Shown in pieces: positions 1-64,000 of a stretch of 64,000 bases of DNA. Position 1 is the first letter of the stretch. Each line of letters begins with the position of its first letter. Under the pieces are notes generated by a model, which was given only the letters and a program-made list of their open reading frames with translations, did not search any database and was not told where the DNA came from. The translations under genes were made by a program, and so were the position numbers. This DNA comes from Erysipelotrichaceae bacterium (GTDB taxonomy: Bacteria > Bacillota_I > Bacilli_A > Erysipelotrichales > Erysipelotrichaceae), in NCBI GenBank assembly GCA_013334325.1, contig JAAXXT010000008.1, positions 1 through 64,000 on the forward strand, written 5' to 3'.

Positions 1-2
1 TA

Positions 3-1112
3 AGAGCCTTATTGACTACTTTAGGAGTCGTCATCGGAGTAAGCAGTGTAATATTATTGTTGTCTTTAGGCAACAGTGCCAAAGCAGAAGCAGAGAAACA
101 GATCCGTTCGATTGGATCCAATCTCATCTATGTGACAGTATCTGATCCTATAGGGGTCTTACCTACGATCTGGTTAGATGAAATCAAAGATTCCGCTAAG
201 ATCGCTTATTATAGTCCTATGGTCCAAAGACCAGTCAACTATGATGTCATCGGAACCAATGTGGAAGTCACCATAAGTGGTGTCAACGAAGATTATGATT
301 ATGTATCTTCCTTAACGATGACTTCAGGACGCTTTCTAAGCAGTTTAGATATGAAAAGCAATTATCCTGTAGCTGTCGTAGGATCTAAGATCGCCGATAG
401 TTTATTTGGTGGAGCTGATCCTATTGGACAGATCTTGGTCATCAATGGGGTTCCTTTTGAGATCGTCGGAGAAGTCTCCGCTCGAGGTCAAAGTTTCTCA
501 GGTGACAATGATATGTTGGTGTATATATCGTATGATTATGCGCTCAACTTATTTTCAGGAAGAGCCTTTATGACCAGTTACTACATCACTTCGACTTCAG
601 AATCTACTGTCAATACGACATTAGCTAAAGTATCAACGTATTTAGACTCTGTTTTACCTTCAAGTTCCTTATATAGAGCGTTTAGTCAATCTCAGATCTT
701 AGGCATCATGGATACCTTGATGAGCCTATTGACCAGTCTATTGGCCGGTATTGCCTCGATATCTCTACTTGTCGGTGGTATAGGGATCATGAACATCATG
801 TTGGTTACGGTAAGAGAAAGAACACGAGAGATCGGTATAAGAAAAGCCTTGGGCGCTAAACGCTCTCAGATCTTGTTTCAATTCTTGATCGAAGCCGTTA
901 TTATCACTCTATTGGGTGGTTTGATTGGTTTAGGCATTGCTTATATTGGTGCCTTCCTGATATCGGTTCTGAGTTCGTTTACAGTAACCATTGGATTAGA
1001 CACGGTTGCCTTAGCCTTATTATTCTCAATCTCGATTGGTTTGATCTTTGGGATCTATCCCGCCAACAAAGCCAGTCAGTTGGAACCAGTAGAAGCCTTA
1101 CGTTACGAATAA
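3..1112 (+). CDS. MacB/FtsX-type ABC transporter permease (5' truncated by window edge)
   Basis: This is the membrane subunit of a MacB-like ABC exporter and probably moves peptides, lipids or drugs outward. The frame is open to the window edge: codons before the TTG at 12 read R-A-L-L-T-T-L-G, which continues the typical start of the first transmembrane helix, so the true N-terminus lies upstream. About 370 residues are visible: a first helix, a long extracytoplasmic region, then the FtsX core with three helices and the signature GGIGIMNIMLV followed by RTREIGIRKALGA. The C-terminal ELEPVEALRYE-like end (QLEPVEALRYE) is typical of the family. The ATPase partner should lie just upstream, outside the window. 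A hairpin follows the stop. Confidence 0.9.
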   Translation, partial: RALLTTLGVVIGVSSVILLLSLGNSAKAEAEKQIRSIGSNLIYVTVSDPIGVLPTIWLDEIKDSAKIAYYSPMVQRPVNYDVIGTNVEVTISGVNEDYDYVSSLTMTSGRFLSSLDMKSNYPVAVVGSKIADSLFGGADPIGQILVINGVPFEIVGEVSARGQSFSGDNDMLVYISYDYALNLFSGRAFMTSYYITSTSESTVNTTLAKVSTYLDSVLPSSSLYRAFSQSQILGIMDTLMSLLTSLLAGIASISLLVGGIGIMNIMLVTVRERTREIGIRKALGAKRSQILFQFLIEAVIITLLGGLIGLGIAYIGAFLISVLSSFTVTIGLDTVALALLFSISIGLIFGIYPANKASQLEPVEALRYE

Positions 1113-1114
1113 AC

Positions 1115-1167
1115 AAAAAGGCCTTCAGTACTTACCGCTTAAAAGTGGACAGTATAGAAGGACTTTT
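1115..1167. terminator. Imperfect hairpin between convergent genes
   Basis: Arms 1115-1132 and 1151-1167 pair with two mismatches (aaaaag/cttttt, ccttc/gaagg, then g-tact/agta-t) around an 18-nt loop. A T-run follows on the plus strand and the matching A-run serves the minus strand. It probably ends both the permease and the deacetylase gene. Confidence 0.65.
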
Positions 1168-1168
1168 T

Positions 1169-2536
1169 TTAGTTGTTGACAGCGTGATGGATCTCTGGAG
1201 TTTCCATAGTGATCGGTAATACCAAAGCACCTATCGATTGAAGGTAATTCAAGATCTCAGGTAAAGCATCTAGAGTAGCTTGATGATTCTTACTGTCATG
1301 CATCAAGACCACATTGATACGAGTGGATTTAATGTTTCTAGTTACGTTATAAATGATCTTTTCGGTAGTAGTATCATTGCTTCCATCTCCAGAAGATACA
1401 TTCCAATCGAAGTAATGGAATCCTTTTTGGGTGGCTAAAGTCGTGACTTTGGTCATGATCCCAGGATTGAAGTCACTGCTGGTATTTGAAGAACCTCCAG
1501 GAAACCTAAAGATCATCGATGTTGAACCCGTTACTTCCTTTACCCAAGACTGAACTGAATATAGATCATTGAAGTAATTGGTCGTTGAGGCATAGATCAC
1601 ATTATAATTGTGGCTTGCGGTATGAAGCGCAATCGTATGTCCTTTTTGATAAGCTTCTAGCATGATAGGCTCAAACTCTGGTTTCTTAGTCCATACAAAG
1701 AAAGTAGCTTTTACTTTATAGGTCTCTAATACATCTAAAACATCTAATGTAAGTGAACTAGGCCCATCATCGAAGGTCAAATAAACGATTGCCTGAGCTT
1801 CATCGGTAACGATGACTTCTCTTGTCTTGGTTGTTGTGTTATCATTCTCATCGCTTACTGAATAAGTAACTGTATAAGTCCCTAAAACTGAAGTCTGAAT
1901 ATTATTTGTGATGATGATTTTAGAAGATACATCCCCGCAATTGTCTTCAGCGAGAGCTCCATACTCTATATATTGGGAATCTTTTTGGATTTTGATGGAT
2001 TCTGAACCTATTAAATCTAAGGTAGGAGATTGTGTATCTTCAATACTAAAACCTCTAGTCAATTCGGTTAAATTACCTGATTGATCACTCACTTTATACA
2101 TAAAACCATTTTTAATAGGACTTACGATGATGGATGAACTTAGATCCCCATCATAATTATCCAAGGCACTAAAGCCTTCTTCTAAATAATTCTTACTTAA
2201 ACAAACAAGGTTTTCTTCTGAACCATTTAAAGTGATCACTGGAGCAGTCGTATCTACGACATTTACGACTCTTTCTAAACTTACGACTTTATCTTTGAGG
2301 GTGGTCGTATAGGTGAGGGTATAGGTACCTAAAGTATCGCTATCTACGAATCCATCGATTAGAACGCTTTGATTGTCTTTGATGTAGTAGCCAGGATCTA
2401 CATAATCTGTATGGACCTCAAGATTGATTTTTGTTTTACCTTTCAAATAAAAATCACCTTTACTACAGGACACTAAAATCAGTAAAGTTGAAAGTGAAAT
2501 CAAAATTTTAAGAAAACTGGTCAATGGTTTCTTCAT
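1169..2536 (-). CDS. Lipoprotein polysaccharide deacetylase with Ig-like domains (copy 1)
   Basis: Predicted surface-anchored NodB-fold (carbohydrate esterase 4) deacetylase acting on peptidoglycan or another N-acetylated glycan. A signal peptide ends in the lipobox LVSC. About three DUF5011/HYR-like Ig repeats follow (roughly residues 30-245), each with VVDTTAPVITL- or IEDTQSPTLDL-type motifs. The catalytic domain is C-terminal: TFDDGPS (metal Asp pair), ALHTASH (metal His pair), RFPGGSS and LMHDS. The frame allows ATG at 2545, 2542 or 2536. I chose 2536 because the -10 box overlaps the first ATG and because this gives 455 residues, exactly the length of the adjacent paralogue. There is no Shine-Dalgarno, so translation is probably leaderless. 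Confidence 0.88.
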   Translation of the reverse strand: MKKPLTSFLKILISLSTLLILVSCSKGDFYLKGKTKINLEVHTDYVDPGYYIKDNQSVLIDGFVDSDTLGTYTLTYTTTLKDKVVSLERVVNVVDTTAPVITLNGSEENLVCLSKNYLEEGFSALDNYDGDLSSSIIVSPIKNGFMYKVSDQSGNLTELTRGFSIEDTQSPTLDLIGSESIKIQKDSQYIEYGALAEDNCGDVSSKIIITNNIQTSVLGTYTVTYSVSDENDNTTTKTREVIVTDEAQAIVYLTFDDGPSSLTLDVLDVLETYKVKATFFVWTKKPEFEPIMLEAYQKGHTIALHTASHNYNVIYASTTNYFNDLYSVQSWVKEVTGSTSMIFRFPGGSSNTSSDFNPGIMTKVTTLATQKGFHYFDWNVSSGDGSNDTTTEKIIYNVTRNIKSTRINVVLMHDSKNHQATLDALPEILNYLQSIGALVLPITMETPEIHHAVNN

Positions 2537-2543
2537 TGACATC

Positions 2544-2552
2544 ATTATAACA
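2544..2552 (-). promoter_or_regulatory. Extended -10 promoter of deacetylase copy 1 (predicted leaderless)
   Basis: Read on the minus strand: TGT-TATAAT, then 7 nt, then ATG AAG AAA. Transcription would begin at or next to the A of the start codon at 2536. I see no good -35 element. The terminator of the upstream paralogue abuts it. Confidence 0.6.
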
Positions 2553-2587
2553 AAAAAGGTTCACTCTTAATACGAGGGAACCTTTTT
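2553..2587 (-). terminator. Intrinsic terminator of deacetylase copy 2
   Basis: Arms AAAAAGGTTC (2553-2562) and GAACCTTTTT (2578-2587) pair perfectly, extended by CTC/GAG beyond one mismatch. Read on the minus strand the U-tract runs straight into the -10 region of copy 1, so the two paralogues are separate transcription units. Confidence 0.8.
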
Positions 2588-2592
2588 ATAGG

Positions 2593-3960
2593 TTAATTGT
2601 TGATGTGATGATGGATTTGAGGTGTCTCCATCGTGATTGGTAAGATGACTGCGTCGATGGATTTAAGATAATCTAAGATGGGTCTTAAGGCAGCGACCGA
2701 TTCATCATGACTGGCACTATCGTGCATCAAGACGACATTATTACGACCTGGTCTACAATTGATGGTCACATTATAAATCATCTGGGCTGTGGTTGTTTTT
2801 GAATTACCATCACCGGAAGAAATATTCCAATCGAAGTAATGGAAACCTTCATCTACAACCATTTGAGTCAATGTGGTCATTATACCTGGATTGAAACTAC
2901 TGGACATATTGGAAGATCCTCCAGGAAAACGATAGATATAAGATTTGACACCAGTGACGCTTTCTACCCAATCTTGAACCAAGTAAAGATTAGCAAAGAA
3001 AGCTTCCGGTGAAACATAAATGGTAGAAGCGGTATGACTATAGGCATGAAGTGCCACAGTATGACCTTCTTGATAGGCTCTAAGCATGATTGGTTCATAT
3101 TCAGCGCTTTTCTTACCTACAAAGAAAGTCGCTTTGACCCCGTATTCTTTTAAGATATCTAGTACTTCTAGAGTTCTATAACTTGGCCCATCATCAAAAG
3201 TCAGATAAACCACAGTTTGGATATTATCCGTGACTTCAACTTCTCGAGTAACACTTGATGTGTTTCCTGATTGATCTTTGGCAGTATAGGTGACTGTATA
3301 GGTCCCTAAAACAGCTGAATTGATGTTGTGGGTAACCACGATGTTTTCAGAGACATCATCGCAATTATCGGTAGCGCTCGCCCCAAACTCATAATAATCT
3401 GCGTTCTGATGAAGCAAGATATGATCATAACCAATTAACTTTATCACAGGAGATTGTGTATCTTCGATCGTAAATAATCGAGTGATCTCAGCGAGGTTGG
3501 ATGAACTGTCTAAGACACTGTATTTTAGCCCATTGCTTACTTGTGTGATTTGGACCAAAGGACTAAGGTCTCCATCGTAATTGTCCAAGGCTGTAAAACC
3601 TTCTTCTTGATAGTCATGATTTGGACAAAGGATTGATTGTTCTGAACCAATTAAGGTGAGCTGAGGAGCTGTCGTATCTACGACATGTACAACTCTTGTT
3701 AGACTTTTTTCTTTTTTATTGAAAGTCGCTGTATAGGTGATGGTATAATCGCCTAGTTTATCGACATCTAGTGTACTATTGATTGAAACAGGGGCTTCTT
3801 TTTTAGTATAAACTCCAGGTTCTGTATAAGATGAATGGACTTCTAGGGTGATTTCTTCCTCTCCTAACAAGTAAAAAACATTCTCTGTACAAGATACAGA
3901 AATCAAAGCAATAGAGAGTATAAGAAGACTTTTTATTAAAAGAGTAAAGTTTTTATTCAT
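2593..3960 (-). CDS. Lipoprotein polysaccharide deacetylase with Ig-like domains (copy 2)
   Basis: Tandem paralogue of the gene at 1169-2536, same length (455 residues) and same architecture. The signal peptide has lipobox ISVSC, followed by three Ig-like DUF5011 repeats (e.g. VVDTTAPQLTL, IEDTQSPVIKL, VLGTYTVTYTAKD) and a NodB deacetylase domain. Motifs: TFDDGPS, ALHAYSH, RFPGGSS, FDWNISSGDG, LMHDS, so both catalytic metal-binding sets are intact. The two copies have diverged along their whole length, so duplication is not recent. The ATG at 3960 lies 7 nt after an extended -10 box and lacks a Shine-Dalgarno. The substrate cannot be told from sequence. Confidence 0.88.
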   Translation of the reverse strand: MNKNFTLLIKSLLILSIALISVSCTENVFYLLGEEEITLEVHSSYTEPGVYTKKEAPVSINSTLDVDKLGDYTITYTATFNKKEKSLTRVVHVVDTTAPQLTLIGSEQSILCPNHDYQEEGFTALDNYDGDLSPLVQITQVSNGLKYSVLDSSSNLAEITRLFTIEDTQSPVIKLIGYDHILLHQNADYYEFGASATDNCDDVSENIVVTHNINSAVLGTYTVTYTAKDQSGNTSSVTREVEVTDNIQTVVYLTFDDGPSYRTLEVLDILKEYGVKATFFVGKKSAEYEPIMLRAYQEGHTVALHAYSHTASTIYVSPEAFFANLYLVQDWVESVTGVKSYIYRFPGGSSNMSSSFNPGIMTTLTQMVVDEGFHYFDWNISSGDGNSKTTTAQMIYNVTINCRPGRNNVVLMHDSASHDESVAALRPILDYLKSIDAVILPITMETPQIHHHINN

Positions 3961-3967
3961 TACTAAT

Positions 3968-3976
3968 ATTATATCA
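3968..3976 (-). promoter_or_regulatory. Extended -10 promoter of deacetylase copy 2 (predicted leaderless)
   Basis: On the minus strand: TGA-TATAAT, 7 nt (ATTAGTA), then ATG. The spacing puts the transcription start at about the first base of the coding sequence, as in copy 1. Confidence 0.6.
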
Positions 3977-3994
3977 AAAATCTAGATTATCTTT

Positions 3995-5818
3995 TTAGCT
4001 TTCAGGTTCAAATTGACTTAAATAGAGTGAAGTATAGAAACCGTTTTGTTTCATCAGTGACTCATGAGTGCCTTGTTCAATGATGGCACCATGATTCATA
4101 ACCAATATGAGATCTGCATCTTTGATCGTTGATAAACGATGAGCGATGATGAACGAGGTCTTATTACCCATGAGTTTTTCCATGGCTCTTTGAATCAAGA
4201 CTTCAGTACGTGTATCTACAGAAGAAGTGGCTTCATCGAGGATAAGAATTGAAGGATTCGATAAGAAAGCTCTTGCGATCGTTAGAAGTTGTTTTTGACC
4301 AGAAGATATGTTATTCGCTTCTTCATTGATCAGAAGATTGTAGCCCTCAGGCAAGGTTTGAACGAAATGATCGACTTTGGCTGAATCGGCTGCTTTGAGC
4401 ATTTCTTCTTTAGTAGTTGTAGGATTAGAAAACATGATGTTTTCTTGGATGGTCCCATTAAACAACCAGGTATCTTGAAGTACCATCCCAAAAATGTTTC
4501 TTAAATTATTACGAGATAGATCTCGTATATCGACCCCATCGACTTCAATGGAGCCTCCTAAGACATCATAAAATCTCATCAAAAGATTAATTAGGGTCGT
4601 TTTACCAGCACCAGTAGGACCTACGATGGCGACACGTTGACCTGGTTGAACAGTGATGTTGAGTCCTTTGATAAAGATATTGTCACTGGAATATCCAAAA
4701 TCGACATTTTTAAATGAAACAGCACCTTTGACTTCTGGTAAGACTTGATCTGCCTCATCTTGGACTTCATCAGGTTCATCGATAAACTCAAACACGCGTT
4801 CAGCTGAAGCCACAGTGCTTTGAAGGACAGTACCGATATTAGCGACTTGATTGATGGGTTGAGAGAAGTTACGAATGTATTGGATAAAGGCTTGGATAGA
4901 ACCAACTTTAAGCTTACCTTCAATAACCAAGATCGCACCCAAGACACTGACTGCGATATAGGAAAGATTAGAAACCAAGGAAATAATGGGCATCATCGTT
5001 CCGCCTATGGTTTCTGACTTCCAAGATTCCATAAAGTAATTCGTTGAAAGTTTCTCAAAGGCATCTGTTTGTTTGGATTCTGCATTGAAGACTTTGATGA
5101 TAGGATGATTAGAGAAAGACTCTTCAATATGACCATTGAGTTGACCTAAGATACGGGTTCTCGCTCTGAAGTATTTTTGACCGAGTTTTACGATCCTAGT
5201 TACCAAGTAGAGACTTATAGGCAAAGAAATAAGCGCGATCAAAGTCATTTCAAAAGAGATCGTCAACATCATGATCAAGATCCCTACGACTGTAGTAATG
5301 GCTGTGATGACTTGAGTGATGGATTGCTGAAAGGATTGAGATATCGTATCGACATCATAGGTGATGCGTGATAAGACATCCCCAATAGGTTCAGTATCGA
5401 AATATTTTAGTGGTAAACGATTGATCTTCTCAGTAATTAAGAGCCTTAGATTAAAGGTGATCTTTTGAGTTACCTTAACCATAATGTAAGATTGAAGATA
5501 ATTAAACAAAGCACTACCTACAAATAAGAAGACAAGTATATTGATGATAGAATGGACATAATCTAAATCGATGTGGGCACCAGGTACATTGTTTGCCATT
5601 TGAAACAATCCATCAGCGATCTTCGAAGTAATATTTCCTATGAGTTTAGGTGATATGATCCCAAATATAGTGCCTAGTATGGCCATAATGATCACCAAGA
5701 TCATTTGAAATATATAAGGTGAAGTAAAATCGAATAAACGTTTAACTGTCTTATTAAAATCCTTAGGTTTGACGACCGCTGTACGCATCGCCATCATTGG
5801 ACCTCCGCCGCGTGTCAT
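3995..5818 (-). CDS. ABC exporter half-transporter, canonical ATP site (TM288/BmrD-like)
   Basis: Membrane-spanning half of a type IV (MsbA-like) heterodimeric exporter, 607 residues: six-helix domain to about residue 330, then the nucleotide-binding domain. Walker A GPTGAGKTT, signature ISSGQKQ (variant of LSGGQ), Walker B ILILDEATSSVD with the catalytic Glu, and switch His in IAHRLSTI are visible. The partner gene just upstream has the degenerate set. The start overlaps the partner's stop in an ATGA and is preceded by AGGAGG, so translation is coupled. A MarR regulator heads the operon, which suggests a drug or toxic-compound efflux role, as in EfrAB/BmrCD. The substrate is unknown. Confidence 0.93.
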   Translation of the reverse strand: MTRGGGPMMAMRTAVVKPKDFNKTVKRLFDFTSPYIFQMILVIIMAILGTIFGIISPKLIGNITSKIADGLFQMANNVPGAHIDLDYVHSIINILVFLFVGSALFNYLQSYIMVKVTQKITFNLRLLITEKINRLPLKYFDTEPIGDVLSRITYDVDTISQSFQQSITQVITAITTVVGILIMMLTISFEMTLIALISLPISLYLVTRIVKLGQKYFRARTRILGQLNGHIEESFSNHPIIKVFNAESKQTDAFEKLSTNYFMESWKSETIGGTMMPIISLVSNLSYIAVSVLGAILVIEGKLKVGSIQAFIQYIRNFSQPINQVANIGTVLQSTVASAERVFEFIDEPDEVQDEADQVLPEVKGAVSFKNVDFGYSSDNIFIKGLNITVQPGQRVAIVGPTGAGKTTLINLLMRFYDVLGGSIEVDGVDIRDLSRNNLRNIFGMVLQDTWLFNGTIQENIMFSNPTTTKEEMLKAADSAKVDHFVQTLPEGYNLLINEEANNISSGQKQLLTIARAFLSNPSILILDEATSSVDTRTEVLIQRAMEKLMGNKTSFIIAHRLSTIKDADLILVMNHGAIIEQGTHESLMKQNGFYTSLYLSQFEPES

Positions 5819-7545
5819 ATCATTTCCTCCTGACTTAATTGAGAAGAGGCAATTTCATAATACACAGGACAGGTCTTTAATAGATCATGGTGTTTACCTA
5901 TTCCTGAAATACGGCCTTGTTCTAAAACAATGATCTGATCTGCATGCATGATCGTTGAGACTCTTTGTCCTACGATAAATAAGGTACTATTGCCTACTTC
6001 TTTATGAAGGGCTTTTCTTAGAGCTGCATCTGTTTTGAAATCTAATGCAGAGAAAGAATCATCAAAAATATAGAATGAGGCTTCTTTTACCAAAGCTCTT
6101 GCGATAGAAAGTCTTTGTTTTTGTCCACCTGATAGATTGGTTGCATTTTGAGATAACCTAAAGTGATATTGATCTTCTTTTTCTGAGATGAATTTCGCAG
6201 CTTGGGCAGTTTCAGCAGCATTTAGAAGTACTTCTTGTGAGGCATCAGGTGCACCAAAGAGAAGATTATCTTCAATGGTTCCAGATAAAAGCATGCCTTT
6301 TTGAGGAATATAGCCTATTTTATCGCGTAGTTCTTTTTGAGCGACTTGTCTAAGATCGACTCCTTCTAGTTTGATAGATCCACTGCTTACGTCATATAGA
6401 CGAGGAATCAAGTTGATAAGAGTGCTTTTTCCACTTCCTGTAGATCCTATAAATGCAGTAACTGATCCAGATTTTGCGGTAAAGGAAATGTCGTGAAGGA
6501 CATCCTCGTTGGCGTGAGGGTAGCGAAAACTGACTCGATCAAATACAATTTCACCTTTTTTAGAAAGGTCAAAAGCTGTTGGAGTTTGAGGATCGACGAT
6601 GACGGGTTGTGTATCCAAGATCTCACGTATCCTGCGAGCACTGACCACCGCACGAGGAAACATTTGAAAGATCATCGTAAGATTGATAAAAGAGGCCATG
6701 ACTTGAGCCGTATATTGCATAAAAGCCATCATTTGACCAACCTGCATTACACCTTCGTTGATCTTGTCGGTTGCAGTCCACAGGATCAAGATCGTGGTAA
6801 AACTCAAACAAATCATGATGACAGGATCCATAAGACTCATGATCCTCATCAAGGTAACATTATTGGAGTAAACTGAATCATTTACAGTTTGAAATTTATG
6901 AGCTTGGGTTTTCTGTGCGTTAAAGGCTCTAACGACGCGTATTCCACTCAAACTTTCTCGCGCAATCAGATTCAATTTATCGGTTAGTTTTTGTACTTTC
7001 TCAAATCGCGGTGAAGTCATAGTCATGATGAGAATGACTGCGACACTTAAGATAGGGAAGATGACGATAAAAATCCAACTCAAAGAAGGAGTTAACTCAA
7101 TAGCCTTAACCAAGGCAACTACACCAGTAACCGGTGCCGCCAACAAGATCCTAAAAGACATCGTTAAAATATGTTGGACTTGTTGAACATCATTGGTAGA
7201 TCTTGTGATAAGAGAAGCGGTTGAAAATCGATCGAATTCTACGAGAGAAAAACTTTCTATTTTATTGAAAATATCTTTGCGGATACGATTACCTGCAGAA
7301 GCTCCAATATATGACGCTAAAAAATTTGAAGTGAAGAATAAAAGCACAACCAATATGGATACCATCAACATATCTTTCCCAAGTGAAATGACCATATTGA
7401 GATCTTTCATATAGATGCCTTGATCGATGATGCGCATCATATAATCAGGTAAAGATAAATCAGCCATGACCCTTAGAAATAAAGCCGTCATCGCAAGTAG
7501 TGCTTGCCACCAAGTATGTTTAAGATAAGCATACATTTTCATCAT
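5815..7545 (-). CDS. ABC exporter half-transporter, degenerate ATP site (TM287/BmrC-like)
   Basis: Second half of the heterodimer, 576 residues. Walker A is GSTGSGKST and the signature LSGGQKQ is canonical. The Walker B end reads FYIFDDSFSALD, with Asp where the catalytic Glu belongs, and the H-loop reads IVGQRVSTI, with Gln instead of His. This double substitution is the known hallmark of the non-hydrolysing site in TM287/288 and BmrCD-type exporters. Here the fully canonical signature on this chain completes the partner's competent ATP site. It overlaps marR upstream by ATGA and the other half downstream by ATGA. Confidence 0.93.
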   Translation of the reverse strand: MMKMYAYLKHTWWQALLAMTALFLRVMADLSLPDYMMRIIDQGIYMKDLNMVISLGKDMLMVSILVVLLFFTSNFLASYIGASAGNRIRKDIFNKIESFSLVEFDRFSTASLITRSTNDVQQVQHILTMSFRILLAAPVTGVVALVKAIELTPSLSWIFIVIFPILSVAVILIMTMTSPRFEKVQKLTDKLNLIARESLSGIRVVRAFNAQKTQAHKFQTVNDSVYSNNVTLMRIMSLMDPVIMICLSFTTILILWTATDKINEGVMQVGQMMAFMQYTAQVMASFINLTMIFQMFPRAVVSARRIREILDTQPVIVDPQTPTAFDLSKKGEIVFDRVSFRYPHANEDVLHDISFTAKSGSVTAFIGSTGSGKSTLINLIPRLYDVSSGSIKLEGVDLRQVAQKELRDKIGYIPQKGMLLSGTIEDNLLFGAPDASQEVLLNAAETAQAAKFISEKEDQYHFRLSQNATNLSGGQKQRLSIARALVKEASFYIFDDSFSALDFKTDAALRKALHKEVGNSTLFIVGQRVSTIMHADQIIVLEQGRISGIGKHHDLLKTCPVYYEIASSQLSQEEMI

Positions 7546-7964
7546 AAGCTGAGGTCTCTATTTTCTAGTGCTGACGCATTTAATTTCTCAATAAGGATAC
7601 AGAGCTGATCTTGTTCATTTTTAGAAAGCGTTTTGATCATCTGTTCCAGTTGTTTTTGTCTTTGTTGATGAAAGCTAGGTTTTAAAGGATTGATCGTGAT
7701 CAAGATCTGACGACGATCATCAGGATTGACCTCTCTTATCAAGTATTTCTTGTTTTCTAAACTGTTAAGTAGGGGAGTAACCGCTGAGCGTGAAAGTCCC
7801 ATATGGACACTTAGTTCAGAAGGCAACATGCCTTTCTTATCCTCACCAAGATGCTTATTAAGGGCCATCATGACCATGCGTTCCCCAACGCTTAAATCAC
7901 CACTGTTTCGACTTGGTCGATTAAGATAAAGAAACTGCTGTAAAGCTTCGTGTAGATCTTTCAT
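7542..7964 (-). CDS. MarR-family transcriptional regulator
   Basis: A 140-residue winged-helix repressor. Residues ~20-100 hold the DNA-binding core (LPSELSVHMGLSRSAVTPLLNSLENKKYLIREVNPDDRRQ-type pattern, the DDRR wing being diagnostic). Flanking helices form the dimer interface. It is the first gene of an operon with the heterodimeric ABC exporter and probably represses it, being released by a ligand that the exporter removes. RBS GGAGG lies at 7968-7972. A large inverted repeat sits in the 5' leader. Confidence 0.9.
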   Translation of the reverse strand: MKDLHEALQQFLYLNRPSRNSGDLSVGERMVMMALNKHLGEDKKGMLPSELSVHMGLSRSAVTPLLNSLENKKYLIREVNPDDRRQILITINPLKPSFHQQRQKQLEQMIKTLSKNEQDQLCILIEKLNASALENRDLSL

Positions 7965-7978
7965 AGTCCTCCAATAAA

Positions 7979-8006
7979 AAAATAGTTCATATCATTGAAC
8001 TATTTT
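7979..8006 (-). promoter_or_regulatory. Inverted repeat in marR leader: candidate MarR operator or terminator
   Basis: Perfect 11-bp arms AAAATAGTTCA (7979-7989) and TGAACTATTTT (7996-8006) with a 6-nt spacer, just downstream of the predicted transcription start. As DNA it fits a MarR dimer operator controlling the operon. As minus-strand RNA it is an A/U hairpin followed by a U-run, so it could also end the upstream permease transcript or attenuate marR. Confidence 0.65.
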
Positions 8007-8015
8007 ATTACTTGT

Positions 8016-8021
8016 ATTATA
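8016..8021 (-). promoter_or_regulatory. -10 element of the marR-ABC exporter operon
   Basis: TATAAT on the minus strand, preceded by GTG rather than a TGN triplet. Predicted start of transcription is near 8009, at the edge of the inverted repeat. Confidence 0.5.
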
Positions 8022-8044
8022 CACCTTTTTATTATTCTTATAGA

Positions 8045-9688
8045 TTATATTTGATCAAAAGCTTTCTTACAGGTTTTCTTAGCGAGATAGATCGCTCCTA
8101 CATCTAAGACAAACAATATGAGATATAAGGTAAACGCAAACCACATAGGTTGAGGAAATAATCCTATGGTAAAGAATAAAGCAACACCTAAACCCATCGC
8201 AGGAAGCATCGTAAAGGCTGCGTTGAGGTTTTGTTTGACCGCAGCGGCTTCTTGTTCCCAGACCAGTTTAGGATGGATCATATCTACGATGATCCCTATA
8301 TAATTGATCAATACCCCACTCAATAGAGCAGCGATAAACGATAGAAATAAGCTTAGTGGAGGTATACCTAAGATGATTCCAAAGGGGATCAACATAAACA
8401 CGATCCCTAAGAAACTGATGATGAGCCCACTAAAGACCTTCGCTTGGATCTGTTTAAAATATGACATAGGAATAAACTTCATAAAATAAACATTGGTACC
8501 TTCTCTTGAGATAGCAGTTACTGTGATCAAATTTAGAGAACTCATAAATAAACCAATGGCGGCACCTGCTGCCAACACATACGCTAAGACATTGGGATCA
8601 TTCCAAGGAATGGATTTGATCGCAGTGATGGCTTCGTCATCAGAGCCAACCCCAGTCATGATGGAACCTAATAAAATGACAGGCATTAAGACTACAGTAG
8701 AAATGTTGTTTAGTAGATAAATAGGGGTACGTATCATCAACTTCAATTCTTTAAAGGTATAAGTAAGCATTGGATTGGATCGTAAGGTCATCTTCGTATA
8801 GGCTTTAGCCTTAAGTTTCTTACGTGATGCGCCTGTCTCATTGACCCCAACAGCGGTCATAAAATAGACAACATCAGAAACTACCAAGAAGATGACGATA
8901 AAACCTAGTGCGATCGCTAAACTGATCACTAAATCGAGTACTTTTAAATGAACCATCGCATTGATTGCGAAAGGAATACTTGGGATCATATAACCAAAAA
9001 TCCCTGTCAATGAATCATTGCCTTGGATCAACATGGTGATCATGCTTTGAGCATCGATCTGAACGATGGAATTCACTGATAGATTGATGCCTATCGCAAA
9101 AGCCAAAGCTACAAAACCACTTAGATAATTAAACAAATCTCTGTTTCTAGCCTTTGGAAATAGAGCCATCACGACCATGACAATTAGTCCAGCTAGGATT
9201 AAAGGAATCAAAGGTGCGAAGATTAGGACCACTAAAGTAATCACATAGAATAATGGTTCTGGTTGAACGTTGACCACATAAGCTGCAAGAATAGGTAAAC
9301 CAATCAAAAGAACGGAGACGTATTCATAGATCATACTGACTGCTAACTTAGCGGCCACGATCGTATGGGCTTTTAAAGGTAAGGCCAATAAGACTTCCAC
9401 ATCTTTAGAGAAGTAGAAAACAGCAGGAATCAAGAAGATCGCCAAGAAGAAGATCATAAGGGACATCGCTGTCAACATCAAACCTAATATGACACCTGAT
9501 TGTTGTAAAGGGATCAATAGTTTAAGGGCTTCTTGAGCCATCATATAGAAACTAAATAAGGTCGGTATAAAAGCAACCACTAAAAAGGCAGGTAATAAAC
9601 GGGTCCAAATGGATTTTTTCTTGCCTGAATCGACGAGACTTAAAGTGTTTTTAAGGGTGACGACAAACAAGGCCCAAAAACTACGCAT
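8045..9688 (-). CDS. ABC-2 type transporter permease
   Basis: A 547-residue polytopic membrane protein with about 12 hydrophobic segments and little soluble sequence, of the large ABC-2 permease type that pairs with a single ATPase. It starts (MRSFWALFVVTLKN) inside the end of the ATPase gene (8-bp overlap), so the two form one exporter. A cytoplasmic basic stretch SRKKLKAKAYTKM lies in the middle, between the two halves. No substrate can be inferred. Neighbours give no hint beyond a DUF1648 membrane protein upstream. Confidence 0.85.
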   Translation of the reverse strand: MRSFWALFVVTLKNTLSLVDSGKKKSIWTRLLPAFLVVAFIPTLFSFYMMAQEALKLLIPLQQSGVILGLMLTAMSLMIFFLAIFLIPAVFYFSKDVEVLLALPLKAHTIVAAKLAVSMIYEYVSVLLIGLPILAAYVVNVQPEPLFYVITLVVLIFAPLIPLILAGLIVMVVMALFPKARNRDLFNYLSGFVALAFAIGINLSVNSIVQIDAQSMITMLIQGNDSLTGIFGYMIPSIPFAINAMVHLKVLDLVISLAIALGFIVIFLVVSDVVYFMTAVGVNETGASRKKLKAKAYTKMTLRSNPMLTYTFKELKLMIRTPIYLLNNISTVVLMPVILLGSIMTGVGSDDEAITAIKSIPWNDPNVLAYVLAAGAAIGLFMSSLNLITVTAISREGTNVYFMKFIPMSYFKQIQAKVFSGLIISFLGIVFMLIPFGIILGIPPLSLFLSFIAALLSGVLINYIGIIVDMIHPKLVWEQEAAAVKQNLNAAFTMLPAMGLGVALFFTIGLFPQPMWFAFTLYLILFVLDVGAIYLAKKTCKKAFDQI

Positions 9689-10403
9689 GTGAAGTGACCT
9701 CTAGGAATATGTCTTCTAAAGATTTACCTGCGTGGTTCTTTTTGAGTTCTTCTAAGGTACCGTAATATAAGATCTGACCTTTATTGATGATGGCGACCTT
9801 TGTACATAACTTTTCAGCTACTTCTAAGACATGGGTCGAGAAGAAGACGGTCTTGCCTAGATCAGCTTGAAGCTTCATGGTTTCTTTTAAGGAATATGCG
9901 GATTGAGGATCTAATCCAGTGAGTGGTTCATCTAGGATCCAAATCGATGGATCATGGATCAAGACTCCCATCAGAATGATCTTCTGTCTCATCCCATGAG
10001 AATAGGAGAGGATCTTATCACTAAGTGCGGTAGTCATCTCAAACATAGCCGCATATCTATCGATACGTTCACGTCTTTCTGAGACAGGTACCTCATAAAT
10101 ATCAGCCATAAAGTTAAGATACTCAATGCCTTTTAGACGTAAAAATAGATCAGGGTTATCCGAGACATAACCGAATTGACGTTTGGCTTCTAAAGGTTGA
10201 GCTTGGATATCGATCCCATTAAGCTTGATGACACCTGTATCTGGTTTTAAGATACCGGTCATCATTTTGATGGTGGTGGTTTTACCGGCCCCATTGGGTC
10301 CAATAAATCCGATGATTTCTCCAGGTTGGATGGTTAAGGTCAAGTTATTGACGGCTTTGACCTTGCCTGAATACGTTTTACTGACTGCTGTGATTTCGAT
10401 CAT
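9681..10403 (-). CDS. ABC transporter ATP-binding protein
   Basis: A 240-residue ATPase for the permease at 8045-9688. Walker A GPNGAGKTT, Q-loop in FGYVSDNPDLF, signature YSHGMRQK (variant of LSGGQ usual in ABC-2 exporters), Walker B IWILDEPLTGLD and H-loop FSTHVLEVAE are all present, so the enzyme should be active. Start ATG at 10403 is preceded by AAGGAGC. It lies 9 bp after the DUF1648 gene and probably shares its transcript. Confidence 0.92.
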   Translation of the reverse strand: MIEITAVSKTYSGKVKAVNNLTLTIQPGEIIGFIGPNGAGKTTTIKMMTGILKPDTGVIKLNGIDIQAQPLEAKRQFGYVSDNPDLFLRLKGIEYLNFMADIYEVPVSERRERIDRYAAMFEMTTALSDKILSYSHGMRQKIILMGVLIHDPSIWILDEPLTGLDPQSAYSLKETMKLQADLGKTVFFSTHVLEVAEKLCTKVAIINKGQILYYGTLEELKKNHAGKSLEDIFLEVTSHA

Positions 10404-10412
10404 GAGTGCTCC

Positions 10413-10721
10413 TTATTTTACGATCATTGCGATGATGAGAATGATGATAAACAATTCTGGTAAAAGGATGGCGAGGGCAGTATCCTTTTTAGGATAAGTC
10501 GTCTCATCTTTGAAACGAAACAGAATTTGTCCTACATATACGATAAAGAACATTGCGAAAGCAAATAGACCCACATTTAAGGGCAAGCTCCAATTAACTT
10601 CTCCGGATAATGAAAATTGCATAGGGATCGTATCCGGTAATTGTGTATAGAAAATCAGAAGAAAAAGCGGAAAGATTAATGCGTTAATACCAATTATTAG
10701 GTTTGCTTTTTTCTTGTTCAT
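10413..10721 (-). CDS. DUF1648 membrane protein
   Basis: A 102-residue protein with three predicted membrane helices. The stretch LPDTIPMQFSLSGEVNW after the first helix matches the DUF1648 pattern found in the N-terminal part of SdpI-like immunity proteins. It lacks the rest of SdpI. RBS AAGGAG precedes the ATG. It is first in the ABC-2 exporter operon and might support or protect against what that exporter handles, but this is only context. Confidence 0.7.
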   Translation of the reverse strand: MNKKKANLIIGINALIFPLFLLIFYTQLPDTIPMQFSLSGEVNWSLPLNVGLFAFAMFFIVYVGQILFRFKDETTYPKKDTALAILLPELFIIILIIAMIVK

Positions 10722-10756
10722 ATAAAGTCTCCTTTATAAGTTTAGCACTTTTCCTA

Positions 10757-12919
10757 TTATTCAGACAAATATTCTAGTAAACAAGTCTTTCTAGGATTTT
10801 CATCTTTTCTAGATAAACCATACAAGAAAGCACTCTTTTCACCGATAAGGATGAGTGACTTAGAAGCTCTTGTTATGGCGGTATATAAGAGTCTTCTTTG
10901 AAGCATGATCTTTTGTTCATTGAGGACAGGTAAGATAACGATAGGGTATTCACTGCCTTGAGATTTATGAATGGAGATACAATAAGCCAAGGTAATATTG
11001 ATGAAAGATTCAGATGTATATTCAACGATGCGTCCATCAAAATCGACCACGAGTCGATTCTGTTTATTCTCATCATTTTTCGCGTGGATTACTTCTAAAA
11101 GGATCCCAATGTCTCCATTATAGACATCATCTGGTGGTTGATTTTTTAATTGAAGGATCTTATCACCTTCACGAAAGGTCACATAACTGATCTGAAGCTC
11201 ATTTTTATCAGGATTAGGTGGATTGACCATCTTTTGGACCGCATGATTAAGCGCATCGATTCCAGCTTGTCGATTATACATGGGCGCTAAGACTTGGATG
11301 TCACTGACGGAGTATCCTTTTTGTAGACCTTGATCTATGATGTCTAAGATTAGTTGTTTAACTTCTATGGCACTACAATCGATCCAACGAATGTCTTTGG
11401 TTAGACCTTCTAGATTAACTTTATTTTCACGTATCTGATGGGCCAATTCGATGACGTCAGAACCTTCTTTTTGTCTGTAGATGGTTTGTAAGGCAATCGT
11501 ATTGAAACGATTAGAGTCGATAAGATCTCTTAAGACAGAACCTGGGGATACAGAAGGCAACTGATCGACATCCCCTACGATCAGTATCTTTTTAACGTTC
11601 TTCGCAGCTTTTAAGAGATTCCCAAATAACCAAGTATCTACCATAGAGAATTCATCGATGATCAAACAATCTAAAGCTAAAAGATCAGCTTCATTCTTCC
11701 CAAAAGTATTGGCTTCTAGATCCCATTTAAGTAAGGCGTGAATGGTAGTGGAATCGGTTCCAGTAAGCTCATTGAGACGCTTTGCGGCTCTTCCAGTAGG
11801 GGCGCAACAAATGACCGAAGAGGTCGCATAAAGGGTCTTGTAGAGATCGATCATGGCGCCTACGACAGTGGTTTTACCTGTACCTGGACCACCCGTTAGA
11901 ATGGTGATCGGTTCACTAAAGAAAGTATGGATGGCGGTATTTTGAAGAAGATCATAATGGATAGACAAGCGTTTTTCTCGATCAAGCAAAGCCTTATCTA
12001 GATCATCCATTTCTACTGGATCCAAAGGTTCATTAGGATAGGTTTCAAAGTAAGAGGCGATAAATTTCTCGTTGTAATATTGAGAAGGATGAAAATAACG
12101 TTGATCTTGTCTAATGATTTTCTTTTGTCTAACACAATCATCTAGGATACTATCGAAATTATGTTGATGATCGCTGAATTCTTTAGAGAATAGATTTTCT
12201 AATGCTTCAAATTCAACGTAACTGTCTCCTGTACGCATACATTCATTCATGATCATCATGATCAAAGCAGCTCTTAATCTTCTTGGATCATCGGCTTCAA
12301 AGCCCATCGACATCGCAAGCTTATCTGCAGTGATAAAACCTATCCCATCGACTTCTTCAACTAAACGATAAGGATTCTCTTTGACGATCTCTAGAACTCT
12401 TGTCCCATAGATGCGATCTAGTCTCATAATGTTTCTAATGCCTAAACCATGGGTCGTAAAAAACTTCATGGCTTCTTCGCTTTGTCCAGCTAAAATGAGT
12501 CCTTCATAAAGTGCTTCTTCTTTGACCTTTGTCCATCCTTTGATGGATCTTATGATGGTGATGTCATCTTTGAGTTGATTTAAAACATCTTCCCCAAAAG
12601 TATCGACAAGTTTCTCTGCGAAACCTTTACCTATGCCTTTAAAGATAGGAGATTTTAAATAGTTGATGATGGAATCTCGATCAGTAGGTAAGATACGACG
12701 ATAATGGCTTACTTGAAATTGCATCCCATATCGAGGATGCTCAGTATAATAGCCACTTAAGGCAATCAAGAGATCTTTATTGAACTTAGGAAAATATCCT
12801 GTAACAGTAACATCTTTTTCATTGAGCTCATATAACTTAAAAACACCTACCGTAAATAGGTTAGATTCAGAATGAAAAATAGTTTTGATCAATCGTCCTG
12901 TAATCTCAATGGTTTCCAT
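10757..12919 (-). CDS. recD2: RecD2-type ATP-dependent DNA helicase
   Basis: A superfamily 1B 5'-3' helicase of 720 residues, used in DNA repair in bacteria without a RecBC partner. N-terminal OB-like and helix-hairpin-helix region (~1-200, with SPIFKGIGKGFAEKL and VDGIGFITADK), then the helicase core: Walker A GGPGTGKTT at ~342-350, DEFSMVD (motif II), GDVDQLPSV (motif III), and near the end AYCISIHKSQGSEYP (motif V) and YTAITRA (motif VI). The ATG is in a TAATG overlap with the CPBP protease gene, so it is translationally coupled in the mnmA operon. Confidence 0.93.
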   Translation of the reverse strand: METIEITGRLIKTIFHSESNLFTVGVFKLYELNEKDVTVTGYFPKFNKDLLIALSGYYTEHPRYGMQFQVSHYRRILPTDRDSIINYLKSPIFKGIGKGFAEKLVDTFGEDVLNQLKDDITIIRSIKGWTKVKEEALYEGLILAGQSEEAMKFFTTHGLGIRNIMRLDRIYGTRVLEIVKENPYRLVEEVDGIGFITADKLAMSMGFEADDPRRLRAALIMMIMNECMRTGDSYVEFEALENLFSKEFSDHQHNFDSILDDCVRQKKIIRQDQRYFHPSQYYNEKFIASYFETYPNEPLDPVEMDDLDKALLDREKRLSIHYDLLQNTAIHTFFSEPITILTGGPGTGKTTVVGAMIDLYKTLYATSSVICCAPTGRAAKRLNELTGTDSTTIHALLKWDLEANTFGKNEADLLALDCLIIDEFSMVDTWLFGNLLKAAKNVKKILIVGDVDQLPSVSPGSVLRDLIDSNRFNTIALQTIYRQKEGSDVIELAHQIRENKVNLEGLTKDIRWIDCSAIEVKQLILDIIDQGLQKGYSVSDIQVLAPMYNRQAGIDALNHAVQKMVNPPNPDKNELQISYVTFREGDKILQLKNQPPDDVYNGDIGILLEVIHAKNDENKQNRLVVDFDGRIVEYTSESFINITLAYCISIHKSQGSEYPIVILPVLNEQKIMLQRRLLYTAITRASKSLILIGEKSAFLYGLSRKDENPRKTCLLEYLSE

Positions 12920-13641
12920 TATTTAATGGTATTGGCTACCGCATACATCATCGCTAAGATCGAAATTGAGTTGTTGATACAGTGAAGGATTATGGATGAA
13001 TATAGATTTTGGGTCTTTTCATAGGTATAAGTGATGACTAAAGCCATAAATCCATACAGAGGTATATACCATAAATCAGTCCATTGCGCAGTCAATATCG
13101 CATTTAAAGAATGCATAGAGGCAAATAAGAGGGTAGAAACGATCAAAGGAACAAGATATCTTCCTGCTTTTTTAAAGTGTCTATAGATGACGCCTCTAAA
13201 TATGATCTCTTCTGCGATCGGTGCGAATATAACAGCTTGAACGATGATCGACAATCTATTTTCTTTAAACATATCCAGTAGTAAGCTTTGATTCACTGAA
13301 TCAGTTTGTCCACTTAAATTTTGGATGATGATACCTAGAAAAGCGGATCCCCACATCATGACCATCGCAGCGATGATAGGGATATAGATCGCATTTAAGG
13401 ACCAGTGTTTATTAGATTCTTGAAGTAGTTTAGATCCTAGAAATAAGAAAACGAGAGTCATGATCGTATGAAAGATGACATCCGTATATGGCCATGAATA
13501 GAATCCAGGTACCAACATATCAATAACTAGGAGGACTCCTGGGATGATAAGAAGGTATCCTAAGAAATAGGTAACCAGAAGGATGACCATATCGAAGGAA
13601 GAGAGTGGACTTGAATCTTTAATATTTTTAAAAATATTCAT
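12919..13641 (-). CDS. CPBP-family intramembrane metalloprotease
   Basis: A 240-residue protein with about seven membrane helices. Motif 1 EEIIFRGVIYRHF and motif 2 FASMHSLN carry the Glu-Glu, Arg and His residues expected for the Rce1/CPBP fold, and the later HCINNS supplies a further His-Asn. Members cleave or protect against membrane-linked peptides; the substrate here is unknown. It overlaps mnmA by ATGA and recD2 by TAATG, giving the operon mnmA-CPBP-recD2. Confidence 0.88.
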   Translation of the reverse strand: MNIFKNIKDSSPLSSFDMVILLVTYFLGYLLIIPGVLLVIDMLVPGFYSWPYTDVIFHTIMTLVFLFLGSKLLQESNKHWSLNAIYIPIIAAMVMMWGSAFLGIIIQNLSGQTDSVNQSLLLDMFKENRLSIIVQAVIFAPIAEEIIFRGVIYRHFKKAGRYLVPLIVSTLLFASMHSLNAILTAQWTDLWYIPLYGFMALVITYTYEKTQNLYSSIILHCINNSISILAMMYAVANTIK

Positions 13642-14777
13642 CGTTTTGCCTTTAATCTTTCTTGTAGACCCAATTGATCGACAAATACATCATCTATGAC
13701 CCCACCACCTAAACATTCATCTCCAAGATAGAAAACGGCTTCTTGACCAGGAGTAACAGAAGAAATGGGATGCTTATATTCAACCAAGAGGGTATCTTTC
13801 CCCATCGATTTAATACGTACTTTTTGATCTTTCTGACGATATCTGAATTTAGCACTACATTCTAAACCATCACTAAGATCTATTGGATTAAACCAATTAA
13901 GATCTTTAACGATGGCACTATCAGAAGTCAACCAAGGATTATCTTCACCTTTGACCACATAAAGCTCATTGGATTGTATATCTTTGCCTGCGACGAACCA
14001 AGGTCCTTCATGAGCGCTGATGTCTAAGCCTTTTCGTTGTCCTAAGGTATAATACAAGACACCGAGATGTTCTCCTAAAATCTTTTTCGTTTCTAGTTCT
14101 ATAATGGGTCCATTTTTAGCGGGAAGATAATTCGCTAAGAAAGCTTTAAAATCTCTTTCTCCTATAAAACAGATTCCTGTAGAGTCTTTCTTCTTAGCGA
14201 CAGATAGCTTAAGTTCGTTGGCGATACGTCTGACTTCAGGTTTATCGAGATCTCCTAAAGGAAATAATGTCTTAGAAAGAGCTTTTTGAGAGATCTGAGC
14301 TAAAAAATAAGATTGATCCTTATTAAGATCCAAGCCTTTGAGCATGAGTGAATGATCCGCTTTATGAACTACTCGTGCATAATGACCTGTAGCGACAAAA
14401 TCAAACCCATGTGTCATCGCATAATCGAAGAAATGATCGAATTTGATGTGTTTATTACATAGAATATCTGGATTAGGTGTCCTACCTTTTTTATACTCAT
14501 CTAAGAAGATCGTAAAGACTTCATCCCAGTATTCTTTAATAAAATCGACGCGATGAAGTATAAGACCTAAACTATTGGCCACATTTAAGGCATCATTATA
14601 ATCTTCTTCTTGAGTACATATGGCCGCATCTAAAGTAGGGTTACCTAAAATATCATTGTTGGTCAATGAATCCCAGTTACGCATAAAAGCACATTCAACA
14701 TCATGTCCTTGTGCTTTTAGTAAATAAGCAGCGACTGCCGAATCGACCCCGCCCGATAATCCAAGTAATATTTTCAC
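13638..14777 (-). CDS. mnmA: tRNA-specific 2-thiouridylase MnmA
   Basis: Adds sulfur to C2 of wobble U34 in tRNAs for Lys, Glu and Gln. 379 residues: PP-loop GLSGGVDSA at the N-terminus, the first catalytic Cys in NPDILCNKHIKFD, the second in STGICFIGERDFKAF, then the C-terminal barrel. The start is GTG at 14777, six nt after an extended -10 box with no Shine-Dalgarno, so it looks leaderless. The sulfur donor may be the desulfurase at 55033, although no desulfurase is adjacent. Confidence 0.95.
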   Translation of the reverse strand: MKILLGLSGGVDSAVAAYLLKAQGHDVECAFMRNWDSLTNNDILGNPTLDAAICTQEEDYNDALNVANSLGLILHRVDFIKEYWDEVFTIFLDEYKKGRTPNPDILCNKHIKFDHFFDYAMTHGFDFVATGHYARVVHKADHSLMLKGLDLNKDQSYFLAQISQKALSKTLFPLGDLDKPEVRRIANELKLSVAKKKDSTGICFIGERDFKAFLANYLPAKNGPIIELETKKILGEHLGVLYYTLGQRKGLDISAHEGPWFVAGKDIQSNELYVVKGEDNPWLTSDSAIVKDLNWFNPIDLSDGLECSAKFRYRQKDQKVRIKSMGKDTLLVEYKHPISSVTPGQEAVFYLGDECLGGGVIDDVFVDQLGLQERLKAKR

Positions 14778-14783
14778 TTAGAA

Positions 14784-14792
14784 ATTATACCA
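14784..14792 (-). promoter_or_regulatory. mnmA: Extended -10 promoter of mnmA (predicted leaderless)
   Basis: Minus strand TGG-TATAAT, 6 nt, then GTG. No ribosome-binding site fits between promoter and start codon. No convincing -35. Confidence 0.6.
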
Positions 14793-14895
14793 AAATAAAA
14801 CACACTTGAGTATGCTTCTCGTTTGACATAAAGGATATGCAAACAATCAAAATGTGTTTGGCATTCTTATTGATGACAAAAAAATAAAACACCTT

Positions 14896-14924
14896 TTGAA
14901 TTTTAGTAAAAAAAGGCATATAAT
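14896..14924 (+). promoter_or_regulatory. Promoter of the diguanylate cyclase gene
   Basis: -35 TTGAAT (14896-14901), 17-bp spacer, -10 TATAAT (14919-14924). Leader of about 38 nt ends with AAGGAG before the ATG at 14969. Confidence 0.75.
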
Positions 14925-14968
14925 AAATTTTGCTAATGTTATTTTATCCTTGAATTTGTAAGGAGCCT

Positions 14969-16327
14969 ATGTCCAATCTTAAAATGATGAAAACTCTAGA
15001 TGAAAACACATTAAACATTTTACTTGAAAATGTTCCTTTTCCTGTGGTTGTTTTTGATAAACATGAGATCCTACTTAGTAATCAAAGATGTAGTGAATTA
15101 CTCTCTGATCAGAATCTCAATATTTCTTTCCCAGATATGTTTCATTTGTTTAGAACAGCGATCGTTCCTACTAAAAATGAGATCGTACTCTTAGATCGCC
15201 AACTTGAGAAACATTGGTTTGAGATGATAGGGGAACTTGTTCAATATCGAAATTCTTCGGTTATACTTGCCTATTTGATCGATGTGACCTCTCAAAACAA
15301 CAGTCAAAAAGATGCGGAAAGAGTTTCTAAATTATATGAACTTATGCTTGAAGTCAATCATTCCATCGTTGATATTGGTGATCTTCAAAGAACATATAAT
15401 CTTATTTTAACCAATGCCCTTAAAGCCATAAAGAACTCCTCTTTAGGTTCGATCATGATTAAGAAGAATGGTCATCTAGAAGCAATCGCGTATATTGGTT
15501 ATGGAAAAGACATTGAAAGCTTTCATCTACCCATTGAACATTCCTTCATTTATCGTTCTACTGAAGGAAAAATGGATAGAATATGTAATATATCTGATCT
15601 ACAAAGAGATGATTTGTTTTATTCGATCACCACTTACGCAGGAGATCTTGTCTATATACGTTCTCATATATCAGCTCCCATCTATATCAAAGATGAGTTT
15701 TATGGAATGATCAGTATCGATTCGATCCATCCAAATGCTTTTGATGAATCAGATGTCGCTTCAATGGAATTCATAAGAAAAAATGTACAGATCGCCATCG
15801 CCAATCAATTACTATTTATAGAAAAATCTCAAATGGCGATGTTTGATCAACTCACAGGGCTCTATAATAGACATTACTTCAATGAACAATTTGAAATGAT
15901 CAAATCTAAAGCCTTACGCTATGAAGAGACTTTTCTCTTTGTTTTGTTTGATATCGATGATTTAAAAATGATCAATGATCGATTTGGCCATTATGTTGGA
16001 GATCAAGCCATCCTAAAAATAACAGACCTTCTTCTTAGAAATACTCGTAAGAGCGATATTATTGCGAGATATGGGGGAGATGAGTTCGTAGGAATCTTCT
16101 ATGGGACAACCGTAGATGATCTCATAGAAAAATATGATCATATGGATGAGCTAATGTTTGGAGATCCTATCTATTCAGCAGGAAGAGAACTTCATGCGAG
16201 CTTTAGTTTTGGGATCGCTGAATTTCCAAACGATGGGGAAAGCATCAATGATCTAATGGTGACCTCTGATATCAGAATGTATGCGAATAAGAAGAATAAA
16301 ACTAAACAAATCAACAAAGTATTATAA
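14969..16327 (+). CDS. PAS-GAF-GGDEF diguanylate cyclase
   Basis: Makes cyclic di-GMP from two GTP in response to unknown signals. 452 residues: PAS-like domain (~15-110), GAF-like domain (~130-283), then GGDEF domain (~290-450) with DQLTGLYNRHYF, FDIDDLKMINDRFGH and an intact active site RYGGDEF (GGDEF 369-373). An RxxD product-inhibition site (RKSD, 360-363) sits five residues upstream, so feedback control is expected. No membrane helix, hence cytoplasmic. It is monocistronic, with a clear promoter and terminator. It is the only c-di-GMP gene in the window. Confidence 0.93.
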   Translation: MSNLKMMKTLDENTLNILLENVPFPVVVFDKHEILLSNQRCSELLSDQNLNISFPDMFHLFRTAIVPTKNEIVLLDRQLEKHWFEMIGELVQYRNSSVILAYLIDVTSQNNSQKDAERVSKLYELMLEVNHSIVDIGDLQRTYNLILTNALKAIKNSSLGSIMIKKNGHLEAIAYIGYGKDIESFHLPIEHSFIYRSTEGKMDRICNISDLQRDDLFYSITTYAGDLVYIRSHISAPIYIKDEFYGMISIDSIHPNAFDESDVASMEFIRKNVQIAIANQLLFIEKSQMAMFDQLTGLYNRHYFNEQFEMIKSKALRYEETFLFVLFDIDDLKMINDRFGHYVGDQAILKITDLLLRNTRKSDIIARYGGDEFVGIFYGTTVDDLIEKYDHMDELMFGDPIYSAGRELHASFSFGIAEFPNDGESINDLMVTSDIRMYANKKNKTKQINKVL

Positions 16328-16356
16328 AAAATGATGACCTAAGTCATCATTTTTAA
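16327..16356. terminator. Bidirectional terminator between GGDEF gene and spx
   Basis: AAAAATGATGAC (16327-16338), loop CTAA, GTCATCATTTTT (16343-16354): perfect 12-bp stem with A- and T-runs on both sides. The left arm begins in the stop codon of the GGDEF gene. Confidence 0.9.
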
Positions 16357-16358
16357 TG

Positions 16359-16829
16359 TTATACGATTTTTAATCTAGGTTGAGCGAGTTTATCGATCTC
16401 AACTTCTTCTCTGATTTCACCACATACTTTGTAGTTTCCACAATCTGGACCACAAGCATCTTTGGCGATACGTCTGAGTTCTGCAGGTACGAATGCGCCG
16501 ATTTCTTCTTCGTCATACCCGACCAAGAAGGATTTCTCATTTAGAATGATAGGACGTTTGAGGATAGAAGGATTCTGTTGGATAAAGCGAACGAGTTCAT
16601 TAATGGTCATGTCATCGAAGTCGATCTTTTGTTCTTGAACGATCTTGGATCGTTTAGAAATGATGTCCTCGGTTCCATTTTCACTGCGGGTCAACAAATG
16701 CTTTATTTCGTTCTCGTTTAAAACCGTAGAGAAGATGTTCTTTTCGACAAACTTCAAGTCGCGTTCTTTGAGCCACTGTTTGACTTTACGGCAGGATGCA
16801 CATCCAGGCGAAGTGTATACAACGATCAT
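16359..16829 (-). CDS. spx: Spx regulator with cysteine-rich C-terminal tail
   Basis: Spx binds the RNA polymerase alpha-subunit C-terminal domain and redirects transcription under thiol stress. The sequence follows B. subtilis Spx residue by residue: redox switch C10-x2-C13 (PGCASCRK), G52 needed for alpha binding (ENGTEDIISKR), R60 and R92 (LKRPII). The usual length is about 131; this one has 156, because a tail adds C126-x3-C130-x5-C136 (in ACGPDCGNYKVCG) and a charged end LKIV in place of the usual ClpXP-directed end. That tail could bind metal or add a redox switch (inference). RBS AAGGAG precedes the ATG. Confidence 0.9.
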   Translation of the reverse strand: MIVVYTSPGCASCRKVKQWLKERDLKFVEKNIFSTVLNENEIKHLLTRSENGTEDIISKRSKIVQEQKIDFDDMTINELVRFIQQNPSILKRPIILNEKSFLVGYDEEEIGAFVPAELRRIAKDACGPDCGNYKVCGEIREEVEIDKLAQPRLKIV

Positions 16830-16849
16830 AAGGTTTTCTCCTTTATTGA

Positions 16850-16877
16850 ATTATAACTGATTATAGACCTTTGTAAA
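16850..16877 (-). promoter_or_regulatory. spx: Promoter of spx
   Basis: Minus strand: -35 TTTACA (16872-16877), 16-bp spacer, -10 TATAAT (16850-16855). Two further TATAAT-like boxes lie upstream. The -35 overlaps a cre-like sequence. Confidence 0.65.
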
Positions 16878-16886
16878 CGATTATAC

Positions 16887-16915
16887 TTGACTATGTTTTA
16901 ACAAATAGATAAACT
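16887..16915 (+). promoter_or_regulatory. Promoter of the amino-acid permease gene
   Basis: -35 TTGACT (16887-16892), 17-bp spacer, -10 TAAACT (16910-16915). Divergent from spx with -35 elements only about 10 bp apart. Confidence 0.75.
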
Positions 16916-16947
16916 GAGACACATATTTATCTTTGAAAGGAAAATTT

Positions 16948-18345
16948 ATGGAAAATACACAGAAGAGGAAATTCGGCTTACTGACGACCGTTGCGATGAT
17001 CGTTGGGATCGTTATTGGATCGGGGATCTTTTTTAAGACAGACAATATCTTAGCTGCTGTTGATGGATCCGTTTCTTTAGGGGTCTTGGCTTTCATTGTA
17101 GGTGGAGTAGGGATCGTATTTGGAGGGCTCACCATCGCTGTATTGGCGAAAAGAGATGAGAATGTAGGGGGTTTGATTACTTATTGCGAAATGACTTGGG
17201 GCAAGACCTTAGGCTATTTGGCGGGTTGGTTTCAAACGACACTTTATTATCCACCATTGGTTGCGGTCATAGCGTGGGTATCAGCGATGTATGCCTCCAT
17301 GTTGTTTGGATGGAGTGATTCATCGATCGTTTTAGGATTTAAAATCGAAGGATTACCTGCTTGGCCATTTCCGTTTACGGTTGGGGTATGGGTTATCTCC
17401 TTATTGGCGATGATCTTCTTCTTCGTATTCAATGCATTTCAAACTAAACTAGCTGGTAAATTCCAAAGTGCTGCGATGATTACGAAAGTAGCTGCGCTTA
17501 TCGTATTAGGCATCACTGGGATCGCTTTTGGGGATCCTGTCTCTACGATCAAGTTTGCGGATTGGGGCATGCTTGGTGGAGGTTTCTTCTTGGCTTTGGT
17601 TCCTATTGCCTATGCTTATGATGGATGGCAAGTTGCCCCATCAGTAGCTCATGAAATCAAGAATCCTAAACGGAATCTTCCTTTGGCGTTGACCTTTGCG
17701 CCTCTCATGATCATGGGGATCTATGTGGCTTATTTTATTGGGATCAATGCGGTCTTAGGACCACAAACGGTCTTAGAATTGGGTGATGGAGCTGTCAGTG
17801 TCTTCGCTCAACAATTCTTTGGGGCCATTGGATATAAGATCGTCTTAACGGCGGTCGTTATCTCAGTCTTAGGTACTCTAAATGGCTTGATCTTAGGATA
17901 TATCCGTTTACCTTATGCCTTAGGTTTAAGAAATGAGCTTCCTTTAAGTAAACAATTCTCTCAGGTTGATCCTAAGACAGATATTCCTATGTTTTCAGCC
18001 TTGTTTACCTTTATGTTGTCTTTCTTCTGGTTACTGCTTCATTTTGCGACGACAGTAGGTGTCATCGTCTTTGGATGGAAGATCTTCTCTGGGGTCTCCG
18101 TTGATGAATTATCAATCGTATTGATCTATATCTTTATGGTGACCATTTATCTAGGGGTCATTAAAGACTTCTTGGTGAAGAAAGTTGGCTCATGGATACA
18201 GAACCTTGTCTTCCCATTATTAGCGGTTATAGGGGCTTTAACGGCCATCTATGGGGGTTTCTTAAGTCCTATGGTAGCGACCTATTTGATAATCTGTTTA
18301 CTTGTTATCTTAGCGGGACTATTTGTTAGACCTAAACAAGCTTAA
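16948..18345 (+). CDS. APC-superfamily amino-acid permease (SteT/LAT-like)
   Basis: A cytoplasmic-membrane amino-acid transporter of about 465 residues with 12 predicted helices. The first helix has the unwound substrate motif GIVIGSGIFFKTD, and helix 6 gives IAYAYDGWQVAPSVAHEIKNPKRNLPLAL, close to the serine/threonine exchanger SteT and the LAT branch. The exact substrate cannot be told. I start it at ATG 16948, which has GAAAGGA upstream, not at the in-frame TTG at 16933 that lies over this ribosome-binding site. Monocistronic, divergent from spx. Confidence 0.88.
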   Translation: MENTQKRKFGLLTTVAMIVGIVIGSGIFFKTDNILAAVDGSVSLGVLAFIVGGVGIVFGGLTIAVLAKRDENVGGLITYCEMTWGKTLGYLAGWFQTTLYYPPLVAVIAWVSAMYASMLFGWSDSSIVLGFKIEGLPAWPFPFTVGVWVISLLAMIFFFVFNAFQTKLAGKFQSAAMITKVAALIVLGITGIAFGDPVSTIKFADWGMLGGGFFLALVPIAYAYDGWQVAPSVAHEIKNPKRNLPLALTFAPLMIMGIYVAYFIGINAVLGPQTVLELGDGAVSVFAQQFFGAIGYKIVLTAVVISVLGTLNGLILGYIRLPYALGLRNELPLSKQFSQVDPKTDIPMFSALFTFMLSFFWLLLHFATTVGVIVFGWKIFSGVSVDELSIVLIYIFMVTIYLGVIKDFLVKKVGSWIQNLVFPLLAVIGALTAIYGGFLSPMVATYLIICLLVILAGLFVRPKQA

Positions 18346-18351
18346 TCTATC

Positions 18352-18382
18352 AGACTCATCGAAAGGTGAGTCTTGTTTTTTT
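18352..18382 (+). terminator. Terminator of the amino-acid permease gene
   Basis: AGACTCA (18352-18358) pairs with TGAGTCT (18367-18373), followed by a run of T. The T-rich tail also contributes the -35 (TTGTTT) of trpS. Confidence 0.85.
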
Positions 18383-18400
18383 AAGCAAAGATGATACAAT
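18373..18400 (+). promoter_or_regulatory. trpS: Promoter of the trpS T-box transcript
   Basis: -35 TTGTTT (18373-18378), 16-bp spacer, extended -10 TGA-TACAAT (18395-18400). Confidence 0.6.
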
Positions 18401-18406
18401 CATTTT

Positions 18407-18613
18407 AAAGATGACGAGTAAAGGGTAGTAGTGATCGATGTGACAGCTAGAGATGTCTTGGATGGTGAAAAAGACACACGAATCGATGATGAAGTGGACT
18501 TTATGAATCGAAGTGGGCTTTGTCTACTTACGGCGCAACACCGTTATGTTGAAGTGATCTGAAAAGATAACTAAGGTGGTACCACGTGAAAGCGTCCTTT
18601 GGATGCTTTTTTT
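18407..18613 (+). promoter_or_regulatory. T-box riboswitch, tryptophan specific
   Basis: Senses uncharged tRNA-Trp and allows read-through into trpS. Visible parts: stem I distal motif GGATGGTGAAAA, candidate specifier TGG (18495-18497, followed by A; a second TGG at 18514), T-box core AAGGTGGTACCACG (18573-18586) and a competing terminator AAAGCGTCC/GGATGCTTT with T-run (18589-18613). The exact specifier register would need a fold to confirm. Confidence 0.93.
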
Positions 18614-18632
18614 AGTTCAGGAGGAACAAATC

Positions 18633-19622
18633 ATGAAAAGAATGTTGAGCGGGATCAAACCCAGTGGGCAGTTGACTTTAGGTAACTATATCGGTGCCTT
18701 AAGAGAATTCGTGAAGTATCAAGAAGATTATGAGATGATCGTTTTCATCGCGAATCTTCATACTTTAACCGTCTATCAAGACCCTAAAGAACTCAGTAAG
18801 AATCTAAAAGACACCATTGCCTTATATTTGGCCTGTGGTCTAGATCCAAAAAGAAGCACGATCTTTATGCAATCAGATGTCATGGCTCATGCTCAATTAG
18901 GATTCATCTTATCTTGTAATACCTATATGGGTGAACTTAATAGAATGACCCAATATAAAGATAAGTTATCAAAAGGTGAAGAATCGATGACTTCAGGGTT
19001 TTATGTCTATCCTACATTGATGGCTGCGGATATCTTGATCTATGATCCTGATTTCGTTCCTGTAGGAGAAGATCAGAAACAACATGTAGAACTTACACGT
19101 GATGTGGCTATTAGATTCAACAATCGCTATGGGGAAAGCTTTAAGATTCCTACACCTTTGATCCCTAAAGTTGGCTCACGCATCATGAGTTTAAGTGATC
19201 CAACGAAAAAGATGTCTAAATCGGATGAAGCCGATAAAGGCTGTATCTATCTACTTGATAAACCAGAAGTCGCACGTAAGAAAATCATGAGTGCTGTGAC
19301 AGATTTAGTGGGTGTCGTTCAATTTGACCCCATCAATCAAGCTGGGATCTCTAATCTACTGACGATCCATAGTGCTTTATCTAAGGTTTCTATTCCTGAT
19401 CTCGTCAAACAATTTGAAGGTCAAGGTTATGGGAATTTTAAAAAAGCCGTTGCGGATGAAGTTGTTAAACTCCTAAGCGATCTTCAATCTAAATATGAAG
19501 TCATCTTATCTCAACACATCTTAGAAGAGGTTTTAGAATCAGGCGCAAAGAAAGCCAGAATCATGGCTGACGCTAAACTGAAACTCGTTGAACAAAAAAT
19601 CGGTTTGACGATTGACCAGTAA
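18633..19622 (+). CDS. trpS: Tryptophanyl-tRNA synthetase
   Basis: Class I synthetase of 329 residues. The N-terminal MKRMLSGIKPSGQLTLGNYIGAL holds the HIGH-equivalent GNYIG, and KKMSKSDEAD is the KMSKS loop. TSGFYVYPTLMAADILIYD and VPVGEDQKQHVELTRD are family motifs. The start is ATG 18633 with AGGAGG upstream; an in-frame GTG at 18576 lies inside the T-box and is not a start. Controlled by the T-box just upstream; monocistronic up to the alaS promoter. Confidence 0.96.
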   Translation: MKRMLSGIKPSGQLTLGNYIGALREFVKYQEDYEMIVFIANLHTLTVYQDPKELSKNLKDTIALYLACGLDPKRSTIFMQSDVMAHAQLGFILSCNTYMGELNRMTQYKDKLSKGEESMTSGFYVYPTLMAADILIYDPDFVPVGEDQKQHVELTRDVAIRFNNRYGESFKIPTPLIPKVGSRIMSLSDPTKKMSKSDEADKGCIYLLDKPEVARKKIMSAVTDLVGVVQFDPINQAGISNLLTIHSALSKVSIPDLVKQFEGQGYGNFKKAVADEVVKLLSDLQSKYEVILSQHILEEVLESGAKKARIMADAKLKLVEQKIGLTIDQ

Positions 19623-19633
19623 GCAGGGTCTTG

Positions 19634-19642
19634 TGCTATAAT
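19634..19642 (+). promoter_or_regulatory. alaS: Extended -10 promoter of alaS leader
   Basis: TGC-TATAAT directly after trpS. Upstream -35 not clear (TTGACC is 19 bp away). Confidence 0.65.
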
Positions 19643-19648
19643 GTTTGC

Positions 19649-19842
19649 GTAAATCGTACTCAAAAAGAGTAAAAGAAACTGATCTTGTAGAAAAGGAATG
19701 GTTGATGAAAATTCCTGACAGTATTCTTTGAAGCCATTTGAGAGAGGACTCAAAGTCCCGTTCTCCGCGTTAAGGAATGAGCTGCACGTAAGTGAAGCAG
19801 GATGGTACCGCGTTTAAAACGTTCCTGTAGGGACGTTTTTTT
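19649..19842 (+). promoter_or_regulatory. T-box riboswitch, alanine specific
   Basis: Leader of alaS. Stem I distal motif GGTTGATGAAAA, candidate specifier GCC (19733-19735, in GAA-GCC-A), T-box core GATGGTACCGCG (19801-19812) and terminator AAAACGTTCC/GGGACGTTTT (19816-19839) with a T-run. Together these match the class without gaps. Confidence 0.94.
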
Positions 19843-19859
19843 ATTGAAAGGAGTATTTT

Positions 19860-22475
19860 ATGAAATACCGCACAGGCAGTGAAGTCAGACAACTCTTTTT
19901 GGATTATTTCAAATCAAAAGGACATATGATTGAACCAGGAGCCCCTTTGGTTCCAGTCAATGATGCCACTTTATTGTGGATCAACTCAGGAGTAGCCGCA
20001 CTTAAGCGTTACTTTGATGGTTCAGTCAAACCACAAAACAACCGCATCACCAATGCCCAAAAATCCATAAGAACCAACGATATCGAAAATGTAGGCAAGA
20101 CCAGTCGTCATCATACCTTCTTCGAAATGTTGGGGAATTTCTCAATTGGTGATTATTTTAAAGAAGATGCCCTAAAATTTGCTTGGGAATTTTTGACCAG
20201 TCCTGAGTATATCGGGATGGAAAAGGATCGTATGTATGTGACGGTCCATCCTACAGATACTGAAGCGTATCGTTTATGGATCGAGGTCATCGGTTTAGAT
20301 CCTTCTCGGATTTTGAAATCTGAAGAAAACTACTGGCAGATCGGAGAAGGACCTTGTGGACCTAACTCTGAGATCTATTATGATCGAGGTCCTGCTTTTG
20401 ATCCTTCAAACATCGGAGAAGAACTCTTCTTCAAAGAACTCAACAATGATCGCTACATCGAGATCTGGAACGTCGTTTTTAGTCAATACGATGGTAAAGA
20501 AGGCGTAGAAAGAGCTCTGTATAAAGAATTGCCTCAGAAAAACATCGATACAGGAATGGGTCTAGAAAGACTGGTCTGTATCGTTCAAAACGGAGAGACC
20601 AATTTCGATACTGATTTGTTTATGCCTGTCATCAAAGCAGTTGAGAAGATCGCTAAAGTACCTTATTCAGGTGAAAACAAGATGGCTTATCGTGTCATCG
20701 CAGATCATATACGTACCGTGAGTTTCGCTTTAGCGGATGGAGCTTTGTTTTCAAATGAAGGCAGAGGCTATGTCTTAAGAAGACTCTTAAGAAGAGCAGT
20801 TCGTTTTGGGATCAAGATCGGTATCACGAGCTCATTTATGAATGAATTGGTTCCAGTAGTTGCGGATATGATGAAAGATTATTATCCTTATGTTGGTGAG
20901 AAAGTTCCTTTAATCAATAAATTGGTCAAAGCTGAAGAAGAACGCTTCCATAAGACCCTTAATGCGGGTGAACAGCTTCTCATCGATGAGTTAAGTCACG
21001 CTGAAAGTAAGCTTTTAAGTGGAAAGACTGTCTTTAAACTCTATGATACTTTTGGTTTCCCAGTTGAATTAACTCAAGAGATCACTCAAGAAAAAGGCTA
21101 CGACATCGATATGGTGGGCTTTAAGAGCGAAATGGAGATTCAACGCAATCGGGCTAGAAACGCTAGAGAAGACGTCGAATCAATGAGTTCTCAATCTATC
21201 GATCTGATGAATTTTAAAGAAGTCTCTGAGTTTATTGGATATGATGTCTATTCAGTAGAATCTACTGTTTTGGCTTGTTTTAAAGGTGGAAAACGTGTTA
21301 ATTCGCTAGATGATGAAGGTGAAGTCATTGTCGATGTGACCCCATTCTATGCGGAAATGGGAGGACAAGTTGCGGATACTGGTAAACTAGATTTCGAAAA
21401 CGGAGAAGCTGATGTTTTGGATGTCCAAAGAGCGCCTCAAAAACAACATCTCCATTCTATAAAAATCGCTTATGGCGAACTAAAAGAAGGCGATACGGTC
21501 ATCTTAAGCATCGATCTACCTCGTCGTCAACGCATCATCGCCAATCACTCCTCTGCTCATTTGGTTCAAACCGCTCTTAAAGAAATCGTTGGGAATCATA
21601 TTCATCAAGCAGGATCTTATGTCGCTGAAGACTACATGCGTTTTGATTTTACTCATTTCGAAAAAGTCAGTGATCAGCAGTTAAAAGCCATTGAACTTAT
21701 GGTCAATCGTTTAATCTTTGAGAAACATCCTGTTCGTTTTGATTTGATGGATATCGAGGCTGCCAAAGCTGATGGGGCAACTGCTTTGTTTACAGAAAAG
21801 TACGATAAGATCGTACGTGTGGTCACCATGGGCTCTGTCTCTAAAGAACTCTGTGGAGGATGTCACGTCAGCAATACTGGTGAGATCGGTGTCTTTAAGA
21901 TCGTCTCAGAGGAATCCATCGGTTCTGGGATCCGTCGATTGACCACCAAGACCCAAAACGCAGCGTATTCTGACTTCGTTGCGTATCAAGTCCAACTTGA
22001 AACGATCGCAAAGATGTATAAAGCGACTTCGTTTATGGGCATTGAAGAACGTATCGATCTTTCTCTAAAAGAAAATGTCTCACTTAAACAAGAATTGGGT
22101 CAGTTGAAACAACACTTGGCGTCGATGGAGGCGAAAGTATTAAGCAGTTCGATCGTTTCGACTCCTGATTTTGAAGTTTTGATCAAGCGTATCGATAAGG
22201 ATGCCTCTAATTTGAAGTTGATGATTGAAAGTCTAAAACCATTGGTTCATGAAGGTTTCATCTTCTTGGCTGGAGTCTATGAAGACAAGGTCAATTTCGT
22301 TGCCTTCTGTGGTACTAAAGCCATCGCCAAAGGCATAAAAGCAGGTGATGTGGTCAAGACGATGGCCGCTCAAACAGGTGGTAATGGGGGAGGCCGTCCT
22401 GATTTCGCTCAAGCGGGTGGAAAAGATGCTTCTCAGTTGGATGCCTTATTAAAAGAATTGAGTTCACGATTCTAA
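19860..22475 (+). CDS. alaS: Alanyl-tRNA synthetase
   Basis: Class II synthetase of 871 residues, full length. N-terminal catalytic domain begins with TGSEVRQLFLDYFKSKGHMIEPGAPLVP and has MLGNFSIGDYFK; the editing domain carries HSSAHLV and CGGCH (zinc or editing His/Cys set); a DHHA1-type glycine-rich end GGNGGGRPDFAQAGG closes it. RBS AAGGAG precedes the ATG. Controlled by an alanine T-box. It heads the conserved alaS-ireB-ruvX-yrzB-mltG order known from B. subtilis. Confidence 0.97.
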   Translation: MKYRTGSEVRQLFLDYFKSKGHMIEPGAPLVPVNDATLLWINSGVAALKRYFDGSVKPQNNRITNAQKSIRTNDIENVGKTSRHHTFFEMLGNFSIGDYFKEDALKFAWEFLTSPEYIGMEKDRMYVTVHPTDTEAYRLWIEVIGLDPSRILKSEENYWQIGEGPCGPNSEIYYDRGPAFDPSNIGEELFFKELNNDRYIEIWNVVFSQYDGKEGVERALYKELPQKNIDTGMGLERLVCIVQNGETNFDTDLFMPVIKAVEKIAKVPYSGENKMAYRVIADHIRTVSFALADGALFSNEGRGYVLRRLLRRAVRFGIKIGITSSFMNELVPVVADMMKDYYPYVGEKVPLINKLVKAEEERFHKTLNAGEQLLIDELSHAESKLLSGKTVFKLYDTFGFPVELTQEITQEKGYDIDMVGFKSEMEIQRNRARNAREDVESMSSQSIDLMNFKEVSEFIGYDVYSVESTVLACFKGGKRVNSLDDEGEVIVDVTPFYAEMGGQVADTGKLDFENGEADVLDVQRAPQKQHLHSIKIAYGELKEGDTVILSIDLPRRQRIIANHSSAHLVQTALKEIVGNHIHQAGSYVAEDYMRFDFTHFEKVSDQQLKAIELMVNRLIFEKHPVRFDLMDIEAAKADGATALFTEKYDKIVRVVTMGSVSKELCGGCHVSNTGEIGVFKIVSEESIGSGIRRLTTKTQNAAYSDFVAYQVQLETIAKMYKATSFMGIEERIDLSLKENVSLKQELGQLKQHLASMEAKVLSSSIVSTPDFEVLIKRIDKDASNLKLMIESLKPLVHEGFIFLAGVYEDKVNFVAFCGTKAIAKGIKAGDVVKTMAAQTGGNGGGRPDFAQAGGKDASQLDALLKELSSRF

Positions 22476-22489
22476 ATCTAAGCGGCTAA

Positions 22490-22514
22490 GTGCCGCTTTT
22501 TTTGAAATATGGGA
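22490..22514 (+). terminator. Terminator of alaS
   Basis: AAGCGGC (22490-22496), loop, GCCGCTT (22502-22508), then a run of T. The following 118 bases up to ireB hold only its promoter region and RBS AGGAGG. Confidence 0.9.
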
Positions 22515-22632
22515 TTACACAGCTCATCAAATAAGGTTCTTTGTGTTTAGTCATTGTGATTTTGTGTGTTTCTTTTGCTTATTCTTTTATTTAAGTCCAA
22601 GATACTGTAAAATAGAAGCAGGAGGTTAGTGC

Positions 22633-22899
22633 ATGAGTAACAAAAATATTACCGAAACCGTTGCCTTCAAAACGGATGAACTGAGAAGAGACAACATCAA
22701 ACAAGTCTTAAAACAAGTTCAAGCCGCTTTGGCTGAAAGAGGCTACAACGCAGTTAATCAATTATCTGGGTATCTCATCAGTGATGATCCTGCCTATATT
22801 TCATCTCATAAAAACGCACGTAACCTAATACAAACCGTAGAACGTTACGAAATCATCGAAGAATTGGTGCGTACTTATTTGGACGAAAAGAATCAATGA
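22633..22899 (+). CDS. ireB: IreB family regulatory protein (UPF0297)
   Basis: An 88-residue cytoplasmic protein. In Enterococcus the family member IreB is a substrate of the Ser/Thr kinase IreK and affects cephalosporin tolerance; a similar wall-stress role here is inference. The sequence shows the conserved pattern from ETVAF through [22 protein letters not shown] to NARNLIQ. Its position between alaS and ruvX is the family's usual place. RBS AGGAGG, and it overlaps ruvX by four bases. Confidence 0.92.
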
Positions 22900-23324
22900 G
22901 GGCATTGGGCTGTGATCTAGGCTCTAAGACCTTGGGTCTCTCTGTGAGTGACCTGAGTGGTTTTTTAGCGAGTCCTTACTCAACGATACGTTTTCAAAGC
23001 GATGATTATCAAAATGCTTTGGATCAATTAATGCCTATCCTAGAAAAAGAAAAGATCACCGTCATCGTTTTAGGTCTACCTAAACATATGAATGGATCCT
23101 TAGGCGAAAGCGCTGATCGTTCGATTTATTTTAAAGAAGAATTAGAGTTGAGGACTTCTATAGAAGTCGTCTTAGAAGATGAACGGCTCAGTACTGTCGC
23201 CGCTCAAAAAAGCATGCTGATGGCTGAAATGAACCGTCAAAAACGAAAGACCTCCATCGATCAGATGGCAGCAACCTTTATACTACAAGGTTATTTAGAT
23301 AAAATGAGACACAAGCGAGGCTAA
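22896..23324 (+). CDS. ruvX: RuvX/YqgF family Holliday-junction resolvase-like nuclease
   Basis: A 142-residue RNase H-fold protein. The N-terminal [15 protein letters not shown] holds the first acidic residue, [12 protein letters not shown] the Glu-Asp pair, and [18 protein letters not shown] the last Asp. In E. coli the homologue works in 16S rRNA 5' processing; resolvase activity is reported for others. Length and motifs are normal. ATGA overlap with ireB. Confidence 0.93.
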
Positions 23325-23325
23325 C

Positions 23326-23586
23326 ATGGAAGAAAACAAAATTGTAGTTACTGATGAATCTGGTAAAGAATATGAGATGACGATCTTGTTTACTTTTGAA
23401 GATGAAGAAAACACAAAAAAATATGTCTTTTATTATGATGATAAAGTCGATGATGGGGAAGTATTCGTTTCTCAGTTTACAGATGCAGGAGAATTGATTC
23501 CTGTAGAGGAAGATGCCGAATGGACCATGCTGAATAAAGTATTGGAAGAATGGCAGCTTGAAAACAATGACGAAGAAGAAGCATAA
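23326..23586 (+). CDS. yrzB: DUF1292 protein (YrzB-like)
   Basis: An acidic 86-residue protein of unknown function that matches the DUF1292 pattern: a beta-rich start IVVTDESGKEYEMTILFTFEDEE, YVFYYDD, and a Glu-rich end EWQLENNDEEEA. Always found between ruvX and mltG in many Bacillota. Start ATG is one base after the ruvX stop region; its end overlaps the mltG start by 20 bp. Confidence 0.85.
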   Translation: MEENKIVVTDESGKEYEMTILFTFEDEENTKKYVFYYDDKVDDGEVFVSQFTDAGELIPVEEDAEWTMLNKVLEEWQLENNDEEEA

Positions 23587-24625
23587 GCCATTTAGTTTTA
23601 TCTTAATAACTTTTGTAATATTGGCGATTGCGTCTGCTTTTGCCTATTTTTATGTGAACTCTAATCTGCAAGGAAAAGGTCCTACTGGTGAAACAGTGAT
23701 GGTCTTAGTTGAAGAAGGGGATCTTTTAAGTGATGTATCTCTAACTTTACAAGCTCATGATTTGATAGGACAAGCCATGATTTTCGAGACCTACGCAAAA
23801 CTAATGAAACTTACTGATTTTAAAGTAGGTGTTTATAAAGTGGATAAAGGTTGGGATGCATTGGCGATCTTGACCTATCTAAACGAAGCGACCAACGCTG
23901 AGAAAAACGATGTCGCACTTACAATCATACCTGGAGATTGGGCCAAAGATGTAGCTTTAGCGATCTCTGAAGTCTCTAATTTTACCGTTGAAGAAATCTT
24001 AACCTTATGGAATGATAAGACTTATCTAGCGACTTTGGATGCAGAATATGAAGTCATAACCCCTGAGATCGATAAAGAAGGGGTGAAGGTTTTATTAGAA
24101 GGTTATTTGATGCCTGAGACCTATTTTATCAATCCAAACTCAACCATAGAAATCATAACGAAAAGAATCTTAGATCAAACAGAAAGCTTCTATATCGAAA
24201 ATAAGGCAAGTTTTGATTCTAGTTCTTACTCTATCCACGAGATCTTTACCTTAGCCTCTGTGGTTCAATTTGAGGCTTCTAAAGCGGCAGATATGAAGAT
24301 GGTAGCCCAAGTCTTTTACAATCGACTCAATAAGCCTATGCGTCTACAATCCAATGTGACCATTTGTTATTCTTTATATAACTATACCGATTGGAAAGAT
24401 TGCGAAGGGAATAAGGACATTGTTTCTCCTTATAATACCTATCTTCATGATGGTCTACCTTTAGGACCTATTGATAATCCTTCCGCTACAGCCATCTTAT
24501 CGACCCTGAATCCTACGATGAATGATTACTATTTCTTCATCGCTGATGTCTATGGGGATGGGACAGTTTATTATGCGAAAACCTATGATGAACATTTGAA
24601 GAATGTTGCTAAATACTTAAACTGA
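23567..24625 (+). CDS. mltG: Endolytic murein transglycosylase MltG
   Basis: Cuts nascent peptidoglycan glycan strands at the outer face of the membrane. 352 residues from ATG 23567 (MTKKKHKPFSF); one membrane helix at ~10-30 gives a type II protein. The LysM-like region is followed by the YceG catalytic domain: FTLASVVQFEASKAADMKMVAQVFYNRL and MRLQSNVTICYSL. The usual EKE reads QFE, so the first Glu is Gln while the second, by alignment the likely catalytic one, remains. A longer TTG start at 23558 is less likely. Conserved yrzB-mltG-udk-greA order. Confidence 0.93.
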   Translation: MTKKKHKPFSFILITFVILAIASAFAYFYVNSNLQGKGPTGETVMVLVEEGDLLSDVSLTLQAHDLIGQAMIFETYAKLMKLTDFKVGVYKVDKGWDALAILTYLNEATNAEKNDVALTIIPGDWAKDVALAISEVSNFTVEEILTLWNDKTYLATLDAEYEVITPEIDKEGVKVLLEGYLMPETYFINPNSTIEIITKRILDQTESFYIENKASFDSSSYSIHEIFTLASVVQFEASKAADMKMVAQVFYNRLNKPMRLQSNVTICYSLYNYTDWKDCEGNKDIVSPYNTYLHDGLPLGPIDNPSATAILSTLNPTMNDYYFFIADVYGDGTVYYAKTYDEHLKNVAKYLN

Positions 24626-24626
24626 T

Positions 24627-25259
24627 ATGAAAAAATGTGTCATCATCGGGATCGCTGGAGGCTCTGCTTCTGGGAAAACTTCTTTAGCGAAACGCTTGGC
24701 TAAAACCTACTCATCTACCAATTCAGTTTTGATCATCCGTCAGGATGATTATTATAAAGATCAATGTGACATTACGATGGAAGATCGACTCAAAGTAAAC
24801 TACGATCATCCTTTAGCCTTTGATAATGACTTTCTCGCTCATCAACTAAGGGAATTGGCTTCAGGTCAAACCATTTTAAAACCTACCTATGATTTCGCCC
24901 AATATACACGAGCTCAAGAAGTTGAAAAGATCGAACCTTCTGATGTCATCGTCGTAGAAGGCTTGTTTATACTAGAAGATCCTTTGATCAGATCCATTTG
25001 TGACATCAAGATCTTTGTCGATACACCTGCAGATGTTCGTTTTATTCGTCGTTTAAAAAGAGATGTGAGAGATCGTGGAAGAACCATGGAGAATGTCATG
25101 GATCAGTATATGAACACGGTCAGAGTGATGCATGAGACTTTCATCGAACCATCAAAACGCTATGCGGATGTGATTGTTCCAGAAGGTGGAAAAAATGAAG
25201 TTGCGGTGGATTTATTGACCACTAAGATTGATAGTATAATTCATACAAATGTGTTATAA
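24627..25259 (+). CDS. udk: Uridine kinase
   Basis: Phosphorylates uridine and cytidine in pyrimidine salvage. 210 residues, P-loop GIAGGSASGKTS at the start, substrate region RQDDYYKD and YDHPLAFD, VVEGLFILEDPLIRSICDIKIFVDTPADVRFIRRLKRD as in the family. One base after mltG, so co-translated. The udk stop is followed directly by the greA -10. Confidence 0.95.
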   Translation: MKKCVIIGIAGGSASGKTSLAKRLAKTYSSTNSVLIIRQDDYYKDQCDITMEDRLKVNYDHPLAFDNDFLAHQLRELASGQTILKPTYDFAQYTRAQEVEKIEPSDVIVVEGLFILEDPLIRSICDIKIFVDTPADVRFIRRLKRDVRDRGRTMENVMDQYMNTVRVMHETFIEPSKRYADVIVPEGGKNEVAVDLLTTKIDSIIHTNVL

Positions 25260-25260
25260 T
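25252..25260 (+). promoter_or_regulatory. greA: Extended -10 promoter of greA
   Basis: TGT-TATAAT overlapping the udk stop codon; another TATAAT at 25235-25240. Leader with AAGGAG before ATG 25286. Confidence 0.55.
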
Positions 25261-25285
25261 TACGCCGCACTAAAGGAGAAAACCG

Positions 25286-25753
25286 ATGGCCCAAGAAAAA
25301 ATTAGAGTAACCCAAGCAGGTTACGATGAGTTAAAAAAAGAACAGGATAATTTGATCCACGTCGTACGTAAAGAAGTCATAGAAGATCTACAAGCAGCGA
25401 GAGCTCAAGGCGATCTATCAGAAAATGCTGATTATGATGTTGCTAGAGATCGTCAAGCTAAAGTAGAAGCCCGTATTCGTGAACTAGAAAATATTTTCAA
25501 CAATATCGAAATCATCGATGATCATAAAGGTGGATCCAGAGTCGTTAAACTGGGTGTTAAAGTTAAGATCTTAAGCAGAGGTAAAACTGTTGCTGAAGAA
25601 TACACCATTGTATCTTCTGTAGAAGCAGATCCTCTATCAGGCAAGCTATCTAACGTCACACCTTTAGCCATCGCATTGATGGATCATAAGGTAGATGATG
25701 AAGTTGAAGTAGAACCAAACAAAGAAATTGTAAAGATTCTATCCGTAGACTAG
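25286..25753 (+). CDS. greA: Transcription elongation factor GreA
   Basis: Rescues backtracked RNA polymerase by stimulating transcript cleavage. 155 residues: N-terminal coiled coil with the acidic tip motif DLSENADYDVARDRQ (Asp/Glu that reach the active site), then the C-terminal FKBP-like domain with SVEADPLSGKLSNVTPLAIALM. Has its own promoter and is followed by a strong hairpin. Confidence 0.96.
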   Translation: MAQEKIRVTQAGYDELKKEQDNLIHVVRKEVIEDLQAARAQGDLSENADYDVARDRQAKVEARIRELENIFNNIEIIDDHKGGSRVVKLGVKVKILSRGKTVAEEYTIVSSVEADPLSGKLSNVTPLAIALMDHKVDDEVEVEPNKEIVKILSVD

Positions 25754-25772
25754 GAATTCAAATCAATAACGC

Positions 25773-25801
25773 AAAAAGAAGAGTATGAAACTCTTCTTTT
25801 T
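25773..25801 (+). terminator. greA terminator whose loop contains the comEA start codon
   Basis: AAAAAGAAGAGT (25773-25784), loop ATGAA, ACTCTTCTTTTT (25790-25801): perfect 12-bp stem. The loop is the initiator codon plus two bases of comEA, and the right arm encodes its codons 2-6. Confidence 0.85.
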
Positions 25802-26246
25802 AATGTTTATTCTACTTTTATCAGGATGTTCAGTTTTATCTGAACCTGTGGATTTAAAAGATCCTTCTAAAATAAAAATTGAAATTACGGTTCAGTTTCC
25901 TGATCAAAGCACGAAAATTTATACTTTAGCTAATTTTAGTCCTTTAAGCGAGCTTTTAAAACAAATTGACTGTGATCTTTGTGATCTTTCTCAAGTGAAT
26001 CCGCAAACGATTTTAAAAGATGGAGACATCATCGTTTTTTCTGAGGTCGCAGGATTAAGCATTTCCATCAATCAAGCATCGCTGGAGGAATTATTGGTTC
26101 TTCCTGGGATTGGGGAAACGTACGCTCAACGTATCATCGACTATCGAAACACTTATGGTTATTTTCAAACCATAGAAGATTTGATGAAAGTCAAAGGTAT
26201 CAAGACACATCTCTTTAATAAAATCAAGGTTTACCTCAAGTTGTGA
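25785..26246 (+). CDS. comEA: ComEA-like DNA-binding competence protein (lipoprotein form)
   Basis: Binds incoming double-stranded DNA at the cell surface. 153 residues: a signal sequence ending in LLLSGC (lipobox, where B. subtilis ComEA has a plain membrane anchor), an SLBB-like segment (~25-85) and C-terminal helix-hairpin-helix pair SINQASLEELLVLPGIGETYAQRIIDYR/LMKVKGIKTHLFNKI. Followed by comEC with overlap, as expected. The start codon lies in the terminator loop, with no Shine-Dalgarno. A downstream ATG at 25803 would leave too short a signal peptide. Confidence 0.87.
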   Translation: MKLFFLMFILLLSGCSVLSEPVDLKDPSKIKIEITVQFPDQSTKIYTLANFSPLSELLKQIDCDLCDLSQVNPQTILKDGDIIVFSEVAGLSISINQASLEELLVLPGIGETYAQRIIDYRNTYGYFQTIEDLMKVKGIKTHLFNKIKVYLKL

Positions 26247-28147
26247 AAAGAGCACTTCTTTGGGCAGCTTTATTTATTCCACTACTTGTTAATACACCGT
26301 ATAAAGCAGTTTTATGGAGTATTGGTTGTGGTTTTGCCTTGTTTATATTGAAGAAACAATCTTGGATCTTTATAGGATTATGTTCATGTGTATTTTTAAA
26401 TTTAAGCTTAAAAACGATACTGCCAATAGAGTCATCATCGAAGATTATAGAACTCAACGACAATAGTTTTATTGTTTCTTCTAAATATGGAAAAGTATTG
26501 GTGATGAGCCAAAATGTAGATCATTATAATCTTTTAGATGAAGTTGAAATCTCTAATATAACACCTTTTAATTTCACTCCATCGACCTATGGATTTAATC
26601 AACAAAACTACGTCATCGTAAATGGATTAGTGGGGACAAGTACTGAGGATGAGATCATTTCTCACAAGTCTAATCTTTGGATGAACTTTATTGGTTTAGG
26701 TGGATTTAATGATGATCCAGTCTTTCAAAAGTTAAGTAGAGCCATCCTATTTCAAACCGATCCTGAGAATTCGTTTATCAGTGTGATCTCTTTAGGGTTG
26801 ATTTATACGATCATATATAAGTTCTTACACTATGTGCTATCTTTCTATCTCAATGAAAACATCGTTACCTTAATCTTATTAGTTTTATTTGGGATAGGTG
26901 CTTATGTTTTTATGTATCCCTTGAGTTTAGTGAGGGTGATGGTTTCAGTCTTAATGGTTTCACTACTTAAAGATAGAAGTGAAAGATTAATAGGGTTTGT
27001 CTTGTTTTTCTTTGTGTATTATCAAACTAGTTTTACTTCGATTGCGATTCTTTATCCACTATTGTTTCAAGTTATAAGTGCGTTTAAACTAGATCAGATC
27101 AATCGTTGGAATACTTTAAGTATTTTTCAATATGCATTTTTTCATAAAGTATCGCTTGGGTTAGTTATTCTTTACCCAGTACTTAGAAAACTAATGGCTC
27201 TTTTGATTATTTTAATTTGGATAGCTTATGTCTTTGTCCCATTGACCCCATTTGTCATATGGATTTATCAGAATCTACAGTTTATAAATACTTACTTAGA
27301 AAGAATCTTTATCTTAAGGGGAAGCTTATCGATCTCTGTGATGTTTATTTGTGTTTTAATTTTGATATTGACATATTTCTATAAAGTTAAATCAAAGTTT
27401 TTATGGTTAAGTATGGTGATATTAGTTCCACTGTTGAGTGTGCCATGGTTTTATCAAGTCAGTTTTATTTCAGTGGGGCAGGGAGATGCGATCTTACTGC
27501 AAGCCCCATTCAATCAAGAAGTGATCTTGATCGATACAGGAAAAGAAAACGCTTATGATCAATTGAGTTTGTTTCTGAATGCTCAAGGTATTTCAAGAAT
27601 AGATCGTTTGATTATTACGCATAGTGATAATGATCATAGTGGTAATTGGGATCAATTATTAGTGGATTATGACATTATGCGATGTATAACTAACCCTACA
27701 GATATAAATCTTAACTGGTTTACCTTGAAATCGCTTAAAACTAAACTTTTAGAACCAGATGTTAATCAAGCTTCTTTAGTCTATCTCTTTCAAATTAAGG
27801 ATCTGAAGTTTCTATTGATGGCTGATGCTGATGAATTTACAGAACAAGATCTTCTTAGACAATATCCAGATTTAAAGACAGATATCTTAAAAGTTGGTCA
27901 TCATGGATCATCTACATCAAGTTCAGATTTTTTCTTAAGTCATATCCAAGCTAAATTGGCCATCATATCTGTTGGGCCTAATGCCTATGGACATCCTTCA
28001 TGGAAAACACTTGATCGATTTGATACCTATCATATCCCAGTATTAACGACTCAAAACGAAGGAGATATTAGTTTTATTTTAAATGAGTTTATCTCTTTCC
28101 TTCAGACAAGTTCGTTGAAACTCAAACAACTGAGGCTTGGTTTTTGA
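26243..28147 (+). CDS. comEC: ComEC-type DNA uptake channel
   Basis: Forms the membrane channel that takes up single-stranded DNA. 634 residues, GTG start overlapping the comEA stop. N-terminal hydrophobic part with a short OB-like segment (~60-140), central competence domain of about ten helices, and a C-terminal metallo-beta-lactamase domain: VGQGDAILLQAP, ITHSDNDHSGN (metal ligands), LKVGHHGSSTSSS. Shorter than B. subtilis ComEC (776) mainly in the N-terminal part. Intact, so natural transformation is possible if pilus genes exist elsewhere. Confidence 0.92.
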   Translation: MKRALLWAALFIPLLVNTPYKAVLWSIGCGFALFILKKQSWIFIGLCSCVFLNLSLKTILPIESSSKIIELNDNSFIVSSKYGKVLVMSQNVDHYNLLDEVEISNITPFNFTPSTYGFNQQNYVIVNGLVGTSTEDEIISHKSNLWMNFIGLGGFNDDPVFQKLSRAILFQTDPENSFISVISLGLIYTIIYKFLHYVLSFYLNENIVTLILLVLFGIGAYVFMYPLSLVRVMVSVLMVSLLKDRSERLIGFVLFFFVYYQTSFTSIAILYPLLFQVISAFKLDQINRWNTLSIFQYAFFHKVSLGLVILYPVLRKLMALLIILIWIAYVFVPLTPFVIWIYQNLQFINTYLERIFILRGSLSISVMFICVLILILTYFYKVKSKFLWLSMVILVPLLSVPWFYQVSFISVGQGDAILLQAPFNQEVILIDTGKENAYDQLSLFLNAQGISRIDRLIITHSDNDHSGNWDQLLVDYDIMRCITNPTDINLNWFTLKSLKTKLLEPDVNQASLVYLFQIKDLKFLLMADADEFTEQDLLRQYPDLKTDILKVGHHGSSTSSSDFFLSHIQAKLAIISVGPNAYGHPSWKTLDRFDTYHIPVLTTQNEGDISFILNEFISFLQTSSLKLKQLRLGF

Positions 28148-28153
28148 TATAAT
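28145..28153 (+). promoter_or_regulatory. holA: Extended -10 promoter of holA
   Basis: TGA-TATAAT right at the comEC stop codon; the predicted leader is only about 8-9 nt and holds AGGA. Confidence 0.5.
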
Positions 28154-28168
28154 GGATTAGGAAAAACT

Positions 28169-29170
28169 ATGAACGTATTACTCTACGGCAGTGAGCCATT
28201 TCTCATCAACAAATCCTTACAAGAACTCTTAAAAAACCGTGTTGGGGAAGTCTCTCAGATGAACACGATTTATTATGATTTCACGAGTCCTTCTTTTTCT
28301 ATGACTTCTTTTTTAGAAGAAGCAGATACGATGTCTTTTTTTAGTGAACATAAAGTCATGATTCTACAGAACTGTGTTTTTTTGACCAGAGCTTATAAAG
28401 ATAAAGAAAAAGAAAAGAATAAAGAGAAAAATGATTCTGATATACAAAAACTATTGAATTATCTAACCAAACCTCATGATCAAACGACGCTTATCATGAT
28501 GTATGAAGATGACAATATCGATACGATCAAGCTTTCTTTTAAGAAAATCAAAGAAACCTGTGAAGTCATCCATATCAATAAGCTCAATCCAGATCAATTC
28601 CGATTATTTCTTCAAGAACTGATCAAAGAAAGACAACTCAGAGTGACTTCTGAAGCCTTTAATGAGCTCATAAAACGTTTAGATGACAATATGTCAGTAG
28701 CCATACATGAGTGTGATAAACTTCAACTCTTTGGGCAAAACATCACCTATGATGATGTGGTCGCATTGGTAAGTCGTCCTTTAGATTCTGAAGCTTTTCA
28801 TTTGGTCAATGCGATCTTAGATAAACGTTTAGCGGAAGCACTGAACATTTGGAATGATATGATTATTTTAAATATGGATGCTTTAGCCTTTATTGGCCTT
28901 ATAGCGAGCCAATTAAGAATTCTCTATCAAGTCTCCAGTTTAAATGATGCTGGAAAACATAGAGAAGAAATCATCAATGAACTATCTGTAGGAACGACTC
29001 AAATGAATGTCTATCGTGTCAGTCGTTTACTCAATTTGGCTAAAATGACGACTTCTAAACGTCTTTTAAAAGTACTTAATGCCTTAGCTGAATATGATCA
29101 AAAGAGTAAAACAGGTCTCGTTGATAAACGTTTTGGATTTGAATTATTTCTGATAGAGGCAACACGGTAA
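28169..29170 (+). CDS. holA: DNA polymerase III delta subunit
   Basis: Opens the sliding clamp as part of the clamp loader. 333 residues; begins MNVLLYGSEPFLINKSLQELLKN, typical of HolA/YqeN, with an AAA-like fold lacking a functional P-loop and a C-terminal all-helical collar (ASQLRILYQVSSLND, LLNLAKMTTSKRLLKVLNALAEYDQKSKTG). A lysine-rich insertion DKEKEKNKEKND lies at ~85-100. It keeps the comEC-holA-rpsT order of B. subtilis. Confidence 0.9.
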   Translation: MNVLLYGSEPFLINKSLQELLKNRVGEVSQMNTIYYDFTSPSFSMTSFLEEADTMSFFSEHKVMILQNCVFLTRAYKDKEKEKNKEKNDSDIQKLLNYLTKPHDQTTLIMMYEDDNIDTIKLSFKKIKETCEVIHINKLNPDQFRLFLQELIKERQLRVTSEAFNELIKRLDDNMSVAIHECDKLQLFGQNITYDDVVALVSRPLDSEAFHLVNAILDKRLAEALNIWNDMIILNMDALAFIGLIASQLRILYQVSSLNDAGKHREEIINELSVGTTQMNVYRVSRLLNLAKMTTSKRLLKVLNALAEYDQKSKTGLVDKRFGFELFLIEATR

Positions 29171-29171
29171 T

Positions 29172-30383
29172 ATGGAATCTCTCAAAGAACTCTACAAAGT
29201 AGGTCCAGGACCTTCTAGCTCACATACCATAGCCCCATGGAAGGCAGCCATGCTTTTTAGAGATGCTTTTCCAGATGCGGTATCTTATGATGCTGAACTT
29301 TATGGTTCTTTATCATTGACCGGTAAAGGTCATTATACAGATCAGATCATCATGCAAACTTTCGCTCCTAAGATGTGCAAAGTCTATTTCCGTTTAAGTT
29401 GGGAACATCTCTATGAGAATGGATTGATCTATAAAGCCTATGATGAACGAAATAATCTGATTGGATTATGGACTGTTTTCTCTTTAGGAGGAGGCAGTAT
29501 CAAGGTCTTAGAAACAGACTTTGATTTCCAAAGAACGATTTATCCTTATCTTGATTATGAAAGTGTCGCCAAAGACTGTAAGTCTCTACATTTAAGTTTA
29601 CCTGCCTTGATCAAATTCTATGAACCAGATCTTGAACCCCATTTAGAAAAGATCCTAGATGCGATGTTGAAGACAGTTAAAAGGGGACTAGATAGAACGG
29701 GACTGTTACCTGGACTACTCGAAATTAACCGTATTGCGAAATCTTTATATCTACAAGCTGAGAATCAAGATAGTGAAACCAGTAAGAATCGATTAAAGAT
29801 CCTTTCTTATGCATACGCCAACAATGAAGAAAATGCTTCAGGTGGAATGGTTGTTACAGCTCCAACATGCGGAAGCAGTGGTGTCATGGCTTCGTTGATG
29901 TATCACTACTATTATGATTTAGGTTACTCTAAACAAAAACTGATCCAATCATTGATGGTTGGAGGAATGTTTGGGAATATCGTTAAAATGAATGCGACAA
30001 TATCTGGGGCAGTAGGTGGTTGTCAAGCTGAAATAGGCACAGCTTGTTCTATGGCTGCTGCGGCTACTGCTTACCTACATGACCTTAATCTAAAGCAGAT
30101 CGAATATGCGGCTGAGATCGCTATGGAACATCATCTAGGTCTTACTTGTGATCCTGTTGGAGGATATGTCATTATCCCTTGTATCGAAAGAAATGGGGCA
30201 GCAGCCTTACGAGCGATCGATGCTGCATTTATGGCTGAACACTTAGGAAGCATCAAAGACAATCGTGTATCCTTTGATATGGTGGTTCGTACAATGAACT
30301 ATACTGGTAAGAAAATCGTCCTAGAATTAAGAGAAACAGCTTTGGGTGGTTTAGCTACTGAACTAAGAATTGATCATAAATAA
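29172..30383 (+). CDS. sdaA: L-serine dehydratase, single-chain iron-sulfur type
   Basis: Deaminates serine to pyruvate and ammonia. 403 residues with the beta-type part first (KVGPGPSSSHTIAPWKAA, GSLSLTGKGH) and the alpha-type part after (ASGGMVVTAPTCGSSGVMAS). The three [4Fe-4S] ligands are visible: GGCQAEIG, LTCDPVGG and IPCIERN, the last two 11 residues apart as in the Legionella enzyme. It is shorter than typical single-chain forms (~450). Two bases after holA, so co-transcribed; pyruvate could feed fermentation. Confidence 0.93.
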   Translation: MESLKELYKVGPGPSSSHTIAPWKAAMLFRDAFPDAVSYDAELYGSLSLTGKGHYTDQIIMQTFAPKMCKVYFRLSWEHLYENGLIYKAYDERNNLIGLWTVFSLGGGSIKVLETDFDFQRTIYPYLDYESVAKDCKSLHLSLPALIKFYEPDLEPHLEKILDAMLKTVKRGLDRTGLLPGLLEINRIAKSLYLQAENQDSETSKNRLKILSYAYANNEENASGGMVVTAPTCGSSGVMASLMYHYYYDLGYSKQKLIQSLMVGGMFGNIVKMNATISGAVGGCQAEIGTACSMAAAATAYLHDLNLKQIEYAAEIAMEHHLGLTCDPVGGYVIIPCIERNGAAALRAIDAAFMAEHLGSIKDNRVSFDMVVRTMNYTGKKIVLELRETALGGLATELRIDHK

Positions 30384-30387
30384 AAAT

Positions 30388-30413
30388 AAAACCAATCAGA
30401 GATTGGTTTTTCT
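30388..30413. terminator. Bidirectional terminator sdaA/rpsT
   Basis: AAAACCAATC (30388-30397), loop AGA, GATTGGTTTT (30401-30410): perfect stem between convergent genes. Confidence 0.9.
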
Positions 30414-30414
30414 T

Positions 30415-30675
30415 TTATAGAGCGTTGACTAACTTAGATAATCTTGCTTTTTGACGAGCGGCATAATTCTTATGATGAATCCCGCTGCTTACGGCTTGAT
30501 CCAATTTGGCGTTGACCAGATCGTATGCGGCTTTTGCAGCTGCAGCGTCCTTGGTTTCTACGGCTTTCAAGACTTTCTTGATTGACGTTTTCAAAGCTGA
30601 CTTTTCCGATGTAACAGCGGTGCTACGCTTCAAGTTGGTTAATGCGCGTTTCATTTGCGATTTAATCTGTGGCAT
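30415..30675 (-). CDS. rpsT: 30S ribosomal protein S20
   Basis: Primary 16S rRNA-binding protein, 86 residues, very basic and helical: MPQIKSQMKRALTNLKRSTAVTSEKSALKTSIKK..., ending NYAARQKARLSKLVNAL. RBS AGGAGG. Transcribed against its neighbours in the conserved holA-rpsT place. Confidence 0.96.
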   Translation of the reverse strand: MPQIKSQMKRALTNLKRSTAVTSEKSALKTSIKKVLKAVETKDAAAAKAAYDLVNAKLDQAVSSGIHHKNYAARQKARLSKLVNAL

Positions 30676-30702
30676 GCGAGCACCTCCTTTATGTGCTTAC
30701 GA

Positions 30703-30731
30703 ATTATAGCAAATCAATTTGTTAAAATCAA
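30703..30731 (-). promoter_or_regulatory. rpsT: Promoter of rpsT
   Basis: Minus strand -35 TTGATT (30726-30731), 17-bp spacer, extended -10 TGC-TATAAT (30703-30708). Confidence 0.75.
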
Positions 30732-30751
30732 GAATTAAAAATATCAGTTCA

Positions 30752-30760
30752 TGATATAAT
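30752..30760 (+). promoter_or_regulatory. fmt: Extended -10 promoter of fmt
   Basis: TGA-TATAAT, with a poor -35; RBS GGAGGG before ATG 30791. Divergent from rpsT. Confidence 0.55.
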
Positions 30761-30790
30761 TTAAGCCGTATTCAAAAGGAGGGACCACAA

Positions 30791-31720
30791 ATGAAAAATA
30801 GAGTGCTTTTTATGGGTACGCCAAGCTTTGCGGTCAGTATCCTTCAAGTGTTGCTTGAAAGTGGACTTGATGTCGTAGGTGTTGTTACTCAGCCGGATAA
30901 ACCGGTTGGACGTAAACAGATCTTGACTCCATCCCCAATTAAGAAACTTGCACTTGAGAATAGTCTCTCAGTCTATCAACCTATTAAAATCAAAGAACTT
31001 GATCAAATCATACAAGATCTTAACTTGGATTTGATCGTGACTTGTGCTTATGGACAATTTATCCCAACTTCAATCTTAGAAGCACCTCGTTTTGGTTCTG
31101 TGAACGTTCATGCGTCACTATTACCTAAATATAGAGGAGGAGCACCCATTCATAAAGCCATCATCTGTGGTGAAAAAGAAAGTGGCGTGACTTTGATGAG
31201 AATGGTCAAACAGATGGATGCGGGAAACATCATCTCATCGATCACAGTAGAAATCACCCAAGAAGATGATGTCTTATCGCTTCATGATAAATTAAGTATC
31301 GCAGGGGCTCTCCTTCTTAAAGATAAATTACCTGATTTATTAAAAGAAGATGTACCTTCAACTGTTCAAGATGAATCAAAAGTAACTTTCGCATATAACA
31401 TTACCCCAGAAGAAGAATTCATCTCTTTTAAAAGAGAGGTCCATGTGGTTTATAATCATCTTAGGGGATTATCTCCTTGGCCAATTGGTCATGGGATCAT
31501 CCACGGGAAGAAACTTAAACTGATCAAAGCCTTTATGATCGAAGAAGACCACCAAGATCCTTTAGGTGAATTCGTTGCGTATGAGAAGGGTCTAAAGATC
31601 GCTTGCTTAGGTGGTTATGTCGTGGTGACAGTATGTCAATTTGAAGGAAAGGAAAAAATGGATGCGGCTGCCTTCTATAACGGTTTAGGTAAAAGCTTGC
31701 TTCATGGAATCTTTGAATGA
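30791..31720 (+). CDS. fmt: Methionyl-tRNA formyltransferase
   Basis: Formylates initiator Met-tRNA. 309 residues: MGTPSFAVSILQVLL, folate site NVHASLLPKYRGGAPIHKAIICGEKESGVTLMRM (catalytic Asn/His/Asp region, SLLPKYRG being diagnostic), then the C-terminal OB-like domain. Ends in ATGA overlap with the ECF component gene. It is not beside def or priA as in many Bacillota. Confidence 0.96.
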   Translation: MKNRVLFMGTPSFAVSILQVLLESGLDVVGVVTQPDKPVGRKQILTPSPIKKLALENSLSVYQPIKIKELDQIIQDLNLDLIVTCAYGQFIPTSILEAPRFGSVNVHASLLPKYRGGAPIHKAIICGEKESGVTLMRMVKQMDAGNIISSITVEITQEDDVLSLHDKLSIAGALLLKDKLPDLLKEDVPSTVQDESKVTFAYNITPEEEFISFKREVHVVYNHLRGLSPWPIGHGIIHGKKLKLIKAFMIEEDHQDPLGEFVAYEKGLKIACLGGYVVVTVCQFEGKEKMDAAAFYNGLGKSLLHGIFE

Positions 31721-32202
31721 AAATTAGAACGATCACTTTAATGGGCGTCTTAACGGCAGGGTCTGCTATTTTGACCATTTACTTAATGGTGCCTTACGCC
31801 ATAGGTTACTTTAATCTAGGCGATGTATTGGTGTTAAGCTTTGGGATCGTATTTACCCCAGTCTTATCTTTATTGGCAGGGATAGGACCGATGATAGGGG
31901 ATTATGCCTTAGGTTATGGGCTCTTTGCGCCCTTTACCTTAGTGATAAAGGGATTGGAAGCATTGATCGTTGCCTTGCTTTATTATAGATTGCCTCATAA
32001 ACTTAAGTTTATTGCCTTTCTATGTGGTGGTCTCTTTATGGCTTTCGCTTATGGCTTTGCGTATGTGTTTACGTCAGGTGGTGCATGGGGAGCTTTCTTC
32101 ACCTATATTCTGCCTGATTCGCTTCAAGGCATTGTGAGTGCTACATTAGCATTCTTATTAAGCCCGATATTGATTAAATTGAAACAAGGAACTTTAAAAT
32201 AA
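31717..32202 (+). CDS. ECF transporter S component, substrate unknown
   Basis: A 161-residue membrane protein with five to six helices, likely the substrate-binding subunit of an energy-coupling factor vitamin transporter. The pattern FNLGDVLVLSFGIVFTPVLSLLAGIGPMIGDYALGYG after the second helix matches the family's LGD...GP..G motif. No EcfA/EcfT genes are nearby, so it probably shares a group II module encoded elsewhere. Overlaps fmt by four bases and abuts lepA, so it is embedded in a translation operon; a folate-type substrate would suit fmt but that is only a guess. Confidence 0.75.
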   Translation: MKIRTITLMGVLTAGSAILTIYLMVPYAIGYFNLGDVLVLSFGIVFTPVLSLLAGIGPMIGDYALGYGLFAPFTLVIKGLEALIVALLYYRLPHKLKFIAFLCGGLFMAFAYGFAYVFTSGGAWGAFFTYILPDSLQGIVSATLAFLLSPILIKLKQGTLK

Positions 32203-34002
32203 ATGGATCAAAAGCATATACGGAATTTCTCAATCATCGCGCATATCGATCACGGTAAGTCTACTTTAGCTGACCGTATTTTAGAATTGACCAATACTGT
32301 CGTTCAAAGAGACATGGTCGATCAGATCTTAGATACCCTAGATCTTGAAAGAGAACGTGGGATCACCATCAAACTCAATGCGGTCCAATTAAACTATACG
32401 GCCCTTGATGGGCAAGAATATGTCTTTCATTTGATCGATACCCCAGGTCATGTGGATTTTACCTATGAAGTATCTCGTTCACTCGCAGCATGCGAAGGAG
32501 CGATCTTGGTGGTCGACGCGGCTCAAGGCATAGAAGCTCAGACCTTAGCGAATGTCTATTTGGCTCTAGATAATAATCTAGAGATCTTACCTGTCATCAA
32601 TAAGATCGATCTACCTAGTGCTCAACCTGAGCATGTGCGTCATGAGATCGAAAATACGATTGGACTAGATGCGACAGAAGCACCACTTATTTCCGCTAAA
32701 AACGGACTCAACATTAGAGCAGTTCTTGAACAGATCGTTGAGAAAGTACCAGCACCACAAGGTGATCCTGATGCGCCTTTAAAAGCCTTGGTTTTTGATT
32801 CGATCTATGACTCCTATCGTGGGGTCATCAGTTACGTACGTATCAAAGAAGGATCCATCAAAGTCGGTGATAACATCACCTTTATGGCGACAGGAGCTAA
32901 ATATCAAGTCACAGAAGTAGGAATAAGAAATCCTAAAGAAGTGAAGACAGAAAGCTTATATTGCGGAGAAGTAGGATGGATCGCAGCTCAAGTCAAATCA
33001 GTCAAAGATGTCCACGTTGGGGATACCATCACTCAAACAGATAATCCTGCATTAGCGGCATTACCAGGTTATCGTACTTTGAATTCAATGGTTTTCTGTG
33101 GTTTATATCCTGTAGACACCAATCGATACAATGACTTAAGAGATGCCTTAGAAAAACTTCAACTCAACGATGCAGCTTTAAAATACGATCCTGAAGCTTC
33201 TCAAGCCTTAGGTTTTGGCTTTAGATGTGGCTTCTTAGGTTTACTTCATATGGATGTCATTCAAGAAAGACTTGAAAGAGAATACAATTTGACCTTGATT
33301 GCGACAGCACCATCCGTTGTCTATCATACCTACTTGACCGATGGGACCATGCAACTAACGGATAACCCTGCTTTATTACCTGATGTTCAACGTATCGATC
33401 ATATGGAAGAACCTTTCATTAAAGCCACCATAATGGCTCCTAAAGAATATGTAGGTCCTATTATGGAACTATGTCAGAAAAAGCGTGGTATCTATCAAGA
33501 GATGTCTTATATCGATGATACACGTAATACACTCATCTATCATTTGCCTTTAGGAGAAATTGTTTATGATTTCTTCGATAAATTAAAATCAGCGACTAAA
33601 GGTTATGCTTCTTTCGATTATGAACTGATAGGCTATCAAGAATCCAAATTGGTAAGAATGGATATTTTAATCAATGCGGAAACCGTAGATGCCTTATCGA
33701 TCATCGTTCATAAAGATTTCGCTTATGGTCGTGGTAAGGTCATCGTTGAGAAACTCAAGACCTTGATCCCTAGACAACAATTTGAGATCCCCGTTCAAGC
33801 AGCCATCAATCAAAAGATCATCGCCAGAAGCGACATCAAAGCCTTACGCAAAAACGTTTTGGCGAAATGTTATGGAGGGGATGTCTCTCGTAAGAAGAAA
33901 CTATTAGAAAAACAAAAAGAAGGTAAGAAACGCATGAAGAAGGTAGGGTCAGTCGATGTCCCTCAAGAAGCCTTCATGGCTGTCTTATCCATGGAAGATT
34001 AA
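32203..34002 (+). CDS. lepA: Translation factor LepA (EF4)
   Basis: Ribosome-associated GTPase, 599 residues. G1 [10 protein letters not shown]2 RERGITIK, G3 DTPGHVDF, G4 NKIDLPSA, then EF-G-like domains and the LepA-specific C-terminus ([33 protein letters not shown]). Starts on the base after the ECF gene stop and shares a TAATG with the next gene. Member of the conserved lepA-hemW pair. Confidence 0.97.
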
Positions 34003-34280
34003 TGAACGAACTTTTAGATAAGATCCAAGCCTTACGTATTCAAAAAGGGTGGGATCAAACAGATACTCCTGAGATCTTAGCGAAATCCATCGTCGTAGAA
34101 GCGGCTGAATTATTAGAATGCTACATGAACGAAGATGTTGATCTTCTAGCGGTAAAAAGCGAATTGGCTGATGTTTTGATGTATGCCTTATCACTATGTA
34201 GAGATCTTGATCTTGATCCAGTAGAAGTCGTATTGGGTAAATTTCAAAATATCCATGATCGATACCCTGATAAACCATGA
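34002..34280 (+). CDS. MazG-like nucleotide pyrophosphohydrolase
   Basis: A 92-residue all-helical protein of the MazG/iMazG superfamily, which hydrolyses non-canonical or excess NTPs. The metal motif appears as EAAELLE and ELADVLMYAL (the family's ExxE...ExxD arrangement). A single domain, as in RS21-C6-type enzymes. Coupled to lepA (TAATG) and hemW (ATGA). Substrate not deducible. Confidence 0.87.
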   Translation: MNELLDKIQALRIQKGWDQTDTPEILAKSIVVEAAELLECYMNEDVDLLAVKSELADVLMYALSLCRDLDLDPVEVVLGKFQNIHDRYPDKP

Positions 34281-35365
34281 CCAAAGCTTTATATGTCCAT
34301 GTCCCATTCTGTGATAAGATCTGTGCCTATTGTGATTTTACGAGAGTGGTGACTCATCCTAAACTGATCGCTGAATATCTAGGAGCTTTAAAAACTGAAC
34401 TAGAGTCTTATCCTCTTAACTTTTATAAAACAATGTATATCGGTGGAGGAACTCCCACTGCTTTAAACGAGAAAGAATTGACTATTCTATTTGAGATCTT
34501 AAAACCATCATCTAAAATGGTTCAAGAATACACCATAGAGATCAATCCTGAATCTTTGACACTAGATAAAGTTAAGGTGATGAAAAGATATGGGATCAAT
34601 CGAGTTAGTCTAGGTGTACAAACCTTTGATGAGAAAGAATTGAAGCTGCTTCATCGATCACATAGCTTTGAAGACATCATCAACGCCATCAATTTACTTA
34701 GATCTAATGGGATTACCAACATCTCCATAGATCTTATTTATGGCTTACCTCTACAAACCTTAGAAAGCTTTGAGAGATCTATCCACGAAGCCTTTAAACT
34801 TCCTATTACGCATCTTTCTCTCTATAGTCTCACCATAGAACCTCATTCTGAATTCGGTCGTCAGAAGCTTACAAAGGTCTCTGATGAGATGGAAGAACTT
34901 ATGTATTTTAAAGCCATTGAGCTTTTTAAGTCCTATGGTTTCCATCAATATGAGATCAGTAATTTCACCAAAGAACAAGCTTCTCAACATAACACCATGT
35001 ATTGGCACTCTGAAGATTACCTAGGGATAGGACCAGGGGCAGTATCCTTACTTAAAAATCAACGCATCGAGAATACGAAAAATTTGATGAATTATCAAAA
35101 AGGTATATCTCATGAATCCATCATCGATCTTTCTGTGGATGATCAACGTTATGAATTCATGATGATGGGACTAAGATTAAAAAAAGGTATTGAATTAGAA
35201 AGATATCTTACTCGTTTTAATGAATCGATGAATGTCCATTATGAAAAACAGATCGATGAACTCATTAAAAAAGGATGGTTAGAAATAAAAGAAGGATATT
35301 TGAGATGTACAGAAGAAGGTTTTCCTTTACTAAATACAGTACTAGGAGAATTACTAGACGAATAA
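34277..35365 (+). CDS. hemW: HemW-like radical SAM protein
   Basis: A 362-residue radical SAM protein formerly called HemN-like and now known as a heme chaperone. It has C12-x3-C16-x2-C19 (VPFCDKICAYCDF), IGGGTPTAL, the EINPES pattern, and the HNTMYWHSEDYLGIGPGAVS motif of HemW; it lacks the extra residues of true coproporphyrinogen oxidases. Conserved lepA-hemW order. No haem-synthesis gene is in the window. Confidence 0.92.
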   Translation: MTKALYVHVPFCDKICAYCDFTRVVTHPKLIAEYLGALKTELESYPLNFYKTMYIGGGTPTALNEKELTILFEILKPSSKMVQEYTIEINPESLTLDKVKVMKRYGINRVSLGVQTFDEKELKLLHRSHSFEDIINAINLLRSNGITNISIDLIYGLPLQTLESFERSIHEAFKLPITHLSLYSLTIEPHSEFGRQKLTKVSDEMEELMYFKAIELFKSYGFHQYEISNFTKEQASQHNTMYWHSEDYLGIGPGAVSLLKNQRIENTKNLMNYQKGISHESIIDLSVDDQRYEFMMMGLRLKKGIELERYLTRFNESMNVHYEKQIDELIKKGWLEIKEGYLRCTEEGFPLLNTVLGELLDE

Positions 35366-35367
35366 AC

Positions 35368-35396
35368 TTGCTTTATTTTTGCGCCTATGATACATT
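35368..35396 (+). promoter_or_regulatory. rpsO: Promoter of rpsO
   Basis: -35 TTGCTT (35368-35373), 17-bp spacer, -10 TACATT (35391-35396). Confidence 0.65.
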
Positions 35397-35402
35397 GATT
35401 AC

Positions 35403-35477
35403 GCTTTTATTCTGGGTTTCTGGGTGCCTCGCCCGACTACTCGGATTAGAAGGTCACAACACAAGGAGGAAGAAAAC
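35403..35477 (+). promoter_or_regulatory. rpsO leader, possible S15 autoregulatory RNA
   Basis: About 75 nt between the predicted start and the ATG. It is G/C richer than its surroundings with GGGTGCCTCGCCC (around 35424) able to fold, and ends with AGGAGG. Several Bacillota rpsO genes have S15-binding leaders; I could not match a known type by eye. Confidence 0.35.
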
Positions 35478-35744
35478 ATGTTAACAAAAGAAGCGAAGAC
35501 AGCCATTATCAAAGATTATGCCCGTTTTGAAGGGGATACTGGTTCCGTTGAAGTGCAGGTCGCAGTATTGACCACACAGATCAACGTATTAACCGCTCAT
35601 CTCAAGATTCACGTCAAGGATTTCCATTCTACACGCGGATTAATGAAGATGGTAGGGACAAGACGTAGTTTGCTGACTTATCTTCGCAATGAAGATTTGG
35701 CTCGCTACCGCGCACTTGTTGCTCGTTTAGGCTTACGTAAATAA
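35478..35744 (+). CDS. rpsO: 30S ribosomal protein S15
   Basis: 88 residues from ATG 35478 ([32 protein letters not shown]), with [33 protein letters not shown], the rRNA-binding helices. RBS AGGAGG eight bases upstream decides this start; a longer in-frame start at 35424 would add 18 leader-encoded residues found in no S15. Precedes pnp, the usual order. Confidence 0.96.
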
Positions 35745-35753
35745 GTTCATTAG

Positions 35754-35781
35754 ACATCGGTTGAAAAATCGATGTTTTTTT
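35754..35781 (+). terminator. Terminator of rpsO
   Basis: ACATCGGTT (35754-35762), GAAA tetraloop, AATCGATGT (35767-35775), run of T. Confidence 0.88.
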
Positions 35782-35790
35782 ATGATCTAG

Positions 35791-35840
35791 ACTAAGGTTA
35801 ATAATCCTTAACTAGCTTAATAATCAAGGCTAGATTATTA
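35791..35840 (+). repeat. Direct and inverted repeats upstream of the pnp promoter
   Basis: TTAATAATC occurs at 35798-35806 and 35817-35825 (19 bp apart). GATTATTA (35833-35840) is its inverse. AAGG...CCTT and CTAGC...GCTAG arms bracket the direct copies, so several alternative hairpins exist. They lie upstream of the -10 box, so they act as DNA sites if at all. Confidence 0.55.
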
Positions 35841-35858
35841 TGTGAAAACAGGGTCTTG

Positions 35859-35867
35859 TGGTATAAT
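35859..35867 (+). promoter_or_regulatory. pnp: Extended -10 promoter of pnp
   Basis: TGG-TATAAT; leader of ~16 nt holds AGAGG before ATG 35890. Confidence 0.6.
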
Positions 35868-35889
35868 AAGTCAGTTAAAGAGGTAAACA

Positions 35890-38067
35890 ATGGCAAAACA
35901 AGTATTTAAGTTGGATTTCTGTGGAAGAAATCTACAAGTCGAAACGGGAGAAATTGCCAAACAGGCTGGTGGATCAGTCTTAGTTCGTTATGAGGATACC
36001 GTCGTGCTCTCAGCAGCAACGGCATCTAAAGTGACCAAGGACATTGACTTTTTCCCACTCACCGTCGGCTTTGAAGAGAAGTTGTATTCTGTAGGTAAGA
36101 TTCCTGGAGGCTTCCTTCGTAGAGAAGGACGACCAACTGAACATGCGACCTTATCCGGACGCTTGATCGATCGTACCCTACGCCCATTATTTGCGGACGG
36201 ATTCCGCAATGAAGTTCAAGTCGTCAACACGATCTTATCCGCTGACAATGATTGCTCACCGGATATGACAGCCATGTTTGGGGCATCTTTGTCCCTATGT
36301 GTCAGTGATGTTCCATTCAATGGACCTATCGCTGGTGTCATCGTTGGCTACATCGATGAAACATACGTCATCAACCCGACCTTAGCTGAACTGGAAAAAT
36401 CCAGCATCAACTTAATCGTCGCAGGCACCAAAGACGCCATCAATATGGTCGAATCTGCTGCCAAAGAAGTTTCAGAAGAAATCATGTTGGAAGCGATGAT
36501 GTTTGGTCATCAATACATCAAACAACTCTGCGAATTCCAAATTGAAATCGCTAAAGCTGCTGGAAAACCAAAAATGGAAGTCAAACTCTATGCGGTTGAC
36601 CCAGTTTTAGAAGCAGAAGTCAAAGCAGTATGCGAAAAAGATCTACGTAAAGCTGTATCTATCCAAGAAAAATTGGTTCGTTATAGCACCATCGATGAGA
36701 TCGAAGCAGCTACTTATGCGGATTTTGAAGCGAAGACCTATGAGTCTGATGCGATCAAATCCAAGACCATGAAACAAGTTAAAGAAATTACCCACGGTAT
36801 CGTTGCTGATGAAGTTCGTCGTTTAATCTCGATCGATAAGATCAGACCTGATGGACGTAAGATCAATGAGCTCCGTGCTTTGAATTCTCAAATTGATTTA
36901 TTACCTAGAGTACATGGTTCAGCCATGTTTACACGTGGTGAAACACAAGTTATGTCTATCTGTACCTTAGGGGCTTTAGGCGATAACCAGATCATCGATG
37001 ATCTGTCCGATGTCGATAACAAGCGCTTTATGCACCATTATAATTTCCCACCGTTCTCGGTAGGGGAAACAGGTCGTATGGGTTCTCCAGGACGTAGAGA
37101 AATCGGTCATGGGGCCTTAGGCGAAAGAGCCTTGCTTCAAGTCTTGCCTACCGAAGAAGAATTCCCATATGCGATCCGTTTGGTTGCTGAAACCTTAGAA
37201 TCCAATGGATCATCTTCTCAAGCTTCCATTTGTGCTGGCACCATGTCTTTGATGGCTGCCGGTGTTCCAATCAAGTCACCTGTGGCTGGGATTGCGATGG
37301 GTTTGGTTACTTATGGAGATCACTATGCTGTTTTGACTGACATCCAAGGGATGGAAGATCATTTCGGCGATATGGACTTTAAAGTAGCAGGAACCAAGAA
37401 TGGGATCACTGCTTTACAAATGGACATCAAGATCGATGGCTTAAACAGAGAAATCTTAAAAGAAGCTTTGGCTCAAGCTAAGATCGGTCGTTTAGAAATC
37501 ATGGAAAACATGTTGGCGACGATCGCTCAACCTAGAACGACCGTAGGTACATATGCACCTAAGATCGCTCAGTTGAAGATCCCTGCTGATAAGATCCGCG
37601 ATGTCATCGGTGCAGGAGGCAAGATCATCAATCAGATCATTGCTGACTGTGACAATGTCAAGATCGACATCGAAGATGATGGCCGTGTCTTGATTTACCA
37701 CAACAATCAAGCTGCTTTGGATAAAGCCAGAGGCATTATCGAAAGTTTAGTGAGATCCGCTAAAGTCGGCGAAGTTTATGAAGGCAAGATCGTAAGATTA
37801 GAAGCCTTTGGGGCCTTCGTTGAGCTCTTCCCAGGTACAGATGGTTTACTCCATGTCTCCAAGATCGATTACACGCGCGTTGAAAAACCAAGCGATGTCT
37901 TCAAGATGGGCGATAAGGTCAAAGTCATCGTAACTGAAATCGATGAGAAGGGCAGAGTCAATGTATCCCGCAAGGATCTGATGCCTAAGCCTGAAGGTTA
38001 TGTCGAAAAACCAGCTGCCGAAAGAAAGCCGTTTGAACACAAGAAACCTTTCGAGAAAAAAAGATAG
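35890..38067 (+). CDS. pnp: Polyribonucleotide nucleotidyltransferase (PNPase)
   Basis: 3'-5' phosphorolytic RNA degradation; 725 residues. Two RNase PH domains ([44 protein letters not shown]; then [14 protein letters not shown] and [40 protein letters not shown] with active-site residues), KH domain ([30 protein letters not shown]) and S1 domain ([33 protein letters not shown]). Full length, own promoter and terminator. Confidence 0.97.
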
Positions 38068-38073
38068 TTAACT

Positions 38074-38098
38074 AAATCCAGAGAAATCTGGATTTTTT
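38074..38098 (+). terminator. Terminator of pnp
   Basis: AAATCCAGA, GAAA tetraloop, TCTGGATTT, then T-run. Perfect 9-bp stem. Confidence 0.9.
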
Positions 38099-38099
38099 A

Positions 38100-38127
38100 T
38101 TGTCTTTTTCACAAGGCATGCTATACT
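38100..38127 (+). promoter_or_regulatory. Promoter of the fadR-like/etf/ldh operon
   Basis: -35 TTGTCT (38100-38105), 16-bp spacer, -10 TATACT (38122-38127). Confidence 0.7.
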
Positions 38128-38137
38128 ATATCCAAAG

Positions 38138-38148
38138 TGGTCAGACCA
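38138..38148 (+). promoter_or_regulatory. Candidate operator for the GntR/FadR-type regulator
   Basis: TGGTCAGACCA, a perfect palindrome about one central base, lying between the -10 and the start codon. It matches the TGGTCnGACCA core known for FadR/LldR-type GntR repressors, so autoregulation and ligand-dependent control of the lactate operon are likely. Confidence 0.8.
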
Positions 38149-38151
38149 GTT

Positions 38152-38832
38152 ATGAAAACAAACAAAACCAGCGATGAAATTATAGATATCATGATCAACA
38201 ATATTGCTAATGGCACCTGGAAAGAGGGCGATCTTTTACCAGGTGAACGTTTATTAAGCGATGAATACAATGTATCCAGAGCTCTTTTAAGAGAAGCCTT
38301 AATAGCGTTACAACTTTTAGGTCTCATTATCGTTAGACAAGGCGGTAAACGAGTCGTATCATCGTTTAGCTATCGACCTATTTCTACGTTAATGGCCATT
38401 TCTTTACAAAATAATCCATATTTCGATCCAGATCTGCTTCATTTTAGACAAGTACTAGAAGTCGATGCGGTTGCTTTGGCTTGTGAACAAGATGATACAG
38501 ATCGTCTATTAGAAATAACCAAACAAATGGAAGATGATCACGTGAAGGGTGAACCCATAGCGATGGCTTTAGATATCGCGTTTCATCAAGAGATCTTTCG
38601 TTTAAGTCATAACATCTTCTTAATAAAAACATCTGAACTTATCGAAGAATTACTTAAACACTCCGTAAGTTACAATCGTTCTAAGATCTTATCCAATCGA
38701 GATTATGGCTTAGTCTTGGTTCATCAACATCAACGTATCGCAGTAGCGATCAAAAATAAGAATAAGGATCTAGCCTGTAATGCCATGCGTAATCATCTTC
38801 AGACCGTTAACCAAATCGAGGAAAGCCAATGA
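38152..38832 (+). CDS. GntR/FadR-family regulator of lactate operon
   Basis: 226 residues. N-terminal winged helix (SDEIIDIMINNIANGTWKEGDLLPGERLLSDEYNVSRALLREALIALQLLGLIIVRQGG) and C-terminal helical FCD ligand domain (LLHFRQVLEVDAVALA..., FHQEIFRLSHN, HQRIAVAIKNKNKDLACNAMRNHL), whose His/Asp residues normally bind a metal and a carboxylate. LldR-like, so lactate is the obvious ligand given the operon. ATG 38152 is chosen; a GTG at 38137 overlaps the operator. Neither has a Shine-Dalgarno. ATGA overlap with etfB. Confidence 0.9.
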   Translation: MKTNKTSDEIIDIMINNIANGTWKEGDLLPGERLLSDEYNVSRALLREALIALQLLGLIIVRQGGKRVVSSFSYRPISTLMAISLQNNPYFDPDLLHFRQVLEVDAVALACEQDDTDRLLEITKQMEDDHVKGEPIAMALDIAFHQEIFRLSHNIFLIKTSELIEELLKHSVSYNRSKILSNRDYGLVLVHQHQRIAVAIKNKNKDLACNAMRNHLQTVNQIEESQ

Positions 38833-39638
38833 AAATCATCGTGTGTATCAAACAAGTACCAGCGACCCAAAACGTTCAAATCGATCCTAAAACAGGCTCT
38901 TTGATGCGTTGGGCAGCGACTACCAAAATGAATCCTTTTGATTTGGTCGCTTTAGAAGCAGCCTTACAATTAAAAGATAAGTCTTCGGCTGAAATTACCG
39001 TCATTACGATGGGGCCAAACGCTGCGAAAGCCGTCTTGACTGAAGCTTTGTCTATGGGTGCTGATAAAGGAATCTTGATCAGTGATAAAGCCTTTGCGGG
39101 AGCGGATGTCTTAGCGACTTCCCATACCTTGTCCTATGCGATAGAAGCACTTAAGATCGATTATGATCTTCTTCTATGTGGTCAACAGACCACCGATGGG
39201 GATACTGCCCAAGTAGGACCTTCGATCGCAGCACTTCTTAATATTCCTCATATCAGTTATGTGAGAAAACTAATAAGCAATCCTAATACCTTTACAGTTG
39301 AAAGTATCATCAACGATGATCGACTCATCGCTGAAATCAAGAAACCTTGTTTATTGACCATCGATAAAGATTTCGCTCAAGCAAGATATCCATCCTATTG
39401 GAAATTGATTGAAACCATCAATACCCCAATTCAAATCATTACATTAGCTGATCTTAAGAATCCTGATACGATCAATCATATCGGTCAAGCAGGGTCTCCG
39501 ACTTCAGTACTTAAAATCTATCCACCAGTACACGAAGTCATTTCTAAGAAACTAAGTGGTAAATCAAAAGACATCGTCAATGAACTCGTTGATTATCTAA
39601 AAGATGAACATCTCATCGAAAGGAACAGCCATGAGTAG
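38829..39638 (+). CDS. etfB: Electron transfer flavoprotein beta subunit
   Basis: 269 residues. Starts MKIIVCIKQVPATQNVQIDP, with GALSMGADKG-like segment (ALSMGADKGILISD) and LLCGQQTTDGDTAQVGPSIAALL, the EtfB nucleotide-binding motif. Pairs with EtfA. In Ldh-Etf complexes such as Acetobacterium woodii LctBCD, EtfB carries the flavin that meets NAD(H). It lies in the operon regulator-etfB-etfA-ldh, overlaps the regulator by ATGA and etfA by 8 bases. Confidence 0.92.
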   Translation: MKIIVCIKQVPATQNVQIDPKTGSLMRWAATTKMNPFDLVALEAALQLKDKSSAEITVITMGPNAAKAVLTEALSMGADKGILISDKAFAGADVLATSHTLSYAIEALKIDYDLLLCGQQTTDGDTAQVGPSIAALLNIPHISYVRKLISNPNTFTVESIINDDRLIAEIKKPCLLTIDKDFAQARYPSYWKLIETINTPIQIITLADLKNPDTINHIGQAGSPTSVLKIYPPVHEVISKKLSGKSKDIVNELVDYLKDEHLIERNSHE

Positions 39639-40824
39639 GATCGTTATTCGTCATGAGGCCTGTACCTTATGTGAGGTATGTTTAAATGCTTGCCCATTCA
39701 ATGCGATGGAGAATCTAAATGGGAAGATTGAGATCAATTCAAACTGTAAAGTATGCTCAATCTGTGTTAAGCAGTGTCCTGAAAAATGTATTTCAAAAAT
39801 AGAAGATGAACTGTTTCAAGTTGATCGTTCCTTATATAAAGGCATCATGGTTATAGGCGAGATGAGACAAAAAGATCTTCATCCAGTAACTTTAGAATTA
39901 TTAGGAAAAGCTAGAGAACTCGCTGATAAGATCAAAGCCCCTGTGTATTGTATGATCGTTGGGGAAGAGTTATTAGATGCTGCTCAATTATGCTTATCCT
40001 ATGGAGCTGATGAAGTCTTTGTATGTGAAGATCGAGAATTGAAATTTTATAGAAGTGATATCTATGCGAAACTCATCAGTGAAAGAATCAGTCAAATCAA
40101 ACCAAGTGTGGTCTTAGTAGGCGCTACGCCTTCAGGTAGATCATTAGCGCCTAGATTAGCAGCGCTTCTTAAAACTGGTTTAACAGCGGATTGTACACAA
40201 CTAGACATATTAGACAATACGGACCTTATACAGCGACGTCCTGCTTTTGGAGGCAATATCATGGCCGATATTATGACCACGCGTCATCGTCCTCAAATGG
40301 CTTCTGTACGCTATAAAGTATTTAATCCTATTGAAGAAATCAAGAATCCTGTAGGCATCATTAAACGTTTATCGATCAATCCAGATGAACTTCTTTCAGG
40401 AATCAATCTATTAGAGATCCATCATGAAGCTGTATCAGAATCGATCACAGAAGCCAAACGCATCATCGTCGCAGGGGTAGGTGTCAGTGATCCAGAAGGT
40501 TTAAAGCTCGTTCATCAATTGGCTGATCAACTTCAAGCTTCTGTTGCCTATACAAGACCTCTTGTTGAGCGTGGTTTGGCTTCGTATACCCATCAGATCG
40601 GACTCTCTGGTAGAACAGTTCAACCTGAGCTTTTGATCACTTGTGGCGTCAGTGGGGCAGTTCAATTCATCTCTGGGATGGAACATAGTGAACACATCAT
40701 CGCCATCAATAAGGATCCCAAAGCAGACATCATGAATGTAGCTCATGTGGCGGTCGTAGGTGATGCTTATGAGATCTTACCTCAGTGGATAGAAGCGTTA
40801 AAGAAAGGATCATTCCATGTATAA
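39631..40824 (+). CDS. etfA: Electron transfer flavoprotein alpha subunit with ferredoxin domain
   Basis: 397 residues from ATG 39631 (GAAAGGA upstream; the longer frame from 39604 is not needed). The first 60 residues are a two-cluster ferredoxin: CTLCEVCLNACP and CKVCSICVKQCP, each able to ligate [4Fe-4S]. Then the EtfA fold, with the FAD-binding end IGLSGRTVQPELLITCGVSGAVQFISGM and AINKDPKADI. Plain respiratory EtfA lacks the ferredoxin part; it is known from the A. woodii lactate dehydrogenase complex (LctC). Overlaps ldh by 8 bases. Confidence 0.93.
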   Translation: MSRIVIRHEACTLCEVCLNACPFNAMENLNGKIEINSNCKVCSICVKQCPEKCISKIEDELFQVDRSLYKGIMVIGEMRQKDLHPVTLELLGKARELADKIKAPVYCMIVGEELLDAAQLCLSYGADEVFVCEDRELKFYRSDIYAKLISERISQIKPSVVLVGATPSGRSLAPRLAALLKTGLTADCTQLDILDNTDLIQRRPAFGGNIMADIMTTRHRPQMASVRYKVFNPIEEIKNPVGIIKRLSINPDELLSGINLLEIHHEAVSESITEAKRIIVAGVGVSDPEGLKLVHQLADQLQASVAYTRPLVERGLASYTHQIGLSGRTVQPELLITCGVSGAVQFISGMEHSEHIIAINKDPKADIMNVAHVAVVGDAYEILPQWIEALKKGSFHV

Positions 40825-42214
40825 AAACATCGATAAAAAAGACCTAGCTTTTCTTAAAGACATCGTAGGGGAAGATCGTTTATTGATCACTTTACCAGAT
40901 GGTTTCAATAATGATGAGATGCCGATCTATGGTTTAGGAAATGGTGAAGTTGCGGTTTACGTAATAAACAGTACAGAAGTTTCCAAGATCCTTCATTACG
41001 CCAACGAAAACAATATTGCGGTGACTACTCGAGGATCTGGGACTGGATTAGTTGGATCTTGTGTTCCTTTACACGGAGGCATTATCCTATCTACCGCAAA
41101 AATGAACAAGATCATCTCCATCGATCCATCTACAATGAGCGCTGTCGTTGAACCTGGTGTCTTATTGATGAAACTCGCCGCTGAGGCAGAAAACCTTAAC
41201 GTGATGTATCCTCCTGATCCAGGAGAAAAAAGTGCCACGATCGGAGGTAACGCAGCCACCAACGCAGGAGGCATGCGTGCGATCAAATATGGGGTTACTA
41301 GAGACTACATCAAAGCTCTAGAACTTGTCTTAGCCAGTGGTGAGATCGTTACTTTAGGAAAAGATGTTTCTAAAAATAGCTCTGGTTATGCCTTAAAGGA
41401 TCTTATGATTGGTTCAGAAGGAACCTTAGGTATCATTACGAAACTTACTTTGAAATTGATCCCAAAACCAACCCTTAATGTATCTTTATTGGTTCCTTTT
41501 GAGAATATACATTCTTGTCTTCAAGCTGTTCCGGAATTGGTTCAATTACCAGACATCTGTACGACACTTGAGTTTATGGAGAAAGAAGTCTTAGATGACG
41601 CAAAAGAATATCTAGGCAAAGATTTCCCTGATCGTCATTATCCTGCTTATTTGATCATAACTTATAGTGCTTCTACTCAAATCCAATTGGATGCGATGAT
41701 CAAGAGTGCTTCTGATAAACTAAAGACCTTGAATGCGAAAGATATCTTTATATCTGATACGGTTGAAAGACAAAGCTCATTATGGAATACACGAGGTGCT
41801 TTCTTAGAAGCCATAAAGAACTCTACTTCGCTTATGGATGAAGCTGATGTGGTCATGCCTATAACACGCATCGCAGATTATCTAGACTACATCAATCAAT
41901 TATCTCATCAACATCAAGTTCGTATCAGAACCTTTGGTCATGCGGGAGATGGTAATCTACATGTCTATGTATGTAAAGATGATATTGAAGAAGCTCGTTG
42001 GACAGAACTATTACCTATAGTAATGGATGCCTTATACGCTCGTGCTTTAGAAGAAAAGGGTGCAGTGAGTGGTGAACATGGGATTGGTCACGCTAAGAAG
42101 GCTTATCTAGAAGCTTCAGTAGGTAAGACTCAAATCGCATTGATGAGATCCATCAAAGAAGTGTTTGATCCACAGTGGATCTTGAATCCAGATAAAATCA
42201 TTGATTTAAAGTAA
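40817..42214 (+). CDS. FAD-dependent D-lactate/glycolate dehydrogenase (GlcD/LctD-like)
   Basis: 465 residues. FAD-binding type 4 domain with TRGSGTGLVGSCVPLHGGIIL, PPDPGEKSATIGGNAATNAGGMRAIKYG, GYALKDLMIGSEGTLGIIT; C-terminal substrate domain with FGHAGDGNLHVYV and EHGIGHAKKAYL (metal/substrate His residues). With etfBA it should form the complex that oxidises lactate with NAD+ while taking up reduced ferredoxin. There is no lactate permease gene in the operon, unlike A. woodii. Its stop codon lies within the terminator stem. Confidence 0.9.
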   Translation: MYKNIDKKDLAFLKDIVGEDRLLITLPDGFNNDEMPIYGLGNGEVAVYVINSTEVSKILHYANENNIAVTTRGSGTGLVGSCVPLHGGIILSTAKMNKIISIDPSTMSAVVEPGVLLMKLAAEAENLNVMYPPDPGEKSATIGGNAATNAGGMRAIKYGVTRDYIKALELVLASGEIVTLGKDVSKNSSGYALKDLMIGSEGTLGIITKLTLKLIPKPTLNVSLLVPFENIHSCLQAVPELVQLPDICTTLEFMEKEVLDDAKEYLGKDFPDRHYPAYLIITYSASTQIQLDAMIKSASDKLKTLNAKDIFISDTVERQSSLWNTRGAFLEAIKNSTSLMDEADVVMPITRIADYLDYINQLSHQHQVRIRTFGHAGDGNLHVYVCKDDIEEARWTELLPIVMDALYARALEEKGAVSGEHGIGHAKKAYLEASVGKTQIALMRSIKEVFDPQWILNPDKIIDLK

Positions 42215-42233
42215 GCATTCGCTTACTTTTATT
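42208..42233 (+). terminator. Terminator of the lactate operon
   Basis: AAAGTAAGC (contains the TAA stop), loop ATTC, GCTTACTTT, then TATTT. Confidence 0.8.
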
Positions 42234-42247
42234 TATCTAAGGTCCTG

Positions 42248-42256
42248 TGTTAAAAT
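42248..42256 (+). promoter_or_regulatory. pepV: Extended -10 promoter of pepV
   Basis: TGT-TAAAAT, then GGAGG and ATG 42275. Confidence 0.45.
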
Positions 42257-42274
42257 AATACGGAGGTAAAAACT

Positions 42275-43654
42275 ATGGATTTCTATCAAAAGGCATCAGA
42301 AAGAAAAGAAGAACTCGTTAAGACTTTACAAGAACTGGTCAGGATCCCGTCTTTATATGATCCAGAAACCATTGTACCCAATGCCCCATTTGGGAAAACA
42401 TTAAGGGATGCTTTGGATTATATGTTGAATATGGCTAAAGCTGATGGATTTAAAGTCAGAGATCTAGAAGGATATGCAGGTGTTATTGAATTTGGAGAAG
42501 GCACAGAAATTATGGGTGTCTTGGGTCATTTGGATGTGGTCCCTGTTGGGAAAGGATGGAGCGTTGATCCTTTTAGTGCCACCATCAAAGATGGCTATAT
42601 CATAGGAAGAGGATCACAAGATGATAAAGGTCCAAGTGTTGCTGCATATACAGCGATGAAAATACTAAAAGACTCAGGCTTTAAACCACAAAAAAGAGTC
42701 TTTATGATCTTAGGAACAGATGAAGAAAGTGGTATGGGCTGTATGAAGTACTACCAAAAACATGGGGAAATACCTAACTTCGGCTTTGTGCCTGATGCTG
42801 ATTTTCCTGTCATTTATGGAGAAAAAGGTATTCTTCAACTCGATGTCAAAGGTCATAAAAAAACCCAGATCGTTTCTTTGAAGGCAGGAGAGAGACCTAA
42901 TATTTGTATAGGAGAAGCTTCTGTCATCATGAGTGGTGAAGCCAAAACGGACCTATTTAATTTCTACTTGAAATCTAATCAATTGGTTGGCCATATCGAT
43001 GAGACCACACAAGGTGTCAGCTATTTTATCAAAGGCAAATACGCTCATGGATCAACCCCTCAAGAAGGGATCAATGCGGCTTGGCATTGCTTAAACTTCG
43101 TTTCTGCTGCCTATCATGATGAAGTCGCCACTGAACTTGCGAGATTACTAAAAGAATATCGTGGAGATGCCTTAGGTATTCGTTATTTTGGATCCCATAT
43201 GGGTTTTCTGACCATGAACTTAGGCGTCATCAATGTTGAAAAGGATGATTTCCATTTGGTTTTAGACATTCGATATCCTCAAGAAACCAATGAAGTCGTC
43301 ATCATCGAGAATATCCAAAAAGCACTTGCTGAAAAACTAGGGACTTTCAAAGTATCCATTCAAGGTCATAAAGGACCACTCTTTGTGGATCCTAAGAGTA
43401 AACTTGTTTCGACTTTAGAAAAAATATATCGTGATTATAGTAAAGATGACCAAAGCCAATTGATGACGATGGGTGGAGGGACTTACGCACGTTCTTTCGA
43501 TAATTTCGTAGCCTTTGGGGCAGAATTTCCTCTTAGAAAACGTCCTGATTGGGTAGGCAATGTCCATCAAGCAGATGAAGGCTATGAGATTGAACAATTG
43601 GTGATGGCAACAGCGATCTATGCGCAAGCCATCTATGATTTGACGAGCCAATAA
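42275..43654 (+). CDS. pepV: Dipeptidase PepV (M20 family)
   Basis: Cytosolic zinc dipeptidase, 459 residues. Zinc motifs: GHLDVVPVGKGWSVDPFSATIKDGYIIGRGSQDDKGP (His, Asp, bridging Asp), TDEESGMGC (catalytic Glu and ligand), DADFPVIYGEKG (Asp ligand), and the last His near NVHQADEG. The lid domain lies between. Order pepV-trmB-M42 peptidase, two bases apart from trmB, so one transcript. Confidence 0.95.
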   Translation: MDFYQKASERKEELVKTLQELVRIPSLYDPETIVPNAPFGKTLRDALDYMLNMAKADGFKVRDLEGYAGVIEFGEGTEIMGVLGHLDVVPVGKGWSVDPFSATIKDGYIIGRGSQDDKGPSVAAYTAMKILKDSGFKPQKRVFMILGTDEESGMGCMKYYQKHGEIPNFGFVPDADFPVIYGEKGILQLDVKGHKKTQIVSLKAGERPNICIGEASVIMSGEAKTDLFNFYLKSNQLVGHIDETTQGVSYFIKGKYAHGSTPQEGINAAWHCLNFVSAAYHDEVATELARLLKEYRGDALGIRYFGSHMGFLTMNLGVINVEKDDFHLVLDIRYPQETNEVVIIENIQKALAEKLGTFKVSIQGHKGPLFVDPKSKLVSTLEKIYRDYSKDDQSQLMTMGGGTYARSFDNFVAFGAEFPLRKRPDWVGNVHQADEGYEIEQLVMATAIYAQAIYDLTSQ

Positions 43655-43656
43655 GC

Positions 43657-44283
43657 ATGCGGATGCGTAATAAACCTTGGGCCAATGATTTTTTAAATCA
43701 ACATCCCAAAGCGACCACCAACCCTATCGATCTTAAAGGATCTTGGAAAGCTTCCTATTCAAAAGTTATATTAGAAATAGGCAGTGGTAAAGGAGGCTAT
43801 CTTTTTGATTTAGCGACCCTTCACCAAAATCAACGTTATATTGCCTTAGAAAAGGACCGTAATGTCTCTGCGACAGCTTTACGTCATCATGATGTCTTAG
43901 GTCTAGAGAATCTTTTATGGATCAATAATGGGGCTGAAAGTATCCAAACTTGGTTTGAAAAAGGGGAACTCGATGAGATCCATCTAAACTTTAGTGATCC
44001 ATGGCCAAAAAAACACCATGAGAAAAGAAGATTGACCTCTAAGACCTTTATGCCTATTTTTATAGATTTATTAAGACCTGAAGGTTTAATCAAGTTTAAA
44101 ACAGACAATCAAAAATTGTTTGAATATACCATCCTTCAAATGCAGGTTTATCCCTTAGAGATGACTTTTTTTAGTGTGAATTATATTCATAGTTTAGAAG
44201 AAGAGGATGCCTATACTGAATATGAAATGAAATTCAACGCCTTAAATCAACCGATCTATCGCGCTGTATGGAGAAAAAAATGA
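43657..44283 (+). CDS. trmB: tRNA (guanine-N7)-methyltransferase
   Basis: Makes m7G46 in tRNA. 208 residues: the start MRMRNKPWANDFL is the family's conserved N-terminus, EIGSGKGGYLFDLA is the SAM motif, and LNFSDPWPKKHHEKRRLTSKTFM holds the catalytic Asp and substrate loop. ATGA overlap with the peptidase gene. Confidence 0.96.
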   Translation: MRMRNKPWANDFLNQHPKATTNPIDLKGSWKASYSKVILEIGSGKGGYLFDLATLHQNQRYIALEKDRNVSATALRHHDVLGLENLLWINNGAESIQTWFEKGELDEIHLNFSDPWPKKHHEKRRLTSKTFMPIFIDLLRPEGLIKFKTDNQKLFEYTILQMQVYPLEMTFFSVNYIHSLEEEDAYTEYEMKFNALNQPIYRAVWRKK

Positions 44284-45368
44284 CCTTAAGTAAAGAAACA
44301 TTAGTGTTGATGGAAAAGCTTACTCAAGCCTTTGGGATACCTGGAGATGAGAAAGAAGTAAGTCAAATCTTAAGAGAATCCTATAAGACTTTAGCAGATG
44401 AAATTATCTATGATAATCTAGGTTCTATTTTCGCTGTGAAAAAGAGTAAGAATCCTAAGGCTAAGACCTTAATGATCGCAGGACATATGGATGAGGTAGG
44501 ATTCATCGTCAATAAGATCAATGAAAAAGGATGTTTGAGTATAACGCCTGTGGGAGGTTGGTGGAATCAGACCTTACTAGGACAAAGAGTCTTGGTTAAA
44601 ACTAAGACAGGTCAGAAAATAAAAGGAACCATAGGATCTATTCCTCCACATCTATTGAGCGATAAAGATCGTGCAGCACCCATGGATATAAAAAATATGC
44701 TTGTTGATGTAGGTCAAACTACCAAAGCAGAAACAGAAGCTTTAGGCATCGTAATGGGATCTCCTGTGATATTAGAAGGAAGTTTTGAGATCTTAGAAGG
44801 AAATCAACGTTTATTGGCTAAAGCTTGGGATAATCGATATGGATGTTTAATGGGCATAGAACTATTAAGTGCATTAAAAGACCATGAACTCGATGTGAAC
44901 TTGGTTGTAGGTGCGACAGTTCAAGAAGAAGTAGGAATTAGAGGCGCACAAACAGCAACTTCATTGATCAAACCAGATGCGGCCATCGTTTTTGATTGTT
45001 CACCAGCGAATGACGCTTCAGGCGATAAAGAAGCCTTTGGACAATTAGGAAAAGGACCTTTGGTGCGTTTTATCGATGCGAACTATTTGCCTCATCGAGG
45101 TTTCCTCTATCACTATATCGACCTTTTAGAAGCCAATGAGATTCCCTTTCAGTATTACCAATCCTTAGGTGGAACAGATGCTGGGGCGATCCATAAATCA
45201 CTAGATGGAGTTATGACTTTGACCATGTGTATCTGTGCAAGAAATATTCATACTAATTCATCCATTATCGATGTTTCAGATTATGAAAACGCGAGAAAAG
45301 CAGCACTTTGTTTAGTAGAGACACTGACATCAAAGACCATCGAAGATCTTAAAAAAGTGATACAATAA
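44280..45368 (+). CDS. M42-family aminopeptidase
   Basis: Cobalt- or zinc-dependent aminopeptidase of the glutamyl/deblocking type, 362 residues. All ligands are visible: AGHMDEVGF (His, catalytic Asp), WDNRYG (bridging Asp), TVQEEVGIRGAQTA (catalytic Glu pair), FDCSPA (Asp), GGTDAGAIH and ARNIHTN (His). I start at ATG 44280, which overlaps the trmB stop as ATGA; ATG 44268 would add four residues. With pepV it completes peptide breakdown. Confidence 0.93.
   Translation: MTLSKETLVLMEKLTQAFGIPGDEKEVSQILRESYKTLADEIIYDNLGSIFAVKKSKNPKAKTLMIAGHMDEVGFIVNKINEKGCLSITPVGGWWNQTLLGQRVLVKTKTGQKIKGTIGSIPPHLLSDKDRAAPMDIKNMLVDVGQTTKAETEALGIVMGSPVILEGSFEILEGNQRLLAKAWDNRYGCLMGIELLSALKDHELDVNLVVGATVQEEVGIRGAQTATSLIKPDAAIVFDCSPANDASGDKEAFGQLGKGPLVRFIDANYLPHRGFLYHYIDLLEANEIPFQYYQSLGGTDAGAIHKSLDGVMTLTMCICARNIHTNSSIIDVSDYENARKAALCLVETLTSKTIEDLKKVIQ
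45358..45366 (+). promoter_or_regulatory. Extended -10 promoter of lipoprotein gene (predicted leaderless)
   Basis: TGA-TACAAT at the end of the M42 gene, 7 nt, then ATG 45374. No Shine-Dalgarno in the gap; -35 poor. Confidence 0.45.
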
Positions 45369-45373
45369 GTTAT

Positions 45374-46063
45374 ATGAAAAAGATGCTTATTTTATTTCTA
45401 CTGATGATGTTTGGATTGAGTGCTTGTTCTGAAATAACACTTGATTCACTTCAATCTTACCTAAAGGCAAGTGCAAGTGATGCTGAATCAGAAAAGATCA
45501 GCCCTTTAAACAACATTTCTAAGGAACTTTTTAGTTATTATTTACCTCAACATGTAGGTCGTAAGGTTTCAAGTGAAACATCGACCATTTTAACAAGTAA
45601 TAATGTCAATATTTTAATGAACTTGGATGTTATCGATGTGATCAGTGATACATATTATGATACAGCTCGTTCTTTTAGATCGATGCTTGCAGCTTCTCAA
45701 AATCTTGATAGTTTTGATTCCACCTTTTTAAATCGAAAAGGAGAAACCATAACCTATCGAGTCAGCGTGCTTGAAGTAAGTGATTCTTTGATTTTGCTTA
45801 CCCTTGAGGGTGGTTACTTTATGTTTACAGCCATTACACCTATAGGATTAAGTACCGAGATCCTATACGATATGTTAACGATTGCTAAAAGTTGTGAGGT
45901 CGATGGTCCTGCAGTATTGTTGGCTTATTCTACACGAGAATCAATAGATTATAAGAAAGAAACCTTGGATATGTTTAGTCAAATAGCCCCTGAATCAGGA
46001 ACGGTTTTAGATATGATCTCTGGTGGTCAACCGATTGAATTGCCTAGTGACAATACGAATTAA
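45374..46063 (+). CDS. Lipoprotein of unknown function
   Basis: 229 residues. Clear lipoprotein signal MKKMLILFLLMMFGLSAC, then a soluble extracytoplasmic domain with mixed alpha/beta character; residues ~40-60 read SPLNNISKELFSYYLPQHVGRKVSSETS, and the acidic tail ends ELPSDNTN. I recognise no family. It lies between the M42 peptidase and the motif protein upstream of murC, so it may belong to envelope functions. The start has no ribosome-binding site. Confidence 0.8.
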   Translation: MKKMLILFLLMMFGLSACSEITLDSLQSYLKASASDAESEKISPLNNISKELFSYYLPQHVGRKVSSETSTILTSNNVNILMNLDVIDVISDTYYDTARSFRSMLAASQNLDSFDSTFLNRKGETITYRVSVLEVSDSLILLTLEGGYFMFTAITPIGLSTEILYDMLTIAKSCEVDGPAVLLAYSTRESIDYKKETLDMFSQIAPESGTVLDMISGGQPIELPSDNTN

Positions 46064-46083
46064 TAACACTAAGGGAGAAACGT

Positions 46084-46797
46084 ATGTTTAAGAAACTTGC
46101 CTCATTACTTTTTGAAGATGAAGATATCACGCCAGAAAAGGAAGATGAAAAAGTAGATCTACTTAAGGTTAAGAAACAAGCTGAGTCTTCACCATTGAAA
46201 GCTCAAATGGATCCTCAACCTTTACATCAAGAAGCTCTAGAAAGAACCAAGAAAAGTAGTTTTGAGAATATCGTCGCTGATGAACATCCAGCGAGTTTTG
46301 AAGATGAAGCCCACCCTTTAGAAAATAATGACATTAGTGAACCAAGAAGATCATCAGATCTAGCTTTTGTGGATCGTAAACCTGTTCAATCAAAAGATGT
46401 TTATGAATTCAAACCAGTGATCAGTCCAATGTTTGGAGTCGCAGAAAGTGAAAAAGAACATGTTAGACCTACTTTCGTTCAAACGGCAGAAGTTAAAAAC
46501 GACAGTCATCTACAGACTGTGATAAGCCCTTATTATGGCGCGATTCATAAAGATATGAAGACAGGGCCAGAGTATCAAAATAACCCCGTATCAATGGAAC
46601 CAACCCAGCTTAAATCCAAGGCTAAAGTTGCTCAATACGTAGAAGAAACAAAACCTATTGAAATCAAAAATATCTCCCTTGAAGAACTGATTTCACCTAA
46701 TCCAATCCCACAGACACAAAATACCCCTAATACTGAAACAGTTTTAGAAGAAAATATAGAGGATGTTACACAATTCTCCTTGTTTGGGGAAGAATAG
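46084..46797 (+). CDS. Unrecognised disordered protein with repeated VISPxxG motif, upstream of murC
   Basis: 237 residues, mostly charged and low in hydrophobic residues, so largely disordered. It starts with an amphipathic stretch MFKKLASLLFEDED, similar in kind to the membrane-binding start of SepF, then acidic linker. Two copies of a short motif, FKPVISPMFGV (109-119) and LQTVISPYYGA (143-153), and a weaker EELISPNP (200-207), stand in otherwise polar sequence. It ends DVTQFSLFGEE. Good RBS GGGAG; its stop abuts the murC start, so it is co-translated with murC. I do not recognise a family; a membrane-associated wall or division adaptor is a guess. Confidence 0.8.
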   Translation: MFKKLASLLFEDEDITPEKEDEKVDLLKVKKQAESSPLKAQMDPQPLHQEALERTKKSSFENIVADEHPASFEDEAHPLENNDISEPRRSSDLAFVDRKPVQSKDVYEFKPVISPMFGVAESEKEHVRPTFVQTAEVKNDSHLQTVISPYYGAIHKDMKTGPEYQNNPVSMEPTQLKSKAKVAQYVEETKPIEIKNISLEELISPNPIPQTQNTPNTETVLEENIEDVTQFSLFGEE

Positions 46798-48102
46798 ATG
46801 TTGTTTTTTGTTGGTATAAAAGGAGCTGGGATGGCTGCTTTGGCGTGTATGATGAAGGAAATGGGGGAGTCTGTAGAAGGCTCTGATCTAGAAAAACACT
46901 TTTTCACAGAAGTTCAACTTCATGAATTAAATATTCCTATACATCCTTTTGGTGTTTATCCTAAAGATGGTTCTACCATCATCATAGGCAATGCCTTTAA
47001 AGAAGATTTTGAAGATGTAAGAGTAATCAGACAGAATCCTAGTTATACGATCTATCGATATCACGAATTCTTAGGTCAATTAACGAAAAAGTACATTACG
47101 GTCGCTTTAAGCGGTTCTCATGGGAAAACAACGACGACCACGATGATGGCTTCTATATTACGTCAATATAAAGAAACAGCCTATTTGATAGGGGATGGCC
47201 ACGGTCATCTTTCAAAAGACTCCGTTTATCTAGCGATAGAAGCCGATGAATATCGACGGTTTTTTCATTCGTATTTTCCTAAGTACGCAGTTGTCACTAA
47301 TGTTGATCTAGATCATGTTGATTACTATAAAGATGAGGCTGATTATCGAAAGGCTTATGAAGATTTTGCTGATAATGTGAGTGATACCTTGATTTTATTT
47401 GGGGATGATCCTCAAGTAAGAGAACTCAAACTCTCTAAGAAGCATCTTTTTTACGGGATCGATCCTAAAAATGATGTCTATGCGGAAATTCTCGATGAAG
47501 ATACCCATCATACTCGTTTTAATTTACATTACTTAGGAAAAAATCTAGGAGAAGTAAGCTTACCTTTCTCAGGACGTCACTTGGTTTGGAATGCTTTGGG
47601 AACCATAACTGTAGCACTGTTAGAAAACATACCGCTTCAATTGATTCAAAAGGGACTTATTGAGTTCAAAGGGGCATCACGAAGATTTGTGGTCGAGACC
47701 CATGGTAATAATGTGTATATCGATGATTATGCGCACCATCCAACCGAAATCAGTGTAACTATTGATGCGGCTCGTTTAAGATATCCCAATAAACCTTTGA
47801 TCGCAATTTTTAAACCACACAGAGTATCTCGTTTATTCCATTTCGCGGATGAATTCGCAATAGCACTTAACAAAGCTGATCACGTTTATCTGATTGATTT
47901 TAATGCGATCGATGATAAGGAAGCCGGGATCGATATCGACATCACTTATCTACAAAAACGTTGTAAAAACGCGACTATTATCACTGAAGATGATGCGGGA
48001 GCACTTATTTTAGCTTCACATGCTCCAGCCTGTTACTTGTTTATGAGCTCAAAAGATATTTATATTCTGTCAGATGCCTTAAAGCGCTATCAGAATTCTT
48101 GA
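46798..48102 (+). CDS. murC: UDP-N-acetylmuramate-L-alanine ligase
   Basis: Adds L-Ala to UDP-MurNAc in peptidoglycan synthesis. 434 residues: FVGIKGAGMAALACMMKEMG (UDP-binding), ALSGSHGKTTTTTM (ATP loop), EADEYRRFFHSYFPKYAVVTNVDLDHVDYY, and C-terminal YIDDYAHHPTEISVT and IFKPHRVSRL. All are MurC hallmarks. The preceding gene ends on the base before the ATG. murC followed by ytxG/ytxH-type genes and ccpA matches B. subtilis order. Confidence 0.95.
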   Translation: MLFFVGIKGAGMAALACMMKEMGESVEGSDLEKHFFTEVQLHELNIPIHPFGVYPKDGSTIIIGNAFKEDFEDVRVIRQNPSYTIYRYHEFLGQLTKKYITVALSGSHGKTTTTTMMASILRQYKETAYLIGDGHGHLSKDSVYLAIEADEYRRFFHSYFPKYAVVTNVDLDHVDYYKDEADYRKAYEDFADNVSDTLILFGDDPQVRELKLSKKHLFYGIDPKNDVYAEILDEDTHHTRFNLHYLGKNLGEVSLPFSGRHLVWNALGTITVALLENIPLQLIQKGLIEFKGASRRFVVETHGNNVYIDDYAHHPTEISVTIDAARLRYPNKPLIAIFKPHRVSRLFHFADEFAIALNKADHVYLIDFNAIDDKEAGIDIDITYLQKRCKNATIITEDDAGALILASHAPACYLFMSSKDIYILSDALKRYQNS

Positions 48103-48127
48103 AAATATTTACATTTTCGTTTATACT
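48099..48127 (+). promoter_or_regulatory. Promoter of the ytxG-ytxH-ccpA unit
   Basis: -35 TTGAAA (48099-48104, over the murC stop), 17-bp spacer, -10 TATACT (48122-48127); RBS GAGGTGA. Confidence 0.75.
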
Positions 48128-48144
48128 GTTTATGAGGTGACAGT

Positions 48145-48507
48145 ATGGACGCACTATTAGAGTCATTATCATCTGTTTCGCTGCAATTATTACCTATTTT
48201 TGGGCTTGCAGTACTTATTTTTCTTTTGATACTTTTTAAAAGAGTTTTTGATTTACTAAAAAAGGTAGATAAAACGATAGATCAAGTTGATCTCACTTTA
48301 AAAAAGATTGATGGGCCATTAGAAACCATAGTTTCTGTATCTAAAACCATCGATTTCGTCAACAGTGCTGCAGAAAACGCAGTGAAAACTTTAGCGATTA
48401 CTTTGGCGAAAAATTTTTCTGTGATTACCAATTGGATTAAATCTTCACTGGGTAAGAAAAAAGACAATGATCTCGAAGAAACAACCGAGGAAGAACTCGG
48501 ACTATAG
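48145..48507 (+). CDS. DUF948-like membrane protein (YtxG-like)
   Basis: 120 residues: one membrane helix (~15-33), then a coiled-coil-like stretch with KKVDKTIDQVDLTLKKIDGPLETI heptads, and an acidic tail. This matches DUF948/YtxG, as does the position between murC and a YtxH-like gene. Function unknown; general-stress association in B. subtilis only. Confidence 0.78.
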   Translation: MDALLESLSSVSLQLLPIFGLAVLIFLLILFKRVFDLLKKVDKTIDQVDLTLKKIDGPLETIVSVSKTIDFVNSAAENAVKTLAITLAKNFSVITNWIKSSLGKKKDNDLEETTEEELGL

Positions 48508-48515
48508 GAGCTAAA

Positions 48516-48881
48516 ATGGACAATACTTTTAAAGAAGAATTAGACAGACTGATCGAGAAAGCGAATAAGTTCGCAGATGACATTCATTTGAAAGAAAATC
48601 TTGAGTCTTTTAGAGATGATCTTGTTGATTTAGCGACCAAAACAGGTAAGAAGATCGATGAATTGGCTCATGATGAAGAACTTAAAGCTAAGATTAAAGA
48701 TGGTGCCACTCAAGTCAAAGATGGAGCCATTAAAGGGGCTAAGTATGTAGGGGATAAAACGACAGAGTTTTTCGAAAGACCTGACGTTCAAGAAAACATC
48801 GAAAAAGCTAAAGATAAAACGATAGAGGTCGCAGAGAAAGGCGTAGAAGCCCTTAAGAAAGCCCTCAAGAAAGAGGAGTAG
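48516..48881 (+). CDS. Amphipathic-repeat protein (YtxH position)
   Basis: 121 residues, no membrane helix, made of amphipathic helical repeats rich in Lys, Asp, Glu and Ala (KDGATQVKDGAIKGAKYVGDKTTEFFERPDVQENIEKAKDKTIEVAEKGVEALKK), like LEA or apolipoprotein-type sequences. It occupies the place of ytxH, but lacks the N-terminal membrane segment of that family. RBS AGGAG. Possibly binds membranes or stabilises proteins; not certain. Confidence 0.75.
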   Translation: MDNTFKEELDRLIEKANKFADDIHLKENLESFRDDLVDLATKTGKKIDELAHDEELKAKIKDGATQVKDGAIKGAKYVGDKTTEFFERPDVQENIEKAKDKTIEVAEKGVEALKKALKKEE

Positions 48882-48883
48882 TT

Positions 48884-49873
48884 ATGAAGCGTGTTACCAT
48901 CTATGATGTCGCCAATGAGGCTAATGTGTCTTTGGCAACCGTTTCTCGCGTCATAAACGGACTTGAGATCGTAAGAGAAGATACTCGTATTAGAGTCAAT
49001 CAAGCCATTGAAAAGCTAGGGTATAAGCCTAATGCGATCGCTCAAGGCTTGGCCTTACAAAAAACCACATCGATTGCTTTATTGATCCCAGAAGCAAGCT
49101 TTTCGTATACTGGACAAATTATAAATGGCCTTTTAGATGTGGCTAAGATCTATAAATATAACATTACCTTGCATACCACCAGTGAAGCCATCATGCAGAT
49201 CGGTGATATCATCGAAAATATCATTAAATCCCGTGTTGATGGGGTCATCATTTATAATGACAAACTGATGGTAGATGAGTTGACAGCGTTGACGAAATAT
49301 CAGTTCCCAATCGTTTTGGTAGGCAATCAAATGAGTTCAGCGAATATCGCTTCCGTGTATGTCAATCTACAAAAAGCGATGTATGAACTCGTATCATCTT
49401 ACCTTGAACAAGGCAAGACAGACATCGCCATCGTTCAAGATCGTAAAAACAAATATATGGTTGAACAGCTCATCTTAGGTGCTTCTCAAGCTTTTGAGAA
49501 GAAGGGTCTCGTCTTTAAGAATTTCATAGAGATCCCAAGAGAATATAGAAGTTCTTATACCTATCTCAAGGAATATTTTAAGACCCATAAACATGAATTG
49601 GTTATCGCTCATCGTGATTCTCAAGCTATGGCTGTGATCAATGCAGCGGCAGAGAATGACATCAAGATCCCCAATGAAATGGAAGTGGTCTGTGTTATGG
49701 ATACCAAATACAATTCGATGATTCGTCCTCAAATCAGTAGTTTCGCGATTCCTTCTTATGATTTAGGCGCTGTGGCCATGCGTGTCATGACCAAGATGCT
49801 GAATCAGAACCCTGTTGAAGAAAGAGAAATCGAATTGAGTTATTTGTTTACCCCACGTCAGTCTACGAAATAA
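48884..49873 (+). CDS. ccpA: Catabolite control protein A
   Basis: LacI-family regulator, 329 residues. The N-terminus TIYDVANEANVSLATVSRVINGLEIVREDTRIRVNQAIEKLGYKPNAIAQGLALQKTTSIALLIP is close to B. subtilis CcpA, including the hinge-helix region; the periplasmic-binding-like core follows. Order murC-ytxG-ytxH-ccpA-tyrS supports orthology. With HPr-Ser-P it would act at cre sites. Two bases after the previous stop. Confidence 0.88.
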   Translation: MKRVTIYDVANEANVSLATVSRVINGLEIVREDTRIRVNQAIEKLGYKPNAIAQGLALQKTTSIALLIPEASFSYTGQIINGLLDVAKIYKYNITLHTTSEAIMQIGDIIENIIKSRVDGVIIYNDKLMVDELTALTKYQFPIVLVGNQMSSANIASVYVNLQKAMYELVSSYLEQGKTDIAIVQDRKNKYMVEQLILGASQAFEKKGLVFKNFIEIPREYRSSYTYLKEYFKTHKHELVIAHRDSQAMAVINAAAENDIKIPNEMEVVCVMDTKYNSMIRPQISSFAIPSYDLGAVAMRVMTKMLNQNPVEEREIELSYLFTPRQSTK

Positions 49874-49884
49874 ACGAAAAGCTT

Positions 49885-50081
49885 TGATAAGTCATAGTAC
49901 TTAAGTTCAATGGTTCAGCGAGATAATGGTTGGTGAAAATTATCCCTAGGTCTTAAGGAATACAACTTGGAGCTGCTTTATAAAAGTAAAGCCGTTAACT
50001 CGCGTTAAGAGTCAAAGTGATCAGCGAAAGCGTAACTAAGGTGGTACCGTGCGGTTTTAGCACCCTTGGAGGGTGCTTTTC
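49885..50081 (+). promoter_or_regulatory. T-box riboswitch, tyrosine specific
   Basis: Distal motif GGTTGGTGAAAA, candidate specifier TAC (49961-49963, in GAA-TAC-A), T-box core AAGGTGGTACCGTGCGG (50038-50054) and terminator AGCACCC/GGGTGCT with T-run (50059-50080). Promoter not clear; it may lie at the end of ccpA. Confidence 0.94.
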
Positions 50082-50097
50082 TATTGGAGGATAAACT

Positions 50098-51351
50098 ATG
50101 AATTTTTATGAAGATTTAAAATGGAGAGGTTTAGTCAAAGATGTAACCGATGAGGAAGCTTTTATCCAGCGATTAAAGAAACCTTTAAGGCTTTATTGTG
50201 GGTTTGATCCTACAGCGGATTCATTACACATTGGTTCTTTACAACAAATCCTCTTATTACGTCGTTATCAACTCAATGGACATACACCGATTGCCTTGAT
50301 TGGTGATGCGACTGGTATGATCGGGGATCCACGTCCTACCACAGAGCGAAAACTATTGACTATAGATGAAGTTAGAGCCAATGGGGTCAAGATCAAAGCC
50401 CAACTGGCACGAATTTTAGAACATCCAGAAACTTCTAACAATTTTATCGCCGTCAATAACTATGATTGGTTATCAAAAATCGATATTTTAAGTTTCTTGC
50501 GTGATTATGGGAAACATTTCAATGTGGCTTATATGATCAACAAGGACACCATCTCATCTCGTTTATCCAGTGGGATCAGTTTTACTGAATTTACGTATAC
50601 GATCTTACAGGCAGTAGATTTTATGCATCTTTATCAAAAATTCGATTGTGAGGTCCAAATCGGTGGATCTGATCAATGGGGCAACTTAACCAGTGGGACA
50701 GAACTCATTCGAAGAACCATGGATGATGCGAAAGTATTTGGTGTGACATCACCTTTGATCACCAATTCTGATGGATCGAAATTTGGAAAATCTGAAGGAA
50801 AAAACATTTGGTTAAGTGAAGAAAGAACTTCATCTTATGCCTTTTACCAATATTGGTTGAATGTTTCAGATTCTGACGTGATCGATTTTATGAAACGCTT
50901 ATCCCTTAAATCACCAACTGAGATCAGTAGTTATGAAACAGGAGTAAAGACAGAAGGTCATCTTCGTAAAGCTCAAAAAGCTTTGGCTGAAGAATTAACT
51001 GCTTTGGTTCATGGGTCAGTTGGTTTAGCGAAAGCTTTAAAGATCACAGAAGCTTTGTTTAGTGGAGCTTGGAAAGAACTAAACTTAAGTGATATCTTAG
51101 ATGCATTAAGTGAAGCACCAAGTCTAAGCGTCAGTGAACCTAAAGCTTTAATCGATGTTTTAACAGAAGGTAAATTGGCAGTTAGTAGAAGAGAAGCTCG
51201 TGAGCTCATCGAAAATGGTTCGATCAGTGTCAACGGAGAAAAGATAACGACTCTAGATTATGTATTAAATAAAGAGAATGCCCTTCATCAGCACATTCAT
51301 GTGCTTAGAAAAGGGAAGAAAAACTACTTCGTAATGAAGTTCGAGGGTTAA
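50098..51351 (+). CDS. tyrS: Tyrosyl-tRNA synthetase
   Basis: 417 residues. Class I motifs: CGFDPTADSLHIGSLQQ (HIGH), GGSDQWGNL, KFGKSEGKN (KMSKS equivalent), and a C-terminal S4-like RNA-binding domain SRREARELIENGSISVNGEKI. RBS GGAGG. Controlled by a Tyr T-box. Confidence 0.97.
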   Translation: MNFYEDLKWRGLVKDVTDEEAFIQRLKKPLRLYCGFDPTADSLHIGSLQQILLLRRYQLNGHTPIALIGDATGMIGDPRPTTERKLLTIDEVRANGVKIKAQLARILEHPETSNNFIAVNNYDWLSKIDILSFLRDYGKHFNVAYMINKDTISSRLSSGISFTEFTYTILQAVDFMHLYQKFDCEVQIGGSDQWGNLTSGTELIRRTMDDAKVFGVTSPLITNSDGSKFGKSEGKNIWLSEERTSSYAFYQYWLNVSDSDVIDFMKRLSLKSPTEISSYETGVKTEGHLRKAQKALAEELTALVHGSVGLAKALKITEALFSGAWKELNLSDILDALSEAPSLSVSEPKALIDVLTEGKLAVSRREARELIENGSISVNGEKITTLDYVLNKENALHQHIHVLRKGKKNYFVMKFEG

Positions 51352-51352
51352 C

Positions 51353-51838
51353 ATGACAGACTATCTACTGTATGGATTTACGATCTTGGTTGCAGGTTTG
51401 ATGGTGGTTATTAGGTTACGCGATTATTCCAAACACAAAAAAGTACTACAAGAAGTAAGCGAAAAATCAACTTTGTTTGAAGTCGTTACATTAAAAGGTA
51501 CTCGTATTATGTTGTATCTATTCATAGGAATCGTAATTGTATTTTCAATTATGGCTTTCTTCTATACCAACTATCTTCAAAGTGCGACGTATATCCTTGT
51601 ATTCATTCTTATGGGGATTTCAGAATGGATCAATATCTTAACCATCGGACGTGTGTCTGTTTTCGATAGGGCAGCCGTTTATGGGAGTTACAGTATTCGT
51701 TTAAAAAGCATCCGTGCAGTTAACCCTCAAGGTAAGAAAAACATGAGAATAGCGATGCTTGATAATACCAGTTACACTGTACCCAATGAAGTCGGTGAGA
51801 AAATGATCGAGATTTTGAAGACCCGTAAGGCAAAATAG
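51353..51838 (+). CDS. Small membrane protein of unknown function
   Basis: 161 residues, starting one base after tyrS, so translated from the same mRNA. Three hydrophobic segments (about 5-22, 50-70 and 77-98), then a cytoplasmic beta-rich tail with GSYSIRLKSIRAVNPQGKKNMRIAMLDNTSYTVPNEVGEKMIEIL, which resembles a small PH-like domain. I recognise no named family. Confidence 0.75.
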   Translation: MTDYLLYGFTILVAGLMVVIRLRDYSKHKKVLQEVSEKSTLFEVVTLKGTRIMLYLFIGIVIVFSIMAFFYTNYLQSATYILVFILMGISEWINILTIGRVSVFDRAAVYGSYSIRLKSIRAVNPQGKKNMRIAMLDNTSYTVPNEVGEKMIEILKTRKAK

Positions 51839-51842
51839 TCTG

Positions 51843-51851
51843 TGTTATAAT
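51843..51851 (+). promoter_or_regulatory. Extended -10 promoter of lipoprotein gene (predicted leaderless)
   Basis: TGT-TATAAT, 6 nt, then ATG 51858. An earlier in-frame ATG at 51852 touches the -10 itself. Confidence 0.55.
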
Positions 51852-51857
51852 ATGTTC

Positions 51858-52367
51858 ATGAAAAAAGTCCTTCCTATACTATTTGCTTTGGTTTTAATGA
51901 GCGGATGTTCAAACAGTGCTCAACTTGATCAAATCAAAATAGATACCTATAAATCAATGTATACAGACATCTTAAATGCCTCTGATTTTAAAACATCTTC
52001 TCAGTATTTTTCAATAGAAGCCTCTCTTACTGATTTAGGTGATTCATCTTATCGTTATGATGTCATCATCGATGAAGCGAAGGTGGCGATGTATGATGTA
52101 GATATCTTGGTGATACAAGATAATGGATCTTTGGTCATCAGTGATAAAATGATGCCCAGTATAGGCGTATTTGAAGATGTTACCTATTATATGATTCCGT
52201 ATCAAGTCAATACCTTAGCTCATTATGTAAAAGGTATAGCTCTTAATGGAATTTCCGAGAGTTTACCTGTTCGATTAAAAGTGCTTGTTAAATGGAAAGA
52301 TGATTTGAATAAACCTTATATTGAATATTTCGATTTCAATTTAGTTCTTGAATCTACCACTACATAA
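51858..52367 (+). CDS. Lipoprotein of unknown function
   Basis: 169 residues from ATG 51858 (MKKVLPILFALVLMSGC, a clean lipobox). Soluble domain of roughly 150 residues, apparently alternating strands (DSSYRYDVIIDEAKVAMYDVDILVIQDNGS, LPVRLKVLVKWKD). I recognise no family. The longer ORF start at 51852 would begin in the -10 region, so the shorter one with a leaderless transcript is preferred. A terminator follows. Confidence 0.78.
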   Translation: MKKVLPILFALVLMSGCSNSAQLDQIKIDTYKSMYTDILNASDFKTSSQYFSIEASLTDLGDSSYRYDVIIDEAKVAMYDVDILVIQDNGSLVISDKMMPSIGVFEDVTYYMIPYQVNTLAHYVKGIALNGISESLPVRLKVLVKWKDDLNKPYIEYFDFNLVLESTTT

Positions 52368-52393
52368 ACATCACTTAGGGTGATGTTTTTTTT
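52367..52393 (+). terminator. Terminator of lipoprotein gene
   Basis: AACATCAC (52367-52374), loop, GTGATGTT (52380-52387), eight T. Confidence 0.9.
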
Positions 52394-52401
52394 AAGATAA
52401 A

Positions 52402-52429
52402 AAAACCACTTCATGATTGAAGTGGTTTT
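52402..52429 (-). terminator. Terminator of rpsD
   Basis: AAAACCACTTCA, loop TGAT, TGAAGTGGTTTT: perfect 12-bp stem with an A-run to the left, so minus-strand transcripts end in U. Confidence 0.9.
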
Positions 52430-52436
52430 AAGATGA

Positions 52437-53060
52437 TTATCTGTTGTAGAATTCTACGACGAGAGCTTCATTGATCTCTTCGTTAAGTTCTTTACGTTCA
52501 GGCAATCTAACATATTTGCCTTTTTTGTTTTCTTTGTCGACTTCAACGAAAGCTTTTGTAGAAACGGATGCATCTAAGGCTTCTTTGATGCTAGGAATGC
52601 CTCTACTGCCTTCCTTGATGGTGATGATCTGACCAGGTTTTACTGTGATTGAAGGAATATCTGCTTTTTTGCCATCCAACAATACATGACCATGGTTGAC
52701 CAACTGACGAGCTCCACGACGGGTAAGGGCGAAGTTCATACGATAGACAACATTGTCTAAACGGCTTTCGAGTAAGAATAAGAAGTTATGGGCGGTATTG
52801 CCTTTGATGTGCTGCGCTTTTACGAATGTGTTGTAGAATTGTCTTTCATTTAATCCATAAATGAAACGAATTCTTTGTTTTTCACGGTGTTGTTGACCGT
52901 AGTTGGTCAGCTTAGGAGCACGTGAATCAGGTGCTTTACCTGGTGCGGTGGTTCTTCCTTTTCTTTTTCCATTGTGAGTGTTGAATTCAGCGCCGGTTTC
53001 CAAAACGGAGAACTGTAGACGTCTAGAAAGACGATAGACTGGTCCATTAATGTTAGACAT
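52437..53060 (-). CDS. rpsD: 30S ribosomal protein S4
   Basis: Primary 16S rRNA-binding protein, 207 residues from ATG 53060 (MSNINGPVYRLSRRLQFSVLETGAEF). AGGAGG lies at 53069-53074. The open frame runs on to 53123 but the extra 21 residues are leader RNA. S4 domain SRLDNVVYRMNFALTRRGARQLVNHGHVLLDGKKADIPS. Lies between tyrS and ezrA as in B. subtilis, on the opposite strand. Confidence 0.96.
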   Translation of the reverse strand: MSNINGPVYRLSRRLQFSVLETGAEFNTHNGKRKGRTTAPGKAPDSRAPKLTNYGQQHREKQRIRFIYGLNERQFYNTFVKAQHIKGNTAHNFLFLLESRLDNVVYRMNFALTRRGARQLVNHGHVLLDGKKADIPSITVKPGQIITIKEGSRGIPSIKEALDASVSTKAFVEVDKENKKGKYVRLPERKELNEEINEALVVEFYNR

Positions 53061-53212
53061 ATTATTTACCTCCTGGTGGTATGCGTAAACCCACAGGGAC
53101 AAATCTTCGATCGGGGTGTTCATCCTAGAGATTTCAGCAATTGCAGCGAGCTTACTATCTTCCTACTGTGATGAACGCTTTACCGGCCAACTTTGTCTGC
53201 CGCGTTTAACGC
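53061..53212 (-). promoter_or_regulatory. rpsD leader, candidate S4 autoregulatory RNA
   Basis: About 150 nt of leader on the minus strand, rich in pairing segments (e.g. near GCGGCAGACAAAGTTGGCCGG at its 5' part, split here by structure). Bacillota rpsD genes commonly have an S4-binding leader with a pseudoknot; length and place fit. The fold was not computed. Confidence 0.55.
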
Positions 53213-53218
53213 TTATAA

Positions 53219-53247
53219 AGTTTAACACGCTTCACTAAGAGTGTCAA
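53219..53247 (-). promoter_or_regulatory. rpsD: Promoter of rpsD
   Basis: Minus strand -35 TTGACA (53242-53247), 17-bp spacer, -10 TAAACT (53219-53224). Confidence 0.8.
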
Positions 53248-53279
53248 ATGTAAAATCATCCCTAAGGAAAAGGCATTTA

Positions 53280-53288
53280 TGATACAAT
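53280..53288 (+). promoter_or_regulatory. ezrA: Extended -10 promoter of ezrA
   Basis: TGA-TACAAT with GAGG before ATG 53307; leader about 12 nt. Confidence 0.5.
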
Positions 53289-53306
53289 AAGTGAGTGAGG
53301 TAATCG

Positions 53307-55046
53307 ATGAGTTTACAAGCCTTTATTGACATTTTAGAGACCAAAGAGATGCAATTGGCATTACTGGGTTTTGGCTTGCTGATATTCATTTTTTTATTGG
53401 TATTTTTAATTAGAAAACAAGGATTTAAGAAACGTTTATATGCGTTAGAACATAAGTATACGACCTTAAAAAGTCTACCTTTACCATTTAAAGTAAATAA
53501 AGCTTTAGCACTTGCTAAGGTAAGAGATGAAGTCTTCGTCTTAGCGAATGATTTTAAGAATGATTTTGATACGATTCAAGAACGATTCAAGAACTTCGCT
53601 CAGATCTTAGGTGAATGTGAAGATGAACTTTTAACCAATCATCTCAAGGAATGTCGTTTAGATCTGATGGATCTTGAAGTTTCGATAGTAAAATTAGATG
53701 AAGATGCCAATGAACTGGATCGTAAGTTGGATGAGATCCTAAAGGAAGAGAATCAACAACGATCACAGATTACAGAACTTAAAGAAAAATTTAGAAACGT
53801 AAAGAATAACTTCGCTCAAAGAAATGGGCAACTAAGTATCAGTAGTGTTTCTTTACAAGAAAAAATAGAAGATCTTGAACATACTTTTGTCATGTTTGAA
53901 GAATGGATGATGGCTTCTGAATTTACAAAAGCCAGAGATAAAGTCAATGATATTGAAAATGGATTAAGTGAACTTAATGTTCTATTAGAAGCATTACCTG
54001 ATTTGATCGTATTGGCCAAAGGTATCATTCCTAAACAAATTGATGAAATTGCTCAACTCTATACAGAATTAAAGAATGATAAAGTATATCTTGTTCATTT
54101 AGAAATCAAAAAGAATCTTGATTTGGTAAGTGACACCACCAAAGAAGATCTTGTTAGTTTAGGTCGTTGTGTTATCAAGGATGTGGATGAGCATCTTAAA
54201 GATAACAATCTAAGACTGTCTCAATTATTCGATCAACTTAAAAAAGAACAACAGTCTCATCAAGAGCTAAAACAAGCATTTAAGGTTTTATCTGAGAAAT
54301 TAAAAGCTACTCAAAGTGTATATGACGCCTTGCTTGCTCTTTCTAAGAAAGAAGCCAAACGTTTAGGAGTGAATACCTTAGTGGATTCATTAACACTTCA
54401 TGAGGTTCATTTATCTCGTTGTAGTGAAGATAAATTGAGAATTGTTAGGCTTTATGATGAGCGCTCACTTCCTGAGAGCACTATTTTAGTTTCATGTAAA
54501 GAGATCCTACAAGACTTGGGTACTTTAGCCGACCAATTGAGTCGACAGAAGGAGACTTTGACCATGGCCAAAAACGATGAAGATCGAGCTAAGAAACAAC
54601 TTCTTAAACTATATTTGATTATGAATGAGATTCAGGTCAAGATCAGAAAATACAAACTTCCTAATATATCTTCTACTTATGAAGGAGATATCAATCGTGC
54701 TTATAGTTATATCAATACGATCGATCGTTTATTGGATGAAGTCCCTTTGAACATCGAAACCTTGAATAGTACGGTCAATGATGCGATCGATGTGGTCTAT
54801 CGTTTATACAACAATGTCAATAATCTAGTAGGTACTGTTGAGATGATCGAAAATACGATCGTTTTCGCCAATAAGTATCGTCCTTATAGTCCAGAGATGG
54901 ATGCTCAATTGACAAGAGCAGAATTATTATTTAGAAATGGTGATTATACACAAGCTATCAAAGTAGCTTTAAGTGCTGCAGAAAAGATTCAACCTTTTAG
55001 CTACGATGAGTTGATCAAGGAGAATTCAAAGAGTGCCCAATCTTAA
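53307..55046 (+). CDS. ezrA: Septation ring formation regulator EzrA
   Basis: 579 residues: short extracellular start, one membrane helix (~15-35), then a long cytoplasmic set of spectrin-like coiled-coil repeats. FtsZ-binding regulator of division-ring placement. The C-terminal YSPEMDAQLTRAELLFRNGDYTQAIKVALSAAEKI is the conserved EzrA end. Following nifS and thiI reproduce the B. subtilis ezrA-nifZ-thiI order; its 3' end overlaps nifS by 14 bases. Confidence 0.93.
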   Translation: MSLQAFIDILETKEMQLALLGFGLLIFIFLLVFLIRKQGFKKRLYALEHKYTTLKSLPLPFKVNKALALAKVRDEVFVLANDFKNDFDTIQERFKNFAQILGECEDELLTNHLKECRLDLMDLEVSIVKLDEDANELDRKLDEILKEENQQRSQITELKEKFRNVKNNFAQRNGQLSISSVSLQEKIEDLEHTFVMFEEWMMASEFTKARDKVNDIENGLSELNVLLEALPDLIVLAKGIIPKQIDEIAQLYTELKNDKVYLVHLEIKKNLDLVSDTTKEDLVSLGRCVIKDVDEHLKDNNLRLSQLFDQLKKEQQSHQELKQAFKVLSEKLKATQSVYDALLALSKKEAKRLGVNTLVDSLTLHEVHLSRCSEDKLRIVRLYDERSLPESTILVSCKEILQDLGTLADQLSRQKETLTMAKNDEDRAKKQLLKLYLIMNEIQVKIRKYKLPNISSTYEGDINRAYSYINTIDRLLDEVPLNIETLNSTVNDAIDVVYRLYNNVNNLVGTVEMIENTIVFANKYRPYSPEMDAQLTRAELLFRNGDYTQAIKVALSAAEKIQPFSYDELIKENSKSAQS

Positions 55047-56187
55047 CCCCATCTATTTCGATCATGTGTCGAGTACACCTGTTCATCCAGAAGTTTTAAA
55101 AAGTCAAAGTGAATTGTCTTTGCTCCACTATGCCAACTCTGAAGCCCTGCATGATGCAGGGCATCGTATTGCGAGTATGGTTGAGAAAAGTAGAGAAAGT
55201 ATCGCAGCTTTATTAAAAATTAAACCTGAAAGCATTACTTTTACTTCAGGGGCTACAGAATCAAACAATGCGATCATAAAAGGCATTGCTTTTGCGAATA
55301 TCACTAAAGGAAAACATTTGATCACGACTTCAGTTGAACATTCCAGTGTTCTTGAAAGTTTCAAACAACTAGAGACATCTTTTGGGTTTGAAGTTACTTA
55401 TCTTAGTGTTGATAAAGAGGGAAGAATCTCCTTAGATGAACTTAAAAACGCATTAAGGACCGATACGACTTTGGTTTCGATCATGCATGTCAATAATGAG
55501 ATCGGAACCATTATGCCTGTAAAGGCCTGTTCAAAGATCATTAAAGAAAACTCTACAGCTTATTTTCATGTCGATGAAGTTCAAGCCATAGGAAAGATTC
55601 CTTTCGATTTTAGTTTTGTTGATGCAGCCAGTTGTTCTGCTCATAAAATCAATGGGGTTAAAGGATCAGGTCTTATGATCGTTAAGGAAAAGGTCAAGAT
55701 CTTATCATTAATCACAGGTGGTCAGCAAGAAAATGGTCATCGTGGAGGAACTGCGAACGCCATCAACAATATCCTTTTCGCGAAAACATTACGTTTGGCT
55801 TTATCTGAATATGACAGTCATCTTAAACAAGTCCAACTATTAAATGCTTATCTTCGAGATGAACTAAAGGCCATCAAAGAGATTATAGTTAATTCACCTG
55901 AACATGATGTTTCACCTTACATAATCAATTTCTCCGTTTTGACTTTAAGTTCTGAAGTTTTATTGAATTGGTTTAATAGTCAAGGAATTTATGTTTCAGC
56001 TCAAAGTACTTGTAACAGTAAAACCAAACATGTATCTATAACTTTACAAGCTATGGGACTTAGTGAAGCTGCTTTAAATGGATCACTTCGTGTAGGCATA
56101 GCTGCATCCAATACTCAAGAAGAAGCAGAGCGCTTCATTAAAGTGCTTAAAGAAGGGTTGGTTTCTTATGGATCTCCATTACGCTGA
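55033..56187 (+). CDS. Cysteine desulfurase (NifS/IscS-like, ThiI partner)
   Basis: Fold type I PLP enzyme of 384 residues, GTG start inside ezrA. TSGATESNNAIIKG, HVDEVQAIGKIPFDF (PLP Asp/Gln), SAHKINGVKGSG (PLP lysine) and GGQQENGHRGGTAN are standard. The persulfide Cys lies in SAQSTCNSKTK, a divergent loop compared with the usual GSAC. Adjacency to thiI points to a dedicated sulfur supply for 4-thiouridine, as with B. subtilis NifZ. It could also serve MnmA. Confidence 0.92.
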   Translation: MPNLNPIYFDHVSSTPVHPEVLKSQSELSLLHYANSEALHDAGHRIASMVEKSRESIAALLKIKPESITFTSGATESNNAIIKGIAFANITKGKHLITTSVEHSSVLESFKQLETSFGFEVTYLSVDKEGRISLDELKNALRTDTTLVSIMHVNNEIGTIMPVKACSKIIKENSTAYFHVDEVQAIGKIPFDFSFVDAASCSAHKINGVKGSGLMIVKEKVKILSLITGGQQENGHRGGTANAINNILFAKTLRLALSEYDSHLKQVQLLNAYLRDELKAIKEIIVNSPEHDVSPYIINFSVLTLSSEVLLNWFNSQGIYVSAQSTCNSKTKHVSITLQAMGLSEAALNGSLRVGIAASNTQEEAERFIKVLKEGLVSYGSPLR

Positions 56188-57358
56188 TATGATCATCGTT
56201 CGCTTCGGCGAACTTTCTATTAAGGGACATAATCGACGTTATTTCGTAAGACAACTACAAAATAATATCAAAGCTAAACTCAAAGCATATCCTTTGATTC
56301 GCATATATTCAAAATTCGATCATTTAGTGATCCAACTCAATGGAACTCCTGATGAACCTGTAACGACAGCTTTATCTCAAGTTTTTGGGATCGCTTCTTT
56401 TTCATTGGCCCATAAATGTTCAAATCAAATCCAAGACATCATCGATACAGCTGTTGATTTAATGAGGACAGAAGAAACATGTACATTTAAGGTAGAGACT
56501 CATCGAAAAGATAAGCATTTGCCTTATGATTCTATGGAACTCAATGCGACAGTAGGTCATCATATCTTAGAAAACACTACCCATAAAGTCGATATAAAAA
56601 CACCACAGAAAAAAGTTCGTATTGAAGTTGATTCTCAACAAGCCTATGTTTCAGTGAAGATCTTCAAAGGACTTCAAGGTTTTCCTGTAGGAGTTCAAAG
56701 TAAAGCTTTGGTGCTCATATCTGGAGGGATTGATTCTCCTGTAGCATCTTATTTAACTTTAAAAAGAGGAGTAGAAATTGAAGCAGTTCACTTCGCAGCG
56801 CCTCCTTATACATCCGCTCAAGCATTAGAAAAAGTTAAAAGTTTATTAAGTGTGCTTTGTGCTTATCAACCAAATATCAAACTTCATGTGGTTCCGTTTA
56901 CTCAGATCCAACTTGAAATCTATCAGAAAGCGAATCCTGCCTATGCGATCACTTTGATGAGAAGACAGATGGTTAGATTGGCTCAAGAACTCGCTGAGAA
57001 ACGTAAAGCATTGGCCTTGGTTACTGGTGAATCTTTAGGTCAAGTCGCAAGTCAAACCATGGAATCGATGGGTGTCATCTCTGAAGTATCCCATATGAAT
57101 ATTTTGCGTCCATTAGTGACCTATGATAAACTTGAAATCATTGAGATCGCTGAAAGAATCAAAACCTTTCCTATTTCAATCTTACCTTATGAAGATTGTT
57201 GCACGATCTTTTCGGTAAGTAATCCTATCACAAAGCCTCGTTTACCTGATGTGTTAAGAGAAGAAACTAAATGTGATTTCAGTATTGTTTATCCTCAAGC
57301 ACTATCAGAGACCCAAACCATCATCATCACTGAACAAGCATCTGAATCATATCTCTAG
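56168..57358 (+). CDS. thiI: tRNA 4-thiouridine synthase ThiI
   Basis: Adds s4U8 to tRNA. 396 residues: ferredoxin-like domain with VRFGELSIKGHNRRYFVRQLQNNI, THUMP domain (to ~165), PP-loop LVLISGGIDSPVASYLTLKRG, ATGESLGQVASQT-type segment (VTGESLGQVASQTMESM). No rhodanese domain, as in Bacillus, which uses NifZ for the relay. 20-bp overlap with the desulfurase. Confidence 0.95.
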   Translation: MDLHYADMIIVRFGELSIKGHNRRYFVRQLQNNIKAKLKAYPLIRIYSKFDHLVIQLNGTPDEPVTTALSQVFGIASFSLAHKCSNQIQDIIDTAVDLMRTEETCTFKVETHRKDKHLPYDSMELNATVGHHILENTTHKVDIKTPQKKVRIEVDSQQAYVSVKIFKGLQGFPVGVQSKALVLISGGIDSPVASYLTLKRGVEIEAVHFAAPPYTSAQALEKVKSLLSVLCAYQPNIKLHVVPFTQIQLEIYQKANPAYAITLMRRQMVRLAQELAEKRKALALVTGESLGQVASQTMESMGVISEVSHMNILRPLVTYDKLEIIEIAERIKTFPISILPYEDCCTIFSVSNPITKPRLPDVLREETKCDFSIVYPQALSETQTIIITEQASESYL

Positions 57359-57366
57359 GAGGAACT

Positions 57367-58689
57367 ATGGCACTAGAACGTTTATCAAACGCACTCACTG
57401 AAGCATTCAAAAAACTAACTAAGAACGATAAAATCAATGAAGGCCATCTTGATGGTCTACTCAAAGAAGTCAAAATCGCTCTTTTAGAAGCAGATGTTCA
57501 TACCTTAGCTGTCGATGAATTTTTAAATGACATTAAGACAGAAGCGATTGGTCAAAAGATCTTAGGTTCTTTAAAACCAAATGAAGCCTTAATGAAGTTG
57601 GTTTATGATCAATTGGTTGATCTCTTAGGGTCGCCTCAAGAAAATTTTGTTTATCCTGCATCTCAACAAGTTACTATGATGTTGGTGGGGCTACAAGGAT
57701 CAGGTAAAACAACATCTGCTGCTAAATTAGCGCATTATTTTAAATCCAAAGGTCGTAAACCGTATTTGATCGCAGCGGATCTTCAACGTCCTGCAGCCAT
57801 TGATCAGCTTGAGATCTTAGGGACTTCGCTCAATGTGAAAGTGTATACAGATCGCAGTTCGAAAAACGCCTTACAAGTGGTCAAAGATGGTTTAAAAGCA
57901 GCTAAAAATGAAAACATCGACACCATCATCATCGATACTGCGGGCCGTCTACATATCGATAATCTATTGATGGATGAATTATCTCAGATCAAGGCTTTTG
58001 TTAAACCTACTGAGATCCTATTGACTGTGGATGCCTTAAGTGGTCAAGATGCGCTCAACGTAGCGACATCTTTCAACGAAAAATTGTCTATCAGTGGCTT
58101 GATCGTAACGAAATTTGATGGAGATTCTAAAGGTGGGGCAGTCTTATCTGCGAAAACAGTGACCCATGTCAATGTCAAGATGGTAGGTACTGGTGAACGA
58201 GTAGACGAGTATGAACTTTTCTATCCAGATCGTATGGCTACTCGATTAATAGGTATGGGAGATTTGATGAGCTTAGTTGAAACAGCAGAAACTAAATTGG
58301 ATGCTGCCTCATTAGAACGTAGTGCCAATCGTTTAATGGATGGACAGTTTACCCTTAACGATTTACTTGATCAATTCAATCAAATGGCTAAAATGGGTTC
58401 TATGAAAGCCATCTTAGGGATGCTGCCTGGTATGGGTCAATTGGCTCAACAGGTCAATGATAAAGAAGCCAGTCAAATGATGTCTAGAAATAAAGCCATC
58501 ATTTTATCTATGACAGAAGAAGAAAGAGAAGATGCTTCTTTATTAAGAGCGTCTCGTAAAGCTCGTATCGCAAAAGGTAGTGGGACCTCAGTTCAAGATG
58601 TCGGTCGCTTATTATCTCAATATGAAAAAGCTAAAGATCAGATGAGAATGATGTCTCGACTGGCTAAAAATAATAAAGGATTTAAGTAG
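57367..58689 (+). CDS. ffh: Signal recognition particle protein Ffh
   Basis: 440 residues: N domain, G domain (GLQGSGKTTSAAKLAHYFKSKGRKPYLIAADLQRPAAIDQL, DTAGRLHID, TKFDGDSKGG) and methionine-rich M domain (FNQMAKMGSMKAILGMLPGMGQLAQQ, SMTEEEREDASLL, RKARIAKGSGTSVQDVGRLLSQYEKAKDQMRMM). RBS AGGAGG. The usual regulator gene ylxM is not next to it; thiI is. Confidence 0.97.
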   Translation: MALERLSNALTEAFKKLTKNDKINEGHLDGLLKEVKIALLEADVHTLAVDEFLNDIKTEAIGQKILGSLKPNEALMKLVYDQLVDLLGSPQENFVYPASQQVTMMLVGLQGSGKTTSAAKLAHYFKSKGRKPYLIAADLQRPAAIDQLEILGTSLNVKVYTDRSSKNALQVVKDGLKAAKNENIDTIIIDTAGRLHIDNLLMDELSQIKAFVKPTEILLTVDALSGQDALNVATSFNEKLSISGLIVTKFDGDSKGGAVLSAKTVTHVNVKMVGTGERVDEYELFYPDRMATRLIGMGDLMSLVETAETKLDAASLERSANRLMDGQFTLNDLLDQFNQMAKMGSMKAILGMLPGMGQLAQQVNDKEASQMMSRNKAIILSMTEEEREDASLLRASRKARIAKGSGTSVQDVGRLLSQYEKAKDQMRMMSRLAKNNKGFK

Positions 58690-58705
58690 TGTCAAGTGAA
58701 AAGCC

Positions 58706-58733
58706 TTGACAGACATTTATCTTATGTTATACT
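58706..58733 (+). promoter_or_regulatory. rpsP: Promoter of rpsP with overlapping inverted repeat
   Basis: -35 TTGACA (58706-58711), 16-bp spacer, extended -10 TGT-TATACT (58728-58733). TGTCAAG (58690-58696) and CTTGACA (58705-58711) form a 7-bp inverted repeat covering the -35. Confidence 0.8.
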
Positions 58734-58760
58734 TAATTCGATTTAAGGAGGATTTAACAC

Positions 58761-59033
58761 ATGGCAGTAAAACTTCGTTTAAAAAGAATGGGTGCTAAGA
58801 AGGATCCGTTCTATCGTATTGTAGCCGCAGATTCACGTTTCCCAAGAGATGGTCGTTTCATTGAAGCCCTAGGCTATTATGATCCAACCGCCAATCCGGT
58901 AGCGATCAAAATCAATGAAGAATTGGCCCTCAAATGGTTAAACAACGGTGCGCAACCTTCTGATACCGTCAGAAATTTGTTTTCCCAAGCTGGGATCATG
59001 ACCAAGTTTCATCAAGAAAAGAACGCTAAATAA
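58761..59033 (+). CDS. rpsP: 30S ribosomal protein S16
   Basis: 90 residues: [42 protein letters not shown] is textbook S16. RBS AGGAGG. Followed two bases later by khpA. Confidence 0.97.
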
Positions 59034-59035
59034 TC

Positions 59036-59284
59036 ATGCTAAGCTTAGAACAGGCTTTAACAGATCTTATTACGCCTTTGGTGGACGATAAGAACAGTTT
59101 AAGCGTCAAACAGATGGATAGTCTGGATGATGGCGAAATCCTGCTTCACGTATATGCCAAAAGCGAAGACGTTGCACGACTTATTGGTAAACAAGGTTCT
59201 ATGGCGACAGCTGTAAGAAACATGATGTCCGTTGCGTCACGTCTAGAGAACAAGCGCATCTCGATTAAGTTTGAATCCTATTAG
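59036..59284 (+). CDS. khpA: KH-domain RNA-binding protein KhpA
   Basis: 82 residues, one KH domain with the loop VARLIGKQGSMATAVRNMM (GKxG-type). Partner of KhpB in Bacillota, linked to RNA metabolism and cell elongation. Conserved rpsP-khpA-rimM-trmD order. Its stop lies at the foot of a terminator hairpin. Confidence 0.92.
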   Translation: MLSLEQALTDLITPLVDDKNSLSVKQMDSLDDGEILLHVYAKSEDVARLIGKQGSMATAVRNMMSVASRLENKRISIKFESY

Positions 59285-59307
59285 GATGCCTTGGCATCCT
59301 TTTATTT
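59283..59307 (+). terminator. Terminator between khpA and rimM
   Basis: AGGATGC, CTTG loop, GCATCCT, then TTTATTT. Short but followed by a T-rich tail. Confidence 0.65.
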
Positions 59308-59311
59308 CTCT

Positions 59312-59797
59312 ATGAAAAAAATACTGATCGGTGAAATCACAAAAGGATTTGGATTAAAAGGCGAAGCTAAGATTCGTATCTTTAGTGCGGATCCAGAGAA
59401 ACGCTTTAAAAAGAAAGCAGTTTTGATGTATGAAAACGAAGGCATTGAAATGGATCTTACGATTGAAACAGTTCGCTTTCATCAAGAAGCTGCCTTGATC
59501 AAATTCGTAGGCTATCCTGATCTTACCTCTATTGACCCTTTGATTAAAGGAAAGTTATACATCAGTTCAGATACGCTTCCAAAAGGAGTGTATGTCTATC
59601 AGTTAAAAGAATGTAGCGTCTATGATGAACAGGATCAATTGATAGGTCCTGTAACGGAAGTCATTGAGAATACCCAATTGATCTTACGTGTAAAGACTAA
59701 AGAACGAGATATACTGATTCCTTATGTACCTGTATTTATAAAAGCAGTAGATACAGATCTTAAAAAGATCACGATCAAATGGATGGAAGGTCTATGA
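59312..59797 (+). CDS. rimM: Ribosome maturation factor RimM
   Basis: 161 residues from ATG 59312 (MKKILIGEITKGFGLKGEAKIRIFSADPEKRF). N-terminal RimM barrel, linker, and PRC-barrel part (QLKECSVYDEQDQLIGPVTEVIENTQLILRV, DILIPYVPVFIKAVD). Works in 16S 3' domain maturation. The longer frame from 59291 lies over the hairpin and is rejected. No Shine-Dalgarno stands before the ATG. ATGA overlap with trmD. Confidence 0.92.
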   Translation: MKKILIGEITKGFGLKGEAKIRIFSADPEKRFKKKAVLMYENEGIEMDLTIETVRFHQEAALIKFVGYPDLTSIDPLIKGKLYISSDTLPKGVYVYQLKECSVYDEQDQLIGPVTEVIENTQLILRVKTKERDILIPYVPVFIKAVDTDLKKITIKWMEGL

Positions 59798-60525
59798 GAA
59801 TCACCATCTTGACTCTGTTTCCTGAAATGTATGAAGGTTTCTTAAATACTTCTATCATTAAGAAGGCTATTTTAAAAGAACTCGTAGAAGTAGAATTGAT
59901 CGATATTCGTCCTTTCTCTACCTCTAAGACCCATCGTGTCGATGATTATCCTTTCGGAGGTGGTCAAGGTTTAGTGATGGCTGTTCAACCCGTTAAAGAC
60001 GCATTGAATTCAATTGATCATAAAGATGCGTATGTGATCATGACTTCAGCTGCAGGTTCATCGTTTAATCAAGCTAAAGCACGCTCTTTATCATCTCATG
60101 ATCATTTGATCATTCTATGCGGGCATTATGAAGGCTTTGATGAACGTTTGGTTCAGCTCTGTGATGAAGAGGTCTCCATCGGTGATTATGTGCTTACAGG
60201 CGGTGAATTGCCCTCTATGGTCATCAGTGATGCGATCATTCGTTTAAAAGAAGGGGTCATCAAAGAAGCTTCTCATCGAGATGAATCTTATGAAGATGGT
60301 CTATTAGAATATCCTCAGTTTACTCGTCCTGAACAACTCTTAGAAGGGGATGTCCCTAAGGTCTTAATGAGTGGTAATCATGAACATATCCGTAAGTATC
60401 GTTTAAAAGAATCCTTACGTAAAACCTGGCTTAAACGTCCTGATCTGTTTAAAGATCGTCCTTTAACTAAAGAAGAGGCTCAACTCTTATCCGAAGTCCT
60501 CTTTGAGTCAATAAAAAAAGATTGA
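59794..60525 (+). CDS. trmD: tRNA (guanine-N1)-methyltransferase
   Basis: Makes m1G37. 243 residues from ATG 59794: MRITILTLFPEMYEGFLNTSIIKKA, DDYPFGGGQGLVM, the SPOUT trefoil knot LCGHYEGFDERLVQ and SIGDYVLTGGELPSMVISDA, and the catalytic Asp region YEDGLLEYPQFTRP. Coupled with rimM. Confidence 0.97.
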   Translation: MRITILTLFPEMYEGFLNTSIIKKAILKELVEVELIDIRPFSTSKTHRVDDYPFGGGQGLVMAVQPVKDALNSIDHKDAYVIMTSAAGSSFNQAKARSLSSHDHLIILCGHYEGFDERLVQLCDEEVSIGDYVLTGGELPSMVISDAIIRLKEGVIKEASHRDESYEDGLLEYPQFTRPEQLLEGDVPKVLMSGNHEHIRKYRLKESLRKTWLKRPDLFKDRPLTKEEAQLLSEVLFESIKKD

Positions 60526-60550
60526 TTTATTGTTTAGATTATGGTATTTT
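60522..60550 (+). promoter_or_regulatory. rplS: Promoter of rplS
   Basis: -35 TTGATT (60522-60527, at the trmD stop), 17-bp spacer, extended -10 TGG-TATTTT (60545-60550). Confidence 0.65.
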
Positions 60551-60556
60551 AGTTAA

Positions 60557-60590
60557 GCAGTTCCGCTGTTTATAAACATGAACTGAGATT
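60557..60590 (+). promoter_or_regulatory. rplS (L19) leader structure
   Basis: CAGTTC (60558-60563) pairs with GAACTG (60580-60585) around TGTTTATAAACA, which is itself self-complementary. Size and place match the L19 autoregulatory leaders of Bacillota; the fold was judged by eye. Confidence 0.6.
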
Positions 60591-60609
60591 CAAAAAGGAG
60601 CACGAAACC

Positions 60610-60957
60610 ATGAAATTGAACTTAGTGGATGAAATCACCAAGTCCCAACTTCGTACTGATCTCCCTGATTTTGGAGCTGGATGTACTGTCAGAGTTGACG
60701 TACGTATCCAAGAAGGCGACAAAACCAGAATTCAGGCTTACGAAGGGGTTGTCATTGCCAGAAGCGGCAGTGGTATCTCAGAAACGTTTACCGTCAGAAA
60801 GATCTCCAATTCGATCGGTGTTGAAAGAACCTTCCCGGTTCATTCCCCAATCTTAGACAAGGTCGTAGTTCTAAAACGCGGAAAAGTCAGAAGAAGTAAA
60901 CTGTACTATATGCGCGGACGTTCTGGCAAAGCATCTCGTCTTAAAGAAATTCGTTAG
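60610..60957 (+). CDS. rplS: 50S ribosomal protein L19
   Basis: 115 residues: [75 protein letters not shown], unmistakable L19, ending [30 protein letters not shown]. Follows trmD in the standard order. Confidence 0.97.
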
Positions 60958-60969
60958 TCATTCGTAATA

Positions 60970-60993
60970 AAAAGTCGGAGAATTCCGACTTTT
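60970..60993 (+). terminator. Terminator of rplS
   Basis: AAAAGTCGGA (60970-60979), loop GAAT, TCCGACTTTT (60984-60993): perfect 10-bp stem. Confidence 0.9.
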
Positions 60994-60997
60994 ATTC

Positions 60998-61003
60998 TAT
61001 AAT
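60998..61003 (+). promoter_or_regulatory. lepB: -10 element of lepB
   Basis: TATAAT directly behind the rplS terminator, 5 nt before an in-frame GTG (61009) and 17 nt before ATG 61021. Confidence 0.5.
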
Positions 61004-61020
61004 GGGAAGTGGAAACAACT

Positions 61021-61617
61021 ATGAACACCTTAAAAAACTTCTTAGAAAAATTCAAAGCTTTAAAAACAAGATATGGGATGGCTTATGATTTTATCTCAAG
61101 CATCATCATCAGTTATATCCTGGTTTTACTTTTGACCAGTTTTATCGTTTATCCAATTCATGTCGATGGAAGCAGTATGTATCCAACATTAAGTGATCTT
61201 GATTATGGGTTTTCTAATCTTTTGACGTATCGCAGTGAAGGATTGGAACGATTCGACGTCGTGATCATTTATTATGCGCCTATTGATGAGTATTTAATCA
61301 AAAGAGTCATTGGGTTACCAGGAGATACCGTTGAAGTCAAGAATGATATCCTCTACATCAATGGAACAGCGACAGATCAACCTTTTCTAGAATCAAACTA
61401 TCGTGATCAATGGGTCGCAAGTGGAGAACCTTACACCGCTAATTTCGGACCTGTATTGGTAAAGGCGAATGAAGTCTTTATCATGGGAGACAATCGTCGT
61501 GTAGGAGGATCTACTGATTCTCGTGTTTTTGGATGTTTACCTATCGATAATATCCGTAGTAAAGATGTCTATATCTTTTGGCCACTAAGTCACTTTAGAT
61601 GGCTGACAGGACAATAA
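61021..61617 (+). CDS. lepB: Signal peptidase I
   Basis: Removes signal peptides from secreted proteins. 198 residues from ATG 61021: one N-terminal membrane helix (SSIIISYILVLLLTSFIVYPI), catalytic Ser in VDGSSMYPTL, catalytic Lys in LIKRVIGLPGDTVEVK, then GDNRRVGGSTDSRVFG. A GTG at 61009, close behind the -10, is the alternative (leaderless) start and would add four residues. TAATG overlap with rbgA. Confidence 0.93.
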   Translation: MNTLKNFLEKFKALKTRYGMAYDFISSIIISYILVLLLTSFIVYPIHVDGSSMYPTLSDLDYGFSNLLTYRSEGLERFDVVIIYYAPIDEYLIKRVIGLPGDTVEVKNDILYINGTATDQPFLESNYRDQWVASGEPYTANFGPVLVKANEVFIMGDNRRVGGSTDSRVFGCLPIDNIRSKDVYIFWPLSHFRWLTGQ

Positions 61618-62444
61618 TGAGTATTCATTGGTTTCCTGGTCATATGACCAAAGCCAAACGAGAAATAGAAGCTCGTTTGAGTATGGTCGATTGTATCATC
61701 GAATTAAGAGACAGTAGACTGCCTCTTTCATCTCGTAATCCATTGATCGATGAGTTAGGTAAAGATAAACCAAGACTCATCGTTTTAACGAAGAAAGACA
61801 TGTCTGATCCTATAAAGACCGCCGAATGGGTCAAGAAACTTCAAGAAGACAATACCGTTGTGATCGCACTTAACTTATTGAAAGATGATACACGTAAACT
61901 GATCGTCGATGGGGTCTTAAAAGTCATGGAACCTAAGTTCGCTCGATGGAAATCCAGAGGTATCCAACCAAGAGCGGTGAAAGCCATGGTTTTGGGGATT
62001 CCTAATGTTGGGAAATCGACCTTGATCAATCAATTGGCGAAAAAGAAATTAATGACTGTTGCTAATAAACCAGGGGTAACCATGGCTTTAAAATGGGCCA
62101 ACGTACATCCTAAACTGGATATCTTAGATACACCGGGCTTATTATGGGGTCGTTTTGAAGACCATGAAGTCGCACTCAAATTAGCACTAAGTGGTTCCAT
62201 CGCTGAAAAAGTACTTCCTATAGAAGAACTGTGTGATGAAGGCTTCAAGTTTATTTTAAGAGATTATCCTTTAGCGCTTTCTCAAAGATATGGTTATGAA
62301 GGATCTGATCTCACAGAATTTTTAATTGTCATCGCTAAAAAAAGAGGTTATATCCAAAACGGAGAATATAAACTGAATGAATCTATGGTGACCTTTCTAA
62401 GAGAACTTAGACAAGGTGATCTTGGACCTATGAGTATGGAATAA
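61617..62444 (+). CDS. rbgA: Ribosome biogenesis GTPase RbgA (YlqF)
   Basis: Late 50S assembly GTPase, 275 residues from ATG 61617 (MSIHWFPGHMTKAKREIEA). Circularly permuted G motifs: G4 LTKKDMSD precedes G1 GIPNVGKSTLIN and G3 DTPGLL. The C-terminal ANTAR-like RNA-binding helices follow. rplS-rbgA-rnhB order as in B. subtilis, with lepB inserted. Coupled at both ends by TAATG. Confidence 0.96.
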   Translation: MSIHWFPGHMTKAKREIEARLSMVDCIIELRDSRLPLSSRNPLIDELGKDKPRLIVLTKKDMSDPIKTAEWVKKLQEDNTVVIALNLLKDDTRKLIVDGVLKVMEPKFARWKSRGIQPRAVKAMVLGIPNVGKSTLINQLAKKKLMTVANKPGVTMALKWANVHPKLDILDTPGLLWGRFEDHEVALKLALSGSIAEKVLPIEELCDEGFKFILRDYPLALSQRYGYEGSDLTEFLIVIAKKRGYIQNGEYKLNESMVTFLRELRQGDLGPMSME

Positions 62445-63055
62445 TGGCCTGGTTAGAAAATGATTATGTTGAATATGAACGTATTTTAGGCATCGATGAA
62501 GCCGGAAGAGGACCTTTAGCGGGTCCTTGTATCGTTGCGGGAGTGATCTTACCTAAAGGATTTAGTCATCCTTTGATCAATGATTCTAAACAATTAAGTG
62601 CTAAACAAAGAGAGCTTTGTTTTAAAGACATCGTGATCCATGCCTTATGGGTAGGTGTGGTTGAAGTAATGCCAGAAACCATAGATCGTAGAAACATCTA
62701 TCAAGCTACGAAAGATGCCAATATCCATTTGATAGAATTGGCTCATGCTGATCTTTGTCTAACGGATGCGATGGCCATTCAAAATCAAAAGATACCTGTT
62801 TATGATTTCATCAAAGGGGATTCTAGAAGTATCTCTATTGCAGCGGCCAGTATCATCGCTAAAGTATCAAGAGATGCCATTATGGTTTACTATGATGAAA
62901 TTTATCCACAGTATGGCTTTAAACAACACAAAGGTTATCCTACTAAAGCTCATATCGAAGCTTTAAACACTTATGGGATCTGTCCTATACATCGATTAAG
63001 TTATGGACCAGTTGCGAATATTGTAAAACCTAACTTATTTAACGGAAATCTTTAA
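62444..63055 (+). CDS. rnhB: Ribonuclease HII
   Basis: Removes ribonucleotides from DNA. 203 residues: ILGIDEAGRGPLAGPCIVAGVIL (Asp-Glu of the DEDD set), LTDAMAIQNQKIPVYDFIKGDSRSISIAAASIIAKVSRD and FKQHKGYPTKAH. All catalytic acidic residues present. Confidence 0.96.
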   Translation: MAWLENDYVEYERILGIDEAGRGPLAGPCIVAGVILPKGFSHPLINDSKQLSAKQRELCFKDIVIHALWVGVVEVMPETIDRRNIYQATKDANIHLIELAHADLCLTDAMAIQNQKIPVYDFIKGDSRSISIAAASIIAKVSRDAIMVYYDEIYPQYGFKQHKGYPTKAHIEALNTYGICPIHRLSYGPVANIVKPNLFNGNL

Positions 63056-63075
63056 GATAAGGCATATATATCAGT

Positions 63076-63810
63076 ATGACCAAAGATCAACTGGTGGCTT
63101 ATAGTTTAAAATACGATGGAGATACTAACGAGATAAAGAAAGCTTTAGCTCGACATGAGCCCTATGAGCCACTTTTAGACTTGCCTAAGGTGATAAGCAT
63201 CTTTGATGAAGCTTATCCTGAATCTTTAAGAGAACTCTCTGAACCGCCCTATGTGCTTTATTATAAAGGGGATATAAACTTACTTAAAAGGGAAGCAGTA
63301 TCTATCGTAGGAAGCAGAAAGCCTATTGCTTATGCGATAAATCAAACACAAAGAATCGTTAAGATCTTGGCGAAAAAGTATATCATTGTGAGTGGATTGG
63401 CCAAAGGTATCGACGCTTTAGCTCATTTTGAGTCATTAAGAGTAAACTCAACGATTGCGATATTGGGCTGTGGAATTGATTATGTTTATCCTATCGAAAA
63501 CAAAACTTTATATCGAAGCATAGAAGAAAATGGATTGATACTTTCTGAATATCCAAGCTTAAGTTTACCTTTAAAGCATCATTTTCCTCATCGAAATAGA
63601 ATTGTGGCAGCCTTAGGAAAAGCTGTGGTAGTAATTCAAGCAGATCTAAAAAGTGGAACAATGATCACAGTCAATGAAGCACTTAATCTAGGTAAAGAAG
63701 TATATACGATTCCTTATGAGTTAAGCTCCATAGAAGGACAGGGGTGTAACCTCTTAATTCAGCAAGGAGCGAATATGATTTTAGATGATGATGATATTTT
63801 AAGTATATAA
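63076..63810 (+). CDS. dprA: DNA processing protein DprA
   Basis: Loads RecA on incoming single-stranded DNA in transformation. 244 residues, shorter than most (~280-370): a small N-terminal part, then the extended Rossmann fold PYVLYYKGDINLLKREAVSIVGSRKPIAYA, IVSGLAKGIDALAHFESLRVNSTIAILGCGIDYVYP, LILSEYPSLSLPLKHHFPHRNRIVAALGKAVVVIQADLKSGTMITVNEAL. The C-terminal winged helix (DML1) is absent. With comEA and comEC it supports a competence system. Start ATG 63076 lacks a Shine-Dalgarno. Confidence 0.93.
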   Translation: MTKDQLVAYSLKYDGDTNEIKKALARHEPYEPLLDLPKVISIFDEAYPESLRELSEPPYVLYYKGDINLLKREAVSIVGSRKPIAYAINQTQRIVKILAKKYIIVSGLAKGIDALAHFESLRVNSTIAILGCGIDYVYPIENKTLYRSIEENGLILSEYPSLSLPLKHHFPHRNRIVAALGKAVVVIQADLKSGTMITVNEALNLGKEVYTIPYELSSIEGQGCNLLIQQGANMILDDDDILSI

Positions 63811-63863
63811 ACATTTGACAAGCGACATGTTTTGTCTCATTGTAAATAGGAAAAGGAGTTCTT

Positions 63864-64000
63864 ATGAAAAATTTGGTTATTGTAGAATCCCCATCGAAAT
63901 CAAAAACGATTATGAAATATCTGGGACCAGACTTTGATGTGGTCTCATCTAAAGGTCACATTCGTGACTTAGCTACCACTGGTAAAGGAAGCCTCGGTGT
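63864..64000 (+). CDS. topA: DNA topoisomerase I (3' part beyond window)
   Basis: Only the first 45 codons are visible: [36 protein letters not shown] is the TOPRIM start of bacterial topoisomerase IA, with the catalytic Glu in VESPSK. RBS AAAGGAG. dprA-topA is the conserved order. A TTGACA at 63815-63820 may be its -35, but no good -10 follows at the right distance. Confidence 0.93.

Follow-up and report, generated by a model that had tools for sequence, protein, structure and literature searches.

The 237-residue protein encoded directly upstream of murC in the window, a stretch of 64,000 nucleotides from an Erysipelotrichaceae bacterium (contig JAAXXT010000008.1), is probably a motor-less counterpart of the SftA N-terminal region, and would then act as a membrane-held, bivalent adaptor of the Z-ring through two VISPxxG motifs, with SepF as the likeliest ligand. 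SftA (YtpS) is the soluble, septum-associated, FtsK-like DNA translocase of the Bacillales, and the two proteins have in common an amphipathic start followed by acidic residues, a polar N-terminal region, a motif of the type [VIP]SP[VIM][FY]G, and a chromosomal slot next to murC. Since it has no motor, the 237-residue protein falls outside the SftA translocase family: genuine SftA proteins match PF01580, PF17854 and PF09397, whereas Pfam finds neither an FtsK alpha domain nor the FtsK/SpoIIIE motor and gamma domains in our protein, which has instead a second ISPxxG copy and conserved C-terminal SLDDLL and xSLFD elements of its own. A first-pass annotation of this DNA knew of no described family of this kind, but the chain has a described counterpart, the SftA N-terminus minus the motor. 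It is a real and conserved protein, and apparently an undescribed form in which a known module stands alone. The features on which the argument draws are the following, all on the forward strand.

44268-45368, + strand: M42 peptidase gene (PF05343), part of a conserved block found around sftA in Anoxybacillus and Listeria
46071-46077, + strand: Shine-Dalgarno-like AAGGGAG, read in the sequence, a good ribosome-binding site just 5' of the start codon
46084-46797, + strand: stand-alone gene resembling the SftA N-terminus, an ATG-initiated frame of 237 residues with TAG at 46795-46797
46084-46116, + strand: N-terminal helix MFKKLASLLFE, amphipathic (basic/hydrophobic) and presumably anchoring the protein to the membrane, with acidic residues after it
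46405-46440, + strand: putative docking motif 1, EFKPVISPMFGV, core VISPMFG at 46417-46437; SftA N-termini match it
46513-46542, + strand: putative docking motif 2, QTVISPYYGA, core VISPYYG at 46519-46539
46672-46692, + strand: ISLEELI, a short conserved SLDDLL-type helix (from alignment and predicted model)
46771-46794, + strand: C-terminal QFSLFGEE with conserved [SN]LF[DGE], resembling the sliding-clamp-binding pentapeptide
46798-48102, + strand: murC (TIGR01082, E 2.7e-92; Mur ligase Pfam domains)
48145-48881, + strand: ytxG-like and YtxH-like genes of the same block, assigned by position and layout

The gene is present once in the 1.95-Mb host genome, and the protein matched no Pfam or NCBIfam family, in agreement with the earlier proposal of a real protein lacking a database family. 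Its TAG abuts the murC ATG at 46798 with a gap of 0 nt, as had been claimed, which is one value in a range that extends from -4 to about +31 nt among relatives. The order of genes in the window is trmB, M42 peptidase, a lipoprotein, the 237-residue frame, murC, the ytxG-like and ytxH-like genes, a LacI-type regulator in the position of ccpA, and tyrS. The ytxG-like gene, in the DUF948 position, has no Pfam match to DUF948, and the match of its neighbour to YtxH (E 0.0015) lies below the cut-off. The lipoprotein gene just 5' of our frame (window positions 45374-46063) is small and belongs to no family; a lipoprotein is found in a similar place in genomes of another family, f12 (loci L154, L155 and L158). 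In one incomplete genome (G038, L019:1477-3402), an ISPxxG protein and MurC occupy a single frame of 641 residues, which is either a true fusion or an assembly error.

To describe conservation we label the families of the genome set f1, f2 and so on, f1 being that of the window and f2 a family of the same order. Genome searches returned homologues in most of the genus and family of the window, and nearly all examined Erysipelotrichaceae loci have one copy of the gene, adjoining murC. At named Erysipelotrichaceae loci located via MurC, the frame 5' of murC mostly carries two ISPxxG motifs and otherwise one, with variable linkers and lengths. Among 34 aligned sequences, I, S, P and G are invariant in motif 1 (ISP at residue 113, within KPVISPMFGV) and S, P and G in motif 2 (ISP at residue 147), and at least two copies of [VIL][ILVS]SPxxG occur in all 34, while 68,000 shuffled control proteins never contained two copies and contained one in 0.17% of cases. 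The mean fraction of the commonest residue is 0.76 in motif 1, 0.71 in motif 2 and 0.63 at the N-terminus, compared with 0.19-0.32 in the linkers; the two motif copies reported earlier are thus both present, and the suggested check that motifs should be conserved while linkers vary comes out in their favour. A degenerate DNA pattern of the motif matches two sites in the 1.95-Mb genome, both inside this frame, and its reversed control matches none there. The supposed third copy, ELISPNP, was rejected: it is not conserved as a motif in the alignment of 34 and is the end of the SLDDLL-type helix.

Outside these motifs, the chain is predicted to be disordered apart from a helix at residues 2-9 and a short one at 199-203, the only helices in an AlphaFold2 model built on the alignment of 34 (mean pLDDT 55, pTM 0.16), which bears out the long disordered polar chain described earlier. 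The N-terminal consensus is MxKKLxxLLFEEEE, and the helix has a hydrophobic moment of 0.53 (permutation p 0.056). The SepF-like layout of this start had also been recognised correctly: SepF, the membrane anchor of the Z-ring, likewise begins with an amphipathic helix followed by an acidic linker, and the N-terminal profile of our family matches the N-termini of genuine SepF proteins in two genomes (G146:C27:13026-13244 and G090:C24:16629-16883), so that both have a similar membrane-anchor layout. The 237-residue protein differs from SepF in having no match to the SepF domain (PF04472), and the host encodes a separate, genuine SepF (G000:C51). At the opposite end lies a (Q)xSLF(D/G) motif that the first-pass annotation did not mention, whose core [SNTD]LF[DGES] occurs in 28 of 32 relatives and in 2.3% of shuffled tails.

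A profile of the window-family proteins, run through approximately 400 genomes of the class, revealed three further settings. In f2 the protein lies beside acpS and contains two motifs together with a conserved RRKEKFSxPLIYDEE segment; in f12 it lies immediately 5' of ytxG-ytxH and has one motif; and in f15 the motif lies some 40 residues into an FtsK-type translocase that is 700 residues long and has no transmembrane segments. The three families f1, f2 and f12 share their upstream neighbours, trmB and a gene for a lipoprotein or thioredoxin, and so appear to have one locus in common whose downstream genes differ. The profile scores of f1 against f2 (89.1) and f12 (63.9) both exceed their own shuffled controls. 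A protein of 356 residues in f5 (L166:1525-2595, - strand) also carries the motif, as GEVISPLYGKK.

The f15 translocase was used for a class-wide search in which the N-termini of 61 soluble and 38 membrane-anchored FtsK-type translocases were read. With a wider motif pattern that was set after examples had been seen, the motif falls within the first 150 residues in 54 of the 61 soluble proteins and in none of the 38 membrane-anchored ones; shuffled N-termini carry it in 0.26% of cases. The soluble carriers include SftA of the Bacillales, for which we took sequences from a plasmid collection in which some records are chromosomal: the motif regions read RPTEVPSPVYGYK in Anoxybacillus, TATDVPSPVYAFN in Listeria and AREIPSPTHGF in Rossellomorea, and all three proteins have the amphipathic start and an FRFP segment. 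SftA of S. aureus, which adjoins murC, has the variant VPSAIFGT, with SAIFG replacing SPxxG. The gene order in Anoxybacillus and Listeria is M42 peptidase, thioredoxin, DUF1444, ytpR, SftA, murC, DUF948 and YtxH, interrupted by a few single genes, and the 237-residue frame occupies the position of sftA (M42 peptidase - X - murC - ytxG - ytxH). Like the N-terminal region of SftA, the protein has no transmembrane segments and contains SPxxG, and its gene lies 3' of the M42 peptidase and 5' of murC-ytxG-ytxH. Profile-profile comparison of the window family with SftA N-termini aligned 22 columns over the motif with a score of 32.4 (E 6e-5), the maximum among 60 column-shuffled controls being 15.4. 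The f12 stand-alone proteins scored 39.0 against all SftA, above their own shuffled controls, and 38.4 against Bacillales SftA on the SP motif (control 20.6), and those of f2 scored 36.9 against f9 SftA (control 19.7), here through RRKEKFSxPLI and not the SP motif.

Only one translocase in the host genome exceeds the family cut-off, a 696-residue protein that has four transmembrane segments and lacks the motif. Because this sole translocase is membrane-anchored and motif-less, the SftA motor is absent, and an SftA-like front end has been kept in its place; we infer that the motor was lost rather than gained. The protein probably does what the septum-targeting part of SftA does. Its amphipathic helix would hold it on the membrane, while the disordered chain would offer the two VISPxxG peptides to a Z-ring component, most likely SepF and otherwise FtsZ or ZapA. 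Two motifs would make it bivalent, an adaptor that sits at the division site and contributes to division, and the dimers or polymers of SepF would suit a bivalent ligand; the xSLFD C-terminus could provide a further contact. In the soluble translocases, the same peptide probably carries the DNA pump to the septum. In the host, the pump is a separate membrane-anchored SpoIIIE/FtsK, and the adaptor would occupy the sftA position 5' of murC as a separate gene, one that was kept or has arisen. El Najjar et al. reportedly traced the recruitment of SftA to an N-terminal stretch of 47 residues and considered that the first 20 residues may bind the membrane.

As for the ligand, we searched for SepF in two genome sets and found it encoded in all 64 motif-bearing genomes tested, whether the motif is stand-alone or in a translocase. 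In the 15 genomes without SepF (f8, f16, three of f19 and one of f5), neither the translocases nor the profile search yielded a motif, with one f8 translocase frame left unread and f16 having no translocase match. The co-occurrence is one-way, as f3, f7, f10, f18 and some others have SepF and no detected motif. FtsA was present in 27 of 46 genomes tested, motif-bearing lineages including f11 and f15 being without it, and FtsZ in 45 of 46. Because of this co-occurrence, the partial absence of FtsA and the near-universal presence of FtsZ, the distribution favours SepF as the ligand, although the lineages are few and FtsZ could also serve. The FtsZ ring recruits SftA, which itself has no transmembrane segments (PMC5357621). 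A 2025 publication (PMC11790237, citing Saaki et al. 2022) describes SftA as membrane-attached and as binding the Z-ring with support from SepF and FtsA; it adds that overproduction of SftA without EzrA blocks division, possibly through interference with SepF, and that its deletion in B. subtilis gives longer cells. The same adaptor could instead dock on FtsZ itself or on ZapA, which we regard as a possible but somewhat unlikely alternative. The near-universal FtsZ and patchy FtsA are compatible with it, as is ZapJ (Spd_1350) of Streptococcus pneumoniae, an accessory midcell division protein that is encoded 5' of murC and binds ZapA (PMC8687745). Yet lineages with FtsZ and without SepF (f8, f16 and some of f19) have no motif, and PMC11790237 ties SftA recruitment to SepF. 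The resemblance of our protein to ZapJ is suggestive at the level of published descriptions: both are small and encoded 5' of murC, whereas ZapJ is reported from streptococci only, has a pI of 9.1 and binds ZapA (PMC8687745). No Streptococcus murC locus was found among the plasmid and phage collections searched.

One could also argue that an unrelated disordered division protein acquired the docking peptide of SftA without descending from its N-terminus. For disordered chains with so little sequence in common, a convergent docking peptide is conceivable; only short motifs are shared, and the direct comparison of f1 with Bacillales SftA gave a weak score of 23.4 (control 13.9; E 0.0085, probability 5%), through the N-terminal helix. 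We nevertheless consider convergence unlikely, given the same slot between M42/trx and murC/ytxG, the same order of elements, the second, independent motif that ties f2 stand-alone proteins to f9 SftA, and the finding that lineages mostly have either the stand-alone or the translocase-borne form. The first-pass annotation took the adjacency to murC as a sign of wall synthesis or division, and a partner or regulator of MurC in wall-precursor synthesis would fit both the zero-gap coupling in the window and the 641-residue frame in G038. This reading now seems highly improbable: the coupled gene is acpS in f2 and ytxG in f12, so that the coupling to murC is inherited synteny, the whole murC block is an old Bacilli synteny, and the motif occurs in DNA translocases too. 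MurC partnership deduced from adjacency is thereby weakened and wall synthesis is left unsupported, while an involvement in division remains probable. The C-terminus raises yet another reading, in which QxSLF would bind the sliding clamp DnaN and tether the replisome to division. The clamp-binding pentapeptide is QL[SD]LF, which the tail resembles, and Q..LF is found in 18 of 32 tails compared with 0.8% of shuffled ones, the core quoted above being likewise far above its shuffles. However, Q is out of place in 14 of the 32, although clamp motifs usually conserve this residue above all others, and the f2 homologues have different C-terminal ends, which makes such a tether very unlikely on the sequence evidence.

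If the protein is indeed a motor-less front end of SftA, it bears on the route by which SftA reaches the Z-ring, which is only partly known so far: a motif of seven residues that recurs in Bacillales, Listeria and many Bacilli-related families, and persists where the motor is gone, names a probable contact. The SftA front end then apparently does something at the septum besides carrying the DNA pump, in keeping with the division phenotypes of B. subtilis SftA described in PMC11790237. As a long shot, one could speculate that the N-terminus of SftA represents an ancient divisome module in its own right, one that uses ISPxxG to dock on SepF and is borne by the pump or separate from it, and that the Erysipelotrichaceae adaptor also sits on the replication clamp via QxSLF, linking replication and division; if so, ISPxxG would be a previously unrecognised Z-ring docking peptide.

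Among public plasmid and phage records, some resemble bacterial chromosome, including a 2.9-Mb Listeria 'plasmid' and a 163-kb 'Staphylococcus phage' with murC and SftA (L205, L279). In a further record, filed as phage and assigned to Enterococcus faecalis (L282:3863-4816), a polar, motor-less protein of 317 residues with the SftA-like segment FRFPAYDDE lies 5' of murC and is possibly another motor-less SftA front end.
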